Assembly (NCBI GenBank): GCA_039583875.1
Contig: CM077147.1
Coordinates: forward strand, 160,350,821-160,414,820
Length of the DNA stretch: 64,000 nt
Origin: Platanthera guangdongensis
Taxonomy: Eukaryota > Streptophyta > Magnoliopsida > Asparagales > Orchidaceae
Direction: 5' to 3'
Shown here: positions 1 through 64,000 of the stretch, in pieces
Layout: every line of letters begins with the position of its first letter
Position numbering within the stretch: the stretch's first letter is position 1
The notes under the pieces: generated by a model
Database searches by the model: none
What the model was told of the DNA's origin: nothing
The model's input: only the letters and a program-made list of their open reading frames with translations
Program-made: the position numbers and the translations under genes

Positions 1-102
1 TCTCCCAACAGGACTTATTCAAAATCTAAGCATTTCCTAACTGATTGGCGTATGAAACTTGAAATGCTCAGGCAGTGGTTCATGTTCGCGTTTCGGTAGC
101 GG

Positions 103-939
103 TTACCGGAACGAAGACAGAACCGAAGCCTCAATACCTGTATACGTATACCTATTGTGTGTGTCAGGCATGGACAGAAAGTAACTTGGGAAGCTCATCG
201 GCTCCAACTCCACCTGCATCTGGTCACGATAAGTCCTAGGCCGCATTACAGGCCCTTGCACTGATTGGACCGGTTCCACGATGTGGTCCTGCAGGGAAGT
301 AGACACGAGAGCGGGGTCAAGAAATAGACTAGAAGAATAACATAAAGAAACCTCAATCTTGGGGATGGTCCCGGAGTCATTCCCCATCGGTGGAATTGTG
401 GGTGATTCTACACAGCTGTCTAGGCTGATGCAAGAATGTTCTAGAGCTGCATCCGCCTCATCCGCGCATTGGGAATCCTCACATGGGGTAGAGGTCGCAA
501 CCTCGGTCACGGAGTCTTCCTCCTCGACTGGATCTAACAGAACGCTGGAACTGCTAATTTCCACCTGCGAATCAACCTCAACAACACTGTCAGAAAAAGA
601 AAGAATGCTATGCAAAGAAGAAGGTGAAGGCAAGGAGCTCGGTAGGACGTCGAGCGCTGGTTCTTCACAATTAATAGACTCTATGCTAGGTGATGTATAC
701 ACTTCAGGAGTATAAATATCCGTGTCGGAATGGGGATAAACACATGTATCGGTGCATATACCTAGGATGCCTTCTCCATAACATAGTGATGACAATGGTG
801 CACAACCCAATATGGAAGGGGTGCTGCCCAAGGTTGAAGTGGAGACAATCCGAAGATCCGGCTCGTCATCCACTTCTAGCTCAGCTAGGTAAGCGGCGCA
901 ATCCTTCAATGCATGATCCCAGCTTCGAAAAAAAGGCAT
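103..939 (-). CDS. Serine- and acid-rich ORF of unknown function upstream of gag in element H
   Basis: This is an open frame of 278 codons, uninterrupted in an element whose neighbours are full of stops. The product is acidic, rich in Ser, Glu, Asp and Pro, and looks disordered; I see no zinc knuckle, protease or polymerase motif. It starts near an N-terminal MPFFRSWDHALKDC segment and lies about 430 bases after the primer-binding site. That position corresponds to the extra 5' ORF of Tat/Ogre-type gypsy elements, whose role is not known. Its integrity suggests a fairly young insertion. The alternative is that it is the N-terminal part of a very divergent Gag. Confidence 0.5.
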   Translation of the reverse strand: MPFFRSWDHALKDCAAYLAELEVDDEPDLRIVSTSTLGSTPSILGCAPLSSLCYGEGILGICTDTCVYPHSDTDIYTPEVYTSPSIESINCEEPALDVLPSSLPSPSSLHSILSFSDSVVEVDSQVEISSSSVLLDPVEEEDSVTEVATSTPCEDSQCADEADAALEHSCISLDSCVESPTIPPMGNDSGTIPKIEVSLCYSSSLFLDPALVSTSLQDHIVEPVQSVQGPVMRPRTYRDQMQVELEPMSFPSYFLSMPDTHNRYTYTGIEASVLSSFR

Positions 940-1350
940 CGCTTAGCCGGCTTCAGCGGTGCAACGGGTGCTGAAGCCGAATAGAAGTAGTGCGGCAATG
1001 GCTCCGCAGGTCGGTAGCAAACAGGCTTATGTCTACAATATGTAGACTCCTGAATTTCCTAGCTACTATACTTCTGAGGGAATCTATGACTAGCATGAGA
1101 GATGTCTCCACAATGATGGCAACGGATATTGAAATTGGCCCACATTGCGGAGATTTCAAATATAAAGGATACAACTACTTTGCAAAGATTCTGAGAATAA
1201 AACTAACAATTCCAACTGACGGAATAACAACACAAGAGAAAAGGGATCTAAACAAAACAAAACAAAACAACTCCTAAAAACTACTTTTAGCGACACAAAT
1301 AACTCTTATATCGAAATTTTCAGTCATCCTGAGTCGCTCTATAGTTGCAT
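940..1350 (-). other. 5' leader of element H
   Basis: This is the untranslated interval between the tRNA-Asp primer site and the first ORF. It includes an A-rich run of repeated AAACA near 1251-1271. I see no further gene or structured element. Confidence 0.5.
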
Positions 1351-1368
1351 TCCCCGGCAACGGCGCCA
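1351..1368 (-). promoter_or_regulatory. Primer-binding site, tRNA-Asp type
   Basis: The plus strand reads TCCCCGGCAACGGCGCCA, identical to the 3' end of plant tRNA-Asp including CCA, so the minus-strand element can anneal that tRNA to prime minus-strand DNA synthesis. It starts six bases after the inferred LTR end, which fixes both the orientation and the LTR boundary of H. Confidence 0.9.
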
Positions 1369-1374
1369 AAAAAT

Positions 1375-2819
1375 TGATGCGTAGAAATCGGCAAGCGCAC
1401 CGGTCGCACAAGTAATAAAGTTTGGGAATAAATCCCCGAGTGTCGGTCTTTTGAGGAATGCAATTAGCATAGAGCGGCAACAGTTCAGAAACTGTCGTTA
1501 TGAGAGTTATACATAAAAAAGAGTAAAAAGGGGCTTATGAGATTGTGGTTTTGATCTAATAAACTAATTAAGGCTGTGCGGGTCGATGGCACCGCTTCGC
1601 AAGGTGAGGTGAGTGTATCGGCCATGATGCCGAACTTCGGTTGGGCGAGTGGACGGAAAGCTAATTGATGAAAGTGTTCTTGTGCGGAGTGCAATCAGGT
1701 GAAACAAGGGTATGGAGTGGATGTGGAGTGGGCGAGGCGCATTCACAACACACAACTCAAAGAAAATGAAAACTACAACATTCACTTAAATATAGAGTAG
1801 AAAATGTAGTTCATTACAATATCAATTCATTCCATACAACGGAGGAAGGGGGATAGGAGCAAACCACTAGAGGGTGAAGGTCCACCGCAGGTCGTGGCCA
1901 GAATATCAAGTTGTCAATCCGCTTCCGGGCTCAGTCCGAGGAGGCTTCCGGTACCAACGAGCTGTCACCTCGAAGGCCTTTGAGTCCGTTCTCTAGGTCA
2001 TCTTCTTCTCCAACTCCGGTGGAAAGCTTGGAGTTGAGGTCACCAATGGCCGGGAGCTTCGCCGAAGGGTTTGGAAAGCTTCAGAATCACAAGCTACGGA
2101 CTCCCAATGAAGGTGGAGGTGGATGGAGCAGCTGGATAGGTAGAACGGCACTTCCCGTGCACTCTCCGATCGCAGAAATGACCCCCCGTGCCCTAAATCG
2201 CGGAGCAGGCCCTTAAATACGGAGGCAGAATAAGCAAAGCGCACGATCAGTGGCGCACGACCAGTGGCCGTGCGCACTGTCAGTCGATGATCGCGCGCAA
2301 TTTCCAATTAAACCTGCAACTTGGACAGAAACATCAGCAGATATGAGCACGATCAGTGGCACACGACAGGTGGTCGTGCGCACTGAATCCACTGATCGTG
2401 CGATTGGCTAAGACAGAACTAGGGAAAAGGAGAATGTAATGCGCACGATCAGTGGTGCACGACCAGTGGTCGTGCGCAGTGAGTCCAGTGATCGTGCACA
2501 GTGTTCCTGTATCGTCGGCGTCTCAGGAGCGGTTCTGGAGCACGCACACGACCCATGCACCAACAAAAGAGGCAGATAGGTCACCAAAAGTGCACACCAC
2601 ATTCTCAAGACACGACGAAAGAACAAGTAAAATAAACGGAAATGCAGAAATATCTAAAGCACATAGAAAACGGGCCTAAAGTGCACTTAATCATGAAATA
2701 GGTAAGTAAGCAAATATAAGCCGTTATAGCTCTCAAGTGCAGTGCTAAGACGATAAAACTGGCGCAGATGAGTCCAAAAATCAGTGTAGTAATTGGACTC
2801 ATCAGTAAGGTGGGTGTCA
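1375..2819 (-). repeat. 5' LTR of element H
   Basis: On the minus strand the LTR runs from TGACACCC to CGCATCA, about 1,445 bases, ending six bases before the primer site. The outer boundary is inferred from where element A gag homology stops (near 2816-2820) and from the TG...CA ends. No second LTR is in the window to confirm it. It contains a cluster of nested inverted repeats at 2241-2498. Short open frames inside it are not supported as genes. Confidence 0.65.
2241..2498. repeat. Three nested palindromic units in the H LTR
   Basis: Units lie at about 2241-2298, 2347-2402 and 2443-2498. Units 2 and 3 begin with GCACGATCAGTGG and end with its near-complement ending TGATCGTGC; in unit 1 the outer right arm has decayed. 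Each contains an inner palindrome, clearest in unit 3, where CACGACCA and TGGTCGTG flank a single G. So an outer arm pair encloses an inner hairpin. The units are separated by unrelated spacers of about 40-50 bases. Confidence 0.8.
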
Positions 2820-4561
2820 ATTAAGGGCAGCACAATGTTTGGCTTAAAAAATTTGGTCACTAGCAATTTCTCATTTAAGAGATCATTTTCAAGTTTCTGG
2901 ATAAGTTTCTCATTTGAAACTCTTACCACAGACTCACTGTCAATGATCTCCTTGAGCTGGGCTGCACATGTGCAGCCATATCAGCGAGGGCTTTTTATTG
3001 GTCTTCACACTTTCTTTTAAGACTAAGAAGCTCTTTTGTCTGTCTCTTAGCAAGTAGCTTGCACCTCTTAAATGCCTCAAGAAGTTCTCCATACTTGGCA
3101 ATTATGGAGTTGACATCATCATCAGAGTCTGAATCCCCTTCATCTTTAGATGATTGAGCTTCAGAGTTTGAGTCAGCCTCATGATTTGAAATAAAAGATT
3201 GTGATTTAGCATTTACCTGAGTCTGACCCGGCAGATCCTGGCTGCTTTCTTCATCTATCATCGCCATCAATCCATGGCATTGATCATCTTATTCTTCATC
3301 TTCATCCACCTCTGAGTCACTATCTAAGTGAGACAGAGGTGCCCTGATCCCTATTCTAGTAGCATGGTATTCTTCAGGTTCTTCTTCAGCAACAGCTATT
3401 AGCCCAATGTAGGCTTCTTCTTCTTCAGTGTTTAACCCAGAGGAGGAGTCAGACTAGGTCTTTTCCTTCTTGTCCACAAGGGACTTCTCTTTCTTCTTTT
3501 CCTTGTGGTGCTTTTTCACTCTTTCTTCTTTCCTCTTCACTGGGCAGTCAGTAACTACATGCCCAGGTTTCCTACAGCATAAACAAATAATATTAGAGGA
3601 AGATTGTTTATTAGAGTTTGGAGCATACCTGTCCTCTTTATAAGATTTCCTTCTGTGCTGTAAGCAGGAGGATGACCTTCTGTTCTTCCAATGCCCCTTC
3701 TTCATGAGTTTCTGGAATTGCCTAGAGAAGGCAGCAAGGTCCTTATCAGAGAAACAACTGTCAGAGGAGCTGGACCTTGAGCTCTCAGATTCCGACTCAG
3801 CAATTCTCCTGACTGGAGAGATCTTCCTCCTGCTCCTGGTTGAAGCATCAGCTCTGAAGGCCACAGATTTCTCCTTGCTCTGTGACTTACTGCTCTTCTC
3901 TTCTTCTTCCTTCCTTGCTGCAAGCTGCATCTCATAAGACAGTAGCTTTCCAAATAGGGTTGGAGGTGGAGTGTCAGCTAGCTTGCCTATCTCCCTGATG
4001 ACACAAATCTTTGTGTCCCAATCCTTTGTAAGGGACCTGAGAAATTTGTCATTTAGCTCATAGGTTTCTATATGTTCTCAGTTCATTAACAATTCTGAAA
4101 AATCTTTCAAAACTTTCAGCAATGCCCTCAGACTTTCCTTGTCTGAAGGCCTCATACTCCTAGTTAAGCATGAATTTTCTGTCATCCCTCACCTCTTCTG
4201 AACCCTCCATGAACATAACTAGGTTGTCCCACATCTCCTTGGAGGTCTTGCAGTGCACCCGATTATGGAATGTAGAATCATCTACTGTACTGATAATGAT
4301 ATTTTGAGCTATCTTGTCCATGGAGGCAAGGAGGTGCTCATCTTTGTTCATTTCGTCATAAGACTTAGGAGTCTGGATGTTGGCATCCAGAACTGAGATC
4401 TTCATAGGGATGAAAGGTCCCTCTTTGATTGTGATGTAGATCCTAGGCCCAGCAGCTTCCATGAATAGCCTGACCCTTTCCTTCCAGAGGCCAAACCCTT
4501 CCTTTCTGCAGATTGGTAACTTCATGGCCCCCAGTTCTTTGTAGTTTACACCAGACCCCGT
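2820..4561 (-). pseudogene. gag: Broken gag of element A (copia)
   Basis: The minus-strand translation shows a SIRE-type Gag: an N-terminal MKLPICRKEGFGLWKERVRL block, the DSTFHNRVHCKTSKEMWDNL block, and a zinc knuckle CLCCRKPGHVVTDC (CX2CX4HX4C, near 3541-3585) followed by a lysine-rich stretch. Downstream come acidic serine-rich and coiled-coil spacer regions, cut by H at the VLPLID motif. By comparison with element E the start codon has become ACG at 4561; an in-frame ATG remains at 4525. There are in-frame stops after KFMLN and after the KKEKT block, and frame changes near 4070-4090, so no full Gag can be made. Confidence 0.85.
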
Positions 4562-4625
4562 CCTTATTACTTGTAGCTAACCTCGGAGGTATACTCAGAT
4601 TGTTAAATCCTTTTTAAGTAACCTC

Positions 4626-4637
4626 CCTTTAATACCA
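4626..4637 (-). promoter_or_regulatory. Degenerate tRNA-Met primer-binding site of element A
   Basis: The minus strand reads TGGTATTAAAGG two bases after the LTR end CTTTCA. The intact form in elements C and E is TGGTATCAGAGC, complementary to initiator tRNA-Met. Several positions have decayed. Confidence 0.7.
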
Positions 4638-4897
4638 CTTGAAAGTTGTTTAACTGAAGGTTAACTAATCACCTAGAGGGGGGTGGGGAGGTGAATAGGT
4701 CTTCGAAGTTTTATTAGTTATTTTGCTTATTTCAAATTGATCTATCTAGAGCTTGTCCTTAGATCCTGTAATAAGAATGAAAACAAGCAACACAGCAAAC
4801 ACATAAGGATTTATAGTGGTTCCCCAATTGGGTACATCCACTTTCACTCCCATCTATCCAACTGATTTGTTGGACTAGGCACAAAATCCACCACTAT

Positions 4898-5452
4898 GCT
4901 CCTCAGAGCTTACACCTTAGGCCATCAGCCTTATACATAGATTTTTTACAAAATCTAAACTCAGGACCACAAGGATTCCTACCTCAGAGCCCTGTAGAGC
5001 TCCTACAGCTCAGTGATCCACTGATCACCTACCTCAGCCTTATTTCTAAGGCCTACAACTCAGGCTCTTCAGCCCTACAACTTCAGGCACTCAACCCTAC
5101 TCTCAGAGTGCTGCAACACTCCTACAACTCAGTAACCTTCTAGGTACCTATAGCCTAGCCTCCTCCAAGGCCTACAACTCAGTGATACACTTATCACCTA
5201 CAGCTCAGTGACTCTCCAGTCACCTACCTCAGACACAAGGCCCTACACTCAGGCTGGGAGGATAGCCCTACCTCAGATCCACACTTGCATCCTACCTCAG
5301 AGAGCAGCACTCTCATACCTCAAGCAATAAAACCCTACAGCTCGGGTCCACTCTTGGATCCTACCTCAGTGCCCCAACAGGTCACATACCTTAGTGACTA
5401 ATTAGTCACCTACCTCAGGAACAAAGTGCCTTACACTCAAATTTAGATAAAA
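4898..5452 (-). repeat. Hairpin array with changing stems in the A LTR (R-U5 side)
   Basis: On the plus strand constant linkers such as CTACCTCAG or CTACAACTCAG separate short inverted repeats with different stems. Clear units are GTGATC-CACT-GATCAC, GCCTTA-TTTC-TAAGGC, GGCT-CTTC-AGCC, GAGTG-CTGCAA-CACTC, GTGATA-CACT-TATCAC, GTGACT-CTCC-AGTCAC, GAGAG-CAGCA-CTCTC and GTGACT-AATT-AGTCAC. Others, such as the GGCACTC unit, are imperfect. I count about 15 units. Stems differ but pairing is kept, and the linker is shared with element E. Confidence 0.85.
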
Positions 5453-6091
5453 TGAATCATACAGGAAGTAAATTAGAATGTTTAAGAAAAATACAACAAC
5501 TGACTAAGAGATAAATCTCTGAGTCTACCTTTCTGGACTGAGCAGATATCAGTCCAACACTCTTGCTGTAGAAGGAATTAGTCATCTTCTAAAACTAACA
5601 CTTTTTTGCTGCACGGATGAGCAGTTACCAGCTTGCTGAATGGATGAATCAGCTTCTTTGTTCTGGAGAGAACTATCTTACTGAACTTGAAGAGCTTCAG
5701 CTATCTTCCTTTGCCTTCTAGCTGCTGGACTTGAGCTTTCAAGCTTAATGGAGAAAAAGATGTCCAGCCGCCTCTAGTTTTCTTTTTATTTTCTGTGATG
5801 TTCTCTATTTATTTTTCGTTTCCCTAATCCACTTTTCTTTTTCCTTTTTATATGCATTGATTTGAATCAACGACACAATTGTATGTGGGCCCAGCCAAAG
5901 ATTAGTGAGCCCCACCTCCTTTAGAAAAGGACAAAGCAATTTTTGGCGCCACTGCAGCTTTCCCGCAACAGCTATATGTAAGTTGACTTTGATGACGTCA
6001 GCAATGGTCATCACCATCTGGACTTGGAAAATATTTCAGAAATCCATAAAGCGTTGAGTGATGTTAAGTCACTCAATGCCATCTGTCTTGG

Positions 6092-6410
6092 GTCTCAGCG
6101 CTTCTGGACTTGTGAATTTTCTCTGGGTTTGTCTCAACGGTTCTATCTCAGCGTTCTCAGCGGTTTCTTATTAACAACTGAGACAAACTTCTGTCTCAGC
6201 ACTTTCTGTCTCAGCGGTCTCATCAGTTTCTTATTAACAGCTGAGACAAGCTTCTGTCTCAACGCTTTCTTCTCAGCGGTCTCAACACTTTATTCTTAAC
6301 TTCTGAGACAACCTTCTGTATCAGTGCTTTCTTCTCAGCAGTCTCAACGCTTTCTTCTCAGCTATCTCAGTGCTTTCTTCTCAGCTATCTCAGCTGTCTC
6401 AGCGTTTTCT
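6092..6410 (-). repeat. TCTCAGCG motif array in U3 of element A
   Basis: About 15 copies of TCTCAGCG/TCTCAACG, often followed by a TTTCTT tract, lie upstream of the A promoter region in sense orientation. Just beside it, near 6050-6080, is a hairpin built from GCGTTGAGTGA and TCACTCAATGC, the unit that element B has multiplied in its own U3. Confidence 0.75.
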
Positions 6411-6450
6411 GCCTTAGTCAATTTTTCTGGTTTTAGCGCGATAAGTGTTA

Positions 6451-6614
6451 AGCTGAGCTCGACGATCTATAAGCTGAGCTCGACAAATTGCAAACTGAGC
6501 TCGACGAACTTCAAGCTGAGCTCGATGAACTTCGAATCCAGAGCACTTGAGCTTATCCCAAGGAATGTTGAGCTGAGCTCGACGACCAGCGAGCTGAGCT
6601 CGATGAATTTTGAG
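6451..6614 (-). repeat. GAGCTCGACGA motif array in U3 of element A
   Basis: Seven to eight copies of AGCTGAGCTCGACGA with variants (GATGA, GACAA), spaced by about 21 bases over much of the run. The period makes it readable as a repeated short peptide, but it sits in the U3 of an LTR and I do not take it as coding. The same TCGACGA core fills the U3 of elements C and J. Confidence 0.8.
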
Positions 6615-6763
6615 TTTGCCACCAAACTCATCTGCTTCACCTATCCAATCATGGACTACCTGCATGCATGAACTAAAGCACACATCAAATACATTATGTG
6701 TGTATGTCATTGACCCGTTTGACTTCTTACAAATCTGGGATATTGGGATCAATAGACCTAACA

Positions 6764-8454
6764 TGTTGAAAATTCATCGAGCATAGGTAGTAGAATTCAG
6801 TAAGTTTCTGCAAACAATTTTGACGTGTATCGATTATAGATTCGTTGGGTTTCACTAAGTAAAATTCGGCGTATATCAGTGATCAGGAACCGCCAGGATG
6901 GGTAAGTCAAATTCGTCGAATATCATAGGTCGATTCGTCGAGTATAGAAGCAATTCGTCGAGTATCGTCAATCGTCTGTTATGGTAAAGTTTTTAAGGAA
7001 AATTCGGTGTGTATCATAGGCATTCGTCGAGTATCGTTAGTTCATTTCTACCAAATATCGTTGTGATTCATCGGGTATACTCGTCGAATTGTCCAGGACT
7101 TAGAGTTTTTCACCGATTTTGGTCTGATTCGTCGAGTTCGGTCCTTAGGGTATATTTTGGGTATTTTCATCTCGTTTGCCTTGGGAGTGTTTTGGATTTG
7201 GTATTTGGGTTTTACTGGGTTTCGGTTGGGGTTTGTTATGTATTGAAGGTATTTTGGTATGGCCATGGTTGGCTAAGATCTTTTGACCCTGCTGGATTTG
7301 TGACTGTGGGTGTGCTGTCGGAGGGTTCTCCCACCATAGTTGGCAGTTTTTCCCCGGTTTTGGGTGTGTCAAGGTATAAGGCCACCTTTCTTTGGATCCT
7401 TGCAAGGTTTGTGACTGCAAGTGTGTTGGGTAGGTTCCCACCACTGCAGGTGCCATTTTTTCCCCAGTGTTTTTACTTACAAAGTAATGAGAAGACTATT
7501 TCCTGTTATTTAGAATTACTTATATACATGTTTCCTAAAGCATAGATCTTTATCGCACTTGGTGCAAATTTCCTACCCATGGAGTCGGTAAGTTAGTCTT
7601 TTTACCACTATTTTACTTCATATTCAACTGAGGTTGTCAGCATTCCTTATAGTGGGGTTCGGTAAACCCCTATATGTTTTCACTTATTTATATCTAATTG
7701 ATCCTTTAACCACTTGTATTTTCTTGCTGAGCTGTTCTTCCTTTGAATGCCTCAAGTTCAGGGTTGTAGCCGGTGGAGCGGCTGCATTGGGTAGTAGCTT
7801 GTGGTTTGCAGTGTTGTAGTGGTTTTTTCTCACCGCAGTGAGGTAGTTTGTTGATTCCAGTTTTAGTTCAGACCTGCATACTTTTAGTGGGTTCATGTCA
7901 GGTTGTTGACGCCCACTGGTAGATTTCTTTTGGATTATTGAATACTCTGCTAGCTGCTAGTTTACCTTTTTATGTTTGTTTTTTTACTTTCTCTCTGGGA
8001 AGGTTTTATGCTAGGTTGTATGTTAGGTATTTTAAAGTATAAAGAATTACTATGAATACTCATACATGCCATATTTGAAACCTAAATCACTATATTTAAA
8101 CAGCCGTAAAAGCTACTTTCTCTATTATTATAAATCTAGAGTCATGCATACCATGAGTTGTCCTCTGAGGATGTTTATACTCTTGTAGGATGTCTAATCT
8201 TGTAAATAAAGTATTTTCCGCAGCGTATAATTATCTTTTCCTATGGACTGGATGATCCACTGAGACGAGGGATATGGCCAACTGCTTAACATAAACTGGA
8301 ATTTCTTTAATTAACATATGGATCTTTCATAAGAGTGTTAGGTTGGAGTTTTGCTTGAGCGTCTGCAGTTATCCCCTGCTGACGTGGCATCATGATGCAC
8401 ATTTTACCTTACTCTGATATATTACTAAATATGGAGAAAATGCGAGTTGTGACA
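6764..8454 (+). repeat. Partial 5' LTR of element G
   Basis: It ends GTTGTGACA just before the primer site, typical of plant gypsy LTRs that begin TGTCA. No such start occurs at 6764, so the upstream part is missing or beyond element A. The first 370 bases carry a TTCGTCGA array. The rest (7136-8454) is unstructured T-rich sequence in which I see no gene. Confidence 0.65.
6770..7135 (+). repeat. TTCGTCGA(G/A)TAT motif array in the G LTR
   Basis: About ten copies of ATTCGTCGAGTATCGT or degenerate forms (ATTCATCGAGCAT, ATTCGGCGTATATC, ATTCGTCGAATATC) occur with irregular spacing of 20-60 bases. The core matches the TTCGTCGA arrays in the unrelated copia elements A, B, C and J. Confidence 0.8.
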
Positions 8455-8903
8455 GTTGATATCAGAGGGATAAGTTGTTTGACAATTGGTCGAATACCTA
8501 TCTCAGGTTTATGTTACTCATCTAGTATCATTTCATACACACACTAATGTGTCATCAGTACGTCTTGGATGAAGCATAAACACTACACTCATAAGCATGA
8601 TAAGAAGTATACGAGACATATTATGTAGTATGAGATGCATAATATGTGTTTGTATATGGATTCACCAAAGGTGACAACATGTGACAGTTATGTAGTATGA
8701 GATGCATAACCACCATCACATGGATGCCCCTTAACACGTTTTTATTTTTCATTGTATGCAATATTATGTAGTATGAGATGCATAATATTTCATGTGTACG
8801 CCGCTCATAACATATATTAAGGCCTTTATAGATTGCATAGCACAACATGAATAACATAACATCGCATCTACACATGTGTCAAGCTAAAGATTTACATGAT
8901 GAT
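8455..8903 (+). other. Leader of element G with primer site and a triplicated palindrome
   Basis: TGATATCAGAGG at 8457-8468 resembles the tRNA-Met primer site TGGTATCAGAGC. Further on, a 22-24-base unit TTATGTAGTATGAGATGCAT plus AA occurs at 8620-8643, 8688-8709 and 8763-8786; its ends ATTATG and CATAAT are complementary. No ORF is supported. Confidence 0.65.
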
Positions 8904-8908
8904 ATACG
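8904..8908. repeat. Left target-site duplication of element F (ATACG)
   Basis: ATACG directly precedes the left LTR and is repeated directly after the right LTR, as expected for integrase-mediated insertion. Confidence 0.9.
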
Positions 8909-10852
8909 TGTTGATACATGGAAACAAAGAGAGGTGAGGGGTGTCGTAGGCACCAGCAGCTAACGAGTGTGTTCGGTCTCACAAACAGGATGATTGAAGA
9001 AGAAGAAGGTTGCAGGGATAACAAAGAGGTTGTTGAGGATGCAAGAAAAAAGCTTGAGTGCTCGAGAGTGGAGCAAGCGCTTGATCAAGGGTTGCGGGGA
9101 TAGAGGAGAGGAAATGAGGTTGTTGATCCAAGTGCGGAGATGGCCGGGAAGGTTGATCAGGAACTGTCGAGCAAACAATTACTTTGATGGTTGTGTTTGT
9201 AGGTTGATGTCGAGAGAAGTGAGTTGAGAAGAAGTGGGGGCTACTAGCAGTAGCAACAGTAGACTTCGCCCGCCTCGGCTTAAATGCCACTCTTGCGACG
9301 AGCTTTCCTTTGATTAATATTCAGTGTTACAGCTTGAGTTGCACCTTTGCATGGAAATCAAATAAAGGGTACATAGGGGGAAGCTGGAGGCTAAGGAAAG
9401 AAGTTGCCAGAGGAGGCCGCGCAGACTGAGAAGGGAGGTCGGCAGACCGCGCGGGTATCTGATCCCGCAGCTCGCTGGAGTAAGCCAAGCGGATTGCACG
9501 ATCAAGCAGAGAGGACAAGTGAGGTCGTACGGACTGGAAAGTGGAGTCTGCAAGGTTTGATGCTTTGGCCTTGTCGGATGTTGCCCTCGTGTTTGTATTC
9601 CCCTCAATGAGAGGTATGGGGGGCTATTTATAGGACCGAGGAGGTAATAACTTTTGGTAACGTCACCCCCGGTGAGTCGGTGATTTGTGCGAGTAGAACT
9701 TGGAGTCCGCGGAACCCTCACCATGTCGCGCGGTTAGGGACTTATTTTCTGGAGTTGATTCTGATGTTGGTGGACTGAGACGAGTCCACCTCTTCTATGA
9801 TGAGCGAGCCCGCGCCAAGGTATACAGGCTGAAGAGTAGTCCACCCCTAACTGGGAAGAGGCAGTTGGAAAGCTGATTGGCGGACTGCACAATGAGTCTA
9901 CCTCTGCTACAGGAAAGCGTGCTGGTGGAAGGCTGGAAGGCTTAGTGGCAGACTGGGAGAGTCTGCCCAGCCTGTGGCGGACGAGACGAGTCCGCCTCTG
10001 CTGGAGGCTTGTCGCTTGGTCAGAGGTTGGAGACCTGAATAGAGCAGGTCGCCTTCCTACTGAAGAAGTTCATCTATTGCAGGCGGACTGAAGGGTTGAG
10101 CGACATAACGAGTCCGTCTAGCCTGCGACAGACAGGACGGGTCCGCTGAATGTTGTGCGGTTTGGCAGAGAGCTGGAGTCCACGCTCCTTGTATAGACTG
10201 AGCTAGAGTCCACGAACTGTAGGAGGGCGAGCTGGAAGACTAGGCGACCTGGCGGATTGAAGAAACAGGTCGCCCCCATCGCTAAAGTCTGCCTCCTATT
10301 GGAATGGTCAGGCTTGCCGCCCCTGCTGGGTGGCTTGGAGGTTGTCGCCCTCTGGTGGCCGACCTTGAGAGTTGTCGCGCTGTTGGGCGACCTGGAGGCA
10401 GGTTGCCTGGCGTTGAGTGACCTGGAGGCAGGTCGCTTAGTGAGGAAGCGGGGTGCCTTGCTTGTTGTGCAACTTGCAGGAATGGGCTGTTGAAGACTGT
10501 GACTCCTGCCGAGCATGTAGCTAAATAACAGTCTCGGCGGATAGGAATCCGAGTCCTCCATAGTTGGGAAGTCCACCTGTCAGAATGGAGAATCATGGTG
10601 CGGTTAGCTGATCAAACCGCGCAGCTTGCAGGGGTGGACTGAGGAAGCAGTCCGCAGCCCCTGTAGAACAGGCGGCTGCTGCACAACCTGGGCGGTCAGA
10701 TCGGGGAGACCGCCCTAGCCGCGCGGCCTGAGCGGACAGAGAAGTCTGTCCGCCCATCCTTAGACTGGTCGCGACCTCCAGGGAGAACCTGGAGCAGGCC
10801 GCGACTAGCAAGCTGACTACCTTGGGAAGGATCACCGATTTTTGGGATAACA
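8909..10852 (-). repeat. 3' LTR of element F (left copy)
   Basis: On the minus strand it starts TGTTATCCC and ends ATCAACA. It aligns over its full length with 14690-16628. A purine-rich run ending TATGGGGATTA lies next to its 5' end as a likely polypurine tract. TATAAATAG is at 9632-9624 on the minus strand, so the hairpin-rich block 9769-10800 forms U3. Confidence 0.85.
9769..10800. repeat. Hairpin cluster in U3 of the left F LTR
   Basis: Inverted repeats with related but different stems follow one another: GGTGGACT/AGTCCACC (9769-9790), GGCAGACT/AGTCTGCC (9947-9967), GGCGGAC/GTCCGCC (9976-9996), GCGACCT/AGGTCGC (10426-10437 region), GCGGACT/AGTCCGC (near 10632-10655), GGCGGTC/GACCGCC (near 10690-10715) and GCGGACAGA/TCTGTCCGC (10732-10753). 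Loops are 4-10 bases. Several are perfect over seven to nine pairs. Confidence 0.8.
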
Positions 10853-10984
10853 TAATCCCCATACTTTTTTAAGTCCCAAAGGGAACTTAAAAAGTAGGAT
10901 ACCCACGAAAAGCGTGATCCACCCCTTAGAAAAGTAAGAGGTAAGGAGAGATAGAACCTGATGTCTCTTCTTAGAAGGGGTTTG

Positions 10985-11790
10985 TCAAGGCCTATCTTTC
11001 TCCTGCAAAGGCAAAGTTAATATAGGCAAAGAATGGGGGTACATCTTTTGTGTACATGTATTGCCTTTGCAAAATGAAGAAGACATGAATGCCTTCCACT
11101 GAGCTCTGCAAAACAAAGATGAGAAGAAAGACACAGAAGAGTAATAACTTGCAAGTACCTCATGGATGCTTGCAAACACCTGTTATCCTCTGCAAAAGGA
11201 AGAGTAAGTAGTAGGCGTGAAAGAAAAATAAGTTGTAAGTACATGAAGGGGACTTGCCAACGTCTGCTAGTTTCCGCAAAAGAGAAGTTATACGCATATT
11301 TGCTGGTATATATGAAAGTAAGCTAAAAGTACCTGAAAGGAATTTGCAAATACCTATTAATCTCTGCAAGGAAAGAGTTAGAAGCAAATATGAAAGAAAA
11401 GATAAGCTGCAAGTACCTGGAGGGAACTTGCAAGTACCTGTTAATCTCTACAAGGAAAGAGTTAGAAACAGATATAAAAATAAAGATAAGCTGCAAGTAC
11501 CTGGAGGGAACTTGCAAATATCTGCTAATCTCTGCAAAAAAGAGTTAGAAGCAAATATAAAAGAAAAGCTAAGTTGCAAGTACCTGGATGGAACTTGTAA
11601 ATACCTGCTAATCTCTACAAGAAAAGAGTTAGAAACAGATATGATATATGAAAGTAAGCTGCAAGTACCTGAAAGGAGCTTGCAAGTATCTGTTAATCTC
11701 TACAAGAAAGGAGTTAGAAGCAGATATGAAAGAAAAGCTAAGATGCAAGTACCTAGATGGAACTTGCAAATGCTGTCTGCTGATATGATA
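10985..11790. repeat. About nine tandem repeats of ~84 bp inside element F
   Basis: Units contain GCAAGTACCTGGAGGGA followed by ACTTGC, so GCAAGT and ACTTGC pair, then a run like CTGTTAATCTCTACAAG and AAGAGTTAGAA. Spacing between successive AAGTACCT sites is about 81-87 bases. The first units, left of 11320, are more degenerate. Because 84 is a multiple of three, the plus strand stays open for 180 codons from 11254, giving a repeated LQVPGGNLQVPVNLY-like peptide. I treat this as a by-product of the period, not a gene. Confidence 0.85.
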
Positions 11791-11796
11791 AGATAA

Positions 11797-12994
11797 ATAT
11801 GATCGGGTAGCAGAAGAAATGTCTGAAGAATTTTGCTGATAACCGTAAAAAGAGCAAACCGCAATAGTGGCGATATCTTGAATATGAAGTCCAAATTAAT
11901 AAGAAGAAGTCATCTTAATTAGACTCCAATATCGAGGCTTGTTAATCAAGGAGAACCAGAACCTTTGATCAATAATTGGTGCCATTAATATCTGATAAGA
12001 GTAATAGAGAGCTTGTAAATCATCATCTGATAGAGCTTCATGCAAACAGTGCATATAAGATGAATATAAAAAATGAATGTAACAAATCCTTTTGATAGGT
12101 CGGATTTAACCTGTTAGCCTGTGAAAGAGGCAGTTGATAAAAAAAGGTCTATACTCAGAGATGACCAAGAAAGGCTGGATGCTGCCACAAGTGTTCCCTG
12201 TGGGCCTTACGCATCGCTTGCCCGAGAAAGGTCATTACAAGTATAGTCCTACTCAAAGCGGGCAAGCCGCGCATCCTTTAGAATGACATAAAAGAGAAAA
12301 GCATAGGAAATCCTGAGAAGGATTGTTAGATACACTGCTCTCATGCCTCGGGTTACAACATTGCTGATCAGTCAAGCCAGGCGTGCCAAGTGGTCTATAA
12401 CATTACTTGTCTATGGAAAGATCATCGGAGTTGTGGGCCCCGTGAAAGCACGGATTGAGAGTACCGTAGAGTATTCGACCATCACAGTCGTGAGATGATA
12501 GAAGAGACATGGCTACACTTGATCTCCATTGCTTGTCAAGCAAAGATCATCGTAACTGTAATGTATCCTTTGCAAAGCACAGCAGAACTAACACATGGGA
12601 CCTTTCTTGATAACCGTTTTGTGTTAGATGCCGGCCAGGATCCGAAGTCCCGTAATCCACCACACGAGGGTTAGACGGCTCCCACTACACATATGCAAAC
12701 ACTCCCCGTGATATGTGGTCATTGTGGTCTTACACTGGAGTCCAACCTCGAGGGGGCCCTTAGCAAGACTCGACAATGTCTCGGTGGTTCAGTGATCTCT
12801 TTGGCAAAGAGAAAATAGAGGAGGAAGCACTCCAAAAAGAAAAAGGTGTCAGTATGGGATCTCTGACGTAAACTTTGTTGAAATGCAAGAAGGAACGCTA
12901 AGAAGTGTTTTAGAGAGATAATGTTTAAAGAGTAAAGTAGAAATAACCGGTCATGATTATGAGGAGCTTCTGGAACTGTGATGTCCTTTTCACT
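11797..12994 (-). other. Non-coding interior of element F
   Basis: About 1.2 kb between the tandem repeat and the gag end. I find no ORF with recognisable motifs on either strand, no polymerase remnants and no strong repeat. Confidence 0.6.
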
Positions 12995-14637
12995 TCAAAA
13001 TAGTCTCCCAAGCTTGCCCTCGTCAATGACATCAAATGTATTATTAGTAATGAGGTCAGGGTAGTTGATTTGGCTCACCCCCTTTGAACAACAAGGAGTG
13101 TCTGCCGCTTCTTTGCCTTTTGAAGTTGATGGATCAGGGTGATCATCTTTCAGGAACAAATCACGCATCTTCCCCTAGCTCAGCATCCTTTGTACTAGCT
13201 GACGAAGTGCTCAGCAGTTTTCAATTGAGGGCCCTTGCTCTTTATGAAATTCGCAGTACGGCTCCGAGACTTTAGATTTTTGATCAGTCGGCTAGTAAGG
13301 CCTTTTGAAATTATCCCCACCCTTCAGGACTTGGCTTACTTCTTGCATGGCCTCATCTAGTTCAGACTCTGGAAACTCATTAACTTGCTGTTGATGAATA
13401 GAAGTTGTTTGCGTTGCTGGGGCTGGTAGTAGTAACAATTGATCTTGAGCACGATCATGATTCGGGAAGGTATGTCGATGACGTTGAAATCTTCTTCCCA
13501 TCCTTAAGTGGGATGGAAAATCTTTTCGAGGAAGCCTAGGAGGCTACTTGTAAGAAGGAGAATCCTTCTCTGCTACAAGCCTGGAGATGAAGCTGGGGTT
13601 ACTCTTCTCACCTCAAATGTATGAGTTGGCTAAGCCAATCAACTCTTGATATGTTTTTGGTTCTCAGACATTAGCTTCAAACTTGAGCGGCCCTTCACGT
13701 AGACCGTGTATTAGAGCCACCCGATACATTTCTTGATCAACGATCTCGATGTCCAAAATCTCTATCGGGAATCGATCTATAAATTGAGACCAAGTCTCGT
13801 TCTCTCGTTGCGTGATCTCAAAGAGGGCTTCTAGACCGCCCTTTCTTTTTTGTTGAAGTAGAAAACCTGAGAAAGAACTCCCTTCGCAGATCATCAAAGG
13901 AAGTGAAGGAATGAGGGCGCATACCATAGAACCAATCCCTCACTTGTCCATCAAAGGTTGTTACAAGGAGCTTGCACTTGGTAGCATCTGAGTGAGTCTT
14001 GAGAGCTACGACTGATTCAAAAGCCTGAAGGTGCTTCATTGGATCAGTCTCTCCAATATAAGTTGGTAACCGCGGCTCTCTGAAATTGGTTGGTGTTGGT
14101 TCATAACGAACACTCTGAAAATGGTGACGTCTCTTCCTGCTCTCCTACAACATAAGGAAAGAAGGGAGCATAAGTTGTAGCTGCAAAAGGAGTAGTGGAT
14201 AGAAGGGAAAAGCTGCTGCGGGAGGAGCAAAAGCAGGAGCTGATGAGCAAGGATGACTTCCCTGAAAGTTCATAAATTGTGCTGGGCTTCCCCGGACAGC
14301 TTCCCAGAAGAAGTTTTGATGAGCTGCAAACTCATCATTTTGAGGTCGCAAAGGGGCTGCAGGCCCTTGAAGAAAGGTTGGTGTGTAAGGTGGAGGATAG
14401 GCCGGAGGATAATTCGGAGGATAAGCTTGCTGATTCTCCAATATTGGTGTTGGATTGACTGGAGGAACTGGTGTTACTGCAGATTGCATCTCTAATCGTT
14501 GTGCGATTGCAGCTAGAGTACGGTTGATTGCCTGGAACTGTTAGGTAGTTTCACGGCGTGATTGCTCCAAGGCTTCCCAAAGTGAGTCCTCACCAGGACT
14601 TAGAGCAAAGTTCTCGACTGATTGATGATCTGACATG
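12995..14637 (-). pseudogene. gag: Broken gag of element F (gypsy type)
   Basis: The minus-strand ATG at 14637 opens MSDHQSVENFALSPGED. A proline-tyrosine-rich segment follows (QQAYPPNYPPAYPPPYTP), then the capsid-like block KCKLLVTTFDGQVRDWFYGM, FDDLRREFFLRF and NETWSQFIDRF of the plant gypsy Gag family, and a CEFHKEQGPSIENC knuckle-like motif. The frame reaches a stop at 12995-12997 after IDEGKLGRLF. A premature stop occurs near residue 32, others follow VANSYI-like and knuckle regions, and there are frame shifts around 13820-13930 and 14040-14150. It is not functional as it stands. Confidence 0.8.
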
Positions 14638-14689
14638 GCTAACTATTGGCTTTCACTGTCTGTTCGAGATCTGAAGGTCGTGTGTTAAC

Positions 14690-16628
14690 TGTTAATGTAC
14701 GGAAATGGAGAGAGGAGAGGGGTGTCACGGGCACCAGCAGCTAACGAGTGTGTTCAGTCTCACAAGCGGGATGATTGAAGAAGAAGGTTGTGGGGATAAC
14801 ATAGAGGTTGTTGAGGATGCAAGGAAAAGCTTCTGAGTACTCGAGAGTGTAGCAAGCTCTTGATCAAGGGTTGCGGGGATAAAGGAGAGGAAATGAGGTT
14901 GTTGATCCGAGTGCAGAGATGGCCGGGAAGGTTGATCAGGAACTGTCGAGCAGACGGTTACTTTGATTGTTGTGTTTGAAGGTTGATGCTGAGAGAAGTG
15001 AGTTGAGAATAAGTGAGGGCTGCTAGCAGCGACAACAGCAGACTTCACCCGCCACGGCTTAAATGCCACTCTTGCGACGAGCTTTCCTTTGATTAATATT
15101 AAGTATTATAGCTTGAGTTGCACCTTTACATGAAAAGAAAATAAAGGGTACATAGGGGGAAGCTGACGGCTAAGGAAAGAAGTTGCCATAGGAGGCCACG
15201 CAGACTGAGAAGAGAGGTTGGCAGACCGAGCAGGTAACTGATTCCGCAGCTCGCTGGAGTAAGCCGAGCAGACTGCGCGATCAAGCAGAGAGGACAGGTG
15301 AGGTCGCACAGACTGGAAAGTGGAGTCCGCAAGGTCTGATGCTTTGACCTTGTCCGAGGTTGCCCTCGTGTCTGTATTCCCCTCAATGAGAGGTATGGGG
15401 GCTATTTATAGGCCCGAGGAGGTAACGGCTTTTGGTAACGTCACTCCCGGTGAGTTGGTGATTCGTGCGAGTAGAACTTAGAGTCCGTGGAGCCCTCTCC
15501 AGGTCGCGCGGTTAGGGACTTGTCTTTTGGAGTTGATTCTGATGTTGGTGGACTTGGACGAGTCAACCTCTTCTGTACTGAGCGAGCCCGCGCTCAGGTA
15601 TGCGGGCTGAAGAGTAGTCTACCCCTTACCGGGAAGAGGCGGTTGGAAAGCTGATGGGTGGACTGCGTAGTGAGACCGCCTCTGCTGCAGGGAAGCATGT
15701 TGGTGGAAGGCTGGAAGGCTCAGTGAGGGACTGGGAGAGTCCGCATAGCCCGCGGCGGACGAGACGAGTCCGCCTCTGCTAGAGGCTTGTCGCTTGGTTA
15801 GAGGTTGGCGACCTGAATAGAGCAGGTCACCTTCCCACTAAATAAGTTCGTCTGCTGCAGGCGGACTGAAGGGTTGACAGCATAACGAGTCCGCCTAGCA
15901 TGCGGCGGACGGGATGGGTCCACTCAATGTTGTGCGGTTTGGCAAAGAGTTAGAGTCCACGCTCCCTGGGCAGACTGAGCTAGAGTCCACGAACTGTAGG
16001 TGGGCGAGCTGGTCGACTGGGGGACCTGATAGACTGAAGAAGCAGGTCGCCCCCGTCGCTGAAGTCCGTCTCCTATTGGAATGGTCAGGCTTGCCGCCCC
16101 TGCTGGGCATCCTGGAGGTTATCGCCCTCTAGTGCGCGACCTTGAGAGTTGTCGCGCTGTTGGGAGACCTGGAGGCACGTCACCTGGCATTGAGCGACCT
16201 GGAGGCAGGTCGCCTAGTGAGGAAGCGGGGTGCCTTGCTTGCTGTGCAACTTGTAGGAGTGGGCTGTTGAAGACCGTGACTCCTGCCGAGCATGCGGCTA
16301 AATAGCGGTCTCGGCGGATAGGAATCTGAGTCCGCCATAGTTGGGAAGTCTACCTGTCGGAATGGAGAATCTTGGTGCAGTTAGCTGATCAAACCGTGCG
16401 GCCTGCAGGGGCGGACTGAGGAAGCAGTTCATAGCCCCTGTAGAATAGGCGGCTACTGCGCGACCTGGGCGGTCACACCGGGGAGACCGCCCTAGCCGCA
16501 CGGCCTGAGCAGACAGAGAAGTCTGTCCGCCCATCCTTAGACCGGTCGCGACCTCCAGGGAGAACCTGAGCAGTCCGCGACTAGCAAGCTGGCTAACTTG
16601 GGAAGGATCGCCGATTTCTGGGTTAACA
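14690..16628 (-). repeat. 5' LTR of element F (right copy)
   Basis: Full-length partner of 8909-10852, with TGTTAACCC and TTAACA ends on the minus strand and TATAAATAG at 15410-15402. Hairpins of the left copy recur at about 15545-16590, some with paired changes. I see no convincing primer-binding site just inside it (14689 leftward), which is unusual. Confidence 0.85.
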
Positions 16629-16633
16629 ATACG
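16629..16633. repeat. Right target-site duplication of element F (ATACG)
   Basis: Identical to 8904-8908. Element G leader resumes after it. Confidence 0.9.
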
Positions 16634-16879
16634 TACACACATGGTTTTGAGTCAAAAAGAATAAAAACAATTCATGCATTCATTGTATAGGCACGAGTCA
16701 ATAAGATGACAGTATATCATCTTAGGTTTAGGCATGACATCATAATTGAAAATCCCAAATCAAGTTAGCAACTTGAGCAAGTATTTAATTATGTATGGTC
16801 AGAACTAAGTTGTTGGGTTCTAGCGGTTGAGCTAGGTGTTGATTAGATGTTCGTTGTTCGTTTAGATGCTACATAAGTG

Positions 16880-18047
16880 TCCGATGACGAGGTCGACTCC
16901 CAGTCGGAGAGAGATTCGTCTGGAGCTCAGAGTAAGGCCGTAAAAGAAAGATTATGGCAGAACAATAAGGCTCTATCGAGGCAAATACTGGAGATGAAGT
17001 CGCAGATCCATGCGTTGTTGTCGGTTATTGCAAGTCAGCCGCCTAGAGTGTAGGACCCGGCCGTGGGTCAGACTGTTCCTCTTCCCCCTGCACCTTTGGT
17101 GCCCCAGTGTTGTTGCCTCCAGAAATGACATTTATTTCGCACTTCCAGAGATTGGGACCCCCTACCTATAATGGTAGAGCAGATTTTATGGCTTTGGATG
17201 ATTGGATTATACCCATCGAAGAGATGTTCGTGTACTCAAGAGTTTCAGCGGACCAGAGAGTAATGGTCGCTGCGTATTAACTCAAAGGACTTGAAAAGAG
17301 TTGGTGGCTGAGAGAGAAGGAAAACCTTAAAGATGGGTGTTCATGGGAATCCTTCAAAGAGCTGCTGCTGAGAAAGTTTCTGCCATTGATCGAGAGAGAC
17401 CGTTTGATGAATGATTTCCTACGCCTTAAGCAAAGTCAGCTTACTGTTACCGAGTACGAGGTGGAGTTCAGCAAGCTGAACCAATTTGCCCCCATGTTGT
17501 CTTCAGAGTCTAATCAAGTTAAATATTTTTTGGGTGGTCTTAGGAATGACATCCAGCAGCTACCTAGTGCGTATGGATCCAAGGGCTATGCTGAAGTTGT
17601 GGAGGCTACTTTGAAGGTTGAGGCGATTGACAATGCCAATAATTGAGGTCAACAGAGGAGAAAGGACAAGAGGAAATCTGATGAGAGTAAGAACTTTAAG
17701 GAGTTTGGTTCTGCTTCAAGTAAGAAAAGCAAAGAAATATGCAGTTTCTATGGCCGGTCAGGCCACCCGTTTGAAAGGTGTTATAAGACGATAGGAGCTT
17801 AGAAGCAGGAGCAAGTTCATGCGATTTAGATCGCACCTAAGCGAGGTTGGGTTTGTTCTGTGTGTAAGCGAAGGGGGCACGACGCTGCCCATTGTTGGGG
17901 TAAGGAGAAGGCCTGCTTCCAATATGGGCAGAATAGACATTTCAGGCAGAATTGCCCGCAGACTCAGCCCCCATTGCAACCGGTTCCACTTCAGGCCTTG
18001 CCGCCACCGCAGCCATTTGATAAGGGGAAGGGCAAGCTGAACGTGGT
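16880..18047 (+). pseudogene. gag: Broken gag of element G (chromovirus-like gypsy)
   Basis: The plus strand reads an acidic coiled-coil-like N-terminus (SDDEVDSQSERDSSGAQ, LSRQILEMKSQIHALLS), then HFQRLGPPTYNGRADFMALDD, LKGLEKSWWLREKE and the FLRLKQSQLTVTEYEVEFSKL block of plant gypsy Gag. Three zinc knuckles follow. The middle one, CSVCKRRGHDAAHC, is intact, but the first and third have lost the second cysteine to tyrosine (CSFYGRSGH, CFQYGQNRH). Stops occur near 17050, 17278, 17644 and 17800, and there is a frame change near 17110. Element B cuts the gene at 18048. The 250 bases before it (16634-16879) are leader. Confidence 0.8.
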
Positions 18048-18233
18048 TGTTGGGTCCATTGTTCCCAATATCCCTGATTTGTGAGAAGTCAAACAGGTCA
18101 ATGTCACATACATCAACTATATTTGATGTGAATTTGAGTTCTTGAGTGCAGGTTAGTCCATTTCATATTGATTGGACATGTGGACACAAGAATTGGTTGC
18201 TGGACACAACACAAAAATCGACTAAGTCCACAT

Positions 18234-18960
18234 GCATTGAGTGGAGCAAGCTCACTCAACGCCAGAGGTATGACTTCAATAGTGTCTAGTAGAAATTTGC
18301 CTAAGTACAAAAGCATTGACTGTAGTCTACTCACTCAACGCCATATAATATATAGTGTTGAGACTATCTCAGCCTAACTGAAAGTTCGCCAAAAAAGATG
18401 GCTAAGTACAAAAGCATTGAGCGTAGTCTACTCACTCAATGCCATACAACAAAAGGCTGTGAGTCAGGCTGAGTCAGTCTAAGCCTGGAGAAAGTGGCTG
18501 AAAATATGGCCAAGTCCACAAGTGTTAGTGTGGTCCACTCACTCAACGCCATACATCTCAAAGCGTTGAGTGTTGCTATGCTAGTCAACTCCACATAAAT
18601 GTTGAGCAAAAATTTGACTAAGTCCACAGGCGTTGAGTGTAGCTTACTCTCTCAACGCCAGATAACAGAAAAATTCTGTTAAGTAGTTTGGCGTTGAGTG
18701 GAGCTTACTCTCTCAACGTCAAGACACATAAATTTTTACTAAGGCAAAAAACGTTGAGTGGAGCTTACTCTCTCAATGCCATGACACAGAAAGTTTTGCT
18801 AAGGCAAAAAACATTGAGTGTAGCTTACTCTCTCAACGCCGGATAATAGAAAAATTCTGTTAAGTAGTTTGGCGTTGAGTGAAGCTTACTCTCTCAACGC
18901 CAAGGCACAAAAATTTTGCTAAGGCAAAAAAACGTTGAGTGAGGCAAGCTCTCTCAATGA
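18234..18960 (+). repeat. GGCGTTGAG...CTCAACGCC hairpin array in U3 of element B
   Basis: About nine to ten units pair GGCGTTGAGTG or GCATTGAGTG with CTCTCAACGCC or CACTCAACGC. In the first (18234-18262) the stem is about 13 pairs with loop AA. The inner stem varies: GAGC/GCTC in unit one, GTAG/CTAC at 18313-18341 and 18414-18442, GTGG/CCAC near 18520. The later units (18630-18930) are more uniform, with GGAGCTTACTC in the middle. Units are separated by AAATTCTGTTAAG- or TTTTGCTAAGGC-like spacers. Confidence 0.85.
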
Positions 18961-19019
18961 TCCCGACACTATCAATGCCTTGAAGCAGAATTTTGGCTAA
19001 GTCCAAATGCGTGGATAGC

Positions 19020-19206
19020 TTGGCTTTCGTCGAGCTCAGCTTCATCGAACTAAGCTCAACGTTCGTCAAACTGAGCCTGAAGTTCGTCGAACTGAGTTTT
19101 GCCTTTTGTCGATCTAAGTCTAAAGTTCGTCGAACTGATTTTATGTTCTCGTCGAATTGAGCTTGCCATTCGTCGAATGGAGCTCAGCGTTCGTCGAGCT
19201 CAACAC
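19020..19206 (+). repeat. TCGTCGAACTGAG array in U3 of element B
   Basis: Eight or so copies of GTTCGTCGAACTGAG and variants (TTCATCGAACTAAG, TTCGTCAAACTGAG, TTCGTCGAATGGAG) follow the hairpin array. The same core is found in elements A, C, J and G. Confidence 0.8.
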
Positions 19207-19984
19207 CTAGACAGACAGAATGTTGTCTAAGTGTTGTGGCATTGAATGATACCTACTCACTCAATGTCATTGGTTCTAATGATTGAATTTTGGTTAAGTC
19301 CACAGATGCTGAATCATGTTGATGTCAGCAGAGTCAAAAGTCAACCAAAATTCAAATGTTGCGGAAATACTGCCAGAGACGTTGGTGTGGCTAGCTGTTG
19401 ATATCTTCTACAATTATCAAGGAATATTTCATCATTAAGTGTTGGGGCCCACTCACAACAGAGAGTCGTTGAATCGGGAATTAATGGAAGCATGGGCTGA
19501 ATTGGCTAAATCTCGGCCATCAATCCTGGTGGTGGGACCCACTGTTCAATTGGCCTTCAGAGAATAAAAAGAAGCAAATCAGGCTGAGTAAAAAAAATGA
19601 ATTCCCTGTCTAGGTTTTCTGAAAACAAAAAGTGCGGCCGAACTTCATCTTCTTCCTCGCCATTTTTCGTCGAGCTTGGAGAAGTTGTTCAGTACAGAGA
19701 AACTTGCTGGGAAAGATATAGCTGAAGCAATCCCCATTTGCATTAGCAGGATCTGAAGCTAGCAGACCTACAAGTTCTGCAGGGAAAAAAGGAAGCTATT
19801 TGAAGAAAGATTCTACTGTCTACATATTGTCTTCAATAGCAATATCTTGGATCTGCTATCTGCTCAGTCCAAGAAGAAGGAGACATAGAGCTTGCTCTGG
19901 TGTCGAAACATCACATTGTTTATTTCTGTTTTCTGTAAAGATTTTTTGTGAATCTGGGGTTTGTAAGCTTGTACTATAAATGTT

Positions 19985-20115
19985 GGGTCTTAGTGACCCG
20001 TGTTTGGCTTTATGCAGGGTGATAGGTCTTTATGACCTGGGTTGGCTTAGTGCCTAAGTTGTTGGTCTGTGTGACCTGTGTGTGGCCCTATGGGATCGGT
20101 GCTGTAAGTTGTTAA
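19985..20115 (+). repeat. Hairpin array just downstream of the B TATA box
   Basis: Successive inverted repeats are GGGTC-TTAGT-GACCC, AGGTC-TTTAT-GACCT, TTGGC-TTAGT-GCCTAA and GGTC-TGTGT-GACC, with linkers such as TGGGTTGG and TAAGTTGTTG. The linker resembles the sense form TGAGTTGTAG of the arrays in A and E. The array recurs, slightly changed, at 24902-25035. Confidence 0.75.
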
Positions 20116-20364
20116 GAAGCTGAGTTCTGGAGGAAGAGCCAAATCTAACACACTGTTAGATAGGCGCAGAGGGACATCGGATGTACCAAAGTTTGGGGAA
20201 CCACTATAAATTTGATGTGTCGTCTGTGAATGCTCTTGAAAGCTGATCTAATCTAATCAATAGGCACAATAATCTAATAAATAGATTAGAAAAGTTTAAT
20301 AGAGACAAAAACCTATTCACCCCCCTCTAAGTGTAAAGGTAGCCTTGAAAATAAGACTTTCAAG

Positions 20365-20377
20365 TGGTAACAGAGGG
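20365..20377 (+). promoter_or_regulatory. Primer-binding site of element B
   Basis: TGGTAACAGAGGG follows the LTR end by two bases and resembles the initiator tRNA-Met site TGGTATCAGAGC with substitutions. The second unit has the same variant at about 25287. Confidence 0.75.
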
Positions 20378-20441
20378 AGGTTGCTCTTTAAAGGCTTAAC
20401 AGTGTGAGTAGATCTCCAAGGTTAGCTAGAAGTCTGTCTCC

Positions 20442-22930
20442 ATGGGTTCAGAAATGACCAATAGGGAGTTGAGTAATGTGAGACTTCCAATCTATATGAA
20501 GGAAGATTTTGGCATCTGGAAAGCAAGGGTGAGGCAGTTCATGGAAGCTGCTGACCCTAGGATGTATATTACAGTTGAAGAATGACCATTCATCACTATG
20601 AAGGTCTCAGTACTGGATGCCAATGTCAAGACCCCCAAAATATATGATGAGATGACCAAGAAATGGCCATGTCCTCAATAGATAAGAGGACAAAGAATAT
20701 CATTATGAGTGCTATTGATGATTCTACACTCCAGAATCTGATCTATTGCAAAACAACAAAGGAAATGTGGGAAATACTTGTGATCTACATGGAGGGGACA
20801 GATAAGGTAAGAGATGACAGGAAGTCCATGCTCAACCAAGAGTATGAGGCATTCAGGCAATCCAAGGGGGACAACATAACCATCTGTTATGAGAAGTTCT
20901 TCAGGATTGTGAATGAGCTGAAGACTTATGGAAGAGTTTTCAGTCACTATGAACTAAATGACAAGTCCTTAGATCTCTCTCTAGAGAGTGGGACACAAAA
21001 ATCTGTGTCATAAGAGAAGTGACAAAGCTGGGTGAAACAGCTCCTCACACCCTTTTTGGAAAGCTGATTTCATATGAGATGCAGCTGGCTGCCAGGAAAG
21101 ATGAGGAGAACAAAAACAAGCCTCAGGTAAGGGACAAGTCTGTAACATTCAAAGCTGAAGGCTCCAACAGAATTAGAAGGAAGTCTCCCTCTCCACCAAG
21201 GAGATATGTTGATTCTGAGTCTGAAAAATCAGAGGAAAGCACATCAGACTGCCAATGGTCTGATGAAGACTTTGCTGCCTTCACCAGGCAATTCCAGATG
21301 TTCCTGAAGAAGAAGCACTATAGAGGCAGGCATTCCTCCTCTTCTCATCCTAAGGATGACTACTACAAGGGCAGGAGAAAATCCTCTAAGGAGAACATGT
21401 ATGGTTCCAAATCTGGTAAACATGTTTCCTCTAACATGACTTGCTATCATTGTAGAAAACCTGGCATGTGATAGCCGACTGCCCAGTCAAAAGGAAGGAA
21501 TATGGTGAGAAAAAGCATCACCAGCAAAAAGGCAAGAAGGAGAAATCCCTCATTGCCAAAAAGTAAAAGAGCTGGACTGACTCCTCCTCATCAGAGTCAG
21601 AAGAAGAAGAATAAGCCTACATTGGGATGTACTCTACTGAAGAAGGAGATGTTGAAGCGGACTGCATCAAAAGGCTGGCTTCTTTAGAAGAAGAAGTTGA
21701 GGAGGTGCATCCTGCTGTCAGGATTGAAGACATGGCCCATTTATCACAATCAGATGGTGATTCAGAGGTGGATTTTGAAGAAGACAGCTGTTGCCTTGGG
21801 CTAATGGCTAGGTCATATGAATAAATTAGCCAGGATCAACCTGGTCTAAGCAAGGTAAATCTGTCACTAGCTCTGCATGTTCAGATTATGAATCTGTTCC
21901 AGATTCTTGTGCCTCTGCATCAAGTGTTGATGATGGCTCAGGATCTGAGGGAGACATCAATCAATTGATTGATAATTATGGTGCACTTTTGTAGGCTTTT
22001 AAGAAGAACAAGCTCCTGACCAAACAACAGGCTCAGGAAATTACCTCTTTAAAGCCTGCTTCTTTAGATTCAGCAAAATTGCTGGATCTAAAGACTCAAG
22101 AAGTCAGCAAACTGAATAATGCTACAATACTTCAGATGAGCACTATAACCTTCAAGAACAACCATATCAGGATTCTTGAGGGAAGGCTCCAAAAGGAGAG
22201 GGAACTAGTGGCTAGCTACTCCAAGCCTAGCACAGTGTTGCCCTTGATAGACTCATTCTCCTCCCAAAAGGGAAAGAAAGGGTTGGGATTCAAGGGAAAG
22301 ACAAGAGCTGCTAATCCTAAGGAAAGGGCAAAGCTCAAGTGGAGCCACTAGCCTCTAAGGCTCTTATCAAGTTTAATAAAATTTAGTTTCCTTCAAACAA
22401 CCATGACCATGAGAGTATTTATGGTCACTGGAATCATGCTAAACCATATTATGTGAACAAAGATGTTCCACAAAATGGTGGCTTTTACAGCAATGGTGCT
22501 AGTTCCCATGAGAAAATACAAATGACCCATCCTGGACCATTTGTGTTTGGTGCTACAACCCCTTCAGTCAAGGGTAAAGCTGCAGCCTGTTCTCAAATTC
22601 CTCCAGCTCACTCTAAGACAAAGGTCAAGGCTGTTAGTAGACCAGACCTGGGCATCTCTGAGACCATCAAGACTATGTTGTCTGAAAAGAAAGCTGCTGC
22701 TAGAAGGGCTCAAGATATCCTAAGCACTTCTACTGCTAGACCCACCACTTGTCAGATTAGGGCTGGAAAACCATGGAACAGGACTGCTGTTACTCCTTCT
22801 AGACCCAGAGCTACTATTAACACAACCACTAGACTTGCTCCAAAAAGAAGGTACAACATCCATGAGTGTTGATGTTGTGACAAGGTAGGACACTTTGCTG
22901 TTGATTGCTTGCACAATCATAGTGTGTAGA
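20442..22930 (+). pseudogene. gag: Broken gag, first copy in element B
   Basis: It begins MGSEMTNRELSNVRLPIYMK and continues through IDDSTLQNLIYCKTTKEMWE, FMEAADPRMYITVEE and MQLAARKDEENKNK. A zinc knuckle CYHCRKPG lost bases near 21460-21470 so that its histidine and last cysteine fall out of frame. A long spacer with acidic, coiled-coil and VLPLIDSFSSQKGKKGLGFK segments leads to a second knuckle-like motif near 22868-22910 (CDKVGHFAVDC). Frame changes occur near 20660, 20990, 21015, 21465, 21600 and 21830. Gag would form the particle and bind RNA; this copy cannot. Confidence 0.85.
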
Positions 22931-23052
22931 GAGCAAATATCAGCTTTCATGTCAGAAAAACTGTAGGTAGACAGAATTATTTTCAGACTAACATGCACCA
23001 AGGACCCAATAAAAATTGGGGTCCTAAGGTTAACGAATTTGTGTTTTACAGG

Positions 23053-24857
23053 ATAGTCCAAGTGCCCATACCCCTATATGGTACTTGGACAGTGGATGTT
23101 CCAGACACATGACTGGAACGAGGAGTATACTGCAAGATTATGTTCCTGTAAAGAATAGACCAAAGGTCATCTTTGGTGGGTCAGAAAAAGGGGTGACTAG
23201 AGGTTATGGTAAGATCTCTAATGGCATAGTCACTATCACTAGAGTAGCCTATGTGGAAGGGTTGCAACACAACCTGGTAATCATTAGCCAACTCTATGAT
23301 CTTGGTTATGACATAGTATTCCACAAGGATGAGTGCCAAATTAGGAGGTTAAGTAACCAAGAGGTCATCTTAACAGGCACTAGGAGTGGAAATATGTACT
23401 ATTTAGATTTTCTATGCTCTAGTAAAGACTCACATGTATGCCTAGTTACAGATGAGAAAGCCTCTTCCTATGTCTAGTGGCATAAGAGGCTAGCCCATCT
23501 AAATTATAGGACCATAAGCAAGCTATTCAACAAGGAGCTGGCTAGGAATGAGCCTAAGTCTATATGCACTAAGGAGGGTATCTATTCTACATGCCAAAAG
23601 GGCAAACAGACTAAGACCTCCTTCAAGAGCATTGGATCCAAAGATTCAGTGAGGTCCTTATACCTCTTGCATATGGATCTGTTTGGTCCTATGTCAATTC
23701 AAAGTCTAGGTAGGAAAGTCTAACCCTTGTGTGATTGTTGATGACTTTTCCAGATTTTCCTGGGTGTTTTCCTAAGGAAGAAATCTAAAACTCCTGTTGT
23801 CTTTCAACATTTGTCAAGCAAATTCAGAATGAATTCAACAGCACTATGGTCAAAACCAGAAGTGACCATGAGACTGAGTTTCAGTCTGAGTGCATGATAA
23901 GGTTCTGTGAAGAGCAAGGGATTCATCAAGAATTTTCCTCTCCTAGAACACTAGAAAACCCTAGCAAAATGGAATGCTGAGAGGAAATAGGACTCTCATA
24001 GAGGCTGGTAGAACCTTATTAAGTGACTCATCCTCCTCTAGAATACTTCTGTGCTGAGGCACTTAACACTGCATGTTATGTCTTAATAGGGCTTCTATCA
24101 CCAATAGCCACAAGAAGTCTCCATATGAGATCTTGAAGGGAGAAAATCAAACCTGAGTTATTTCACGATCTTTGGTTGCAAGTGTTGTGTGCTAACAATG
24201 GAAAAGTCCATTTAACTAAGTTTGCTGCTAAGTCCCATGAAGGGATCTTTGTTGGGTACAACACTCATAGTAAGGATATATAGAATTTATAACTTACTAC
24301 CCAAATTGTAGAAGAGTCAATGCTTGTTGTTTTTGATGAATCCAACATGTTTAACTGTGAGCTGCCAAGCTCCTCCTCTTATAGTATTGCAGGTACAGAG
24401 CAGATGATGGACAAGCTGACCATCAAGGAAGCTACCCCCACAGTCCAAGAAAATGATGATGGACTGCCTATTCCAAGAGAAGTGGAAAACATACCTGAAG
24501 AAAATGAAGACCAGCAAGCTGAAAACCCTGAAGATCAGCAAGCTGCAGCTAGATTGCCTCCAGCTACCAGACATCTAAGGGACCATCCAGTACACCAAAT
24601 CATTGATGATGCAAATCATGGAGTCCAGACCAGAAGCAGGAGCATGAATACAACTCTCTACTCAAGCTTCATGTCTCAAGAAGAGCCAAAGAAGTTTGAA
24701 GAAGCAATCAAGGACCAGTTCTGGATTGGAGCAATGCAAGAAGAACTGGACCAATTTAAGAGATGTAAGGTCTGGAAGTTGGTCCCCAGACAAAAGGACA
24801 AAATATCATAAGGACTAAGTGGATATACATGAACAAGTTGGATCAAGATGACATTAT
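23053..24857 (+). pseudogene. pol: Broken protease-integrase and start of reverse transcriptase, element B
   Basis: Protease is clear at 23085 on: WYLDSGCSRHMTG with the catalytic Asp kept. GAG-pre-integrase follows (WHKRLAHLNYRTISKLF, CQKGKQTK), then integrase with HMDLFGPMSIQSLG and the RSDHE equivalent near 23865. The stretch 23720-24310 is heavily frame-shifted. An acidic linker is open at 24320-24811 (VVFDESNMFNCEL to VPRQKDKIS). The polymerase starts KWIYMNKLDQDDIIV and stops abruptly at 24858, where LTR sequence replaces it. The RT core and RNase H are absent from this unit. Confidence 0.85.
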
Positions 24858-25284
24858 TGTAAAGATTCTTTGTGAATCTGGGGTTTGTAAGCCTGTACTA
24901 TAAAAGCGGGTCTTAGTGACCTGTGTTTGGCTTTATGATGGGTGATAGGTCTTTGTGATCTAGGTTGGCTTAATGCCTAAGTTGTTGGTTTGTATGACCT
25001 GTGTGTGGTCCTGCAGGATCAGTGCTGTAAGTTGTTAAGAAGCAGAGTTCTGGAGGGAGAGCCAAATCTAACACACTTTTAGATAGGCGCAGAGGGACAA
25101 CGGATGTACCCAGATTGGGGAGCCACTATAAATTTGCTGTGTCATCTGTGAATGTTCTGAAAGCTGATCTAATCTAATCAATGAACACAATAATCTAATA
25201 AATAGATTAGAAAAGTTTAATAGAGACAAAAACCTATTCAACCCCCCTCTAGGTGTAAAGGTAGCCTTGAAAATAAGACTTTCA
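24858..25284 (+). repeat. Truncated internal LTR copy within element B
   Basis: It repeats the last ~430 bases of the 5' LTR from the AAGATT(T/C)TTTGTGAATC block to CTTTCA, including the hairpin array and U5 box. The upstream join lies in an 8-base stretch, TGTAAAGA (24858-24865). The 5' LTR has these same bases near 19934, and the pol gene of related elements has closely similar bases at this point. Confidence 0.85.
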
Positions 25285-25363
25285 AGTGGTAACAGAGGGA
25301 GGTTGCTCTTTAAAGGATTAACAGTCTGAGTAGATCTCCAAGGTTAGCTAGAAGTCTGTCTCC

Positions 25364-27968
25364 ATGGGTTCAGAAATGACCAATAGGGAGTTGAGTGCTG
25401 TGAGACTTCCAATCTGTAGGAAGAGATGATTTTGGCATCTGGAAAGCAAAGGTGAGGCAGTTCATGAAGCTGCTGACCCTAAGAGTTATATTAAAGTTGA
25501 AGAAGGACCATTCATCCCTATGAAGGTCTCATTACTAGATGCCAATGTCAAGACACCCAAAATATATGATGAGATGACCAAGGAATGACCCTGGCCTAAA
25601 TAAACAAGAGGACAAAGAATATCATTATGAGTGTTATTGATGATTCTACACTCCATAATCTAATCTATTGCAAAATAGCAAGGAAATGCGGGAAATACTT
25701 GTGATCTACATGGAGGGGACATATGAGGTCAGAGATGACAGAAAGTCCATGCTCAACCAAGAGTATGGGGCATTCAGGCAATCCAAGGGGGACAACATAA
25801 CCATCTATTATGAGAAGTTTCTTCAGGATTGTGAATGAGCTGAAGACTTATGGAAGAGTTTTCAGTCACTATGAACTAAATGACAAGTTCCTTAGATCTC
25901 TCTCTAGAGAGTGGGACACAAAATCTGTGCCATAAGATAAGTGACAAAGCTGGGTGAAACATCTCCTCACACCCTTTTTGGAAAGCTGCTTTCATATGAG
26001 ATGCATCTGGCTGCCAGAGAAGATGAGGAGAACAACACAAGCCTCAGGACAAGGGACAAGTCTGTGACATTCAAAGTTGAAGGCTCTAGCAGAAGCAGAA
26101 GGAAGTCTCCCTCTCCACCAAGGAGAGATGTTGAATCTGTGTCTGAAAAATCAGAGGAAAGCACATCAGACTGCCAATGGTTTGATGAAGACTTTGCTGC
26201 CTTCACCAGGCAATTCCAGAAGTTCCTGAAGAAGAAGCACTAGAGAGGCAGACCTTCCTCCTCTTCTCATCTAAGGATGACTACTACAAGGCAGGAGAAA
26301 TCCTCTAAGGAGGACATGTATGGTTCCAAATCTGGTAAACATGTTTCCTCTAACATGACTTGCTATCATTACAGAGAACCTAGGCATGTGATAGCCGACT
26401 GCCCAGTTAAAAGGAAGGAATATGGTGATAAAAGGATCACCAGCAAAAGGCAAGAAGGAAAATCCATCATTGCCAAAAAACAAAAGAGCTGGACTGACTC
26501 CTCCTCATCAGAGTCGAAGAAGAAGAAGCCTACATTGGGCTGTTCTCTACTGAAGAAGGAGATGTTGAAGCAGACTGCATCAAAAGGCTGCTGCTTTAGA
26601 AGAAGAAGCTGAGGAGGTGCATCCTGCTGTCAGGATTGAAGACATGGCCCCTCTATCACAATTAAATGGTGATTCAGAGGTGGATTCTGAAGAAGACAGT
26701 TGTTGCCTTGGGCTGATGGCTAGGTCAGATGAAGAAATCAGCCATGATCAACCTGGTCAAGCAAGGTAAATCTGTCACTAGCTTTGCATGTTCAGATTAT
26801 GAATCTGTTGCAGATTCTTGTGCCTCTGCATCAAGTGATGATGATGGCTCAGGATCTGAGGAGAAATCAATAATCAATTGATTGATAATTATGGTGCACT
26901 TATGCAGGCTTTTAAGAAGAGCAAGCTCCTGGCCAAACAACAGGCTCAGGAAATTGCCTCTTAAAGCTTGCTGCTTTAGATTCAGTAAATTGCAGGATCT
27001 GAAGACTCAAGAAGTCAGCAAACTGATGAATGCTACATATCTTTCAGATGAGCACTATAACCTTCAAGAACATCATATCAGGTACAGGAATCTTGGGGGA
27101 GAGGCTCCAAAAGGAGAGGGAACTAGTGACTAGCTACTCCAAAGCCTAGCACAGTGTTGCCATTGATAGACTCATTCTCCTCCTAAAAGGGAAAGAAAGG
27201 TTGGGATTCAAGGGAAAGACAAGAGCTGCTAATCCTAAGGGAAAGTGCAAAGCTCAAGTGGTGTCAGTCACGGCCTCTAAGGCTCCTGTCAAGTTTAATA
27301 AAGTTTAGTTTCCTTCAAATAGCCATGACCATGAGAGTATTTATGGTCACTGGAATCATGCTAAACATCTTGTGTGAAACAAAGATGTTCCACAAAATGG
27401 CGGATTTTACAGCAAAGGTGCTAGTGCCCATGAGAAAATACAATGGCCCATCCTGGACCATTTGTGTTTGGTGTACAGCCCCTTCAGTCAAGGGTAAAGC
27501 TGCAACCTGTTCTCAAAATTCCTCCAGCCCACTCTAAGGACAAAGGTCAAGGCTGTTAGTAGACCAGACCTGGGCATCTCTGAGGCCATCAAGAGTATGT
27601 TGTCTGAAAAAAAGCTACTGCTAGAAGGCTCAAGATATACTAAGAACTTCTACTGCCTGACCCACCACTTGTCAGACTGGGGCTGGAAAACCATGAAACA
27701 GGACTGCTGCTACTCCTTCTAGACCTAGAGCTATGTTGTAAACACAACCACTAGACCTGCTCCAAAAAAAGGTACAACATCCATGAGTGTTGGTGCTGTG
27801 ACAACGTAGGACACTTTGTTGTTGATTGCTGGCACAATCATAGTGTGCAAAGAGCAAATGTCAGCTTTCCTGTCAGAAAGCTACAGGCATGCAGAATTAT
27901 TTTCAGGCCTATATGCACCAAGGATCCAATAAAAATTGGGTTCTAAGGTTAACTGAATTTTTTGTGTT
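25364..27968 (+). pseudogene. gag: Broken gag, second copy in element B
   Basis: Nearly parallel to the first copy (20442 onward) in order and wording, with the same MGSEMTNRELS start, MHLAAREDEENNTS block, knuckle CYHYREPRHVIADC (second Cys to Tyr, Gly to Arg) and coiled-coil spacer. It has its own small indels roughly every 50-150 bases. It ends near 27968, where sequence after GTTAACTGAATTTTTTGTG joins RNase H. Confidence 0.8.
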
Positions 27969-28170
27969 TCTATTGCTAGGATCCTATCTCACATAGCAGG
28001 ACTAAGCATATAGAAATAAGATATCATTTTATCAGGGAGCATGTGGAGAAGGAAGACATCAGTCTTGAGTTTGTCCCCACAGACAAGTGGCTGTATATCT
28101 CTTCACTAAGCCATTAAATGAAGCAAAGTTCAACACCCTCAAATTTGAGTTGGGTATGTTGAAACTTGGC
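27969..28170 (+). pseudogene. pol: RNase H C-terminal remnant of element B
   Basis: Reads [13 protein letters not shown] (here frame-shifted), then [24 protein letters not shown] and, after another shift, ELGMLKLG, which is the C-terminal end of copia RNase H. Protease, integrase and reverse transcriptase are missing between gag and this point, so about 4 kb has been deleted in the second unit. Confidence 0.75.
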
Positions 28171-28650
28171 ATAGCTTCATGTACTCCCTTTTGTATTATT
28201 TTTGTGTGCAGGTATTATTCCTCTTGCTGGACATATAGACTCCCCAGTAGTACAGTTCACTAATGCTTCTACTGAGGGGGAGTAAGCTACTCTGGATAGA
28301 AGAAAGAAAGGTCAGCTAATGGGAAGGCCATCACCCATCTGCCCATACTGTAGAAGTCAAAAAGGGGGAGAGAAGAGAGAAGGTCCTACCAAAGGGGAGT
28401 CATAGGCAAGTGGGAGTAGATGACAAAGGGGAAAGAAAGTATATATGACAGCTTTCCAAGGAAGGGACAAACTACTGTCTTGCATATGCCAAAATTAAAA
28501 TAGGGGGAGGAAGTAAATGAGGTACACTTACTTATATGCTTATCAATTATCCCATAGCATTGATTTGCTGAGTATAAGGTTAGTGTATGCTCCTATTACT
28601 AAGGATAGCAATGAGTTAGTTTTGACTTCATTCAAATTGACAAGATAGAT
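28171..28650 (+). other. 3' non-coding tract of element B with several polypurine runs
   Basis: Purine runs such as ACTGAGGGGGAGTAAG (near 28272), AAAAAGGGGGAGAGAAG, AAAGGGGAAAG and AATAGGGGGAGGAAG recur. One may serve as the plus-strand primer tract, although none touches the LTR start at 28651. No third ORF is visible here, unlike in C, E and J. Confidence 0.6.
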
Positions 28651-29545
28651 TGTTGGGCAGTGCCATTATTCTAATAGTCCCTGATTTGTGAGAAGTACAA
28701 ACAGGTGCATATCTACACACATGCAATGTGTATTTGATTAGTCATTTGAGTTCTTGATTGCAGAGTTTATTCATTTCATATTGATGGACTATGTGGACTA
28801 AAAGAAGTTGGTTGCATGATCACAAGCATAAAAATCGGCTAAATGTCAGGCTAGGGCATTGAGTGGAGTGCAACTCACTCAAACGCCACAAGGTATAAAT
28901 TCTATATATGTGTTTAGTAGTTTCAAATTTGCCTAAGTAGCACAATTCGTTGAGTGTAGTTCTACTCACTGCAATGCAGCTTCTAGATAACATATAGCTG
29001 TTGACCTATCTCAGGGGCCAAAAGCTAAGGTAAAATTAGCCTTAATAAAACATGGCTAAGTACAAAAAACATTGAGTGTAGCTTACTCACTCAACGCCAA
29101 TATAACAATTAAGGCTAAGAGTTTGGCGCTGAGTCAGTCTTAAGCCTACGAGAAAGTGGCTGAAAATGTGCGAAGTCCTAACAAAGCGTTGAGTGAGGCC
29201 CTCTCCTCAACGTCATAGGCTCACGACTTGAAGCAGAATTTTAGTGTTGGCTATGGCTAGTCAACTCGTCCAAAGCAGAAAACATTGCGAGCAAAAAGTT
29301 TCGACTAAGTTTTGTCTCGTCGATAAGGCTTATGAGTGTACCGATCTACTCTCTCCAATGCCAGATAACAGAAAAATTGTCGAATTGAAGTATTTGGCAT
29401 TGCGCTGGAGGCTTACTCTGCTCATGTGGCCAGAGGCATAACCAAAATTTTAGTGCTTATTATGGTAATAGCCGTTGAGTAGGGAGCTTACTCTGCTCCA
29501 ATATCCCAGTGCTACAAGAATTTTTTGCTGAAGGGCAAAAACATT
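28651..29545 (+). repeat. 3' LTR of element B, cut by the assembly gap
   Basis: TGTTGGGCAGTGCC begins it, and ATAGTCCCTGATTTGTGAGAAG matches the 5' LTR. The GCATTGAGTG/CACTCAAACGCC hairpins are recognisable. Compared with the 5' LTR there are many one- to five-base insertions, increasing toward the gap. Confidence 0.8.
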
Positions 29546-30045
29546 NNNNNNNNNNNNNNNNNNNNNNNNNNNNNNNNNNNNNNNNNNNNNNNNNNNNNNN
29601 NNNNNNNNNNNNNNNNNNNNNNNNNNNNNNNNNNNNNNNNNNNNNNNNNNNNNNNNNNNNNNNNNNNNNNNNNNNNNNNNNNNNNNNNNNNNNNNNNNNN
29701 NNNNNNNNNNNNNNNNNNNNNNNNNNNNNNNNNNNNNNNNNNNNNNNNNNNNNNNNNNNNNNNNNNNNNNNNNNNNNNNNNNNNNNNNNNNNNNNNNNNN
29801 NNNNNNNNNNNNNNNNNNNNNNNNNNNNNNNNNNNNNNNNNNNNNNNNNNNNNNNNNNNNNNNNNNNNNNNNNNNNNNNNNNNNNNNNNNNNNNNNNNNN
29901 NNNNNNNNNNNNNNNNNNNNNNNNNNNNNNNNNNNNNNNNNNNNNNNNNNNNNNNNNNNNNNNNNNNNNNNNNNNNNNNNNNNNNNNNNNNNNNNNNNNN
30001 NNNNNNNNNNNNNNNNNNNNNNNNNNNNNNNNNNNNNNNNNNNNN
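29546..30045. other. Assembly gap of 500 N
   Basis: Exactly 500 undetermined bases, so the size is probably a placeholder. Frames crossing it have no meaning. Confidence 0.99.
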
Positions 30046-30220
30046 AATTGCATGACAGTGAGTTTGGACAACATTATGTCCGCCACGAAGAAAAAAAAAA
30101 CTTGTTTTGAACCATAAAAGAAAATGAAGCTCCTTAAGTGAGATCGAGCGTTTACAAACGACAAGTCATAACCACCACGTTCATAACCACTAACACCATA
30201 CCAAAGAGCCTTAATCTCTC
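30046..30220 (-). pseudogene. Possible remnant of a plant PB1-like/MULE-associated domain
   Basis: The minus strand reads EYVEYGEIKALWYGVSGYER and then GGYDLSFVNARSHLRSFIF. This resembles the segment after the start of plant PB1-like domains found in Mutator-like transposon proteins (a tyrosine-glycine turn, hydrophobic strand, then a charged loop). A stop lies just upstream and the other end is at the gap. The match is from memory of the family only. Confidence 0.25.
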
Positions 30221-30591
30221 CATACTCAACATATTCCTAATTCATTTGCATTTAAATGTGCAACAAAATACTTCAATAGGTCGCGCATCCATAATTTGTC
30301 AAAGAAAGTTTTGTTGACCAAACCATTGCAATTAAAGCCATATATTAATGCATCTTCATGCCAAAGTCCACTTCAAATTTATTTCTAAATCATTTATATC
30401 TCTCCGAATGGTTTGTTTTCCTACAATTTTTTATTTAATAATATCTCAAAATAATACAATCATTTTTTTCTTAAAATGTAAAGATTTAATTAAAATCTTA
30501 TTTATCTTCACTTTTAATACATCCCCAACTTCGATCCTTTTCTATATAAATCCCACATATCTAAACTCCATCCCATTCAGATTTTCATGTC
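30221..30591. other. AT-rich interval without recognised feature
   Basis: I see no conserved coding motif, repeat or structured element here. It may be the genomic flank of element D. Confidence 0.5.
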
Positions 30592-30791
30592 CAATATTTC
30601 AGTAGAAAAGAACATAAATACTTGAGAAAAACTGTAAAACTTTGTATATATTTTTTTATGTAAATACAAGTATGAGTACATATATATAATGAGAGAAGAG
30701 TCTATTTTTCAAGATGTTGGACTATTACACAAAGAGGAAGAAGGCTTATGATGGGTCATTATATGGGTCTTTACATGTTCTTTTACTAACA
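30592..30791 (-). repeat. Probable 3' LTR of element D
   Basis: Minus-strand TGTTAGTAAAAGAAC begins at 30791, right after a purine-containing tract (CCAGCTTGCCCGAG) downstream of the polymerase end. It continues about 200 bases with an A/T-rich TATA-containing core. The far end near 30592 is a guess, because no partner LTR is present. Confidence 0.4.
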
Positions 30792-30841
30792 CTCGGGCAA
30801 GCTGGAGCGCGCAAGTCGTAGGCACCCAGCTTGGATAAGAA

Positions 30842-32908
30842 CTAATAAAATAGAGCACTTAGTATGAGAAGATCAGCAACATGATTAGTAGCTGGAACAA
30901 ATTTCAATTCCAACTTCTTCATTTGAACTTTTTCCTGAACGAAGTGACAGTCAACTTCAATGTGTTCCGTTCTTTCATGAAAGACAAGATTCATAGCTAT
31001 GTGTATAGCAACTTGACTATCACAGAGTAAGGTAACTGGTGATGAAAGTTTTACTCCTATATCACCTAGGAGACTCTCAAGCCATGTGGGCTCAGATACA
31101 ATAAACGTCATCGAACGGTACTCAGCATCGACCGAAGATCGAGCAACCACAAACTGTTTCTTACTGCGCCAGGTAACAATGTGACCTCTAAAATAAGTAC
31201 AAAATATACTGGTGGGACGCTGATCATCCAGGGAACCAGCATAATCAGCATTTGAATAGACAACCAATGTTGGAGTAGACGAGGAAGAAATTTTGTATAT
31301 CAGCCCTTGACCATGAGCTGTTTTCAGGTATTGCAAAATACGTTCGACAGTCTGTAGATGAGACACCCGAGGAGAATGCATAAACCGGATGACAACCCCA
31401 ATAACAAAGGATATATATGGTCTTGTGACTGTGAGATAAATCAGTAGAAGAAGATCTTCATCAGAAGCATGTGCACACAACTTGTGATTGACATCCATAT
31501 GAGTATTAATCGACTTGCATCCAAAATATCCAGTATCCTGAAGAAAGTCGAGACAGTACTTTCGTTGAAATAAGACAAGGATATCAAGACGTTTTGCGAT
31601 CTCAAGGGCAAGAAAGTAATGGAGGTTCCCCAGATCTTTTGTTTATAAAATAGAACTAAGGTGTCGTTTGACCACTCATATTTCCATTGAATAATGTCCT
31701 ATGATTAGGATGTCATCGACATAAACCAAAAGAAGAACCGTTAATATTGTTCTAGGACAAGTGAACAGAGAGAAATTTGTCGAGCTCCGAGTAAAACCAA
31801 CCTCCCGAACAACCCTACCGAACTTATCGAATCATGCTCGCGGAGATTGTTTAAGACCATAAATCGACTTCTTAAGGTGACAAACTCGGGACTCACCCAT
31901 GGTCTCAAACCCTGAAGGTTGTTACATGTAGACAATTTCTTGGAGATCATTATTGAGAAGCATTATTGATATCCAATTGATGTATGGGAGATTGACGACA
32001 CACAGCTACAGAGAGGACACGAACTGTGTTTAGCTTGGTCACACAAACTGTGTTTAGCTTGGTCACTCAAACTGTGTTTAGCTTGGTCACTAGAGAGAAT
32101 GTTTCCTCATAATCGAGACCTTGTTGTTGAGTAAATTCATGAACCACCAGACGAGACTTAAGACGATTAATCATCCCATCAAGGGCATGTTTGATGACAA
32201 AAACTCATTTACATCCAACAGTAGTCTATCTCGAAGGAAGAGAAACCAGATCCCTCGTCTGATTAGCCCAGAGGGCTGTCATTTCTTTGTCTATGGCCGC
32301 CCGCCAGCCCGGGTGTTGAAGAGCCTCCTGCATAGAGTTAGGGACAAAAATAAAGGATAATGAGGTAGCCAAGGTTTGAAGCGCTGGGGTCAGGGGATGT
32401 AAGGATACATAATTTGCTATAGGATGGGTTATGGAGGCAGAGGCCGGATCGTCAGGTCGCAAAGTGCTAGAGGCTGAAGCCGACTGCAGCGGGGCTGCAG
32501 ATCTGGGAGGTCGACGAGTATAAACACAAAGAAGGGGGTTTGTGGAGAACTGGAGCTGGGGAGGGGAGGAGTGGAGGTGGTGGTGGTGGCGGGGGAGACG
32601 TAACTGGGATGACAGGTCTTGGTAATGATGGAGGTGGAAGAGATGACGTTTGAATGGAGAAAAATGGTTGATCTTCCAGAAAGGTAGCATCCGTCGAAAC
32701 TGCCACCATGCGGGTAGTGGGAGAGTAGCAAACATACCCTTTTGAGTGCGGGAATAACCGATGAACATATGTTTATTCTCCCGAGGATCGAATTTATCGG
32801 TAGAGGGACCTAGTAAATGAACATAGCAGGTACAACCAAATATTCAAGGTGTGGGGGGGGGGGAATGGAGGCATGGAAGGGCAGATGAGGCTGAATGGGG
32901 TGGCATTG
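30842..32908 (-). pseudogene. pol: Integrase C-terminus, reverse transcriptase and RNase H of element D
   Basis: From the 5' end: VGYSRTQKG of the integrase C-terminal region with a proline-rich linker (32768-32400), the polymerase start AALDKEMTALWAN-like at about 32290, a catalytic QLDINNA (near 31975), YVDD at 31723-31712, and then RNase H with YSNADYAGSLDDQRPTS and CDSQVAIHIAMN. In-frame stops and frame changes separate these parts. A 24-base unit encoding VTKLNTV is present three times at 32022-32093. Around 31490-31500 residues between MDVNHKL and LIYLTV are deleted. The enzyme would copy RNA into DNA; this copy is dead. Confidence 0.85.
32904..32908. repeat. Left target-site duplication of element C (CATTG)
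   Basis: CATTG precedes the 5' LTR and recurs at 57729-57733 after the 3' LTR. Confidence 0.92.
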
Positions 32909-33097
32909 TGTTGGATCTCTAGTTTGATTTGGGCTAGGTTCACTAAGTTAGGATCTTGTGACCCATCTTGTATAGTCAGGGACATAGTTGTGTCCTAGAG
33001 TCTAGGCCAAGTCCTTAGGATCAACACTGCATGGACCAGCCATTATCAGACTGCCAGAGACTCAAGACTTAGAAAATTTCCAAAGACTCAGCAAAAT

Positions 33098-33745
33098 GAG
33101 TTCGACGTTCGTCGAACTCAGGTCGACAATTGTCGTGCTCAGCTCGACGATCTCAGAGAAAATTCTCTGAGCTGAGCTCGACGAACTTGATTCTCAGGTC
33201 GACGATCTTTGGAGTCTACCTCCAGCATTTCAAGTACAGACTTTATTCTCCAGACTCTAGTCGACGAACTTAGTTCTCTGGTCGACGATTTCTAGAATTT
33301 CTACTTCAACTTCTTGATTCTAGAAGTTTCTCAATTTTCTAAGTCCAGAATCATCTTCAGTCGACGAATTCAAGATTCTCAGCTCGACGAACTTTGACCA
33401 CTTTGGCTAGAGTTATCCAACATCAGTTAGTGGTTCTCAGCTCGACGAAACAAATTCTCAGGTCGACGATTTCTAGATACTTCACTTCAACACTTCATTC
33501 CAGAAGCATCTGAATTATTCTAAGTCCAGAAATATTTTGCTGAACTTCAGTCGATGAAATAAGTTATCAGCTCGACGAACTCCATACACAGAAAAGGCAA
33601 AGTTTCTAGAGAATGCAGTTCTGTTTTAGCTCGACGATCTTGGAACTCAGCTCAACGAATAGAAGTCATCTGGTCGACGAACACAGCAACTCGGCTCGAC
33701 AAACTGTGAACTCAGCTCGACGATTTATGTCATCTTTTCGACGAA
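33098..33745 (+). repeat. TCGACGA motif array in U3 of element C
   Basis: About 20 copies of (AGC/AGG/AG)TCGACGA followed by ACTT, TCTT or ATTT, alternating with spacers such as TCCAGA. One pair at 33098-33118 makes the hairpin GAGTTCGACG-TT-CGTCGAACTC over its flanks. The 3' LTR repeats the array at 56063-56633. Confidence 0.85.
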
Positions 33746-34453
33746 TCCAGACTTAGTTATTTCCTTCCTTCTATCCCCTTCTTACTGCAATAATTTATAT
33801 GTAATTAATGCTCAAATATTCTCTGAATATAACCGTTAAAAGGAGCATTGATTATTGTCTTCTCCAGGATTATTGCTTGCTATTTTTCCATGGGACAGTT
33901 GGAAAAATAATTCAATGCAGTTTATTCTCAAGGCTGTCAGCATTGATTGCAGAGGAATTCAAATTTCAAAAGAGAATTTCTTGATAGGAAATATAAAAGA
34001 AATTTCCTCACCTTTCCTGAAAAAGAAGACACAAAAACAAGAGAGAATATACAGAGAAGATACATACAGACAGTTAGTAACGCAATCAGTCTGAATCAAG
34101 GATTTCCTTGCTCACTCTCAATACAGAACTCTGATACAGAGAAGAAGCCCTAGACCAGAAGAACATCTGCTATCTGAAGAAGAAGAACAATTAATCAAAA
34201 ATCAAGTCTTCATTCTTCAACTCTCCAGGACACTTCAAAGGACAACATCAATTCCATCTGTCAAGAAGTTCCTGAGGATCTTTTCTGGTCAAGGCTTAAA
34301 GACTGAAGACCTATCACCCTGAAGCAAAGCTCCAGTTTTTCCCTGAACCATTCTACATCTTAGGGGGAGCTCTTTGCTAATATCATTTCCACTTAAGTCT
34401 TCTCAGTTGTATATTGAGAAAGAGAAGACAATATCATCTCTCCACTCCCACTG

Positions 34454-34605
34454 TATAAAGGGTTATAACTCCCTTCAAAAGTTATTCCTGGTTGCAAGTC
34501 ACCTGAACAAAAGACTTGAGGTTTTGTTTTTGAGCACCTGATCAAAAGCTCATTGGTGTCAGGCACCTGATCAAAAATCTGAGTGAATTCCTACCAGGGT
34601 GGTAG
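34454..34605 (+). repeat. Hairpins with a constant loop and variable stems downstream of the C TATA box
   Basis: Unit 1 pairs CAAGTC (34495-34500) with GACTTG (34513-34518) around ACCTGAACAAAA. Unit 2 pairs TGAGC (34531-34535) with GCTCA (34548-34552) around ACCTGATCAAAA. Unit 3 pairs TCAG (34559-34562) with CTGA (34579-34582) around a loop containing CACCTGATCAAAA. CTACC/GGTAG at 34591-34605 and AGGG/CCCT after the TATA box flank them. Element J has equivalent units at 60075-60250. Confidence 0.8.
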
Positions 34606-34841
34606 AAAAGTGGATGTACACAGGTTGAGGAACCACTATAATTTCTTCTGTTGTCTGGTTGCCCTTTCTTTTGCTCTTGTTGTGTTTGTGCTAGCTAGGT
34701 CTGCTGTGTGTTTGTGGTTATTTATTTATTATTCTGCAGTTTTTATTTACAACAAAAGCTGTAAAGTTTTCTAAAGGATTTTAGGATACTTTATTAACCC
34801 CCACCTCTAGAGTATTTCAGATCTAACACATCACTTTCAAT

Positions 34842-34853
34842 TGGTATCAGAGC
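34842..34853 (+). promoter_or_regulatory. Primer-binding site of element C, tRNA-Met type
   Basis: TGGTATCAGAGC is fully complementary to the 3' end of plant initiator tRNA-Met and lies two bases after the LTR. Confidence 0.92.
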
Positions 34854-34945
34854 AGGATTCCCTTGGTTGTACAAGCTAACCCTTGAACAAAAGATCCTGA
34901 GTTAGATCTGTCTTTACATTCCTATTAGATTTATTCTCACACAGC

Positions 34946-36523
34946 ATGACATAGAATAAAGATTATGCAAGCACTAGACCTCCAGTATGCAATCTGAATA
35001 AGTATGCCATCTGGAAGGCAAGAATCAAATTGTACATGAACTCTATTGATGATGATATATTTAATTCTATTTTGACAGGTCCTCCTCAAGCCACTGCCTC
35101 TACATCTACAGTTGTTTCAAGCACAAAAGCAGTTCCACCACCTGAGTGGACTGAAGCCCAGAAAAAGGCAAAGATTGCTGATGCCAATGCAATGAATATA
35201 CTGACACAAACAATGTCAGATGATATCTTTCAAAAAGTGGCTGAATGCACCTCAGCCAAAGCCATTTGGGACTCCCTAAATCAAATGGTGGCTGGATCAG
35301 CAGATGAAAGGAAGGACAGGAGATCCAATCTCATATCCCTATATGAGAAATTCAAGAAGGAAGATGCTGAGACAGTAGCTGATATGTACAATAGGTTAAG
35401 CTCAATCATCAATGAGCTAAAAACCTTGGACAAGGACATCACCCTCACTGAGGTGAATGATAAGATCCTTATTTTCTTCCCAAGATCATGGGATTCAAGG
35501 ATCTGACCCATCAAGGAGGCCAGAAGTCAAAATGAGATTTCCACTGAATCTCTTTTAGGAAAGCTTAAGTCCTATGAACAGCTGATCAAATCCAGAGAGG
35601 CAGCTGAGCAAAGAACACCTCCTCCAGCCAGAAAAGAACAAAGCATTGCATTCAAGGCTGCTGAGGAGACAGAGACTTCAACCACAAATGAAGATCTAAT
35701 GAGTCTTTTTGCCAAAAGATTCTACAAAATGGCAAGGAAAGACTTCAGGAGGAAGTCATCAAGGCAGGATGACAAACCAAGGTATGACAAAACACCAACT
35801 AAAGAAGTGGTGTGTTTTGGTTGCAGGAAACCTGGACACTTCATCTTTGAGTGTCCAGAGAATCAGAAGAAGGAGAAGAGAAGATAGAATGACACAAGAA
35901 GACAGCACAACAGCAGGCCTTCCTCCAGCAAATACAAGAAGAAGGAGAAAGGTTTTGTGGCTGAATCTTGGAGTGAAACTGAAGATGAATCATCATCTTC
36001 CAGCTCCAGTGAAGATGAAGAACAGGCAAGGGCAAAGGAGGTTTGCCTCATGGCCATTGATGCCTCCAGGAGCCATTCAGAAGAAGAAGATTCATACAAT
36101 GAAGCAGTTTCAGATTCTGAAGCTGACAAGGTATTATCTTCCTTTGATTACAGTTCTGATTCATTTAAATCTGAATTTAAAACAATGTGCATATACTTAA
36201 TTAACTCAGAAAAAGTAATTAAGACTCTTAGGGAAAAATTAGGAAACCTAGAGAATGTTAATTCAGAAAACAATAGGTTAAAGGATGAATTAACCTTAGC
36301 TAATGAACAAATTATATTGTTAAAGACTGAGCTATGTGAGGCTAAACAACTTGAGGAATCTCTCAATGAGACAAGCCTCAAGCTGATGGACATCACAAGC
36401 ACAGTTAATGCCAGATTGAATGGCAAGCTGGGTTTGAGTGCATCATACAGTTTGCCCCCCATTCTCAAGAAAAACATTTTATCAATCCCATCAAATTTAT
36501 TTCAGCTAAAGGAAAAGAAATAA
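34946..36523 (+). pseudogene. gag: gag of element C with three point stops
   Basis: One frame runs from ATG at 34946 to TAA at 36521-36523, 525 codons, broken only by TAG at codon 3, TGA near 35504 and TAG near 35885. It reads CNLNKYAIWKARIKLYMNSI, the capsid block TMSDDIFQKVAECTSAKAIW, MYNRLSSIINELKTLDKD, a zinc knuckle CFGCRKPGHFIFEC (near 35814-35855), a very acidic serine-rich stretch, and a C-terminal coiled coil (SEKVIKTLREKLGNLENVNS onward). The TGA replaces an Arg-like position, as expected from CGA to TGA. Gag packages element RNA. This copy would need repair or readthrough. Confidence 0.88.
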
Positions 36524-36609
36524 TAAACTATAATCAAACCATAGAACAAATTCCAAAATCAAATGGTCAAAATAACAAAAATCAGAAAACCACAAGTAAA
36601 AATAAAGTT

Positions 36610-36833
36610 CAGAAGAATTCGTCGAACTTAGATCGACGAAATGTTGCCCGTTCGTCGAACCCAACTCGACGAGCGCTGAACGCAAACTTTAGCTATAATT
36701 ATTCGTCTAAATGCGATCGACGAACTCTGTATGGTTCGTTGAGCAGAGGTCAGCGAACGTGGGGCACAGAAAATGAACATGTTCATTCTCTGGGCAGATA
36801 TCGACGATCTCACCCCAATTCGTCGAACTCTGG
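36610..36833 (+). repeat. TTCGTCGAAC array in the gag-protease gap of element C
   Basis: Seven or so copies of ATTCGTCGAAC or ATCGACGAA occur after the gag stop. The array continues beyond element E at 48995-49025, so E landed inside it. The motif is the one in the U3 of C itself. Confidence 0.85.
36829..36833. repeat. Left target-site duplication of element E (TCTGG)
   Basis: TCTGG recurs at 48990-48994 directly after the other E LTR. Confidence 0.92.
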
Positions 36834-37090
36834 TGAAAGAATTTGTTTCAAGATGTTCTAAACACCTAGGGGGGGTGAATAGGTTCAATTCTTTTTCTAA
36901 CTTAGGCAGACAAATCTATCTAGTTTAGTAATTTATTCAGCAGAAAACACAGCACAGTATTCACATACACACAACATTCCACAGATTGCACACCAGATTT
37001 ATAGTGGTTCTCCAAATGATGGGTACATCCACTTTCCCCCCTCGCCTATCTAGTAGTGTACTAGATTCGGCCTAACTTCCTTCTTTCTTC

Positions 37091-37385
37091 TCAGATCTGC
37101 AGATCTTACAGATCAGAACCAAGACTGGTTCCTACAACTCAGAGTGAATCCACACTCTTATAACTCATACACAAGCCCTACCTCAGCCTCTTCCACAGGC
37201 CTATAACTCAGAGTGACACCCCACTCCTACAACTCAGGCGAAAGCCCTACCTCAGCCTCTTTCACAGGCCTACAACTCAGGGAACAGATTCCCCTACCTC
37301 AGGCACTCAACCCTACCTCAGCCTTTATAATTTAGGCTTGCAACTCAGAGAAGTAAATCTCCTACACTCAGATCTATTACAGATC
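37091..37385 (-). repeat. Hairpin array with changing stems in the E 3' LTR
   Basis: Plus-strand linkers CTACAACTCA or CTACCTCA separate AGATCTGCAGATCT, GAACC-AAGACT-GGTTC (37116-37131), GAGTG-AATCCA-CACTC (37142-37157), GCCT-CTTCCAC-AGGC, GAGTG-ACACC-CCACTC, GGC-GAAA-GCC, GCCT-CTTTCAC-AGGC, GGGAA-CAGA-TTCCC, GCCT-TTATAATTT-AGGC, GAGA-AGTAAA-TCTC and GATCT-ATTAC-AGATC. About 11 of 13 units pair well. Stem sequence differs between most neighbours. Confidence 0.88.
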
Positions 37386-38007
37386 CTACAAAAGTTATTG
37401 ATGAAAAGATAATAATATCTTCAACCAGATAGAGAGAGAATTGGTTGAAGGCTTCTTGATCAGTTCTTGATAGAACTGATTACTTAAGAATCAACCTGTC
37501 TTAGCTTCTTCAAAGCTTCTTGAATCTGAACAAAGTAATGTTGATCTTCTTGGTGTTGGAGTTGATCTTCAATCAACTTCCTTCAGAAATTAATCTTAAT
37601 TCTTCTTCAGAATTGATCTAAATTCTTTTGGCAGAGTATTCAGGATCTGCCTTCACTGGATGAGGTCTTCTCTCCTTCTTGTATTTCTCTCTCTACAATC
37701 TATTGACTGTTTCTTCTTTCTCTTCTTCTGAATCCTCAATCCTTTAGAGATTATTCTTTATTCACTAATCGTATTCACGATACTTCTTCACAATCGATAA
37801 TTGATTAGCTATTTATTGTTGAGAGAGCATATCTATATATAGGCTTCATCCATGGTTACCGGTTGTTCCGGTTCCAAACGGTCTTCTGACACCTCTGACA
37901 GATGTGAAAACAATGTTAGTAATGACAGCTGTCAAGTCTCTAGTTGTATTACTTCAACCTTCATTGGACTTTGACTCAGCAGCAGAGAATGTCGAGTGAA
38001 TACTTCA

Positions 38008-38403
38008 CATGTATCAACACACATAGTCCATGTGTCGACACAAGTCTTGATGATGTCGACACAACATCACTTTTACTTATCGGCACAGCTTCTGTGGAAT
38101 GTGTCGACAAAAGTCCTGTGTGTCGACACAAACACTCCTTGTCTTGACAAAGTTGGTGTCGACAGAATTCTGGTGTGTGTCGACACAAGTTCTGTGTGTC
38201 GACACAGTCGTTGTCGACAGAATTCTGGAATGTGTCGACAGCTTCTCTGTGTGTCGACACAAATCCTGATGATGTCGACACAATCTGGACCTTGGTGTCG
38301 ACACAGCGTTATCGACAGATTTTCTGTGTGTCGACACAAAATTCTGGGTGTCGACACAATCTGGCCCTTGGTGTCGACACAGCCATTCCCAAGTGTCTAC
38401 ACT
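38008..38403 (-). repeat. TGTGTCGACACA palindrome array in U3 of the E 3' LTR
   Basis: About 16 copies of GTGTCGACACA or TTGTCGACAGA, each a near-perfect palindrome centred on GTCGAC, recur every 15-35 bases with TTCTGTG- or TTCTGGA-like spacers. Several frames stay open across the array by chance of composition; I do not call them genes. Confidence 0.88.
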
Positions 38404-38541
38404 TGTACTTAGAAATTTTTTCTTCCATTTACTTAACCTGCACATGATAACTCAACACACCATCAAATACAACTTGATGCATATCATTGAGTTATGTGAG
38501 GCTTCTCCAAATCTGGTACACATTTTCCAATGTACCCAACA

Positions 38542-38805
38542 ATCTCCCCCTATTTGGAGAAGTCATAACCCTTAGTCAATGATATACATAACTTATAATA
38601 AAATAAACAATATGATGTATAAAAGCATTCAATGACAGGGTAACATATAAACAAAACAAGTATATTATATCATCACAGAATATGATACAAACATAATAAA
38701 CATGAATCATTGTTTTGTTTAAACATCAAAAAAGATTTGTTAACAACAGATTATATAGATCTTAAAACTAAAGATTACAATGTTCTAAAATCTAGTCAAT
38801 CTATC
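38542..38805 (-). other. 3' untranslated region of element E
   Basis: A/T-rich sequence between the third ORF stop and the 3' LTR. AAATAGGGGGAGAT on the minus strand at 38555-38542 is the polypurine tract that primes plus-strand synthesis. Confidence 0.75.
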
Positions 38806-39067
38806 CTAAGGCTGATCAGGCTCCTTGGTCACTATGCCTTTGCCAGACTGGACCCTTGCTTGTACCGGAGCTTCAGTATCTTCAGCTGGCTTCTTGCCTT
38901 TGAGATCCTTCTTCTTAAGTTCTTCAGCCTTAACTTTTTGCCTTTCAAAATAGTGATAAGGTTTGAGAAAGTATTTACTGTGCTCCACAGCTGTAGCAGG
39001 TATTTTCCCAGCCTTGTGATCCCTTCTGAACTAATGTATAACATCTTGTCTCTGCAGATATTTATTC

Positions 39068-39442
39068 TGTTGAAGTTGGAGACCGGGCGGTCTGTCTTGG
39101 CGGGTTAGAGACCGCGGGTCTGGCGGTTTGACTCGGCGACTTGTAAACCGGGCGGTCTAAGCAATCTTCACAGGCGACCTCTCTGCATCTCTTATTGTAA
39201 GCCGTGCGGTTAGTCCTTCTGTCTAACCGCGCGGCCTGTGCGGTTTACTTTGTACAGTCCGCTTAGCTTGTAAATTTTAGTCCACATCTCTTATTTGTAT
39301 TCTCTCTTCTCTCCTCCATTCTATATATAGGGAGGGCATACCTTTGTAATAGTTATCTTTTTTTGGATAATAAAATTTCGATTATTCAAAAGTTTATTCG
39401 GCTTGTTCTCTTCTTCTCGCTTCCTTTCTCTACTTTCTAACA
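39068..39442 (+). repeat. LTR of insert I
   Basis: 375 bases. The first half is built of AGACCG-GG-CGGTCT-type inverted repeats, and further on GCGGTTAG pairs with CTAACCGC across TCCTTCTGT. A similar LTR, fragment K, lies at 59246-59650. Confidence 0.75.
39321..39375 (+). promoter_or_regulatory. TATA box and polyadenylation signal in the LTR of insert I
   Basis: CTATATATAGG at 39321-39331 is followed about 45 bases later by AATAAAA at 39369-39375, the usual short-R arrangement of small copia LTRs. Confidence 0.6.
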
Positions 39443-39454
39443 TGGTATCAGAGG
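39443..39454 (+). promoter_or_regulatory. Primer-binding site of insert I
   Basis: TGGTATCAGAGG follows the LTR end directly and matches initiator tRNA-Met at 11 of 12 bases. Confidence 0.8.
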
Positions 39455-42400
39455 ACACGGTCTTTTCCTCCTGATTCTGTGCGCTCTCTGTTGTTCGCGG
39501 CTTGTCTTCCGCGTTCTGCAGCTTGTTCGCGGCTTGCCTTCTCCTCTGTCCGCGCGGTTTGTTTCTATCCGCGCGGCTTGTTTCTGTCTGCTGCCTGTTT
39601 GCGCGGCTTGCTCTTCTTGTTCTCTTCTCCTCCTGCTCTTTGTCGCAGCGACCTGTTTCCGTATCGCCGCGCTCCTTGCTCTTTCCTGCCGCTCCGACTT
39701 CCTAGTCGCTGCGGTCTGTCTCTGTCCGCGTGTGTTGTCTCTGCACTCGCGGTTTGCTGCTGTGATCTGCCTGACCGTGCGGGTTGTTCCTTTCTTACCC
39801 GCATCTTGGTCGCGGTCACCTGCTCTTCTCCTCTCTTCTGTTCGCTCGGCCTTTTCAGTCCGCGCGACTTCTTCCCCGCTGTGCCTTGATCTGGATCCTA
39901 GCCGCTCGTGTTCAAGCGGCTTCTTCTCTTTTGTTCCCGCCGCGGTTTCACGCGGATTCTTCCTTGTTTGAGCGGCCTCTCCGCCTCTTCGCTCTTAGCT
40001 GCTTCTCTTGTTAGTCGCCGCGACCTCCTGGTTTAGTCGCGCGGCTTGTGCTCTGCACCTTGGTCGTGGCCCTTCGTGCCGCTGGTGTGCTGTCACCGAG
40101 ACCGCCTCTAAGATTTCCACTTTCTCAATTATAACATTCTTAGTAGCCTCTGGAGGGTTATACATCTGGTGAACTAGTTGTTGAATTCCCTCAAAGTTAG
40201 AAAGGGGGTATATGATTTGAGCTACCTCATGCTGACCCCCCTCAATTCCTGCAGCTGGAATTCCTGACTCAGCTGTATTATCATCATCACACAAGAGAGG
40301 ATATCCAAGAGTTGCTCTAACAACATTTGTTATCCATTTAGCATGCTCTGGGCTAGCATTGACTAACAACCTCTCCCCCTTTATGACTTCTCTCTCAATA
40401 TGATCTCTTAAGTCATCTTTCTGAAATATTACTTGTTCAGCCAGATAATTGGTGCCTTCCTTATAAAAAGATCTGAATTTTTATAGCTGATCAGAGAGGA
40501 GTTTCTGTGAGGCTTGTATAGTTGTTTGAACAACAGCCAATTGTTCTTGAAGTTGTTGATCAAACTCAGACTTCTCTTTAGCCTTTTCCTCAGTTAATGT
40601 AGTTGCAGTATTCTTTAACTCAGTAACAATCACATTATGTGATTCAGTAAGATTATCATTCATCCTGAGCTGATTTTCCAGAACATATCCTTGCTTAACT
40701 ACTATGTCATCAATTTGAGTCCTGGCCTCTTGTTGCTACTTGGCCAGATAAACTACAACATTACCTCCTTTATGGAAGCAATCTGTCATCTCCTTCTTAT
40801 ACTGATTGACTTCAAATCTTATTGATTTAATGTCTTGAGCCAAGGTGAACCAGAGTTCCTTATGGCTTTCATCCACATATTTTTCAAGAGCTTGTCTTTG
40901 CTCATCCATTTTAACTTGCAGAGCAATCAACAGTGAAGTGAAGTCAACTGCTGGAGCTGAGGGTTGTGAGGCAGTCTGTAAAGCTTTCTTATAGTTTGAG
41001 CTTTTCTTCCTGTAAACCATCAGTTTTCTCTTCTTTTATGATTCTCCATCATCAGATTCAGAAGACCTTTCAAGGTTCACTGTGTCCTTTGGACTAGAGG
41101 GCAGCTCCTTGTCAGTCCTTGGCAACTCCCCCTTAGTTCATGGCTCCTCCCCCTCAGTCCTTGGCACTACTTCCTCAGTCCTTACTTCTTGTAAGTCAGG
41201 AAACAATTCCTCAAGAGTGAATTCTTGTTGCAGTTAAACTGGAGGAACATCTGTATCTTGTACAGTTAATGGAGCATCATCTAATGCAGATGTATCATCC
41301 ATTGATATATCCTGTGCAGGGATGTTGTCATGCTGTGTCTGTTCAACATCTGTTAGAAGCACAGTTAGTGTATCTGGCTCAGTATCTAGTATAGTTTGAT
41401 TAATATCATCTATTACCTCAAGAATAGTTTGAGTGGCTGTTTCACTCTCTAATGCAGCTTGCTTTTTCTCATGAGCAACTTCTGGAGGCAAGGCCTCTTG
41501 TTGAGCTAGAGAAAGCTCATTGGCTCCCCCTAGATGAAGCACATCCTGAATTTGATCCAGTTGGATGGTGCTTTCTGGAATATGCTCCCCCTGCATCTGA
41601 CTATCATCTACATTCTTAGGGGCAGATGATTTCCTTGTAGATTCTTGTTGTTCTTCATCTGAACTGAAGATCACTTATTCTTCTGAATCACTAGAAGATT
41701 CAGGTTTCCTGGGGGTTATCTTTTTCTTTTTTAGTTGTGGTTGTTTCTGTGGTGTAGAACCATCTTTTGTTAGAACTCTTTCCCACCTGGATAGTATTTT
41801 CATATCCATCCTTCTCATGTGGTTTATTCTAAATCATGTTGTGTGGTCATCACTTCAGGAATATTCATTGTCAGATACAGACTCAGTATTCTTCCTAGAT
41901 TAGGTTTCTTCAAAGTTTCCTTGATCTTGTCAAAGATCACAACAGACCGGTTAGTTTTTATTCTGAAAATAACTCTGGTCATTAAGCTGAACATATAGGT
42001 TGAGATCATATCATGTCCTTCTAGTTTGCAGAGAATTACTTTTCCCATAATCTCTGAAAGAAACTTTCCTTGGGAGTTCATCCCCTTCCTCTGCATTGAT
42101 GATTCAATCTTATTGGTGGGATCCAGTCCACACCATTGAAGAGCTTCTTTTGTCATTGAAGATGTGACTTCATCTTCTTCCCGAGTCCTGGGCAACTATA
42201 GTGTCTTCCTCAGATGCTTATGGGTAAGTTTCACCTTGCTTCCTTAAATTGATGACCTAATCTTCAATCCAATTGAATCCAGGGTTGCTGTTGTATAGAA
42301 TTCAAGAACCTCCGTCTTTCAGATCTTGGTAGGTTCTGAAACTAGATATTCCAAACCACTTTCTTTGATTATGGTTATCACATCTCTGATCTCAGTCGTA

Positions 42401-42564
42401 GCACTCTCAAAAGCATCGCGAACTAATTCATAGCCTTCGTTGATGTTGTTCTCTAACTTTGGCGCCATTGGTGACGAGAAATTTGAGGAGAAGAGAGATG
42501 AAGGTTTGTCGACTCAAAGATTTGGTCTCGAAAATGTTGAGAGCGTAGTCGACAAAGTTGTTCT

Positions 42565-42965
42565 GTGACCTATTTATATGTTTGTCAACACAGAAGGTCA
42601 AAAGATGGGGTAATAAATACTTAATGTGTCGACACTATAGAGATTGTGTCGACACAAACTTCTAATGTCTCGACAGAGTCAGACAACACTATATGTCGAC
42701 AAAGTTTGCGATGTGTCGACACGGACTTCTTAATAGCTGACTTTAATATCTGCGTGTCGACACAGATGACTGTATGTGTCGACACTACTATCTAAATGAT
42801 TGAACTTCTATGTGTCGACACCAAACTCTGAGTGTCGACACCACTATCTCACCACTATTTTGTTGTGTCGACATAACTTTCCTTATGTGTAGACACTAAC
42901 TACTATATATCGACACAAATTTCATTTTGTATCGACATTAACTACTATATGTCGACATTGAATTA
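42565..42965 (-). repeat. TGTCGACAC array between RNase H and the third ORF of element E
   Basis: About 15 copies of TGTGTCGACAC or degenerate ATATCGACA occupy the gap between the end of pol (about 42983) and the third ORF start at 42477. It is the same motif that fills U3 of the E LTRs. It shows no open frame continuous with either gene. Confidence 0.85.
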
Positions 42966-42982
42966 CTTAGTCAGATTTACTA

Positions 42983-45900
42983 AGTTACTCTAGGTTTAAC
43001 ATGCCTAATTCAATTTTGAAATAATTGAATTTAGTTTCATCTAGTGGTTTAGTAAACATGTCTGCAATTTGATTATTTGTGGTGACAAATTCCAAACAAA
43101 TATCTTCTTTTTCAACATGCTCTCTAATGAAGTGAAATCTAGTTTCTATATGCTTTGTTCTACTATGTGATACAGGATTTTTAGCAATAGAAATAGCACT
43201 TGTAGAATCACAAAATAGTGGAGTTCTACTTACCTTGAGACCATAGTCTTCAAGTTGATGTTGAATCCATAAAAGCTGAGCACATCAGCTGCCTGCAACA
43301 ACATACTCAGACTCTGCAGTGGAAATTGCCACACTTGTCTGCTTCTTACTGCTCCATGACACCAATCTACCACCTAGAAACTGACATGTGCCAGAGGTGC
43401 TCTTTCTATCTTCTTTGCAACCTGCAAAGTCTGCATTTGAAAAACTAGTCAGTAGAAAGTCTCTATTCTTAGGGTACCAAAGACCAAGATTAGGTGTGCC
43501 CTTAAGATATCTCAAAATTATTTTAACTGCAGTATAATGAGATTCTTTAGGGCTTGCTTGGTACCTAGCACAGACACATGTAGCATATATAATGTCTGGT
43601 CTACTGGCAGTTAAGTATAGAAGGGAGCCACTTATCCATCTATACAAAGACTCATCTATAGGTTTTCCTGCATCATCTTTGCCTAAAGGCATACTCATCC
43701 CCATTGGAGTTCTCATGGTGGTGGATGACTCCATACCATATTTCTTAATTAACTCCTTGGTGAACCTAGACTGTGATATGGACAGGCCATCATCAGTCTG
43801 TCTTACTTGGAGTCCCAAGAAGAATTTCAGCTCACCCATACTACTCATCTCAAACTTCCCTTGCATAGGTTTTGCAAACTTCCTACAAAGGTTGTTTTCT
43901 ATAGATCCAAAGATTATGTCATCAACATAAATCTGGACTAGGATCATCTTGCCCTTTGACTCCCTAAGGAATAGAGTCTTGTCTATTTTCCCCTTGAAAA
44001 TTTATTCTCAATGAGGAAGGTAGACAATGTTTCATACCAAGCCCTAGGGGCTTGTTTCAAACCATATAAGGCTTTCTTAAGCCTATAAACATAATCAGGA
44101 TAAAGTGGATCAACAAAACCTAGGGATGTTCAACATAGACTTCTTCTTTCAAATTACCATTTAGGAATGCTGACTTGACATCCATTTGGTATACTTTGAA
44201 CCCTTGGAAAGCAGCAAAGGCAAGGAATAGCCTTATTGCTTCCAACCTTGCCACTGGTACAAATGTCTAATCAAAGTCAATGCCCTCTTCCTGTCTATAA
44301 CCTTTGGCAACCAGTCTTGCTTTGTTCTTCATTATGATGTCATTTTCATCTAGTTTGTTCCTGTAGATCCACTTTGTCTCAATAATATTATGATCCTTTG
44401 GTTTTGGAACCAACTCCCATACTTTACACCTTATGAATTGATTCAGATCCTCCTGCATTGCATCAATCTAGTTGGAGTCTTGTATGGCTTCTTCAAATCT
44501 CTTTGGTTCCATCTATGATAGGAAACTTGAGCAAAGCACTGTGTTCATGTGTTTGCTTCTGGTTTGCACACCATATCTTGGATCACTAATAATTTGGTGT
44601 GCTGGATGATCCTTTAGATTCCTTATTGCTGGAGGCATTCTATCAGCAATTTGAACTTCTTCAATTTCTCCACCATGCTGAACTTCATTGTCTTCGATCT
44701 CAGCTTGTGTACCTTGTACTCCCCCTGGACAGAAACCATCATTTTCCTCATACTGCCTTGCAGTTTGGTCTTCATTAATAGTCAGCATGTCCAACTTTTC
44801 TTTTAAAACTGTTGAGCTACAAGAATTGCTAGACAACTCACAGTTAATTAGCTCAGATTCATCAAACACTACATGAATAGATTCTTCTACAACTTGTGTA
44901 GTCAAGTTGTAGACCCTATATGCCTTACTGTTATTGCTGTACCCAACAAATATCTCATCTTGGGATTTGGCAGCAAACTTAGTTAGGTGAGACTTGCCAG
45001 TGTTAAGCACATAACACCTGCTACCAAAGATCCTAAAGTAGGATATGTTTGGTTTTCTGCCTTTCATAATCTCATAGGGTGTCGTTTTGTAGTTCTTAGT
45101 TATGGATGCTCTATTGAGAACATGACAAGCAGTATTTACTGCCTCAGCCCCAGAAATATTCAAGGAGAGAAGTGTCACTTAGTAGAGTTCTACCAGCCTC
45201 AATAAGAGTCCTATTCTTTCTTTCAGCAATTCCATTTTACTGAGGTGTTCTAGGTGAGGAGAATTCCTGAGGAATCCCTAGTTCTTCACAAAATCTTATC
45301 ATAGATTAAGACTGAAATTCAGTTTCATGGTCACTTCTAATTTTGACCACTGAATTGTTAAGTTCATTCTGAATTTGTTTAACAAAGTTATGAAAGGCAG
45401 TAGGGGTTTCAGATTTCTGCCTCAAAAAGAAAACCCATGTAAATCTAGAATAGTCATCTACTATCACAAAAGTATAGACTTTCCTACCTAGACTATGAAC
45501 TGGCATAGGACCAAATAGATTTGGTCTGCTTGTCTTTTTGACAAGCTGAACATATACCCTCTTTTATGCACTTAAACTGAGGACCATTCCTCACTAACTC
45601 TAAACTATAGAGTTGGCCTATAGTCTTATAGTTCAGATGAGCTAGCCTCTTGTGCCATTGTACACACTGAGATGCTTTCTCATCTGTAACTAAACATACA
45701 TGAGAGTTCATGTTTTCATAATCAAAATTTAAATAATAAACATTCCCTTTCCTATAACCAGACAAGATCACCTTTTGATCACTTGTCCTTTTAATCTGAC
45801 ACTCATTCTTAATAAATGAAGTGTCATACACAAGATCAATCATCTGACTTATGCTTATCAAGTTATGTTTCAAACCTTTTACATAAGCCACTTGAGTGAT

Positions 45901-46100
45901 TGTTATAGAACTAGTAGAAATGTTACCAAACCCTTTTATGACCCCTTTTTCTGATCCACCAAAGATCACTTTGGGTCCATTCTCTATGGGAGTATAGTCC
46001 TTTAACATTCTTCTTATTCCAGTCATATGCCTGGAACATCCACTATCCAAGTACCATATAGGGGTATTGCAACTTGGATCCACCTTACTAGAACCAGGCT
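42983..46100 (-). pseudogene. pol: Broken protease, integrase, reverse transcriptase and RNase H of element E
   Basis: Protease WYLDSGCSRHMTG keeps its Asp (about 46050). Then WHKRLAHLNYKTIGQLY and CSACQKDKQTK of the integrase zinc region. At 45495-45510 the frame jumps from KQTK directly into LFGPMPVHSLG, deleting about 25 residues including the first catalytic Asp of integrase. IRSDHETEF, the RT start KWIYRNKLDENDIIMKNKAR (44458 leftward), YVDD (43929-43918), YKGYTP-type linkers and RNase H (FSNADFAGCKEDRKSTSG, AESEYVVAGS, CDSTSAISIAKNP) follow. Stops and shifts occur at several points. Confidence 0.87.
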
Positions 46101-47418
46101 GATCCTGGCACTGATCTTCTTCTGTCAAGGTCATCAGCCCTTTACAATAATGTTCTTCAATTCTATTTACTGAGTCCAGCAATTTCAAGAACTCGGCCTC
46201 TTCTGCATCCTCTTTAATTACCAATAGTCCTATGTTTGCTTCAGCTTCAGCTTCAGCCTCAGAATCTGATGATGAAGAATCTGACCAGCTTTTTTGCTTC
46301 TTTGCAACAAAGGATTTCTCCTTCTTGAACTTGTTTTTTAGTTTCTTCTTGTCATTAGATTCTTTCCTTTTGTCATGACAATCAGCTACCACATGTCCAG
46401 GCCTGTTGCAACAATAGCAAACAATCTTAGTTGAAGATAATTTACTAGGTTTAGAGCCATACCTATCCTTCCTAGAGGATTTCTTTTTCTGATAGTAATC
46501 ATCCTTGGATTGTGAAGAGGATGGCTTGGATCTCCACTATTTCTTCTTCAAGAACCTTTCAAATTGTTTTGAGAAATCAGCTAAGTCTTCATCAGAATTT
46601 GGACTATCTGATGTGTGACTGTCAAAATTTTCTGAAACTACTTCTGCAGCTTTCCTAGGAGGAGATGGAGACATCCTCCTGTCCTTTATTATGGCTTCAG
46701 TCTTGAAAGCCACTGACTTATCTCTGTAATCAACTTTATTACTTTTCTCCTCCTCCTTTCTGACCATCAGTTGCATCTCATATGAAAGCAGTTTGCCAAA
46801 TAATGTAGGAGGTGAGATTTCTGCTAGTCTGGCCACTTCCCTAATGACACATATCTTGGTGTCCCAGTCCTTAGTTAATGATCTCAGAAACTTATCATTT
46901 AAATCATATGTACTGAATACTTTTCCATATGACATCAATTCATTAACTATTCTGAAGAACTTCTTGTAACATTCAGTTATGCTGTCTGTTTTAGATTGTC
47001 TAAAACTTTCATACTCCTGATTCAGCATAAACTTTCTGTCTTCTCTCACTTCTTCTGAACCCTCCATGTAGACAATCAGGGTGTCCCACATTTCTTTGGA
47101 GGTCTTGCAGTGAATCAAATTTTGAAATGTTGAATCATCTATAGCACTGACTATTATATTATGTGCTCTCTTATCCATATTAGACAAGATGACCTCATTC
47201 TTTGTCATTTCAGAATACTCCTTTGATGTCCTGAGATTTGCATCAATAACTGAAACTTTCATTGGGATGAATGACACTTCTTTGACTGTCATATAGATTC
47301 TTGGATCTGAAGCTTCCATAAACAGTCTAGCACTTTCTTTCTATATGCCAAAAATCTCTTTCCTGCATATAGGTAACTTCATGGAACCAAACTCCTTATG
47401 ATTCTCAATGGAACCCAT
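46101..47418 (-). pseudogene. gag: gag of element E, mostly one frame
   Basis: The minus-strand ATG at 47418 opens MGSIENHKEFGSMKLPICRK. A TAG near 47343 and a stop near 46534 are the visible stops; the rest is continuous into protease. It shows YMTVKEVSFIPMKVSVIDAN, IDDSTFQNLIHCKTSKEMWD, FFRIVNELMSYGKVFSTYD, and the knuckle CYCCNRPGHVVADC (about 46420-46380), then a basic run and an acidic serine block. The long coiled-coil spacer that A and B have between the knuckle and protease is absent. Confidence 0.87.
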
Positions 47419-47484
47419 TTTGCCTAATAGATTTCTGCCTTGGAGATCTACTCAGCCTTTTAAGTCTATTCTTTGAGTAACCTA

Positions 47485-47496
47485 GCTCTGATACCA
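47485..47496 (-). promoter_or_regulatory. Primer-binding site of element E, tRNA-Met type
   Basis: The minus strand reads TGGTATCAGAGC two bases after the 5' LTR, identical to element C. Confidence 0.92.
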
Positions 47497-47498
47497 CT

Positions 47499-48989
47499 TG
47501 AAAGAATTGGTTTCAAGATGTTCTAACTTCCTTCTTTCTTCTCAGATCTGCAGATCTTACAGCTCAGAACCTAGACTGGTTCCTACAACTCAGAGTGATC
47601 CACACTCCTACAACTCAGGCACAAGTCCTACCTCAGCCTCTTCCACAGGCCTACAACTCAGAGTGACACCCCACTCCTACAACTCAGGCAAAAGCCCTAC
47701 CTCAGCCTCTTTCATAGGCCTACAACTCAGGGAACAGATTCCCCTACCTCAGGTAGTCAGCCCTACCTCAGCCTTTATAATTTAGGCTTACAACTCAAAG
47801 AAGTAAATCTCCTACACTCAGATCTATTACAGATCCTACAAAAGTTATTGATGAAAAGATAATAATATCTTCAACCAGATGGAGAGAGAATTGGTTGAAG
47901 GATTCTTGATCAGTTCTTGATAGAACTGATTACTTAAGGATCAACATGTCTTAGCTTTTTCAAAGCTTCTTGAATCTGAACAAAGTAAGGTTGATCTTCT
48001 TGGTGTTGGAGTTGATCTTCAATCAGCTTCCATCAGAAATTAATCTGAATTCTTCTTTAGAATTGATCTGAATTCTTCTGGCAGACTGTTCAGGATCTGC
48101 CTTCACTGGATGAGGACTTCTCTCCTTCTTATTTTTCTCTCTCTACAATCTGGTGACTGTTTCTTCTTTCTCTTCTTCTGGATCCTCAATTGTTCAGAGA
48201 TTATTCTTTATTCACTGATCGTGTTCATGATCACTTCTTCACAATCGATAATTGATTAGCTATTTATTATTGAGAGAGCATATCTATATAGGCTTCATCC
48301 ATGGTTACCGGCTGTTCCGGTTCCAAATGGTCTTCTGACACCTCTAATAGATGTGACAGCAATGTCAGTAATGATAGCTGTCAAGTCTCCAGTTGTATTA
48401 CTTCAACCTTCATTGGACTTTGACTCAGCAGCAGAGAATGTCGAGTGAATACTTCACCTGTGTCGACACACATAGTCCATGTGTCGACACAAGTCTTGAT
48501 GATGTCAACACAGCTTCATTTTTACTTCTCGACACAGCTTCTGTGGAATGTGTCGACACAAGTCCTGTGTGTCGACACAAACACTCCTTGTCTTGACAAA
48601 CTTGGTGTCGACAGAATTCTAGTGTGTGTCGACACAAGTTCTGTGTGTCGACATAGTCGTTGTCGACAGAATTCTGGAATGTGTCGACAGCTTCTCTATG
48701 TGTCGACACAAATCCTGATGATGTAGACACAATCTGTCCCTTGGTGTCGATACAACGTTGTCGACAGATTTTCTGTGTGTCAACACAAATTCTGGGTGTC
48801 GACACAATCTGGCCCTTGGTGTCGACATAGCCATTCACAAGTGTCGACACTTGTACTTAGAAATTTTTTCTTCCATTTACTTAACCTGCACATGATAACT
48901 CAACACAACATCAAATACAACTTGATGCATATCATTGAGTTAGGTGAGGCTTCTCCAAATCTGGTACACATTTTCCAATGTACCCAACA
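47499..48989 (-). repeat. 5' LTR of element E (right copy), with an internal deletion
   Basis: 1,491 bases, matching 36834-38541 except that about 217 bases near the LTR 3' end are missing (left-copy 36850-37075). The missing part includes the U5 box and the CACCCCCCCTAGGTG tract. The hairpin array is retained at 47541-47835 and the TGTCGACACA array at 48459-48853. Confidence 0.92.
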
Positions 48990-48994
48990 TCTGG
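48990..48994. repeat. Right target-site duplication of element E (TCTGG)
   Basis: Matches 36829-36833. Element C continues at 48995. Confidence 0.92.
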
Positions 48995-49242
48995 TCGACG
49001 AACTCACAATAATTCGTCGAACCCAGAAAGACTTAACCAAAACTGTTATTTTAGCAGTAACTCTAATAATTCTAGGAAACCATTTAATCCTGTAGCTGAT
49101 TGGATAATATCACCTATAAGATATCACCCACTAGGATATAAATCTCAACCTGAATTTTCTGTTATATCCAGTTTCTCTTACCAGCAAAACAAAGGACCCA
49201 AGGTAACCTGGGTCAAGAACAATTAATTATTTTTCATTACAG

Positions 49243-52200
49243 GTGAAGAGTTGTCCAGTAAGTAATCAAACATGGTACCTTTACAGTGGTTGCTCCAATT
49301 ATATGACTGGCAGCAAGGACAACTTAACCAACTATAAGTCCAAGCTAGGACCAAAAGTTATCTTTGGTGATTCGAAATGTAGCCAGTCTGAAGGTTTTGG
49401 AGAAATGAAGATTGGAGCAGTCACATTCAAGAAAGTAACTTATGTTAGAGGACTCAAGCATAACCTCATCTTTATAAGCCAGTTATGTGATGAAGGTTAT
49501 CAGGTACACTTTAACTCATCTTCTTGCACTATTGCTAATAAAGAAAAACACACTGTTTTAATTGGGAATAGATAAGGTAACATATAATTCATTGATTTTC
49601 TTTCTGCCAATTCTGATATCTGCTTACTTAATATAACTTGTAATCAGAATGATTTATGACATAAATGGCTAGGTCATGTAAACTTGAAAAACATTACTAG
49701 GCTATCAAAAGACAATCTTGTGAGAGATCTACCTTCTGGTCCCTACAAGAAGGAAGGTCTCTGCAGGGATTGTCAACTAGGCAAGCAAACGAAATCTAAT
49801 TTTAAATCTGTTAATAGAAGTGATTCACCTAGGATATTGTACTTGCTACACATGGATCTTTTTGGACTCATTGTTGTACAAAGTCTAGGAGAGAAATCCT
49901 ACACATTAGTTAAAGTGGATGACTTCTCAAGGTTCACTTGGGTATTCTTTCTGAGATCTAAGTCAGATACCTTTAAGGTTCTTACAGATTTTCTCAGGAC
50001 CATACAGATTGAGTTCTCTACTCATGTTGTATTGATCAGAAGTGATCATGGCACAGAGTTTGAGTCTCTTCTTATGCATGAGTTCTGTGAGAAGGAAGGT
50101 ATCAGACACTACTTCTCAGCTCCTAGAACTCCCCAACAAAATGGGGTAGCTGAAAGGAAAAATATGACACTAATTGAAGGTGCAGGTACATTACTTGCAG
50201 ATGCTTATATGCCACTATCCTTTTGGGTAGAGGCTGTAAACACTGCAAATTATATCCTGAACAGAAGCCTGATACACAAACTAAAGAATAGGACTCCCTA
50301 TGAATTACTTAAAGGGAAAAAACCTAAAATTAACTATTTTAAAGTATTTGGATGTATATGTTATATTCACAAAAAAAAATATAAAAGATACATTAGAAAT
50401 TTTGAGGCTAAGGCTGAAGAGGGAATCTTTCTAGGATATTCCCAAGTAAGCAAAGCCTATAGGGTTTTTAATAAATCATCACTAAAAATTGAAGAATCTA
50501 TTCATGTTACATTTGATGAAGCTAACATGTCTTGCAAGGAGAAAGAAATTTTTACCAATAGCACTTTTCAGGTACCTCACTTGTGTGAGAGTTTGGATGG
50601 ACTTAACCTCACCCAAGAGGTTCCAACACATCCTTCTCCACAAGTCATTGAAGAAAGTGAAGATGAAGGCACTGAAGGAATTGATCTTCCCCCAACAGCA
50701 AACATAATTCCACAAGAGGAATTAGTTCCTAATGCTGTTACAGAACCAACTCCACCCACTGATTTTGTCACACTAAGGGATCACCCCAGATCTCAAGTGA
50801 TTGGAGACATATCAACAGGTGTACATACAAGGCATCAACTCAACCAAGATTTGATGCATGTATGTTTTCTCTCTCAGGTTGAACCTCTATCTATCCATGA
50901 TGTAGAGTAAGATCCCCACTGGATCATTGCAATGCAGGAGGAATTAAACCAATTTGAGAGATGTAGAGTTTGGGATTTAGTTCCAAGACCCCAAAACTAC
51001 CCAGTAATTCGAACCAAATGGGTTTACAGAAACAAGCTGGATGCCCAAGGAGTGATTGTGAGAAACAAGGCTAGGCTTGTTGCTCAAGGATATAGGCAAG
51101 AGGAAGGAATAGATTATGACCAAACCTTTTCACCTATGGCAAGGTTAGAGGCAATCAGAATATTCCTTGCCTATGCAGCCTTCAAGAAATTCAAGGTCTA
51201 TCAGATGGATGTGAAGAGTGCTTTTCTGAATTGAGTACTAAAAGAAGAGGTTTATGTTGAACAACCTCCAGGTTTTGTCTCTCCAACTCACCCCTATTAT
51301 GTTTTTAAATTTCATAAAGCCTTCTATGGTCTAAAGAAAGCTCCAAGAGCTTGGTATGAGACCTTAGCTAGTTTTTTGATAGAGCATAAGTTCATTAGAG
51401 GCATAGTAGATAAGACACATTTCATTAAACATCATAAGGACCAAACATTGTTAATACAAATTTATGTAGATGACATCATATTTGGGTCTACTGATTCCAA
51501 ATTATGCAAGAGGTTCTCTGACCTCATGCATTCCAAATTTGAAATGAGTAGTAAGGGTGAGGAAGGGTGAGCTCTCCTACTTCCTTGGTATCCAAGTGAA
51601 GCAGCTCCCTGATGGCATCTTCATCTCCCAAGCTAAATATGCAATAGAGCTTATCAAAAAGTTTGGGATGATTGATGCCTCAGAAAAGAAAACACCTATG
51701 GCTATAAATGCTTTAATAGACTCTGATCCACATGGGAAACCTGTTGACCAGAAATTATATAGGGGCATTGTTGGGTCCCTATTATATCTTACAGCTAACA
51801 GACCTGATATCATGTTTGCCACATGCCTTTGTGCTAGGTTCCAAGTGAACCATAAAGAATCTCATCTAGTTTTCTTAAAAAGAATTTTGAGATATATAAA
51901 GAGTTGTCCAAGTCTAGGCCTATGATATGCCACTGAATCAGAATTTGAGTTAACTTGATACTCAGATGCTGATTTTGCTGGATGTAGGGTGGACATGAAG
52001 AGTACTTTAGGAACCTGCAAGTTCCTGGGTATGAGATTAGTGTCCTGGTTTTGTAAGAAATAGTCATCTGTGTCTACCTCCACTGCTGAGGCAGAATATA
52101 TTGCAGCTGGAAGCTGTTGTTCCCAGATGCTGTGGATTCAAAATCAATTACTAGACTATGGTCTCAACTTAAATAATTCAACTCTAGTTTGTGATAACAC

Positions 52201-52426
52201 AAGTGCTAAATCCATATCACAAAATCTAGTCCATCACAGTAGGACCAAGCATATAGACATTAGACATCATTTCATTAGAGAGTGTGTAGACAAAAACAAA
52301 ATTAAAATTGTCTATATCTACACTGATTTACAAAGAGCTGACGTCTTCACCAAACCTCTAGATGAAAGAAACCATCTGTTCTTTATAAATCAGCTTGGAA
52401 TGATTAATGGAGAAGACTTGGTTTAG
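49243..52426 (+). pseudogene. pol: pol of element C: protease, integrase, reverse transcriptase, RNase H
   Basis: Protease: TWYLYSGCSNYMTG, where the catalytic Asp of DSG is Tyr (codon 49282-49284). Integrase: HKWLGHVN, CRDCQLGKQTK, then D (LLHMDLFG), D (IRSDHGTEF) and E (NGVAERKN) with 35 residues between the last two, all kept, in an open stretch 49684-50910. Reverse transcriptase: [35 protein letters not shown] at 51463-51474. RNase H: YSDADFAGCRVDMKSTLG, AEAEYIAAGS, CDNTSAKSISQN, ending near 52426. There are seven in-frame stops, several at conserved Trp, Gly or Gln codons, and one frame shift near 51555 from a 10-base duplication. The polyprotein cannot be made as it stands. Confidence 0.9.
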
Positions 52427-52436
52427 TTTTTGTCTG

Positions 52437-52735
52437 CACTCGACGAATTTTCCAGAGTTCGTCGAATAGAGCTCGACGAACTAGGGAAAGTTCGGGAGTT
52501 CTTCATCGAATGGAGGTCGACGAACACTCTGTGAGTGAAGTTGTTTTCGTCGAACGGAGATCGACGAACCCACTTCAGAAAACTTTCGTCGAACGGAGCT
52601 CGACGAAGTGTCTTCAAATCTTCAGACTGAGCTCGACGAATTGTTTAACTCTAAATTATTTCGTCGAACCCAGATTGAAGAATGTTTTAATTTTCGAGGA
52701 ACGGAGTTTGTCGATTCATATTCTGGAAAACCCTA
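52437..52735 (+). repeat. TCGTCGAACGGAG array between RNase H and the third ORF of element C
   Basis: About ten copies of GTTCGTCGAA, ATCGACGAAC and CTCGACGAA fill the gap after the pol stop. The frame happens to stay open into the third ORF, but I place the true start downstream at 52819. Confidence 0.85.
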
Positions 52736-52794
52736 TATCAAGGTTTTCTTCGACCTCTGTCCCGCACTTTCTGTTCCCTTTGCACTTGATCATC

Positions 52795-52810
52795 GTTTTC
52801 TCTCTTGCAG
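52795..52810 (+). promoter_or_regulatory. Likely 3' splice site in front of the third ORF of element C
   Basis: TTTTCTCTCTTGCAG followed by G, a strong plant-type pyrimidine tract plus AG, ends nine bases before the ATG at 52819. A spliced subgenomic message is the obvious way to express an ORF this far downstream. The donor is not identified. Confidence 0.55.
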
Positions 52811-52818
52811 GTGATCTC

Positions 52819-55684
52819 ATGACGATTCAAGCAGGAGCCTTGGCTGCGATGAAGTTTGACACCGGCTTCGATGTCGACTTTGATTCTTTCCAACATTCAG
52901 ACCCTATTTTTCTGAATATTCTAGAACTTCTAGAAGAGCAGCATCTGAAGAATCTGATGACAACATGGATCAAACTGTCTGGAACTGAGATTAGAGAATG
53001 GGTCTACACATCTTCAACCACAGAGGAGAATACCATGACTGGATCAATTGCGGGTAATACTGTTTCTCTATCTCCCGCCGTATTAACTGAATTTTTTGGA
53101 TTGGACAATGGTGAAAAAGAATTAGAGATTGACACTAAAGAATATGATTAAATGTTGAGTTTGATGGGTTATACTGGAGATAACCCTAATAAGTTATTGA
53201 AGAAACACTTATCTGCAGCATTCAAGTTTCTAGCAAATATTGTTGGGAAAGTATTGTTAGGCAAGCATACTGCACATGATTATATAACCATGCATCAATT
53301 CCTGGTTATGTGTGCAGTAGTTAACAAGAAGCAAGTGGACTGGGCTCAGATCATCTTTGATCTAATAAAGAAAAAGAATAACAAAAAGGAAGTTTGTTTT
53401 GGAAGGATCCTAGGGATCTTTTGGAAGGAAAAAGCTGCTGAATCACTGGTCTCTCAGACCATATTCATCAATGCCAGCAAAAGTCTTACCTGTGCCTTGT
53501 TTGGCAGGTGAGAAAGGATCATAACAAAGCCTTCTAAGGCCTCATCCTCTGCCACCAAAGCTTCTGAGAGCACAAGGGCTGTAGAAGCCACTCCCCACCC
53601 TTCTAAAGAGATCACTCTTTCATCCTCATCTCTTACAACACTCCAAACCCAACTACCACACACCACAATCGTCCCACCTCAACCTCAGATTCAACAACAA
53701 AACCAACAATCCCAACAATCTGTTCTTGTTACTACTCCAATTGCATCACATGCCACTTCTCCACCCATAGATCTTACTAACATCCCCTCATCCCCTATTC
53801 AGAAATCCCATCAACCCCCCCCCCCCCTTCTCCAACACCACCTTCATCTCCTCTTCCACCACACTTGTCCTCCATACCATCTTTCAATCTACTATCATCC
53901 CCTCCCACTACACCTCCTCAAAATCAATCCACACAGGATGTCCAAATGCCAGATGCTCCTCTTCCATCCTCACCAACATCTACCATCCCTCCAACTGTTT
54001 CCACCCAACCACAATCTGAAACACCAACTGCAACTCCACCACTGGATCCCTCCACCATCTCATCTGTCGTTTCCCTCATTACACCCCTCCTCAAAACAAT
54101 AAAAGCAGAGGCCATTACACCTCTTGCTACTTCCATATCTACCCTATCTGCCCAGATTTCTGCCCTCACTGCTGCCCCATCTTCAGTGAGGGGCCTGACT
54201 CCAGTTCATACTGAAACCAGGCAGGGGGAGATGCTTGATGAAGAAGCTGCAGCAGCTCCAGCGGAAGCAACAGCAGTTTCAGTTTCAGCAACTCCAGCTC
54301 CAGCAGATGCAGAGGCAGCAACAACAGAAGATACAAATTTTATTGATTTCATTCATTTTATTGAGACTGACATAGATTTAGATGAGTCAGTTACTGAAGA
54401 GATTCTTACTGCTAGTGATTTTATTTTAAATCCCACAGTAGATTTAGCACATTTGCTAAAAATTTTTGATACTGCATTTTTGAGTTTCCTTCCAGCAGAT
54501 TATACTTAGCCATCTTTGGCTATTGTCCCCTATTCTTCACCAATTTGTCCAAAAGTTACCAAGCAACTCAGGGACAGTTTTGCTGCTTCAGAGCCTGCAG
54601 TCATGCCATCCTCTCCAGAAGCTATTTCTGCTCCAAGCTTTGTGATGGATGACTCTCCAATGCCAGATCTTGATGCTTTGATCTTGGCTGACATTGAAGA
54701 AGAGAGTAAGGCAGTTGCTGAAAGCACTATCATAGTTAGTTCTCCAGCTCCTATTGCAGTTTTCCTCCAGCTCCATCTCAGACTTAGAAACCTATTATTT
54801 CTGCTGAGGCCCTGAAAGCTTTAAATGATATATATGATAATCCTCAGGGATTTGATGATGATGATGATGATGATGATGAGGATTCTGATGAGGATCCAAA
54901 GAAGAAGAAAGTATCTAAGAAAAGGAAAGCTCCTCCTCCTCCTGTTCCTAAACCAAATCCAGCCAATTACACTACATACTATATCCTTCAGAAGATAACT
55001 CCATATAAAGGGATGCCAGCTTGGATGTAGTTATCCAAGAATGAACAGAAAGAGAGGAAGAGAATCAGAAGATACTCCCCTCCTCCAATTCAGAAATACC
55101 GAAAGGACCCACCTCCTCCTCCTCCAGCTGCTGGTGCTTCAGGAACATCTTCTCAAAGGACTACCCAATTTCAAACTTATCAAAGACATCAGGGTAGGTC
55201 CTCATCTTTAGAAATCAGTCAACAAAGACAATATCCTTCTGGCAGGAAGTACCAACCTCAACAACAGAAGCAACATCAACAAGCTGAAAGCTCCAACAGA
55301 CCTCCTTTTCTTCATGTACCCTTTGAAGATCCAAAAACAGGTACTTCAGCTAGGATGGCCAGGTTCCAAGAACTTGTTGGCCTTTCTATGATCAACAAAG
55401 CCAGAGCTGAAGGAAAGGATCCCTCAGAATATACAACAATGTCAAAGTACATGAAAGAAGAACTTAAAAGGTTTGAAAAAGCTAACAAATTTTTTAATGT
55501 TGATGATTACATGAAGTTGCACCCAGAAGCAGTAGTCCCCAGAGCCACATCTTTGAAGATTATAGGGGCTACTGATATGACCATGACCAAAGTGCAAGCC
55601 TCAGATCTAAACAGAGAAATTGTTTTTGCTAAGACAGGAGACAAGAGCAAAGAAGAAAAGCCAAAAGAGAAGAAGCAAAAGTAA
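52819..55684 (+). pseudogene. Third ORF of element C (env-like position), broken
   Basis: ATG at 52819 opens MTIQAGALAAMKFDTGFDVD. The N-terminal globular region (to 53511) contains AFKFLANIVGKVLLGKHTAH and IIFDLIKKKNNKKEVCFGRI, related to element E and reminiscent of the putative plant transposon-protein domain. After that come a Pro/Ser/Thr/Gln-rich stretch, an acidic run of Asp codons (54852-54890), a basic KKKKVSKKRKAPPPP-like patch that could be a nuclear signal, the motif YYILQKITPYKGMPAWM, more QP-rich sequence, and a helical C-terminus from MARFQELVGLSMINKARAEG to EKPKEKKQK. A 13-C run near 53818-53830 and other shifts break it, and TAG replaces Trp at 55028. I see no signal peptide or membrane segment typical of an envelope protein. 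Confidence 0.75.
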
Positions 55685-55872
55685 TGAGTTCTGAACTGGT
55701 TAATTTATGTTATGTTTATAACTGCTTTCTTATTCCTGAACAAACCTTATCTGTATATATATATCTGCTGCATGTGTTCATTTTTCTCTGCCAGATATAT
55801 GTTTTCCTGCTTTGTTTAATTTCAGTTTAGTCTGAGTCTGTAATTAGTGACCTCACCCAAATAGGGGGAGAT
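55685..55872 (+). other. 3' untranslated region and polypurine tract of element C
   Basis: CAAATAGGGGGAGAT ends directly at the 3' LTR (TGTTGG at 55873) and is the plus-strand primer. It is the same tract as in E and J. Confidence 0.88.
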
Positions 55873-57728
55873 TGTTGGATCCCTAGTTTGATTTGGGCTA
55901 GGTTCACTAAGTTAGGATCTTGTGACCCATCTTGTATAGCCAGGGTCATAGTTGTGTCCTAGAGTTTTGGCCAAGTCCTTAGGATCAACACTGCATAGAC
56001 CAGCCATCATCAGACTGCCAGAGACTCAAAACTTAGAAAATTTCCAAAGACTCAGTAAAATGAGTTCGACGAACTTGATTCTCAGGTCGACGATCTTTGA
56101 ACTCTACCTTCAGCATTCCAAGTCCAGACTTTATTCTGTAGACTCCAGTCGACGAACTTAGTTCACAGGTCGACGATTTCTGGAATTTCTACTTCAACTA
56201 CTTGATTCCAGAAGTTTCTCAATTTTTCTAAGTCCAGAATCATCTTCAGTCGAAAAATTCAAGATTCTCAGCTCGACGAACTTTGACCACTTTGGCTAGA
56301 GTTATCCAGCAGCAGTTAGTGGTTCTCAGCTCGACGAAACAAATTCTCAGATCAATGATTTCTGGATACTTCACTTCAACACTTTATTCTAGAAGCATCT
56401 GAATTATTCTAAGTCCAGAAATACTTTGCTGAACTTCAGTCGACGAAACTAGTTATCAGCTCGACGAACTCCATACACAGAAAAGGCAAAGTTTCTAGAG
56501 AATGCAATTCTGTTTTAGCTCAACGATCTTGGAACTCAGCTCGACGAACAGAAGTCATCTGGTCGACGAACACAACAACTCGGCTCGACGAACTGTGAAC
56601 TCAGCTCGACGATTTCTGTTATCTGTTCGACGAATCCAGACTTAGTTATTTTCTTCCTTCTGTCCCCTTCTTACTGCAATAATTCCTGTGTAATTAATGC
56701 TCAAATATTCTTTGAATATAACCATTAAAAGGAGCATTGATTATGGTCTTCTCCAGGATTATTGCTTGTCGTTTTTCCATGGGACAGTTGGGGAAATAAT
56801 TCAATGTATTTTATTCTCAAGGCCGTCAGCATTGATTGCAGAGGAATTCAAATTTCAAAAGAGAATTTCTTGACAGGAAATATAAAAGAAATTTCCTCAC
56901 CTTTCCTGAAAAAGAAGACAAAAAACAAGAGAGAATATACAAAGAAGATACACACAGACAGTCAGTAACACAATCAATCTGAATCAAGGATTTCCCTGCT
57001 CACTCTCAATACAGAACTCTGATACAGAGAAGAAGCCCTAGACCAGAAGAACATCTGCTATCTGAAGAAGAAGAAGAACAATCAATCAAAAATCAAGAGT
57101 CTTCATTCTTCAACTCTCCAGGACACTTCAAAGGACAACATCAATTCTATCTGTCAAGAAGTTCCAGATCTTTTATGGTCAAGGCTTAAAGACTGAAGAC
57201 CTATCACCCTGAAGCAAAGCTCTTGTTTTTCCCTGAACCATTCTACATCTCAGGGGGAGCTCTTTGCTAATATCATTTCCACTTAAGTCTTCTCAGTTGT
57301 ATATTGAGAAAGAGAAGACAATATCATCTCTCCACCCCCACTGTAAAAAGGGTTATAACTCCCTTTAAAAGTTATTCCTGGTTGCAAGTCACCTGACTAA
57401 AAGACTTGAGGTTTGGTTTTTGAGAACCCGATCAAAAGCTCATTGGTGTTAGGCACCTGATCAAAAATCTGAGTGGATTCCTACCAGGGTGGTAGAAGAG
57501 TGGATGTACCCAGGTTGGGGAACCACTATAATTTCTTGTGTTGTCTAGTTGCCCTTTCTTTTGTTCTTGCGGTGTTTGTGCTAGCTAGGTCTGCTGAGTG
57601 TTTGTGGTTATTTATTTATTATTCTACAATTTTTATTTACAGCAACAGCTGTAAAGTTTTCTAAAGGATTTTAGGATACTATATTCACCCCCCCTCTAGA
57701 GTATTTCAGATCTAACACATCACTTTCA
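55873..57728 (+). repeat. 3' LTR of element C
   Basis: 1,856 bases from TGTTGGATCCCTAG to CTTTCA. It repeats the motif array, TATA region, hairpins (about 57345-57495) and U5 box (57501-57533). It lacks 76 bases present at 33108-33183 of the 5' LTR. Confidence 0.92.
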
Positions 57729-57733
57729 CATTG
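57729..57733. repeat. Right target-site duplication of element C (CATTG)
   Basis: Matches 32904-32908. Element D integrase sequence resumes here. Confidence 0.92.
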
Positions 57734-59245
57734 TTAAGGATGAAGGAGGGCAGACGGTTAATGGGATAGTACGCCATTGAAATCGCAAAGTTCCAATAAG
57801 ACTTGGGAACATGCATTTGAATCATGAGGGAGAAACATCAAGAAGATGTCTATTTTTGCGCTCAGCCACACCATTTTGTTGAGTAGTATATGCACATGAA
57901 GTCTAATGAATAATCTCATACTCAGAGCAATGGTTGTCGAACACATGACTACTGTATTCCCGAGCATTATCCGTCCGAAGTATTTTGATTTTGTCAGAGA
58001 ATTATGTGTGAGTCTCAAGAACAAAAGCCTAAAATACACGAGGAAGCTCAGAGTGATAACGAAGTAAGTACAACCATGTCATTCAAAATTAATCATCAAT
58101 AAAAGTGATAAAATAACGATAACCAGACACACTTGTTATTTTGTACGAGCCCCAAACATCATAATGTACTAACATAAAAGGAGCAGAGCTCCAGGTATAA
58201 TGAGGAGGAAAAGCGGAACGATATTATTTCCTCAAAATACAAGAATTACATGTAAAAGCAGGAAGATGAATATCAAGAAGAGAGTTCTTGAAAACCAAAA
58301 GAGGGGCGTGACCAAGACGCTGATGCCAGTCAACAGAGGAGAGAACGGTAGGGGAGGCATCAAAAAGGTAGAGCCCATTGTGCAGTCATCCTTTACCAAT
58401 GATACTTTGCGCCTGTCAGTCCTGCATCAGAAATGAAGAAGATGTGAATATGATAGAGCAATCCAAATCAGTAGTAAGGCGACTAACAAAAAGTAAATTA
58501 AACAGAGCCCGAGACACGGAGAGCCGAGCGAAGATAAATAGTGGGGTTGAGAGGTATATCAATAGAGCCAGAGATAGGAGCGGTGCTGCCATTGGCTACA
58601 GTGATAAACGTTGGATGCGGAGAATTCAAGTATTTAGGTGGTTTTAAGGAGGTGATATGGTGAGTAGCACCTGAATACACTATCCAACATAGACTAGTGG
58701 AGAGACAAGTGATACCTTCATGAGAGACCGATGCAGAGGCAGGTTAGTTATAGAGCAACCCCTGAAGCTGTTGGAGCTGGAGGCCGACTTCATCAAGATC
58801 AGCACGAGTGGTAGAAGGGTTGAGGGCAGCAACAGAGGCATTAGGACGGGGAGGGGGACCATGTTTGCGATAGTAGGTTACCTCAAGGTGTCCATCCTTA
58901 ACACAAAAATAACACTTAGGTCTTTTCCCTCCACCTCGATCCCTCTCCCGAGAGCTTATACGTCCTTCACGGGTAGGGGGAGAGGGGGTAATGTTATAGA
59001 AGATTGCTAGAGAAGAGTCAGTGAAGGAGGGTCGATAGATCAAGAGGCGGTGAAACCTTTAACAACATGGAGCACACATCAGAGAATGAGGGAATAGTAA
59101 CAGATGAGAGTATATGCACCCGAACACTATAAAGATGAGGAAGAACACGAGCCATCATCATGACAATACCAACAACTTCCTTTTGAGCGAGCTGGGCAGC
59201 TAGAACTGTAATCGGGGGCTGATATAGTATCCAGGACTCAACCAG
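57734..59245 (-). pseudogene. gag, protease and integrase of element D
   Basis: Minus strand, from the 5' side: a Gag end with the knuckle CYFCVKDGHLEVTY (last Cys to Tyr, near 58915-58870), LDEVGLQLQQLQGLLYN, the protease IVYSGATHHIT (58690-58655, DSG to YSG), ANGSTAPISGSIDIP, and the integrase core with KILRTDNAREYSS-like second Asp and QQNGVAERKNRHLLDV-like Glu (about 57990-57830), with stops between. The frame changes at about 58860, 58680 and several points in integrase. It continues in 30842-32908 after removing C. Confidence 0.8.
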
Positions 59246-59838
59246 TGTCTTGGACCAAGCAAGACTCTGGCGGATTATAGACCAAACAGTCTGTCGGTTT
59301 CTCTTCAGCGGTTTGGTGGCCGGACTATTGCTATTGGTGTTCGGGCGATCTGACGGTTTGTCTCAGGCGACTTGGAGACCGGGTAGTCTGGCGGTCTCCC
59401 ATGACGGCTTGTTCTCTCCTTCTGGTGGTTGCCGGGAGGTTAGCCTATTCGTCTAACCACGCGGCCTGTTCGGATTGTTTTTATGTTAAACCTCTTAAAC
59501 CTGTAATTATTTAGTCCCGCATTGCTTAATTGTAATCTCTCCCTTCTCCTCCATTCTATAAAAGGGAGGCTATACCTTTGTAATAGACACTTTTTTTGGA
59601 TAATAAAATTTGTTACTCCAAATTTTCGACCTGTTTGTTTTTTGTTCGCACACGGGAGACGGTGAAATTCTCGACCGCGGTCTGGATGACCAATGCGTCA
59701 CAGAAGGGATCCTCATGATCTGACATGTCTTTCTTAAGAAGGTGATGTTCTCCTACGGTGGCGGGGTCTGGGATGTGGAGCTAACGCTACTTCGGTACAT
59801 GGAGTGGAGGCTTGCCTTTTGGTAGGCCTCAACCCCCC
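59246..59838 (+). mobile_element. Fragment K: copia LTR related to that of insert I
   Basis: GGCGGATTATAGACC, CGGTTTGG, GGAGACCGGGTAGTCTGG and GAGGTTAGCCTATTCGTCT parallel the LTR at 39068. CTATAAAAG at 59556-59564 and AATAAAA at 59602-59608 keep the same spacing, so the orientation is plus. The tRNA-Met primer site expected after it is absent. The following 150 bases show no recognisable gene, although a short minus-strand frame (MSDHEDPFCDALVIQTAVEN) is open near 59725-59630. It seems to be a truncated fragment. Confidence 0.6.
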
Positions 59839-61803
59839 TGAAAGTGAGGGTTAGGTCTACAATACTCTAGAGGGGGGGAGGGTGAATAGAGTATATTTAA
59901 AATTTGTTAGGTTTCAAATAAAAGTGCTGATACAGCTTTTGCTGTAAACTGAAAGAGTGCAGTAATTAAGGAAACAGAGAATAAAAAATAATAAACTTAA
60001 TCACATCCACACAACAAGAACAAAAAGAAAAAGGTAGGCAACCAGACGACACAAGAAGTTTATAGTGGTTCCCCAAATCTGGGTAGTCCACTCTTCTACC
60101 AACCTTGGTAGGAATCCACTCAGGTTTTTGATCAGGTGCCTGACACCAATGGGTTTTGATCAGGTCCCCAAAAACCAACTCGAGTCGTTTGGAAGGAGAC
60201 TTGCAACCAGGAATCACTTTTGAAGGGAGATGACAACCCTTTATACAGGAGGGGGTGAGAGAGTGATTATGTCTTCTCTTTCTCAATAAACTGAGAAGAC
60301 TTATGTGGATTGATGTTTATCAAGAGCTCCCCCTGAGATGTAGAATGGTTCATGAAGATTTGGAAGCTTTGCTGTAGGGTGATAGGTCTTCAATCAGAGT
60401 TCTTGACAAGCAGTGATGCAGGATCTTCTTGACTGATTTGATATCTGTTGTCCTTGGAAGTCCTGGAGAGAATGCTGAAGAAGAAGACTCTTGATATAGT
60501 ATGATTGTTCTTCTTCTGAATGAATGAATATAACTGCCTATCACTGTAAGCTTCAATATGATTTCTGTGTAAAGCTTTTCTACTGCTGTATAAAATCTTG
60601 CAGTCAGGCTATGTGTGTCTCTGTATTTTTCTAACTGAGTATATTCTTTTTTTCATACTAACTACTGATTGTCGATCTTCTTTTCCTCTATGTCTTTTTA
60701 AAAATTTGAATCCTCTGTAATTAATGCTGATGGCCTGAGAATAATCGGCATTAATGTATTTCCCCAACTGTCTTGTGGAAAATCAGCAAGTAATATTCTA
60801 GAGGAAGACTGTAGCTAATGCTCTCTCTAACGGATACATTCAGAGAATGTTAGAGCATTAATTGTTCAGGAATTTCCGCATTAGAATGGGGACAGATGGT
60901 CGGAAATGGTTAAGTCTGGAATCATCGAACAGTTGGCAGAATTCGTCGAACAGAGTTATCAATTCGTCGAGCTGAGATATTGAATTCGTCGACCAGACAA
61001 CTTCTGTTCGTCGAGCTGATTCCAAGTTCATCGAGCTGATAACAGAGCTTGCATGCTTCAGAACCTTTGCCATTTCTGTCTGAAGTTCGTCGAGCTGACA
61101 ATTGCATTCGTCGACTGGAGTTCAGCAACAATTCTGGACTTAGTCAAGTAATTTGTGTTTGACTGATATTCTGTGTGTCGACATGAATCTTCTGGTGTCG
61201 ACACAGGTGGATGTCGACTGATTAGTGTTGGTGTCGACACAAGTTTTCTGGTGTCGACATAAGTTTTCTGGTGTCGACATAAGTTTTCTGGTGTCGACAT
61301 AGTTGGTGTCGACACATGCCCTAAGTGTCGACACAAAACTTCTGGTTCCAGAATTCGTCGAGTAGAGTGCTGAGTTCGTCGCCTTGAGAAGTTGTGAACT
61401 TGAGGTCCAAGTTCGTCGAGCTCAGAATCTTGTTCGTCGACCAAAGTCTAAAGTTGGACTTAGAATAATCTGGAGTTATCCTGACTTTAGGTTGTTGAAG
61501 TGTCCCAATTTTCGTCGACCAGAGAATGAAGATCGTCGAGCTGAGCTCAGAGAAATATCTCAAGATCGTCAAGCTGAGAATGTCTTTCGTCGACCTGAGT
61601 TCGACGAACGTCAAACTCATTTTTACTGGTCTTGAAATCTTCTAAATCTTGAGTCTCTGATGGTCTTGTTGATAGCCGGTCTATCTGATGTTGATTTTAA
61701 GGACTTGGCCTAGACTCTAGGACACAACTATGACTCTGGCTATACATGTTGGGTCACATCCTAAGTTTAGTGAACCTAGCCCAAATCAACTAGGGATCCA
61801 ACA
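59839..61803 (-). repeat. 3' LTR of element J
   Basis: TGTTGGATCCCTAG at 61803 to CTTTCA at 59839, 1,965 bases. U3 carries TTCGTCGA motifs (60912-61130 and 61348-61615) and, between them, TGTCGACAC motifs (61176-61335), a combination seen in no other LTR here. TATAAAGGG near 60247-60238, hairpins at 60075-60250 and the U5 box (60093-60059) follow in sense order. Confidence 0.88.
60075..60250 (-). repeat. Constant-loop hairpins in the J LTR
   Basis: In plus coordinates: CTACC/GGTAG (60096-60111 region), TCAGG/CCTGA (60120-60143) around a loop containing TTTTGATCAGGTG, GGG/CCC (60151-60168) around TTTTGATCAGGT, and CGAGTC/GACTTG (60181-60203). They correspond one to one with the hairpins of element C at 34495-34605. 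Confidence 0.75.
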
Positions 61804-61818
61804 ATCTCCCCCTATTTG
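61804..61818 (-). promoter_or_regulatory. Polypurine tract of element J
   Basis: The minus strand reads CAAATAGGGGGAGAT directly before the 3' LTR, identical to element C. Confidence 0.88.
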
Positions 61819-62009
61819 GGTGAGGTCACTAATAGACTCAAAGCATAAACATAATCATACAAATAAACAAAGCAAGAAAAAGATATATTTGGCAGAGAAT
61901 TACTAACACATGCAGCAGATATATATGTACATAAGCTTTGTTTAAACAGATAACACAGTTTGAAAGCAAATGCAGAAAGAAAAGCAAAGAAATTAAAACA
62001 AAGTAAGGA

Positions 62010-64000
62010 TTACTTCTTCTGCTTCTTCTCTATGGGCTTATCTTCTTTAGGCTTTTCTCCTGGCTTGGTAAAGATAATTTCTCTCTTTGGATCCAAAGCC
62101 TGTGCCTATGTCATTGTCATGTCAGCTGCCCCAATAATCTTCAGGGATGTAGTTCTAGGGACAACTGCTTCAGGATGTAGCTTCATGTAATCATCAACAT
62201 TGAACAGTTTATTTACTTTAACAAATCTTTTAAGTTCTTCCTTCCTGTATTTGGATATAGTGGAATATCCTGATATATCTTTCCCTTCAGCTTTTGCTTT
62301 ATTATCAAGGACAAACCAACAATTTCCTGGAACCTGGCCATTTTGGCAATGTTTGTTGTTTCAGGATCCTCAAAAGGAACAGGTGGTGAGTAGGGTCTTT
62401 CAGGACTACTAGCTTTCTGGTCTGCAGGGATGCTTTGCTATTGTTGTTGAGGTTGTTGATGTTGTTGATGTTGCTGTTGTTGAGTTTTTGAAGAGTGATG
62501 CCTTTGTTGACTGCTTCCAGAAGATCTCCCTTGATGTCTCTGATAAGCTTGCATAGGGGAAGATCTCTGAGAGCTAGAGCCAGTGGCACCAGCTGCTGGA
62601 GGAGGTGGAGGAGGTGGATCTCTTCTGTATCTCTGAGCTGGTGGAGGAGAATATTTTCTGCTTCTTTTCTTCTCCTTTTGCTGATTTTTAGACAACCACA
62701 TCCATACTGGCATTCCTTTGTAAGGAGTAATATTTTGGAGGATATAGAATGGGGTGTCATTCTTTAAGCTTGACTTAGCAGTATGAGGAGGAGGGGCTTT
62801 CCTTTTCTTTGACAACATTTTCTTCTTCTTAGCAGTTTCTTCATCTGAATCTTCTTCATCATCATCTTCATCTGAATCACTGGCATAACGCTGAGGGTTA
62901 TCATATAGAGCATCCAATGCTTTCAAGGCTTTATCATAAGTAGCAGTCATTTCTGTAGCAGGAGCAGAAGTTTCAAGGGCTGGAGTTTCAGCAGGAGTTG
63001 AAGAAGAGACTATACAAGAATCAGAAGTAGCTGGGACAAAGCTTTCAGCTGCTGCCTTATTTTCTTCTTCAATGTCAACCAAGATCAACTCATCTAGATC
63101 TGTCATAGGGGAGTCATCCATCACAAAGATTGGTGCTGAGATAGCTTCTAGAGGGGATGGAATGACTGCAGAGGTTGGTGCAGAAACTGGAATTACAAAG
63201 CTGCCACATAGTTGCTTAGCAACTGCTTGACTGACAGGAGGAGTATAAGGTACAATAGCCAAATGTGGCTTAGTGAATGTTGCTGGAAGATGATGCATAT
63301 ATACAGTATCAAAAGTTTGCAGCAATTCTTCTAAGTTAACTGTGGGATTTAGAATAAAATCACCAACAGTTGTGAATCCTTCAGAATCTGACTCAAAATC
63401 CATGTCAGTATCAATGAAATCAATTAAATCTTTGTCTATACAATATGTATATGCTGTTGTGGGGACTGGGGTATCTGCTGGTGCTGGAGCTGAAGTGTCT
63501 GAAGCTGTAGCTGCTGCTTCATCATTAGGCATCTCCCCCTGCCTGGTTTCAGTGAAAATTGAGGTCATGCCCCTGACTTAGGAGGGGGCAGTAGTGAGGG
63601 CAAATATTTGGGCTGATAAAGATTGAATGGTGGTAGCAAGAGGTGTGATGGTCTCTGCTATAAGGGATTTAAGAAGAGGAGTGATGATGTTGATGATAGA
63701 CGATATGGTAGAGGGGTCCAATGAGACAGTTGTAGATGGTGTTGCAGTTGGTGTGGAAGAGGTGGCAATTATTGATGGAATGGAGGGTGGAACATCAGGT
63801 ATGTGGAGGTTAGATGTTGATAGGGATGGAAGGGTGGCATCTTGCATTATTGTGTCTGATGATAGGATGTAAGAGGGTATGGAAGATAGATGTGGGGGAA
63901 GTGGAGACTGTGGTGGTGTAGAAATATATGTGTCATGAGGGGAATCAGGAGGTGTTGGTTGTTGATTTTCTTGAAGAGGGGAAGATGGAATGTCAGTAAT
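62010..64000 (-). pseudogene. Third ORF of element J, C-terminal two thirds
   Basis: Open at 63568-62438 on the minus strand: FIDTDMDFESDSEG, VGDFILNPTVNLEELLQTFD, FVMDDSPMTDLDELILVDIE, an acidic SDEDDDEEDSDEE run, a basic KKKKMLSKKRKAPPP patch, FYILQNITPYKGMPVWMWLS and a Pro/Gln/Ser-rich tract. The C-terminal MARFQEIVGLSL and PIEKKQKK end at TAA 62010-62012. One stop (near 62437), one at about 63580 and a shift near 62330 break it. Conservation with element C is strongest in the MDDSPM, NLS-like and ITPYKGMP blocks. Function unknown. Confidence 0.75.

Follow-up and report, generated by a model that had tools for sequence, protein, structure and literature searches.

Palindrome arrays and leader signals in related elements

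Sireviruses are plant-specific (PMC3599292, in the part available), and the closest described counterparts of the array considered here are the RM palindrome boxes of their LTRs. In the accessible sections of the source, these repeated-motif (RM) boxes are placed upstream of the TATA box, with a single sequence per element and, in 12 of 13 cases, a CGG-CCG core (Bousios et al., 2010; PMC2829016). The accessible text of that paper contains neither “hairpin” nor “downstream of the TATA.” In a window of 64,000 nucleotides from the orchid Platanthera guangdongensis (the whole stretch of DNA that was analysed), many short palindromic units are likewise arrayed in Sirevirus LTRs. Unlike the RM boxes, the array lies past the TATA box, both in the element described below (element E) and in the 51 of 77 loci where a loosely defined TATA box was found, and its stems vary within one array and form 69 clusters, with constant linkers between them.

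Retroviral psi signals are made of a few individually conserved stem-loops that are bound by nucleocapsid. The array resembles psi in its short hairpins, in the guanosines between them, in its position from promoter to gag and in belonging to an element with a CCHC Gag, and binding is proposed by analogy. In place of the few individually conserved hairpins of psi, however, the array has 5–20 interchangeable units. Part of the RNA of BARE, a plant Copia element from barley, forms a pool that is packaged, and conserved signals for dimerisation and for packaging are stated for it in the accessible portion of the source (PMC3735527); unlike here, no hairpin array is described, and “hairpin” and “stem-loop” are absent from that portion. 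Such an array is also absent from the accessible text of PMC10760457, PMC3601003, PMC3735527, PMC12786077 and PMC3599292, and from a largely open-access literature as covered by titles and the beginnings of abstracts. The original prediction that no array of this kind had been described in plant LTRs agrees with this survey, with the amendment that Sirevirus palindrome arrays of another kind are known (PMC2829016, in part).

In the literature examined, much of it accessible in part, the leader and packaging structure of plant Copia elements has not been worked out. Because one genome offers tens of thousands of strongly covarying natural variants, both the structure and its recognition word are directly testable. 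The array also gives a view of apparent structural selection on a transposon leader that otherwise resembles degenerate tandem repeats.

Element E and its LTRs

Element E is a Copia/Sirevirus retrotransposon on the minus strand (36834–48989), delimited by its LTR pair, their ends, a target site duplication and Pfam domains. The 5-bp duplication TCTGG flanks it at 36829–36833 and 48990–48994, the LTRs are bounded by TG...CA, and matches to Retrotran_gag_2, Pol_BBD, gag_pre-integrs, SH3_retrovirus and RVT_2 occur in separate pieces on the minus strand. The right LTR (47499–48989, minus strand; 1491 nt) adjoins the primer binding site and is the 5′ copy, and the left LTR (36834–38541, minus strand; 1708 nt), beside which lies one purine-rich tract, is the 3′ copy; the two are 94% identical. 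The CCHC zinc knuckle of Gag can be read from the sequence at 46378–46419 in E and at 3544–3585 in a second, divergent Sirevirus of the window, K (minus strand in both).

Several Sirevirus traits are found in E. The primer binding site TGGTATCAGAGC (47485–47496, minus strand) starts at 47496 and lies in the junction CA-AGTGG-TATCAGAGC; a junction of LTR and primer site reading CA-ATTGG (or AGTGG)-TATCAGAGC is a Sirevirus trait (PMC2829016, section 12, in part), and E has TTTCA-AGTGG-TATCAGAGC before 47485. The C-rich putative integrase signal described for Sirevirus LTRs (PMC2829016, section 13, in part) is found near the LTR 3′ end in the left LTR only (36865–36883, minus strand). A TATA box recognised by its sequence lies about 700 nt into both LTRs (left, 37836–37841; right, from 48290; minus strand), which corresponds to the mid-LTR TATA box with palindrome boxes upstream that is expected of Sireviruses, and TGTCGACA repeats occur upstream of it. 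Palindromic TGTGTCGACACA repeats that resemble RM boxes and are separate from the array are present in U3 upstream of the TATA box (38100–38383 and 48549–48825), and similar stretches occur at 61127–61345 and 42623–42917. The 5′ LTR lacks 214 bp of the left LTR (36862–37075, with CTAA at both edges; compare 47520–47530), a segment that holds the C-rich signal together with the TATAGTGG box and was likely lost after insertion, between the CTAA microhomologies.

Hairpin arrays in the window

The array of the left LTR spans 37094–37385 (minus strand; sequence, unit positions and arm-swap test), where the original prediction had placed it, and is kept in the right, 5′ LTR at 47545–47835 (minus strand; sequence, arm swap and folding). 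About 11 inverted repeats had been proposed; counted by linkers, the number is 13 segments per LTR. The left units lie at 37094–37105, 37116–37131, 37142–37157, 37168–37177 (decayed), 37186–37200, 37211–37226, 37237–37246, 37255–37269, 37280–37293, 37302–37312, 37321–37337, 37348–37361 and 37371–37385. Units are bounded by plus-strand linkers CTAC-N0-2-CTCA, and segments start with G and end with C, except for one in each copy, the fourth on the left and the twelfth on the right. Where the linker is exactly CTAC..CTCA, the sense RNA contains UGA and UAG 5–7 nt apart, a distance set by the inner 0–2 nt. The linker form CUGAGGUAGG contains the animal let-7 seed, which we take to be a coincidence.

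The array is located about 450–750 nt past the TATA box and ahead of the primer site. Because E lies on the minus strand, as its primer site and TATA box indicate, the sequence printed earlier has to be reverse-complemented to give the element RNA. A position in the 5′ leader, downstream of the TATA box, had been predicted and agrees with this geometry and with the sense-only depletion of AUG described below, but the strand that was printed is not that of the RNA.

K carries a 20-unit array with the same grammar and other stems (4964–5430, minus strand). A third element type, T1, has apparent short hairpins with other linkers at the corresponding LTR place (19930–20125, plus strand; local fold z −2.2 sense and −3.8 antisense), and in its close relative T2 the same region (24865–25045, plus strand) has local fold z of −2.3 sense and −1.4 antisense.

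Complementarity of the arms was compared with a control in which 3′ arms were re-dealt among units 20,000 times, and none of the swaps matched the observed count in any array. Watson–Crick (WC) pairs number 51 of 59 in the left array of E (mean of swaps 25.9, maximum 43), 51 of 59 in the right (25.9, maximum 41) and 79 of 96 in the 20 segments of K (42.1, maximum 62). The E and K segments were cut by hand at linkers, with linkers one or two letters off allowed, and later tests used a fixed rule. A 69-nt tandem duplication makes up part of the E array, and its hairpins are therefore not all independent. Against dinucleotide shuffles, the plus strand of the two E arrays folds with z of −3.76 and −2.97, and short-span folds of E and K give −3.0 to −4.8 on both strands; the unrestricted fold of the sense strand of the right array has z −2.04, with competing long-range pairs. 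The excess of pairing over shuffled sequence on which the original prediction depended is thus present.

In an Rfam search of 36800–38600 (up to E 1), the lone match was a snoRNA model at 37393–37477, outside the array (E 0.89; 20.3 bits versus a gathering score of 47). A pattern scan of IMG/VR returned five stretches whose printed parts are short tandem repeats, judged by eye to be unrelated.

Occurrence in the host genome and covariation

The two-hairpin linker pattern CCTACNNCTCAGN{8,16}CCTACCTCAGN{8,16}CCTAC has 24,599 exact matches in the 4.25 Gb host genome (12,284 forward and 12,315 reverse), and 0 when it is read backwards. A conserved box flanks the array towards the primer site, TATAGTGGTTC.CCAA...GGTACATCC as read on the plus strand (37000–37030; element on the minus strand), and the pattern TAGTGGTTCNCCAAN{2,8}GGTACATCC has 92,482 matches in the genome versus 0 for its control.

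From among the linker matches listed, 83 loci were taken, all from the initial 31 Mb of a single contig (30 cut automatically and 53 fetched). With one further locus (L014) and the three window arrays added, and ten loci with a duplicate unit list removed (nine overlap in place and L094 is another copy), the set comprises 77 arrays holding 686 units, 454 of them distinct. This part of the contig (C1) is the source of the genome loci throughout, except for L014 and for 44 loci in the counts of shared mismatches and recurrent units. Units were parsed by linkers chosen by the investigators, in one plant genome, and p-values are indicative because array copies are related. Within 700–900 nt of the arrays, the TATAGTGG box is present in 67 of 77 loci (median 119 nt, primer-site side), the C-rich signal in 43 (median 253 nt) and an exact primer-site match in 3; the TATA boxes of the 51 loci mentioned above lie on the other side of the array, at a median of 385 nt. 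Decay, together with 3′ or solo LTRs, may account for the missing boxes, TATA boxes and primer sites.

Pairing persists across these units. The outermost G-C pair is near fixed (83% of 454 units; 79% expected), and inner pairs 1–4 are WC in 85, 80, 76 and 71% of units versus 35, 28, 31 and 27% expected from column composition. A run of three or more WC pairs, counted from the outside, occurs in 283 of 454 units and in 41 of the 44 units that recur in at least three loci; these 41 have stems of 3–6 bp. Among units present in at least two loci (n = 207), pair 1 is formed in 193 of 207 (73 expected) and pair 2 in 191 of 204 (61 expected). A count by cluster reduces the 532 of 682 units with a G at the start, a C at the end and a length of at least 10 nt to 69 clusters with one representative each: 177 of 207 positions are WC at pairs 1–3, versus 66.8 (sd 7.2, maximum 96) in shuffles, and none of 20,000 shuffles reached that value. 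The claim that stem sequence changes and complementarity stays therefore holds for both E arrays, K and the 69 clusters, whose arms pair beyond the controls.

Among 509 unit pairs with exactly two differences, these fall at partner positions in 50 (37.6 expected), and 12 of the 50 keep WC pairing. Compensatory changes are thus modest in number, and most of the close variants have the look of post-insertion decay. Between units present in at least two loci, nine compensatory double changes were found, eight of them from C-G to G-C, and these eight may represent few events. The copies of E itself were unusable for covariation, as the 39 others scored (of 3,493 candidates) are 95–96% identical and too close. 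Nineteen arrays were aligned (mean identity 0.81), namely the right array of E and 18 of the 26 loci kept after thinning; the eight others were short or had no array end found. The sense consensus fold of this alignment is −71.9 versus −32.5 in 100 column shuffles (sd 5.1, lowest −49.3), with 94% of cells paired. Of its 57 pairs, 7 change on both sides, 15 change on a single side, and one row or more breaks 25 of them. Covarying pairs, the second point on which the original prediction turned, are thus observed, and together with the pairing excess they support its proposal of selection on structure or of a mechanism that makes inverted repeats.

A sample free of linker-based selection was obtained by the conserved box alone, with 73 loci fetched from among 100 matches listed; the remaining 27 appeared to be partner LTRs or were loci that the set above already contained. 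By regular expression, 47 of the 73 have at least three linkers of the CTAC type, and 16 belong to another, the M type. The ten others comprise two CTAC-type loci of the CTCGG variant (L127 and L166), four M-type loci (L113, L122, L124 and L130), one (L116) that begins as CTAC type and is then masked by N, and three that are interrupted or degenerate (L115, L151 and L153). L104, L114, L127 and L166 form a subfamily in which CTCGG replaces CTCAG in the linker and the hairpin grammar is the same. L151 and L153 are without an array in the 521 nt fetched and share an unrelated sequence, beginning GGGTGTGTCGGCGGAGG, about 100 nt after the box, which may reflect either nested insertion or LTR recombination.

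The M type has a reversed layout, with a constant loop, TTTTGA..AGGT, and varying stems. Its arm pairs (n = 22) give a weaker signal than the CTAC type (70 of 132 versus 42.8, maximum 62 in 5,000 swaps), and its consensus fold is −29.3 sense versus −14.9 (sd 4.0, lowest −26.3) and −28.5 antisense versus −17.1 (sd 3.7).

A proposed structured RNA leader and competing explanations

We conclude from these comparisons that base pairing is probably selected in the scanned 5′ leader of a Sirevirus RNA. Comparison of copies shows complementary stems of changing sequence, constant spacers and a predicted place in the leader. R of Sire has been estimated at 10 bp (PMC3601003, in part), and the array would accordingly fall in U5. 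In the proposed arrangement, the array would sit in the 5′ leader of the sense transcript, between TATA box and primer site, and each unit would form one RNA hairpin of about 3–6 bp, joined to its neighbours by the constant spacer UGAG-N0-2-GUAG. Units would multiply by tandem duplication, of which the 69-nt duplication in E is a visible case, and drift by compensatory change, and scanning ribosomes would be able to melt the weak hairpins. In the least certain step, a guess by analogy, the short stems would hold many unpaired G/U-rich spacers open as a multivalent platform for CCHC Gag, which would serve packaging or dimerisation of the genomic RNA.

Two features expected of a packaging signal can be compared with this scheme. 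Leader stem-loops between transcription start and gag are predicted here by the TATA box, the primer site and AUG depletion. Unpaired guanosines would be offered by the sequence UGAG/GUAG, but sense linkers have a predicted mean unpaired probability of only 0.47. Retroviral nucleocapsid favours unpaired G, and the unpaired bases of the sense RNA, which are U/G-rich because those of the antisense strand are A/C-rich, would thus suit it. The whole reading, a sense-RNA leader structure maintained by compensatory change together with a putative Gag platform, is preferred tentatively and may well prove wrong. Several observations count against it: other Sirevirus types of the same genome carry other constant sequences at the array's place in the LTR, exact primer sites are few among the 77 loci, and the sense RNA of the right E array forms competing long-range pairs in an unrestricted fold. 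A broader version is possible but rather doubtful, namely a renewable leader, like beads on a string, in which 5–20 interchangeable hairpins of free sequence hold a repeated Gag word open and which several Sirevirus lineages within a single plant reinvented with other constant words (CTAC, M and T types).

That the leader is scanned is suggested by the distribution of AUG. In the 77 arrays, the sense strand has 69 AUG versus 312 expected from dinucleotides and the antisense strand 68 versus 65; the array expectation is inflated because C always precedes the linker TG, and inside units alone the counts are 42 versus 170 (sense) and 60 versus 83 (antisense). Over 300 nt towards the TATA box (76 loci), the counts are 78 versus 319 in sense and 299 versus 342 in antisense, and over 230 nt towards the primer site they are 164 versus 443 and 116 versus 139. 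At the U3 end, 900–1400 nt beyond the array (23 loci), the values are 204 versus 208 and 158 versus 175. In the box-anchored sample (L098–L170), 60–500 nt from the box, 49 CTAC-type loci have 28 versus 346 in sense and 148 versus 167 in antisense, and 20 M-type loci 19 versus 111 and 186 versus 180. This sense-only depletion shows what appears to be a leader scanned by ribosomes. Because AUG is avoided inside the array itself, a shunt or internal entry that bypasses it is disfavoured.

The same observation supports translation control, in which a scanned leader of weak hairpins would pace scanning or prevent stronger structure and the UGA and UAG present in each exact linker would end stray frames. 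The shortness of the recurrent stems suits it as well. Depletion of AUG, however, accounts for a scanned leader and leaves both the stem pairing and the constant linkers unexplained, and translation control is an unlikely explanation, though the strongest of the alternatives.

Folding predictions point to the other strand. With RNA parameters, antisense linkers are unpaired with a mean probability of 0.83 and antisense loops with 0.81, and the antisense loops of recurrent units are composed of A 0.50, C 0.31, G 0.07 and T 0.12, so that the unpaired bases of this strand, A/C-rich and G-poor, look as if designed for its folding. Folded as DNA, the antisense strand of the right E array forms a row of short hairpins with a near-identical centroid (z −3.70, 0 of 200 shuffles). 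These results would suit hairpins that act in minus-strand strong-stop cDNA, for example by blocking long folds or self-priming before strand transfer. G.T is a milder mismatch than C.A in DNA, yet the mismatches that arrays share are C.A and not G.T on the antisense strand, by 14 to 1. In sense terms, internal stem mismatches common to at least two loci are 14 G.U versus 1 A.C (p 0.001), some of the 14 perhaps non-independent, and private mismatches are 57 versus 37 (p 0.05; Fisher p 0.017 for shared versus private). These counts cover 168 loci; 24 further loci, 20 of them M-type, were dropped for having fewer than three units. The bias disfavours a function in antisense RNA. The evidence on strand conflicts in part: mismatches and AUG were weighed above the cleaner antisense fold, and action in cDNA is kept as a rather improbable rival to a sense-RNA structure.

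A role as palindromes in DNA, either cis-regulatory boxes or a target of host silencing, would have precedents in the palindromic boxes of Sirevirus U3 (PMC2829016, section 9, in part) and in the maize small RNAs that map to such clusters (PMC10760457, in part). The array nevertheless lies past the TATA box, its stems have no common sequence and its shared mismatches are strand-biased, which makes this role improbable.

A purely mutational origin, in which template switching during reverse transcription or replication copies one arm onto the other without selection, would yield double changes in one step, including exchanges of C-G to G-C that pass through no wobble intermediate. Single changes in recurrent stems on the antisense strand (16 G>A and 9 C>T) lean the same way as the private mismatches, and part of the wobble bias may therefore be mutational. 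Template switching predicts neither the G.U bias of shared mismatches nor the constant linkers; this bias favours selection on RNA, with a mutational contribution possible, and the purely mutational account is, if anything, slightly the less credible of these last two. Chance or composition, to which the ease of finding short stems by eye might lend credit, is rejected by the arm-swap, shuffle and reversed-pattern controls and is of negligible probability.

Other structured or repeated stretches

That excess local structure extends beyond the array counts against the sense-RNA leader reading. A random draw of 45 of the 77 loci, folded in 80-nt windows, gives a mean local-fold z within the array of −1.0 to −1.7 in sense and −1.4 to −2.0 in antisense. 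Values below 0 also occur in the adjoining 80 nt to either side, towards the TATA box and in U3, for example −1.6 and −1.9 at +800 to +880, so the array is not the sole structured stretch; in sense, means are −0.5 to −1.2 on the TATA side up to +640 and −0.9 to −1.6 beyond. On the primer-site side, more than 80 nt from the array, mean z is about 0.

The window contains other tandem arrays at 6130–6403 (62-nt units), 18631–18959 (units of about 60 nt) and 11315–11771 (84-nt units), and the first two of these lie near LTRs of other Sirevirus-like elements.
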